Shown: piece by piece, positions 1-11,083 of the stretch
Layout of the letters: the number at the start of each line of letters is the position of its first letter
How positions within the stretch are numbered: position 1 is the first letter of the stretch
Program-made: the position numbers and the translations under genes
DNA from: an uncultured Blautia sp.
GTDB taxonomy: Bacteria > Bacillota > Clostridia > Lachnospirales > Lachnospiraceae
Direction of reading: 5' to 3'
DNA length: 11,083 nucleotides
NCBI GenBank assembly: GCA_900765525.1
Contig: CAAFRY010000280.1
Span: forward strand, 1 to 11,083
Notes under the pieces: generated by a model
What the model was told of the DNA's origin: nothing
Seen by the model: the letters and a program-made list of their open reading frames with translations, nothing else
Database searches by the model: none

Positions 1-56
1 AACAGCATACCTGGTCCCCAGACAAATTCCTGCAATCTGTGAATCAAATTTTCCAT
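1..56 (-). CDS. Alanine/sodium symporter (AGCS family), N-terminal fragment
   Basis: Reading the minus strand from an ATG at 56-54 gives 18 codons before the window ends: MENLIHRLQEFVWGPGML. The WGPGML segment just before the first membrane span is typical of the start of AGCS (alanine or glycine:cation symporter) proteins, which are integral membrane transporters importing small amino acids with Na+ or H+. The start is well placed: an AGGGG Shine-Dalgarno (69-65) lies 8 nt upstream, and the frame upstream closes at a TAA (86-84) with no other usual start codon. Only the first few percent of the gene is present, so the family call rests on this short motif and its position. The gene is divergent from glgC and may share the intergenic control region. 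Confidence 0.6.
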   Translation of the reverse strand, partial: MENLIHRLQEFVWGPGML

Positions 57-100
57 ACAAAATACCCCTGTGTTTTTTCTAATTTATGCGTTTTTTCCAT
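44..100 (-). CDS. Possible 18-codon upstream ORF of the AGCS symporter
   Basis: An ATG at 100-98 on the minus strand opens a short ORF, MEKTHKLEKTQGYFVWKI, ending at TGA 46-44. It has the best ribosome binding site in this region, GGAGG at 113-109 with 8-nt spacing, better than that of the symporter itself. The ORF runs 13 bases past the symporter start codon (56) in another frame, an arrangement compatible with translational coupling or attenuation. The peptide resembles no family I know. It may be a chance ORF; the strong SD is the main support. Confidence 0.35.
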   Translation of the reverse strand: MEKTHKLEKTQGYFVWKI

Positions 101-209
101 CAAAAAGTCCTCCGTAGATTTTTTAACAATATTTCACAGTATCTCCCGAGAGTTTTTTCTATTTTTTTGTATTTTTTTACTTAAAATTGTGGAAAAATAA
201 GGGATTTAA

Positions 210-224
210 TTGTATAATATACAA
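210..224. promoter_or_regulatory. Perfect palindrome overlapping the glgC -10 box (candidate operator)
   Basis: TTGTATA-A-TATACAA is a perfect 7-bp inverted repeat around a single central base. On the plus strand it contains a consensus -10 hexamer TATAAT (213-218), preceded by only weak -35 candidates near 187-194. Initiation would fall near 225, giving a glgC leader of about 67 nt. On the minus strand the same block offers TATTAT/TATACAAT, so it could also affect the divergent symporter gene. A repressor site over a -10 box is a plausible reading, but AT-rich palindromes can arise by chance. No regulator is identifiable from this sequence. Confidence 0.5.
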
Positions 225-291
225 CATGAAAACAGTAGGAACCTACGCCTTGCGAAGACCTATTGTGAACTAAGGAAAGAGAGGGTTCATT

Positions 292-1431
292 ATGAAACAA
301 AACAATATGTTGGCAATGATTTTAGCCGGCGGCCGTGGAACTCGCCTGCATGAGCTGACAAAAAAAGTTGCAAAGCCCGCCGTATCCTACGGCGGAAAAT
401 ATCGTATCATTGATTTTCCGTTAAGTAACTGTGCAAACAGCGGTATCGACAATGTAGGAGTCCTTACCCAGTACGAATCCATTCAGCTTAACAGCTATGT
501 AGCTGCCGGCGGACGCTGGGGTCTGGATGCTAAAAACAGCGGCGTATATGTTCTTCCTCCCCGTGAAAAAGCGGACTCCAATCTGGATGTATACAGAGGA
601 ACCGCTGACGCTATCTCTCAGAATATCGACTTTGTAGACAGCTTTGACCCGGAATATGTTCTGATTCTTTCCGGCGACCATATCTACAAAATGAACTATG
701 CTAAAATGCTGGCCGCTCACAAGGAGCAGCATGCGGACGCCACCATTGCGGTAATCGAGGTTCCTTTAAAAGAAGCCAGCCGCTTCGGTATCATGAACAC
801 CGACGAAAGCGGACGCATTGTAGAATTCGAGGAGAAACCTGCTAAGCCAAAAAGCAATCTTGCCTCCATGGGTATTTATATCTTCACCTGGAAGCTGTTA
901 AGAAAAATGCTGATGGCTGATATGAAAGACCCGGATTCCCATCACGATTTCGGTAAGGACATCATCCCTGTTATGCTTCAGGAAAATAAGACTCTGTATG
1001 CCTACAAATTCAAAGGTTATTGGAAAGACGTAGGAACCATTGATTCTCTCTGGGAAGCAAACATGGACCTTCTGGATAAAAACAATCCTCTGGATTTAAG
1101 CGACCCCACCTGGAAAATCTATACAGAAGATTCCGCCAGCCTGCCTCATTACATGGGACCAAACGCCAGCATCAAACGTGCCTTTATCACACAGGGCTGT
1201 ATGATTGACGGTGAGGTAGAAAATTCCGTATTATTCACAGACGCCAAAATCGGCACCGGTGCAAAGGTTATCGACAGTGTACTCATGCCTGGCGCTGTAG
1301 TGGAAGAAGGCGCCGTGGTTCAGCGTGTTATCGTGGCTGACGGCGTAAAAATCGGCAAGAATGCCAAGGTGGGAAGCGCTGACAGCGAGCACATTGAACT
1401 GATTGCAAAACGTGTAAAGGGGGATGAATAA
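292..1431 (+). CDS. glgC: Glucose-1-phosphate adenylyltransferase (catalytic subunit)
   Basis: Makes ADP-glucose and PPi from ATP and glucose-1-phosphate, the committed step of bacterial glycogen synthesis, in the cytosol. The 379-residue protein opens with the nucleotide-binding loop LAGGRGTRL (residues 11-19), then [19 protein letters not shown] (34-52), YRGTADAI (101-108) and [10 protein letters not shown] (127-136), whose Asp129 matches the catalytic Asp142 of the E. coli enzyme. EEKP (180-183) carries the glucose-1-phosphate-binding Lys182, and GIYIF (194-198) follows. The C-terminal ~90 residues show the hexapeptide-like V/I-rich pattern of a left-handed beta-helix. Length is near the family norm (about 380-430). 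GAGGG (281-285) lies 6 nt before the ATG. It is followed after one base by glgD in a two-gene operon ending at the terminator near 2600-2645. All key catalytic residues are present. Confidence 0.96.
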
Positions 1432-1432
1432 A

Positions 1433-2548
1433 ATGAGCAGTGCATTTGGAATTGTAAATTTCTCTGGCAGAAATATTTGGGTGGAAGGACTGCAGCCCTA
1501 CCGTCCCATCGGTGCCTTTTCCTTTTTAGGACGCTACCGTGTTATCGACTTTCCGATTTCCAACATGAGCAACAGCGGAATTGAAAGAATACAGGTATAT
1601 ATCCGCAGAAAACCACGTTCCCTTACAGAGCATCTGGGAACAGGCCGTCATTATAACATTAACTCTAAAAGAGGAAAACTGCACATCCTGTTTTCTGAAA
1701 CCGGAGTAGACAACGACATTTACAACAACGATATTGCAGCTTTCATGGAAAACATGGAATGCATTGAAAGAGTCCATTATCCCTATGTGGTAATTGCTCC
1801 CAGCTACATGGTTTACTCCATGGACTACAGCAAGCTTCTGCAGACACACATTGATTCCGGAGCCGATATTACTCTTTTATATCATTCCGTGGACAATGCC
1901 AAAGAGGCCTTCTTAAACTGCAATACCCTGAACCTGAACCGTCAGAAAGGTGTTCTTTCCTTAGAAGCTAACCATGGAAATGCTAAAAACAGAAATATTT
2001 TCATGGATACATATGTAATGAAGAAGGAATTGTTTATGGAACTGGTGCAGATGGCTCATAAGCTTTCCTCTATGTATACTCTGGCAGATATTGTTCATGA
2101 CTCCTGCAGCGAGCTGGATGTAAGAGGCGTGGCTCATCACGGATACTTTGCATCCATTACAGATTTCAAGAGCTATTACAATGCTAATATGTCTCTTATT
2201 GACTTCAAGGCAGCTACCAGTCTCTTTGATGACGAATGGCCTATTTATACCCGTACCAACGACTCCTGTCCAACCCAGTATTTCGAAACAGCCAACGTAA
2301 AGAATTCTGTGGTATCCAATGGATGTCTCATTGAGGGAACTCTGGAAAACTCCGTAGTAGGAAGAGGATGTGTTATCAAAAAAGGCGCCGTAGTGAAAAA
2401 CAGTGTTGTTCTTCCGGATTCTATTATCGGAGAGGATGTATATGTAGAAAATCAGGTAATTGATAAGCACGCTAAGCTGACTCATGTGAAGAAAATCGTA
2501 TCTCCCAAAGAACAGCCTGGCTATATCAGAAGAAATGACATCTTATAA
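1433..2548 (+). CDS. glgD: Glycogen biosynthesis protein GlgD (regulatory-type ADP-glucose pyrophosphorylase subunit)
   Basis: A 371-residue GlgC paralogue. The fold is kept: FLGRYRVIDFPISNMSNSGI near the N-terminus aligns with the GlgC equivalent, and the C-terminus has the beta-helix repeat pattern (NSVVSNGCLIEG, NSVVGRGCVIKKG). The catalytic signatures are lost: the GGRGTRL loop is absent and the Glg[11 protein letters not shown] segment is replaced by APSYMVYSMDY. This is characteristic of Firmicute GlgD, which pairs with GlgC in a heterotetramer and raises its activity. I chose the ATG at 1433 because AAAGGGGG (1416-1423) then sits 9 nt upstream; the in-frame ATG at 1424 abuts that SD and would overlap glgC by 8 nt. 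Translational coupling to glgC is likely. No catalytic activity of its own is expected. Confidence 0.93.
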   Translation: MSSAFGIVNFSGRNIWVEGLQPYRPIGAFSFLGRYRVIDFPISNMSNSGIERIQVYIRRKPRSLTEHLGTGRHYNINSKRGKLHILFSETGVDNDIYNNDIAAFMENMECIERVHYPYVVIAPSYMVYSMDYSKLLQTHIDSGADITLLYHSVDNAKEAFLNCNTLNLNRQKGVLSLEANHGNAKNRNIFMDTYVMKKELFMELVQMAHKLSSMYTLADIVHDSCSELDVRGVAHHGYFASITDFKSYYNANMSLIDFKAATSLFDDEWPIYTRTNDSCPTQYFETANVKNSVVSNGCLIEGTLENSVVGRGCVIKKGAVVKNSVVLPDSIIGEDVYVENQVIDKHAKLTHVKKIVSPKEQPGYIRRNDIL

Positions 2549-2598
2549 ACCAGAACCATTATATTGACTATAATTCTTAACTATTATTTTTAACGGTT

Positions 2599-2645
2599 AA
2601 AATCCCCGCTGCAAGCCAGTATTCATTGCTTGCAGCGGGGATTTT
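2599..2645. terminator. Bidirectional intrinsic terminator between glgD and fba
   Basis: A perfect 16-bp stem (2601-2616 with 2628-2643), extendable by A/T pairs to about 18 bp, encloses an 11-nt loop. The core is CCCCGCTGCAAGC/GCTTGCAGCGGGG. On the plus strand it is followed by ATTTTTCTTC, a good U tract, ending glgD transcription. On the minus strand the A-rich left flank gives a shorter U run (ATTTTAACCG), so it probably also ends fba, whose stop is only 22 nt away. Confidence 0.92.
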
Positions 2646-2666
2646 TCTTCCATATTCAGTCAAACT

Positions 2667-3536
2667 TTATTCGTATGCTTTTCCTACAGAACCGAAAAGC
2701 TCCATTTTCTCTTTGATTGTCTCGCAGATAGCGTCGAAGCCTGGCTTTAATAATTTACGTGGGTCATAGCCTTTACCCTGATTGTCTTTGCCTTCTTCGA
2801 TATATTTTCTTGTAGCTGCTGCGAAGGATAACTGGCACTCTGTATTTACATTGATTTTAGATACACCTAAATCAATGGCTTTCTTAATCATGTCTGCCGG
2901 GATTCCTGTGCCGCCGTGAAGTACAAGAGGCATTTCACCGGTCAGTTTCTGGATGTCATCCAGAACATCAAAACGAAGTCCTGCCCAGTTTTCCGGATAT
3001 TTTCCATGAATGTTTCCGATACCTGCTGCCAGCATATCTACGCCTAAGTCTGCAATCATCTTGCACTCTTTGGGGTCTGCACACTCGCCCATACCTACAA
3101 CACCGTCTTCTTCTCCGCCGATAGAGCCAACTTCTGCTTCCAGAGACAGTCCCAGGCCTTTACATACGCCTGCCAGCTCTTTGGTTTTCTCTACGTTTTC
3201 CTCAATGGGGTAGTGAGAGCCATCGAACATAATGGAGGAGAATCCTGCCTTAATGCACTTATAGCATCCTTCATATGTACCGTGGTCCAGATGAAGGGCA
3301 ACCGGTACGGTAATCTTTAACTCTTCAATCATGGCTTTTACCATGTCAGCTACTGTCTTAAAGCCGCACATATATTTTCCTGCGCCCTCAGACACACCCA
3401 GGATAATGGGGGATTTGCATTCCTCTGCTGTAAGCAGGGCTGCTTTTGTCCATTCCAGGTTATTGATATTGAACTGTCCTACCGCATAATGTCCCGCTTT
3501 TGCTTTCTTTAACATTTCTGCTGCTGATACTAACAT
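2667..3536 (-). CDS. fba: Class II fructose-1,6-bisphosphate aldolase
   Basis: A zinc-dependent cytosolic enzyme that reversibly cleaves fructose-1,6-bisphosphate to dihydroxyacetone phosphate and glyceraldehyde-3-phosphate. The 289-residue protein shows the class II hallmarks in order: LHLDHG (81-86; catalytic Asp84, Zn ligand His85), EAEVGSIGGEEDG (133-145), GNIHGKYP (174-181; Zn ligand His177), HGGTGIP (207-213; Zn ligand His207) and the phosphate-binding KINVNTE (227-233). Length matches the short-form family (about 285-310). GGAGG (3550-3546) lies 9 nt before the ATG. The gene is monocistronic, ending at the shared terminator with glgD, and is divergent from the phosphofructokinase gene, which places two consecutive glycolytic steps around one control region. 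Nothing is truncated. Confidence 0.96.
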   Translation of the reverse strand: MLVSAAEMLKKAKAGHYAVGQFNINNLEWTKAALLTAEECKSPIILGVSEGAGKYMCGFKTVADMVKAMIEELKITVPVALHLDHGTYEGCYKCIKAGFSSIMFDGSHYPIEENVEKTKELAGVCKGLGLSLEAEVGSIGGEEDGVVGMGECADPKECKMIADLGVDMLAAGIGNIHGKYPENWAGLRFDVLDDIQKLTGEMPLVLHGGTGIPADMIKKAIDLGVSKINVNTECQLSFAAATRKYIEEGKDNQGKGYDPRKLLKPGFDAICETIKEKMELFGSVGKAYE

Positions 3537-3574
3537 AACTAACGACCTCCATATAGAAATATTCTGTTTTCCTT

Positions 3575-3604
3575 ATTATAGACACCCATACCCACAGTGT
3601 ACAA
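3575..3604 (-). promoter_or_regulatory. fba promoter P2 (proximal)
   Basis: A second minus-strand promoter-like pair lies closer to fba: TTGTAC (3604-3599), an 18-bp spacer and a consensus TATAAT (3580-3575). Initiation near 3568 would leave a leader of about 30 nt. Tandem promoters fit a highly expressed glycolytic gene. P2 has longer spacing and no extended -10, so it is less certain than P1. Confidence 0.5.
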
Positions 3605-3625
3605 GAGCCCGAAAAACCTAAACCT

Positions 3626-3653
3626 ATTATATCACATTTTCCTTCACAGGCAA
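3626..3653 (-). promoter_or_regulatory. fba promoter P1 (extended -10)
   Basis: On the minus strand TTGCCT (3653-3648), a 16-bp spacer and TATAAT (3631-3626) form a good sigma-A-type promoter. A TGA directly before the hexamer adds the extended -10 TGn motif. Initiation near 3619 would give a leader of about 80 nt. Confidence 0.7.
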
Positions 3654-3663
3654 GCATTTCTTA

Positions 3664-3692
3664 ATGCATTTTTACCAAAACCATGCTATAAT
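3664..3692 (+). promoter_or_regulatory. Phosphofructokinase promoter (extended -10)
   Basis: TGCTATAAT (3684-3692) is a consensus extended -10 element. The region 17 bp upstream (around 3664-3669) has no good -35, which extended -10 promoters tolerate. Initiation near 3699 gives a leader of about 70 nt containing a possible short ORF. The element lies about 35 bp from the fba P1 -35 box on the opposite strand, so the divergent promoters may influence each other. Confidence 0.65.
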
Positions 3693-3730
3693 TAGTGCCA
3701 GAAAAGGAAAAAAACACAAGAAAGGAGCGT

Positions 3731-3763
3731 ATGGCAAAGCAGAGACTGCCATGCAAAAATTGA
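3731..3763 (+). CDS. Possible 10-codon leader ORF of the phosphofructokinase gene
   Basis: An ATG at 3731 behind AAAGGAG (3721-3727, short 3-nt spacing) opens MAKQRLPCKN, ending at TGA 3761-3763, four bases before the phosphofructokinase ATG. The main gene's only SD-like sequence, GAGG (3762-3765), overlaps this stop and is just 2 nt from its ATG, so translation of the large gene may depend on ribosomes finishing the small ORF. ATGGCA (3731-3736) and TGCCAT (3747-3752) can also form a 6-bp hairpin over the small start codon. A chance ORF is quite possible. Confidence 0.3.
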   Translation: MAKQRLPCKN

Positions 3764-3767
3764 GGAT

Positions 3768-4991
3768 ATGGACAAGAAAAATTTAATCGTAGGACAATCG
3801 GGAGGTCCTACCGCTGTCATCAACAGCAGTCTGTACGGAGTAGTATCCGAGGGGCTTGCCCAGGCCTCCATCGGGCGGGTTTACGGAATGGTCAACGGCA
3901 TTCAGGGCTTTTTGGAAGGCCGTGTTCTGGACTTTCAGGAGGCCTTTTCCGGAAATGATTTAGAGAAATTGAAGACCACCCCCGGCGCTTATCTGGGCTC
4001 CTGCCGCTACAAACTTCCGGAAGATTTAAACGACCCGGTATACCCCCTCCTGTTCCAGAAATTCGAAGAGCTGGGGATAGGATATTTCTTCTACATCGGA
4101 GGAAATGATTCCATGGACACCGTAAGTAAACTGTCCAGATATGCAGAAAAAACAGGAAGCAGCATCCGGGTTATCGGAGAGCCTAAGACTATTGACAACG
4201 ACCTGGTAATGACAGACCATACCCCGGGCTTTGGAAGCGCAGCCAGATATGTAGCCTCCACAGTACGGGAAATTGTCATTGACGCCAATGTATACGAAAC
4301 AAAATCCGTAACCATTGTAGAAATCATGGGCCGTCATGCAGGCTGGCTGACTGCGGCCGCTGCTTTAGCCAGAAAACACACCGGAGATAACCCATTGCTT
4401 ATTTACCTTCCGGAAACTGCATTTGACCAGGAAGCCTTTTTGAAAAAAGTGGAAGCCTGCTTTGAAATCAATCCTAATGTGATTGTCTGTGTATCTGAGG
4501 GTATCCACGACAAAGACGGGGTGTTCCTCTGCGAATATGACAATAGTGTAGGAACAGATTCCTTTGGACATAAAATGCTGGCCGGATGCGGAAAATACCT
4601 GGAAAATCTGGTGCGCAGCCGCTTAGGTGTAAAAGCCCGCTCTGTTGAATTAAACGTAAGCCAGCGCTGCTCTGCTTCCATGATGTCCGCACAAGACCAG
4701 AAAGAAGCTGTAATGGCCGGACGCTTTGGAGTAAGAGCCGCATTAAAGGGCGAAACCGGAAAGATGGTCTCCTATGTGAGAGAAAGCAGCCTGCCCTACC
4801 GCATGAGTCTGGGACTGGAGGATGTAAACAAAATCTGCAATCAGGAAAAGACTGTTCCTCTGGAATGGATTTCCCAGGAGGGCAGCGATGTGACTCAGGA
4901 CTTCCTGGAATATGCCCTTCCTCTGATTCAGGGCCAGGTGGAAATTCCTATGGGAACTGACGGGCTGCCTGACTTTGTATCCAGGAAATAA
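3768..4991 (+). CDS. pfp: 6-phosphofructokinase, PPi-dependent type
   Basis: Phosphorylates fructose-6-phosphate to fructose-1,6-bisphosphate in glycolysis; with PPi as donor the step is reversible. The 407-residue protein has the PFK-A fold signatures: GQSGGPTAVINSS (9-21), GGNDSMDT (111-118), GEPKTIDNDLVMTDHTPGFG (137-156) with catalytic Asp143, MGRHAGWL (187-194) and LNVSQRC near residue 300. Two markers point to PPi rather than ATP: Asp114 in the position that is Gly104 in E. coli PfkA, and Lys140 in PKTIDND where ATP enzymes carry Gly (Gly124). Unusual for textbook members, the position of the metal-binding Asp103 is Asn113. Length (about 400) fits PPi-type clades rather than the 320-residue ATP form. 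The start has a poorly spaced SD (GAGG, 2 nt away), possibly explained by coupling to a short upstream ORF. The fold is certain; donor specificity is inferred. Confidence 0.88.
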   Translation: MDKKNLIVGQSGGPTAVINSSLYGVVSEGLAQASIGRVYGMVNGIQGFLEGRVLDFQEAFSGNDLEKLKTTPGAYLGSCRYKLPEDLNDPVYPLLFQKFEELGIGYFFYIGGNDSMDTVSKLSRYAEKTGSSIRVIGEPKTIDNDLVMTDHTPGFGSAARYVASTVREIVIDANVYETKSVTIVEIMGRHAGWLTAAAALARKHTGDNPLLIYLPETAFDQEAFLKKVEACFEINPNVIVCVSEGIHDKDGVFLCEYDNSVGTDSFGHKMLAGCGKYLENLVRSRLGVKARSVELNVSQRCSASMMSAQDQKEAVMAGRFGVRAALKGETGKMVSYVRESSLPYRMSLGLEDVNKICNQEKTVPLEWISQEGSDVTQDFLEYALPLIQGQVEIPMGTDGLPDFVSRK

Positions 4992-5035
4992 ACCGTCTCT
5001 ATTCTCCGTTTCATTTAATTGGACACTGAATAAAT

Positions 5036-5051
5036 GTCCCCCGGACTTTTT
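5036..5051 (+). terminator. Weak intrinsic terminator after the phosphofructokinase gene
   Basis: GTCC (5036-5039), a CCC loop and GGAC (5043-5046) are followed by TTTTTG, 45 nt after the stop codon. The stem is only 4 bp but GC-rich, and flanking AAA/TTT can extend it past one mismatch. A competing hairpin GGACA/TGTCC (5021-5025, 5035-5039) uses the same bases. No better plus-strand terminator is visible before the convergent PTS operon. Confidence 0.4.
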
Positions 5052-5111
5052 GAGCCGGCAGAACTTTTTCATTGCATAGGAAATCCAAAAAATTTCTTAT
5101 AAAATCAAATC

Positions 5112-5172
5112 AGAGCGGCCCCTCAGGAAATACAGGAAGTTTTCTTCCGTCTATATCCTGAGGGGCCGCTCT
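5112..5172 (-). terminator. Strong terminator of the PTS operon (17-bp stem with nested hairpin)
   Basis: A perfect 17-bp stem pairs 5112-5128 with 5156-5172 (core GCGGCCCCTCAGGA/TCCTGAGGGGCCGC). The 27-nt loop holds a second hairpin, GGAAG-TTTT-CTTCC (5135-5148). On the minus strand the stem is followed by GATTTGATTTTATAAG, a T-rich but imperfect tract, so it should end the operon 20 nt after the EIIB stop codon. On the plus strand CTATGCAAG follows, with no U tract, though the hairpin may still block transcripts coming from the phosphofructokinase side. Confidence 0.85.
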
Positions 5173-5192
5173 CTATGCAAGTTTATCTTCTG

Positions 5193-5465
5193 TTATCTGA
5201 AAAGCTTTTGAAACTCTTCAGCCACAGACATTACCTTTGGTCCGATAACAATGTGGACCTGGTTGGATGCAGGGCGAAAAACTGCCGCTGCTCCAGCTTC
5301 TTTCAATTTACTGTCATCTACAGCCTCCATACTCCTGACCTCTATCCGAAGTCTGGTAATACAGTTATAGAAGCTGAGAATATTCTCTTTCCCTCCTGCC
5401 CCTTCCAGAAAGGCCTGTGCCATTTGCAGGGAATCGGGGCAGGAACTTTTCTTTATATTTTCCAT
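5193..5465 (-). CDS. Stand-alone PTS EIIB domain (glucose family)
   Basis: A single EIIB domain of the glucose/N-acetylglucosamine PTS family. In a complete permease this domain takes phosphate from EIIA on a cysteine and passes it to sugar bound by EIIC. From ATG 5465-5463 the protein has 90 residues: a short basic leader, QAFLEGAGGKENI (17-29), the phosphorylation site NCITRLR (34-40, Cys35) and the C-terminal VHIVIGPKV strand-turn. The domain is complete, but no EIIC or EIIA is fused or adjacent. A TTG at 5480-5478 would give five more residues and overlap the ptsI stop; I prefer the ATG, 11 nt past that stop, although its SD (CGGAA) is weak either way. It is last in the operon after EI, so translational coupling is likely. 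It could serve a permease encoded elsewhere, act on the operon's antiterminator, or be a remnant of a permease; the intact active site argues against decay. Confidence 0.85.
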   Translation of the reverse strand: MENIKKSSCPDSLQMAQAFLEGAGGKENILSFYNCITRLRIEVRSMEAVDDSKLKEAGAAAVFRPASNQVHIVIGPKVMSVAEEFQKLFR

Positions 5466-5476
5466 TTTCCGTTTAC

Positions 5477-7096
5477 TCAATCCATATCCCGGACAATTTT
5501 TCTAAGTCTCAGAATCATAGAAGGCGCCACAGAAAGTTCATCTACTCCCATCTCTACAAAGGTTCTGGTAAGCTCTGTATCAGCCCCCAGCTCTCCGCAG
5601 ATACCGGCCCACTTACCGGCCTTGTGAGCGTTGTCCACTACCATCTGAATCATTCTTAAAATTGCCTTATGATGAGGATTATAGAAGGAATCCAGCTTCT
5701 CATTCTGGCGGTCTATAGCCAGGGTGTACTGGGTCAAATCATTAGTACCAATGCTGAAGAAATCCACATGCTGAGCCAAATCATCGCTGACCATAACGGA
5801 AGCAGGCGTCTCTATCATGATGCCCTCTTCCACATCTTTGTAAGGGGTTCCGGACTGCTCCAGCTCTGCCTTTACTTCCTTCACAATCTCCTTGATTTTC
5901 TCTACCTCTTCCACAGAAGTAATCATAGGATACATAACAGAAATATTTCCATAAACCGCTGCTCTTAACAGGGCTCTCAGCTGAGTTTTAAAGATGTCCG
6001 GCTGGGTCAGACAGATACGGATAGCACGGTATCCAAGAGCCGGATTTTCCTCCTTATCCAGTCCCAGATAATCCGCCTGCTTGTCTGCTCCGATGTCCAG
6101 GGTCCGGATAATTACCTTCTTTCCTGCCATGGTCTGGGCTACCTGCTTATAAACCTGGAACTGCTCTTCCTCGCTGGGCAGTTCATTTCTTCCGATATAC
6201 AGGAACTCACTGCGGAAAAGTCCGATACCGCCGGCATCATTTTCCAGAACATATCCCATATCTCCCACGCTTCCGATGTTTGCGTAGATATTTATTTTTC
6301 TTCCGCTTTTGGTTACATTTTCTTTTCCCTTCAGTTCCAGAAGCAGGCTTCTTTTCTCCTGTTCTTCCTGAATCTTCTGTCTGGCTCTGGTGCGCACTTC
6401 TTCTGTAGGATTGAAGAACACTTCGCCTGTAAAGCCGTCTACTACAGCCTCCATTCCTGTCTGGAGCTGCTCCAAATCCATGGGTACGCCGATAAGGGCA
6501 GGTATGTTCATCATCCTGGCCAAAATAGCCGTATGGGAATTGGTAGAACCATGGACTGTGACAAAGGCTAAAATTTTTTCCTTGTCCATCTGAACCGTTT
6601 CGCTGGGAGATAAATCGTCCGCTACGATAATCACCGGTTCTTCAAATTCCATGTCTGTACCGTCTCCGCCGTAAAGGTTCCGCACCAAACGCTCGGAAAT
6701 ATCTTTTACATCCGCAGCACGGGCCTTCATATAATCGTCGTCCATGCTGGCAAACATCTGAGAAAAGTTATCCCCTGTGGCAGCCACTGCGTACTCTGCA
6801 TTTACCTCCTGGGTCCGGATAATATTTTCAATGGATTCATTATAATCCTCGTCCTCCAGCATCATCTGGTGGACTTCAAAAATAGCGGCGCTGGCCTCTC
6901 CCACTTCTTTCACTGCCTTTTCATACAGTCTCTGAAGCTGAGCCTTAGCCTTCTCCCTGGCCTCCTCTACTCTTTGGATTTCTGTGTCGGGGCTCTCCAC
7001 CTTGACCCGTTTCACCACATAATCGTTTTTTCTCAGAACAGAAATTTTTCCCAGGGCAACACCTTTATATACTGATTTGCCTTTCAGACCTTCCAT
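5477..7096 (-). CDS. ptsI: PTS enzyme I (phosphoenolpyruvate-protein phosphotransferase)
   Basis: Autophosphorylates from PEP and passes the phosphate to HPr, the first step of all PTS sugar uptake; a soluble dimer. The 539-residue protein has the N-terminal domain with the HPr-binding helices (about 35-145), the phosphohistidine site GSTNSHTAILAR (183-194, His188), a linker helix, and the C-terminal PEP-binding barrel with FRSEFLYIGRNELPSEEEQF, the SIGTNDLTQYTLAIDR loop and GICGELGAD, whose Cys500 corresponds to active-site Cys502 of E. coli EI. It is about 30 residues shorter than E. coli or Bacillus EI (570-575), losing only the tail after the SVAPSMILRLR segment; no catalytic motif is affected. 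AAGGGG lies 9 nt before the ATG. It begins 19 nt after the HPr stop and ends just before the EIIB gene, inside one operon. Confidence 0.97.
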   Translation of the reverse strand: MEGLKGKSVYKGVALGKISVLRKNDYVVKRVKVESPDTEIQRVEEAREKAKAQLQRLYEKAVKEVGEASAAIFEVHQMMLEDEDYNESIENIIRTQEVNAEYAVAATGDNFSQMFASMDDDYMKARAADVKDISERLVRNLYGGDGTDMEFEEPVIIVADDLSPSETVQMDKEKILAFVTVHGSTNSHTAILARMMNIPALIGVPMDLEQLQTGMEAVVDGFTGEVFFNPTEEVRTRARQKIQEEQEKRSLLLELKGKENVTKSGRKINIYANIGSVGDMGYVLENDAGGIGLFRSEFLYIGRNELPSEEEQFQVYKQVAQTMAGKKVIIRTLDIGADKQADYLGLDKEENPALGYRAIRICLTQPDIFKTQLRALLRAAVYGNISVMYPMITSVEEVEKIKEIVKEVKAELEQSGTPYKDVEEGIMIETPASVMVSDDLAQHVDFFSIGTNDLTQYTLAIDRQNEKLDSFYNPHHKAILRMIQMVVDNAHKAGKWAGICGELGADTELTRTFVEMGVDELSVAPSMILRLRKIVRDMD

Positions 7097-7115
7097 AATT
7101 TTCTACCCCTTGGTT

Positions 7116-7373
7116 TTACAGATTTGCTTCAAAAAATGCTTTCATAGCCTCTGCTGCAGTATCCTCATCTTCTCCTTCCACAGAAACCTGAACGGTATTT
7201 CCGCACTTTACACCAAGAGACATAATAGCCATCAGCTTTGTAGCAGCCGCAGACTTTCCATCCTTTGTAATAGTAATGGCACTCTGATATTTCTTTGCCT
7301 CTTTTACAAGTACTCCTGCTGGTCTTGCATGGATTCCCAGTTCGTCCTTAATGGTGTAATCAAATGTTTTCAT
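7116..7373 (-). CDS. ptsH: PTS phosphocarrier protein HPr
   Basis: A small soluble carrier moving phosphate from EI to the EIIA domains. The 85 residues include the active site LGIHARPAG (12-20) with His15, and the usual IMSLGV segment (50-55). Aligned without gaps to Bacillus HPr, the regulatory Ser46 (LKSIM) is replaced by Lys46 (ATKLM), so phosphorylation by HPr kinase at the canonical site is not expected; Thr45 is adjacent but shifted by one. A clear SD, GGGAG (7387-7383), lies 9 nt before the ATG. It sits between the antiterminator gene (84-nt gap) and ptsI (19-nt gap). Identity is certain; the regulatory meaning of Lys46 is inference. Confidence 0.96.
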   Translation of the reverse strand: MKTFDYTIKDELGIHARPAGVLVKEAKKYQSAITITKDGKSAAATKLMAIMSLGVKCGNTVQVSVEGEDEDTAAEAMKAFFEANL

Positions 7374-7457
7374 AATAAAAATCTCCCTTCGTGATATAAA
7401 ATTTTTTATGTGCGCCTTTGACGCAATAACCCATATTTCTATGGGATATTTTCTCTG

Positions 7458-8276
7458 CTACACGGCAGCCCGCTGTATGTGGACGGCCAGAAAGCCAATC
7501 TCTTCTCTCTCTATAGCCTTTCCCAGTTGTTCTTCCATATACCTGCAGACCAGAGCGGCAGTTTTTCCTGCCAGAGGATAATTCTCCTCTATAAATTGGT
7601 TTAAATCAATATTGACTCCCTCCCCTGTATCTGCCCTTATGAGGGTATAATACAGGTGGCTCAAAAGCCTGGTACAGGACAGGGAATCCCTTTTCAAAAC
7701 ACAGCCCATTTCCTCTTCAATTAAACTCATACAGTCATCAATAAGCTGTGTGGTCTTCAGTGTTTCCGACACCTGTTCATTGGAAAGACCTGAATGGATA
7801 TGCAGAGTGATAAAACCAACCTCATCCTCTGAAATCCGGTATCCCGTCATCTCCTCTATAATCTCCCTTCCCTTCAGGGCAATAGCATATTCCTTACCGA
7901 ACAATACCTTGATGTCTGGGATAAAGGGATTTGGAATCTGGATATTTTCCTGCTGCTCTCTCTGAACTGCAAAGGCGATATGGTCTGCCATTGGCAGCAG
8001 AATTCCACGGTTTACCGAATCAAAAACCATCTCTGCCTCGTCAATAATCCGACCAGCCGCTTCCAGGTATACCGGCTCTATAATGTTTACTGCGCTTCTG
8101 GCTGAGGACTGTTTTTCTCCTGCCTCCAAAGTATAAACCTTTGCTCCCTGAATTTCTCCAAAGGTTTCTCCTGCCTTCTTGCCAAATCCGATTCCCCTGC
8201 CCAGGAGAATCTGCTCACTGCCCTCATAGCCTGCAAGAATGGCATTGTTATTTAGCACCTTAATAATCTGATACAT
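7458..8276 (-). CDS. licT: BglG/LicT-family PRD transcriptional antiterminator
   Basis: An RNA-binding antiterminator controlled by PTS phosphorylation. Of its 272 residues, about 1-57 form the CAT RNA-binding domain (MYQIIKVLNNNAILA start, GRGIGFGKKAG at 27-37). PRD1 (about 65-170) carries His99 in ADHIAFA and His159 in ITLHIHSG; PRD2 (about 175-272) carries His207 in LLSHLYY and His266 in LAVHIQRA. These four match the regulatory histidines of Bacillus LicT/GlcT/SacT proteins. In that family EIIB-dependent phosphorylation of one PRD inactivates, HPr-dependent phosphorylation of the other can activate, and the active dimer clamps the RAT hairpin. AAGGAG (8290-8285) lies 8 nt before the ATG. 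It is the first gene of the PTS operon, and a RAT/terminator lies in its own leader, so it should be autoregulated and control ptsHI. The symbol denotes family, not orthology; GlcT-like would be equally apt. Confidence 0.92.
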   Translation of the reverse strand: MYQIIKVLNNNAILAGYEGSEQILLGRGIGFGKKAGETFGEIQGAKVYTLEAGEKQSSARSAVNIIEPVYLEAAGRIIDEAEMVFDSVNRGILLPMADHIAFAVQREQQENIQIPNPFIPDIKVLFGKEYAIALKGREIIEEMTGYRISEDEVGFITLHIHSGLSNEQVSETLKTTQLIDDCMSLIEEEMGCVLKRDSLSCTRLLSHLYYTLIRADTGEGVNIDLNQFIEENYPLAGKTAALVCRYMEEQLGKAIEREEIGFLAVHIQRAAV

Positions 8277-8400
8277 GGCCCGGACTCCTTACCTTTTTCT
8301 AATACTAATCTTACCTAATAAGAACCCCTTTTTCAACTAATTCCTGCAAAGCCCTGTACATTTTTCTATGTTCTTTTGGAAGCAAAATATCTTGGTGCAG

Positions 8401-8551
8401 AAAAGAAAAAAAGCATAAACTCATCCGCCGTCATCAAAAAAGCTTTCTTCCAAAAGAAAAGCCCTTTTCCAGAATATCTCCATTGATTTCAGGAAGCATT
8501 CCTGAAAGGAAAACATTCTTTATTTTGATGAACCATTCGGATAGTTTATGC
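8401..8551 (-). terminator. Regulated leader terminator of the PTS operon (overlaps RAT)
   Basis: On the minus strand GCATAAACTATCCG (8551-8538) pairs with CGGATGAGTTTATGC (8427-8413), 14 bp with one bulged G, followed at once by TTTTTTTCTTTT (8412-8401). Inside it a second 9-bp stem pairs TCATCAAAA (8531-8523) with TTTTGATGA (8439-8431), and further in lies a perfect 9-bp hairpin TTTCAGGAA/TTCCTGAAA (8507-8487). The whole makes an unusually large, branched intrinsic terminator 124 nt upstream of the antiterminator gene. Its 5' arm shares bases 8540-8551 with the RAT element, so the two structures exclude each other. It would also stop read-through from the ABC-F gene, which has no clear terminator. 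Confidence 0.75.
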
Positions 8552-8576
8552 CTGCCGTACAGTAACACACTATCTT
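8538..8576 (-). promoter_or_regulatory. RAT ribonucleic antiterminator for a BglG/LicT-type protein
   Basis: Minus-strand RNA from 8574 to 8540 reads GATAG, TG, TGTTACTG, TACG, GCAGGCA, TAAA, CTATC. TGTTACTG-N4-GCAGGCA is the conserved upper half of the RAT hairpins bound by LicT, SacT and BglG. GATAG/CTATC closes the lower stem, and TACG forms the tetraloop. The 3' half is also the 5' arm of the following terminator, the classical antitermination arrangement. Element and cognate protein gene are in the same transcript, so autoregulation is expected. Confidence 0.82.
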
Positions 8577-8601
8577 TCCTGTTTGTCTTTCACTGACATT
8601 A

Positions 8602-8631
8602 ACTATATACTAAAGTAGCCGTTACCGTCAA
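8602..8631 (-). promoter_or_regulatory. Promoter of the licT-ptsH-ptsI-EIIB operon
   Basis: On the minus strand TTGACG (8631-8626), one mismatch from the -35 consensus, is followed after 16 bp by TATATA (8609-8604) or after 18 bp by TATAGT (8607-8602). Initiation near 8595-8598 places the RAT about 20 nt into a leader of roughly 320 nt. This is the only good promoter between the ABC-F stop and the antiterminator gene. Confidence 0.65.
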
Positions 8632-8688
8632 GCTGTGTTTTTTTACTAAGATTCTTTCCAAATTTTGTATATTTTTCACAATAATTTT

Positions 8689-10572
8689 TTATACACTTTT
8701 CTGTGCCTCTATCTGCTCCGCCAAATCCGTCAGATATACCCACCTGTCCATTTTCTCCTCCAAAGCAGCTTCTGCCTCTTCCTTTTCCTTCATAAGCTGG
8801 TTCAGTTTTCCGCTGTTGGTAGCATTGGCCATTATCTCCTCCTCCAGGCTTTGAAGTTTTTCTTCCAGGTCAGCTATATCCTGGTCAATGGTCTCGTACT
8901 CCCGCTGTTCCTTAAAGGTAAATTTCAGTTTTACCTCATGCTGTTTCCAGGAGCCGGAGCTCTGTCCTGTTTTGTTGCTTTCCCCCGGGCTGCCCTGTTT
9001 TTCTCCGGAAACCGCCATTGCATTTCCAGCTTTTTTGGCGTCCGGGAAACTATCTTTTTCCCGGACAGCGTTACTGCTTTTTACCTCTTTTTTATCCTGG
9101 TTTCTTCTCTTTTTTGCCTCCATATAATCGGTATAACCACCTTCGTACTGTATCAGGCCGCCCTTACCGTCAAACTCGAAAATCCGCTCTGCTACATTGT
9201 CCAAAAAGTATCTGTCATGGGATACCGTCAATACAATTCCAGGAAAGGAATTCAGATAATCTTCTAATATGGTCATGGTAGGAATATCCAGATTGTTTCC
9301 TGCCTCGTCCATAATCAGTACGTTGATTTCTCCTGCCAGAACACCCAGCAGGTATAGTCTCCTTTTCTCCCCGCCGGACAGCTTTCCAATAGGGGCATAC
9401 TGCATATCCGGAGTAAAAAGAAAACGTTCCAGCAGTTGGGAAGCGCTGATTCTTCCCTCTCCGGTCTGAATATATTCTGCAATATCCTTCACATAATCAA
9501 TCACTCTCTGATTGTCGTCCATATCCTGTTCTTCCTGGGCAAAATATCCGATTTTTACCGTCTCTCCTATATCAACAGCCCCTGAATCCGGCTCCACCAG
9601 GCCGGCCAGCATCTTCATCAGAGTGGACTTACCACAGCCATTGGGGCCGATAAACCCCACACGCTGATTCTTCAGCACTATATAACTGAAATCCTCTATC
9701 AGCTTCTTCTCTCCATAGCTTTTGCTCACATGATGAAGCTCAATGGTCTTCTTGCCCATCCGAACCTTCCGGCTGTCCAAGGTCAGGACTTCCTCCTTCT
9801 GTACTGCCGGAGTATTTTTCAATGCCTCCAGCCGTTCCAATCTGGCTCTCTGCTTAGTGCTTCTGGCTCTGCAGCCTCTTTTAGCCCATTCCAGTTCCAT
9901 CCGCAGGATGCTCTGGCGTTTTCTCTGGGAGGCCAGTTCCATCTCTTCCCGCTGAGCCTTCAGTTCCAGAAAACCAGAGTAATTGGCCTCATATCCATAC
10001 ATATTGCCACGGCTGATTTCCAGAATCCTGTTGCTCACCTTATCCAGAAAATACCGGTCATGGGTCACCATGAGCAGGGTACCCCGGAAGGCTTTTAAAT
10101 ACTCTTCCAGCCAGGTATTCATCTCCATATCCAGATGATTGGTAGGCTCGTCTAAAAGCAGTACGTCGAAATCCTGAGACAGAATTTTGGCCAGGGCCGC
10201 TCTCCTTCTCTGTCCTCCGGAAAGCTGGGACAAGGGCATCTCAAAATCCCGGATTCCCAGAAGCTCCAGATTGCTCTCCACAAGCCAATCCTTCTCCGGC
10301 TGCCCGGTCAGTGCATAGGAAGCCACCGTGGCTTCCTGAGGAAAGCTGGGATTCTGAGGCATATAAGCCAGCTTCAGATTATTCTGCCGGATTATCTGTC
10401 CTGTATCCGGTTCTTCCAGACCTGCTACCATTTTCAAAAGAGTAGATTTTCCGGTTCCGTTAATTCCTACTATACCGATTTTATCCCCCTGGTGAATCCC
10501 AAAGGAGGCATCTTCAAAAATCATTTTATCCCCGTATAATTTACTGATGTGTTCTATGTTGATGATGTTCAT
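8689..10572 (-). CDS. ABC-F family ATPase (Uup/YfmR type)
   Basis: A soluble protein with two ABC ATPase domains and no membrane segments; ABC-F proteins act on the ribosome, in translation rescue or antibiotic protection. From ATG 10572 it has 627 residues. Domain 1: Walker A GINGTGKST (36-43 region), signature LSGGQRRR (117-124), Walker B with DEPTNHLD (141-148), THDRYFLD. A charged interdomain linker rich in Arg, Lys and Glu (about 205-265) follows. Domain 2: GPNGCGKST (309-317), LSGGEKRR (398-405), DEAGNNLD (422-429), SHDRYFLD. Then come a Lys/Ser-rich low-complexity stretch (about 486-545) and a C-terminal coiled coil (about 556-627), as in Uup and B. subtilis YfmR (about 630). In domain 2 the usual DEPTNDLD is altered though the catalytic Glu is kept. 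An ATG at 10614 would add 14 residues absent from the family; AAAGG 8 nt before 10572 supports the shorter form. Housekeeping is likelier than resistance. Confidence 0.9.
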   Translation of the reverse strand: MNIINIEHISKLYGDKMIFEDASFGIHQGDKIGIVGINGTGKSTLLKMVAGLEEPDTGQIIRQNNLKLAYMPQNPSFPQEATVASYALTGQPEKDWLVESNLELLGIRDFEMPLSQLSGGQRRRAALAKILSQDFDVLLLDEPTNHLDMEMNTWLEEYLKAFRGTLLMVTHDRYFLDKVSNRILEISRGNMYGYEANYSGFLELKAQREEMELASQRKRQSILRMELEWAKRGCRARSTKQRARLERLEALKNTPAVQKEEVLTLDSRKVRMGKKTIELHHVSKSYGEKKLIEDFSYIVLKNQRVGFIGPNGCGKSTLMKMLAGLVEPDSGAVDIGETVKIGYFAQEEQDMDDNQRVIDYVKDIAEYIQTGEGRISASQLLERFLFTPDMQYAPIGKLSGGEKRRLYLLGVLAGEINVLIMDEAGNNLDIPTMTILEDYLNSFPGIVLTVSHDRYFLDNVAERIFEFDGKGGLIQYEGGYTDYMEAKKRRNQDKKEVKSSNAVREKDSFPDAKKAGNAMAVSGEKQGSPGESNKTGQSSGSWKQHEVKLKFTFKEQREYETIDQDIADLEEKLQSLEEEIMANATNSGKLNQLMKEKEEAEAALEEKMDRWVYLTDLAEQIEAQKSV

Positions 10573-10695
10573 TTTCTCTGCCTTTCCCCGGTTTCCTGCA
10601 GGCCCAAGCTGCATTTCCGGAGCTTTTTCTATCTATGGAATGGTAACACAGAAATAACAGGGCTGCCATATGCAAACTGCACAAAAATCCCGGGA

Positions 10696-11083
10696 TTATA
10701 TTCTTTTCAATCGTCCCTCCTCCATCTCATATACCTCATCACACAGTACCTGAATGTCTTCCCTGCTGTGGCTGGCTAAAAGGATTATTTTTCCTTGCTC
10801 TTTAATACTCAGGAATAATTTTCTCATTTCCTGAACGCCTGATTTATCCAATCCGTTCATAGGCTCATCTAAAATTAAAATATCCGGATTTTCCATGATA
10901 GCCTGCGCAATGGCTAATCTTTGACGCATACCTAAGGAATATTTTCCCACATGCTTTTTCGATTTTGCATCCAAGCCTACTGTTTCCATAATATGAGATA
11001 AGTATGGAATATTTCTCTTATTCCTTAATTCATAGAGAAATTCTAAATTTTTTAAACCGTTTTTATTCTCTAAAAAAGCCGGT
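10696..11083 (-). CDS. ABC transporter ATP-binding protein, C-terminal part
   Basis: The open frame enters at the right edge (first full codon at 11082) and ends at TAA 10698-10696, giving about 128 residues; the Walker A half lies outside the window. Visible are PAFLENKNGLKNLEFL (Q-loop-following region), the signature YSLGMRQRLAIAQAI, Walker B and D-loop LILDEPMNGLD, and the switch histidine in LLASHSRED. The LGMRQR variant of LSGGQ is common in BcrA/lantibiotic-immunity and multidrug ABC-2 type exporters, so the partner would be an ABC-2 permease, not visible here. The C-terminus follows directly after EGRLKRI with no extra domain. An ATG at 10989 is internal, not the true start. It lies 123 nt before the ABC-F gene on the same strand; no strong promoter or terminator is seen between them. 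Confidence 0.88.
   Translation of the reverse strand, partial: PAFLENKNGLKNLEFLYELRNKRNIPYLSHIMETVGLDAKSKKHVGKYSLGMRQRLAIAQAIMENPDILILDEPMNGLDKSGVQEMRKLFLSIKEQGKIILLASHSREDIQVLCDEVYEMEEGRLKRI

Follow-up and report, generated by a model that had tools for sequence, protein, structure and literature searches.

A RAT/terminator switch ahead of a GlcT-like antiterminator, HPr, enzyme I and a lone EIIB in Blautia: a possible self-adjusting loop on the core PTS

Gene order and leader of the operon

The window analysed here, a stretch of 11,083 nucleotides from an uncultured Blautia sp., carries on its minus strand a promoter-like pair, a ribonucleic antiterminator (RAT), a terminator, and genes for an antiterminator, HPr, enzyme I (EI) and a stand-alone EIIB, in this order. 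The features are as follows.

8602..8631, minus strand: promoter-like pair, TTGACG (8631-8626) and TATAGT (8607-8602), with an 18 nt spacer
8574-8540, minus strand: RAT hairpin (covariance model R1, 52.6 bits, E 2.4e-12)
8401..8552, minus strand: intrinsic terminator, with the 5' arm at 8552-8538, the end of the 3' arm at 8412 and a T-run after it
7458..8276, minus strand: GlcT-like transcription antiterminator, 272 aa, with CAT_RBD, PRD1 and PRD2
7425..7450, minus strand: 26-base hairpin with a GNRA loop, between the antiterminator and HPr genes
7412..7424, minus strand: second, smaller hairpin, adjoining the GNRA-loop hairpin
7116..7373, minus strand: ptsH, encoding HPr with His15 and with Lys at the place of Ser46
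5477..7096, minus strand: ptsI, encoding enzyme I
5193..5465, minus strand: stand-alone EIIB domain of the glucose/GlcNAc type, active Cys in CITRLR

The operon has both ptsH and ptsI, but between 8276 and 5193 the minus strand offers no frame that would encode an EIIC or EIIA, and the operon is not of the ptsGHI type.

The RAT reads TGTTACTG-TACG-GCAGGCA within a closing stem GATAGT/ACTATC, and its GTGTTACTG...CAGGCAT core presumably resembles that of the ptsG RAT. The core has a single match in the window, an exact one, where shuffles predict 0.01 with two mismatches allowed. The terminator has a minimum free energy of -50.8 kcal/mol (z -5.25, none of 200 shuffles as low) and a T-run, TTTTTTTCTTTT, at 8412-8401; the stretch 8631-8401 as a whole folds with z -4.27. 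An earlier note on this DNA had placed a RAT/terminator switch upstream of genes for the antiterminator, HPr, EI and an EIIB, and the exact RAT match and the z-score of the terminator bear it out. The overlap that it described between the RAT and the 5' arm of the terminator is also present, at 13 bases (8552-8540) rather than 12. Because the 5' arm uses these last 13 bases of the RAT, the two structures are mutually exclusive. The terminator fold beats the RAT plus the rest by 9.8 kcal/mol in the window, and it is preferred by 5.0-9.8 kcal/mol in all seven close leaders and by 5.4-16.9 kcal/mol in all five leaders of the sister operons described below, which implies that something must hold the RAT. 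A search of Rfam, which the same note had suggested, returned no RAT family at a lax threshold (up to E=10), all matches lying far below their gathering scores, and a simple terminator scan limited to loops of 3-8 did not list the long terminator at 8552-8401.

In an alignment of the leader with those of six relatives, the stem and core of the RAT are invariant, as is most of the 3' arm of the terminator, and the terminator loop varies in sequence and length. Both hexamers of the promoter-like pair, likewise pointed out earlier, are invariant in these seven leaders and readable also in four of the sister operons (L100-L103), although such matches occur at chance frequency in the region (six found in 5000-8800, 6.4 expected). 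The distance from the RAT core to the start of the antiterminator gene is 154-161 bases in the six relatives, against 291 in the window. The leader of the window (8538-8277, minus strand) is thus longer than those of the relatives by about 130 bases, and its terminator contains extra hairpins. A 12-bp repeat, TTCTTTTGGAAG/CTTCCAAAAGAA (8458-8447 and 8382-8371), was considered as a competing hairpin around the 3' arm of the terminator and rejected; its fold has z -0.71, with 42 of 200 shuffles as low, and it lies within the extra leader sequence that the relatives lack.

The GNRA-loop hairpin in the gap between the antiterminator and HPr genes has ten pairs that are identical in all eight aligned loci. 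Each of the seven close genomes has one copy of it, and the six other genomes searched have none even with up to three mismatches allowed. The smaller hairpin beside it has U-A in place of C-G in L001 and L006, and its covariation over eight related rows is weak (21 of 500 shuffles as high for the score, 255 of 500 for pairs changed on both sides). It is a guess that the gap hairpin may set the ratio of HPr and EI to the antiterminator through processing or stabilising of the mRNA.

The same gap bears on another reading of the leader, as a constitutive partial attenuator in which the RAT and terminator are relics and ptsHI is transcribed mainly from a promoter of its own. The gap does contain a weak promoter-like match (7400-7372) besides the conserved hairpin. 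However, promoter-like matches are at chance level in this region, the 7400-7372 stretch shows little conservation across the aligned gaps outside the ribosome site, and the RAT bases common to the terminator are kept in all seven leaders; we give this reading very little credence.

At the other end of the operon, a long hairpin (5109-5176) separates the convergent genes for EIIB and phosphofructokinase. It is probably a two-way terminator, and its match to a miRNA model arose by chance. A similar hairpin at 2592-2654 lies between two other convergent genes.

Conservation of the RAT and spread of the operon

Related antiterminators were compared over 48 regions, from which three with a cut leader (L001, L106, L107) and one that repeats L006 (L109) were left out. 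A script found a RAT with a competing terminator arm in 43 of the remaining 44, with 9-12 of 12 bases of the arm pairing with the 3' end of the RAT in a count that allows G-U and has no shuffle control; in the one left (L115), inspection by eye shows a RAT whose loop is longer. In an alignment of 35 chosen RATs, standard pairs fill 94.0% of pair cells, and no slid version exceeds 45.5%. Cells changed on both sides number 28, against 10.8 in shuffles (none of 500 as high). The RAT is a conserved structure with covariation on three of five measures: the number of paired cells, that of cells changed on both sides and the score for covariation surpass every one of the 500 shuffles and every slid version. 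The other two measures are unremarkable, with 98 of 500 shuffles reaching the number of pairs changed on both sides and 42 of 500 that of further pair types, and related rows may beat such shuffles without any structure. In L100 and L101, breaks or bulges interrupt the lower stem; L102 and L103 read the same way as L101.

The covariance model R1, built from RATs beside such genes, gave 21 strong hits over 13 genomes, and the next hit has an E-value of 0.68. Twenty of these precede either an antiterminator operon of this type or an EIICBA gene of the same kind, and one lies at a contig edge. Two hits occur in each of the seven close genomes and in G129, and one in each of the other five. In each of the seven close genomes one RAT (RAT1) precedes the antiterminator operon, and the other (RAT2) precedes EIICBA. 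Given the training set of the model and the 150 first-look candidates scored per genome, the count is not a full census and further RATs may exist.

Looser searches were set aside. RAT-like words with at most one mismatch occur in 25 of 60 family genomes, against six of 60 with a hit in the reversed control, and most of these hits carry the one mismatch, which makes the pattern too loose to use. Loose RAT patterns also matched within the L102 antiterminator gene (+73) and within the L118 operon, and these matches were ignored. A comparison of CAT residues 1-57 with RAT columns for co-variation is confounded by descent; A in RAT column 8 co-occurs, by eye, only with His at CAT position 10, and this was not counted as evidence.

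Seven named records, six from Blautia and one from an uncultured Firmicutes, gave related loci. The RAT core stands ahead of the antiterminator gene in six of them (five Blautia and the uncultured Firmicutes), L001 beginning inside the RAT. All seven have genes for the antiterminator, HPr and EI in order, and six reach the EIIB, L005 being cut within EI. The antiterminator has a match in 75 of 250 family genomes, only two of which (G001 and G004) reach 76%. Of 20 genus genomes, 13 match it (seven at 76-78%, four at 63-67% and two with a best match of 40-41%), and seven have no match. From this spread, the lone-EIIB operon is known only from the group of seven and the window. A mobile origin was considered and dropped, since no match was found in plasmids (near mode) or in viral contigs.

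Antiterminator, HPr and the origin of the lone EIIB

The antiterminator has the N-terminal CAT RNA-binding domain (PF03123, 59.9 bits) and the two PRDs (PF00874, 109.7 bits over two stretches) of the BglG/SacY family. All four PRD histidines, H99, H159, H207 and H266, are present in the window, and by position they recur in 44, 38, 43 and 44 of 44 rows, respectively. The protein has the conserved histidines, two per PRD, expected of this family, and these four are presumably the phosphosites. Its best PDB match is 3rio, the B. subtilis PtsGHI antiterminator. The protein scores 222 bits against the GlcT equivalog model NF047357 (cut-off 320) and 185 bits against the LicT model NF046042 (cut-off 300). 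The first score is under its cut-off, and we therefore call the protein GlcT-like rather than GlcT. The earlier description of it as BglG/LicT-type with four PRD histidines holds for the histidines and for the CAT domain and two PRDs, but by score GlcT is the closer of the two types.

The presence of all four histidines and of an HPr encoded next door would also suit a LicT-like control in which HPr~P acts directly on the PRD histidines, the loop reads HPr alone and the EIIB is secondary. The closer likeness to GlcT, which is not known to need HPr for its activity, speaks against this, and we find it decidedly improbable.

The HPr encoded in these operons has His15, and by eye the place of Ser46 holds K, R or Q in 23 of 24 rows, the exception being L071 with Ser; one of the rows, L109, is a repeat of L006. 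In 13 genomes, 30 HPr-like loci were measured, a subset of the HPr matches there, and of these 13 have H15 with K or R46, 11 have E15/S46 (Crh-like) and six have H15/S46. HPr kinase is found in all 13 genomes, and Ser46 is presumably its site. Phosphotransfer and Ser46 signalling appear to be split between proteins, in which case the HPr of the loop would report only the charge of the phosphorelay.

The earlier note did not mention that this EIIB stands alone as a domain. As in relatives, translation probably begins at ATG 5465, which gives 90 aa, rather than at TTG 5480, from which the active Cys is counted as residue 40. The domain is present with NCITRLR kept in all seven loci, the window among them, that are long enough to tell; L005 breaks off within EI. 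Searching 5.8 billion proteins gave six clusters at E<=1e-10, all of 90-97 aa and all with CITRLR, one of which (P0006) diverges after the motif. In six of the seven close genomes, the lone EIIB is the only EIIB found in a frame below 456 aa (G261 is cut there). It is under purifying selection (mean pN/pS 0.32), and it evolves faster than its neighbours (antiterminator 0.10, HPr 0.13, EI 0.05), which could indicate a weak function. Its best NCBIfam family is NagE (TIGR01998), at 66.5 bits over the B part only, against a cut-off of 553.2 for the model.

Five sister operons (L062 and L100-L103) have the order RAT-antiterminator-HPr-EI-(X)-EIIA-EIICB. They share the order from RAT to EI with the window, and their antiterminators are 59-67% identical to its own, but they keep EIIA and the full permease EIICB where the lineage of the window keeps EIIB only. 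Two EIICBs were scored, those of L062 and G253, and both pass the NagE cut-off (564 and 614 against 553 bits), which makes these two permeases NagE-type. Four of the sister operons also carry, between the EI and EIIA genes, a protein of 346-354 aa (L100 9963-11006 and the same place in L101-L103), of which the L100 copy, the one tested, has no Pfam or NCBIfam match.

In a tree of 44 antiterminators with three outgroup rows, the seven lone-EIIB rows form one clade (100/99), which joins the five antiterminator-HPr-EI-(X)-EIIA-EIICB rows (100/99); the branching order within is weak (85/54). The remaining rows comprise one EIIBA-antiterminator-HPr-EI, seven EIICBA-antiterminator-HPr-EI, two EIICBA-EI-antiterminator, five second-copy EIICBA-antiterminator and 17 other EIICBA-antiterminator arrangements. 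One of the seven EIICBA-antiterminator-HPr-EI rows (L068) has HPr and no recognised EI, so that HPr and EI both directly follow the antiterminator in 19 of the 44. The EIIBA row, L063, has at 5414-6187 an EIIB-EIIA fusion without EIIC ahead of the antiterminator, HPr and EI genes, a second and separate permease-free EII in this family.

The five B domains from the sister operons share 46-49% identity with the lone EIIB, those of EIICBA 28-41% and those of seven other EIIs 26-36%. A small tree of B domains sets the lone EIIB apart from the EIICBA type (100/100) and places it beside long-branched other EIIs (82/44), not firmly with the NagE B domains. Together, the antiterminator tree, the scores of the sister EIICBs and the identity and family of the EIIB make it likely, if not proven, that EIIA and EIIC were lost from a GlcNAc-permease operon and that the EIIB was left. 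The claim that the switch serves the core enzymes rather than one sugar permease is true of the present operon, but its relatives suggest a GlcNAc-permease operon that lost its permease.

Known systems and a proposed circuit

Parts of this arrangement are familiar. B. subtilis glcT sits outside the operon under its control, and nagE is the permease in the nagY-nagE operon; neither nagY-nagE nor sacXY is known to include HPr or EI. Unlike ptsGHI, which has the permease ptsG, the window operon holds its antiterminator inside and has no EIIC or EIIA. The Lachnospiraceae EIICBA-antiterminator(-HPr-EI) operons belong to the same antiterminator clade and RAT class as the window operon, but in them the permease comes before the antiterminator and the RAT lies ahead of the permease gene. 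B. subtilis GlcT/ptsGHI shares with the window a GlcT-type antiterminator, an antiterminator hairpin opposed to a terminator, and HPr and EI under the switch (PMC8152036). The same source gives EII phosphorylation as the off signal, with the permease phosphorylating GlcT when sugar is absent (PMC8152036). Enterococcus faecalis nagY-nagE (nagYE) and B. subtilis sacXY resemble the window in having a RAT ahead of an operon that includes its own antiterminator (PMC9981650); the sacXY operon holds an EIIBC (sacX), whereas the window operon has no permease.

The RAT switch, HPr and EI under GlcT, and self-controlled antiterminator operons are already known singly, and what appears to be new is their combination with a permease-free EIIB. 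The idea that the switch acts on the antiterminator itself together with HPr, EI and EIIB finds its placement repeated in six further named loci, but its novelty had been overstated in view of ptsGHI, sacXY and nagYE. Searches of the open-licence literature, within which few subscription journals fall, turned up no account of such an operon in Blautia or Lachnospiraceae. Passages of PMC8560693, PMC12803351, PMC11321411, PMC4945068, PMC3302838 and PMC10100675 likewise do not deal with one.

Judged from the sequence, the RAT/terminator in the operon is real. Its mechanism, meaning the binding, the phosphorylation by the lone EIIB and the sign and dynamics of the loop, is what we infer from the observed anatomy, conservation, phylogeny and active-site residues. 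We lean towards a reading in which the RAT switch ahead of the GlcT-like antiterminator, HPr, EI and EIIB takes the lone EIIB as its phosphorylation input and forms a self-adjusting loop on the core PTS. We predict that the antiterminator binds the RAT in its own leader and would thereby allow read-through of the whole cluster. Phosphate would pass from PEP to EI, to HPr, to some EIIA domain and on to the lone EIIB; with no EIIA in the operon, the EIIA feeding it must come from another EII, and EIIA domains exist in all 13 genomes searched. When no sugar drains this chain, EIIB~P would phosphorylate PRD1 of the antiterminator, the RAT would not be held and the terminator would stop the transcript. 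PTS sugars would drain the chain and leave the EIIB dephosphorylated, and the freed antiterminator would bind the RAT, so that more antiterminator, HPr, EI and EIIB would be made until the chain is recharged. The net effect would be a positive autoregulation that depends on how far the relay formed by the products is charged. The lone EIIB is taken as the phosphate donor of the off-switch because of the analogy with GlcT, which is phosphorylated by its permease without sugar; it is most likely what is left of a GlcNAc-type EIICB once in the operon, kept as a signal input.

In a broader and more tentative form, which we regard as possible rather than probable, the pared-down permease operon would be a homeostat of the general PTS that makes its own antiterminator, HPr and EI. 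The EIIB would report the charge of the whole relay and not one sugar, the Ser46-less HPr would be free of input from HPr kinase, and the gap hairpin would set the amount of HPr and EI per regulator. In our judgement, how the amounts of the common PTS enzymes are set is less studied than the control of single permeases. If true, the proposal would describe a compact feedback circuit in common gut bacteria, one that controls HPr and EI by way of an antiterminator plus an EIIB that lacks its permease. It would also be a clear example of how one domain of a transporter can come to serve solely as the input of a signal.

Other EIIs, and the EIICBA encoded beside the second antiterminator above all, could instead be the donor. 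All seven close genomes have an EIICBA with the related RAT2 ahead of it, together with a second antiterminator, and this glucose-type EIICBA might phosphorylate the antiterminator while the RAT switch works as set out above, the lone EIIB then being a relic or serving another EIIC in trans. The fast evolution of the lone EIIB would agree with this. Against it, the EIIB keeps its active site (seven of seven loci, six of six clusters) and its place at the end of the operon under purifying selection, and in G001, the one genome matched, the glucose-type EIICs each have their own EIIB and the sole EIIC without one belongs to a fructose EII. We consider this alternative unlikely, and the lone EIIB stays our preferred donor.

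The EIICBA and second antiterminator genes adjoin in five of the close genomes and lie on separate contigs in G254 and G258. The EIICBA of L058, the one tested, has the glucose type as its best family, under the cut-off of that family, and the second antiterminators of the close genomes group with L063 (98/91). The resemblance of RAT2 to RAT1 means that the two antiterminators may cross-act. In L058-L061 and L108, the second antiterminator is paired with EIICBA and a shorter RAT2 (GTGTAACTGAAAAGGCAT).
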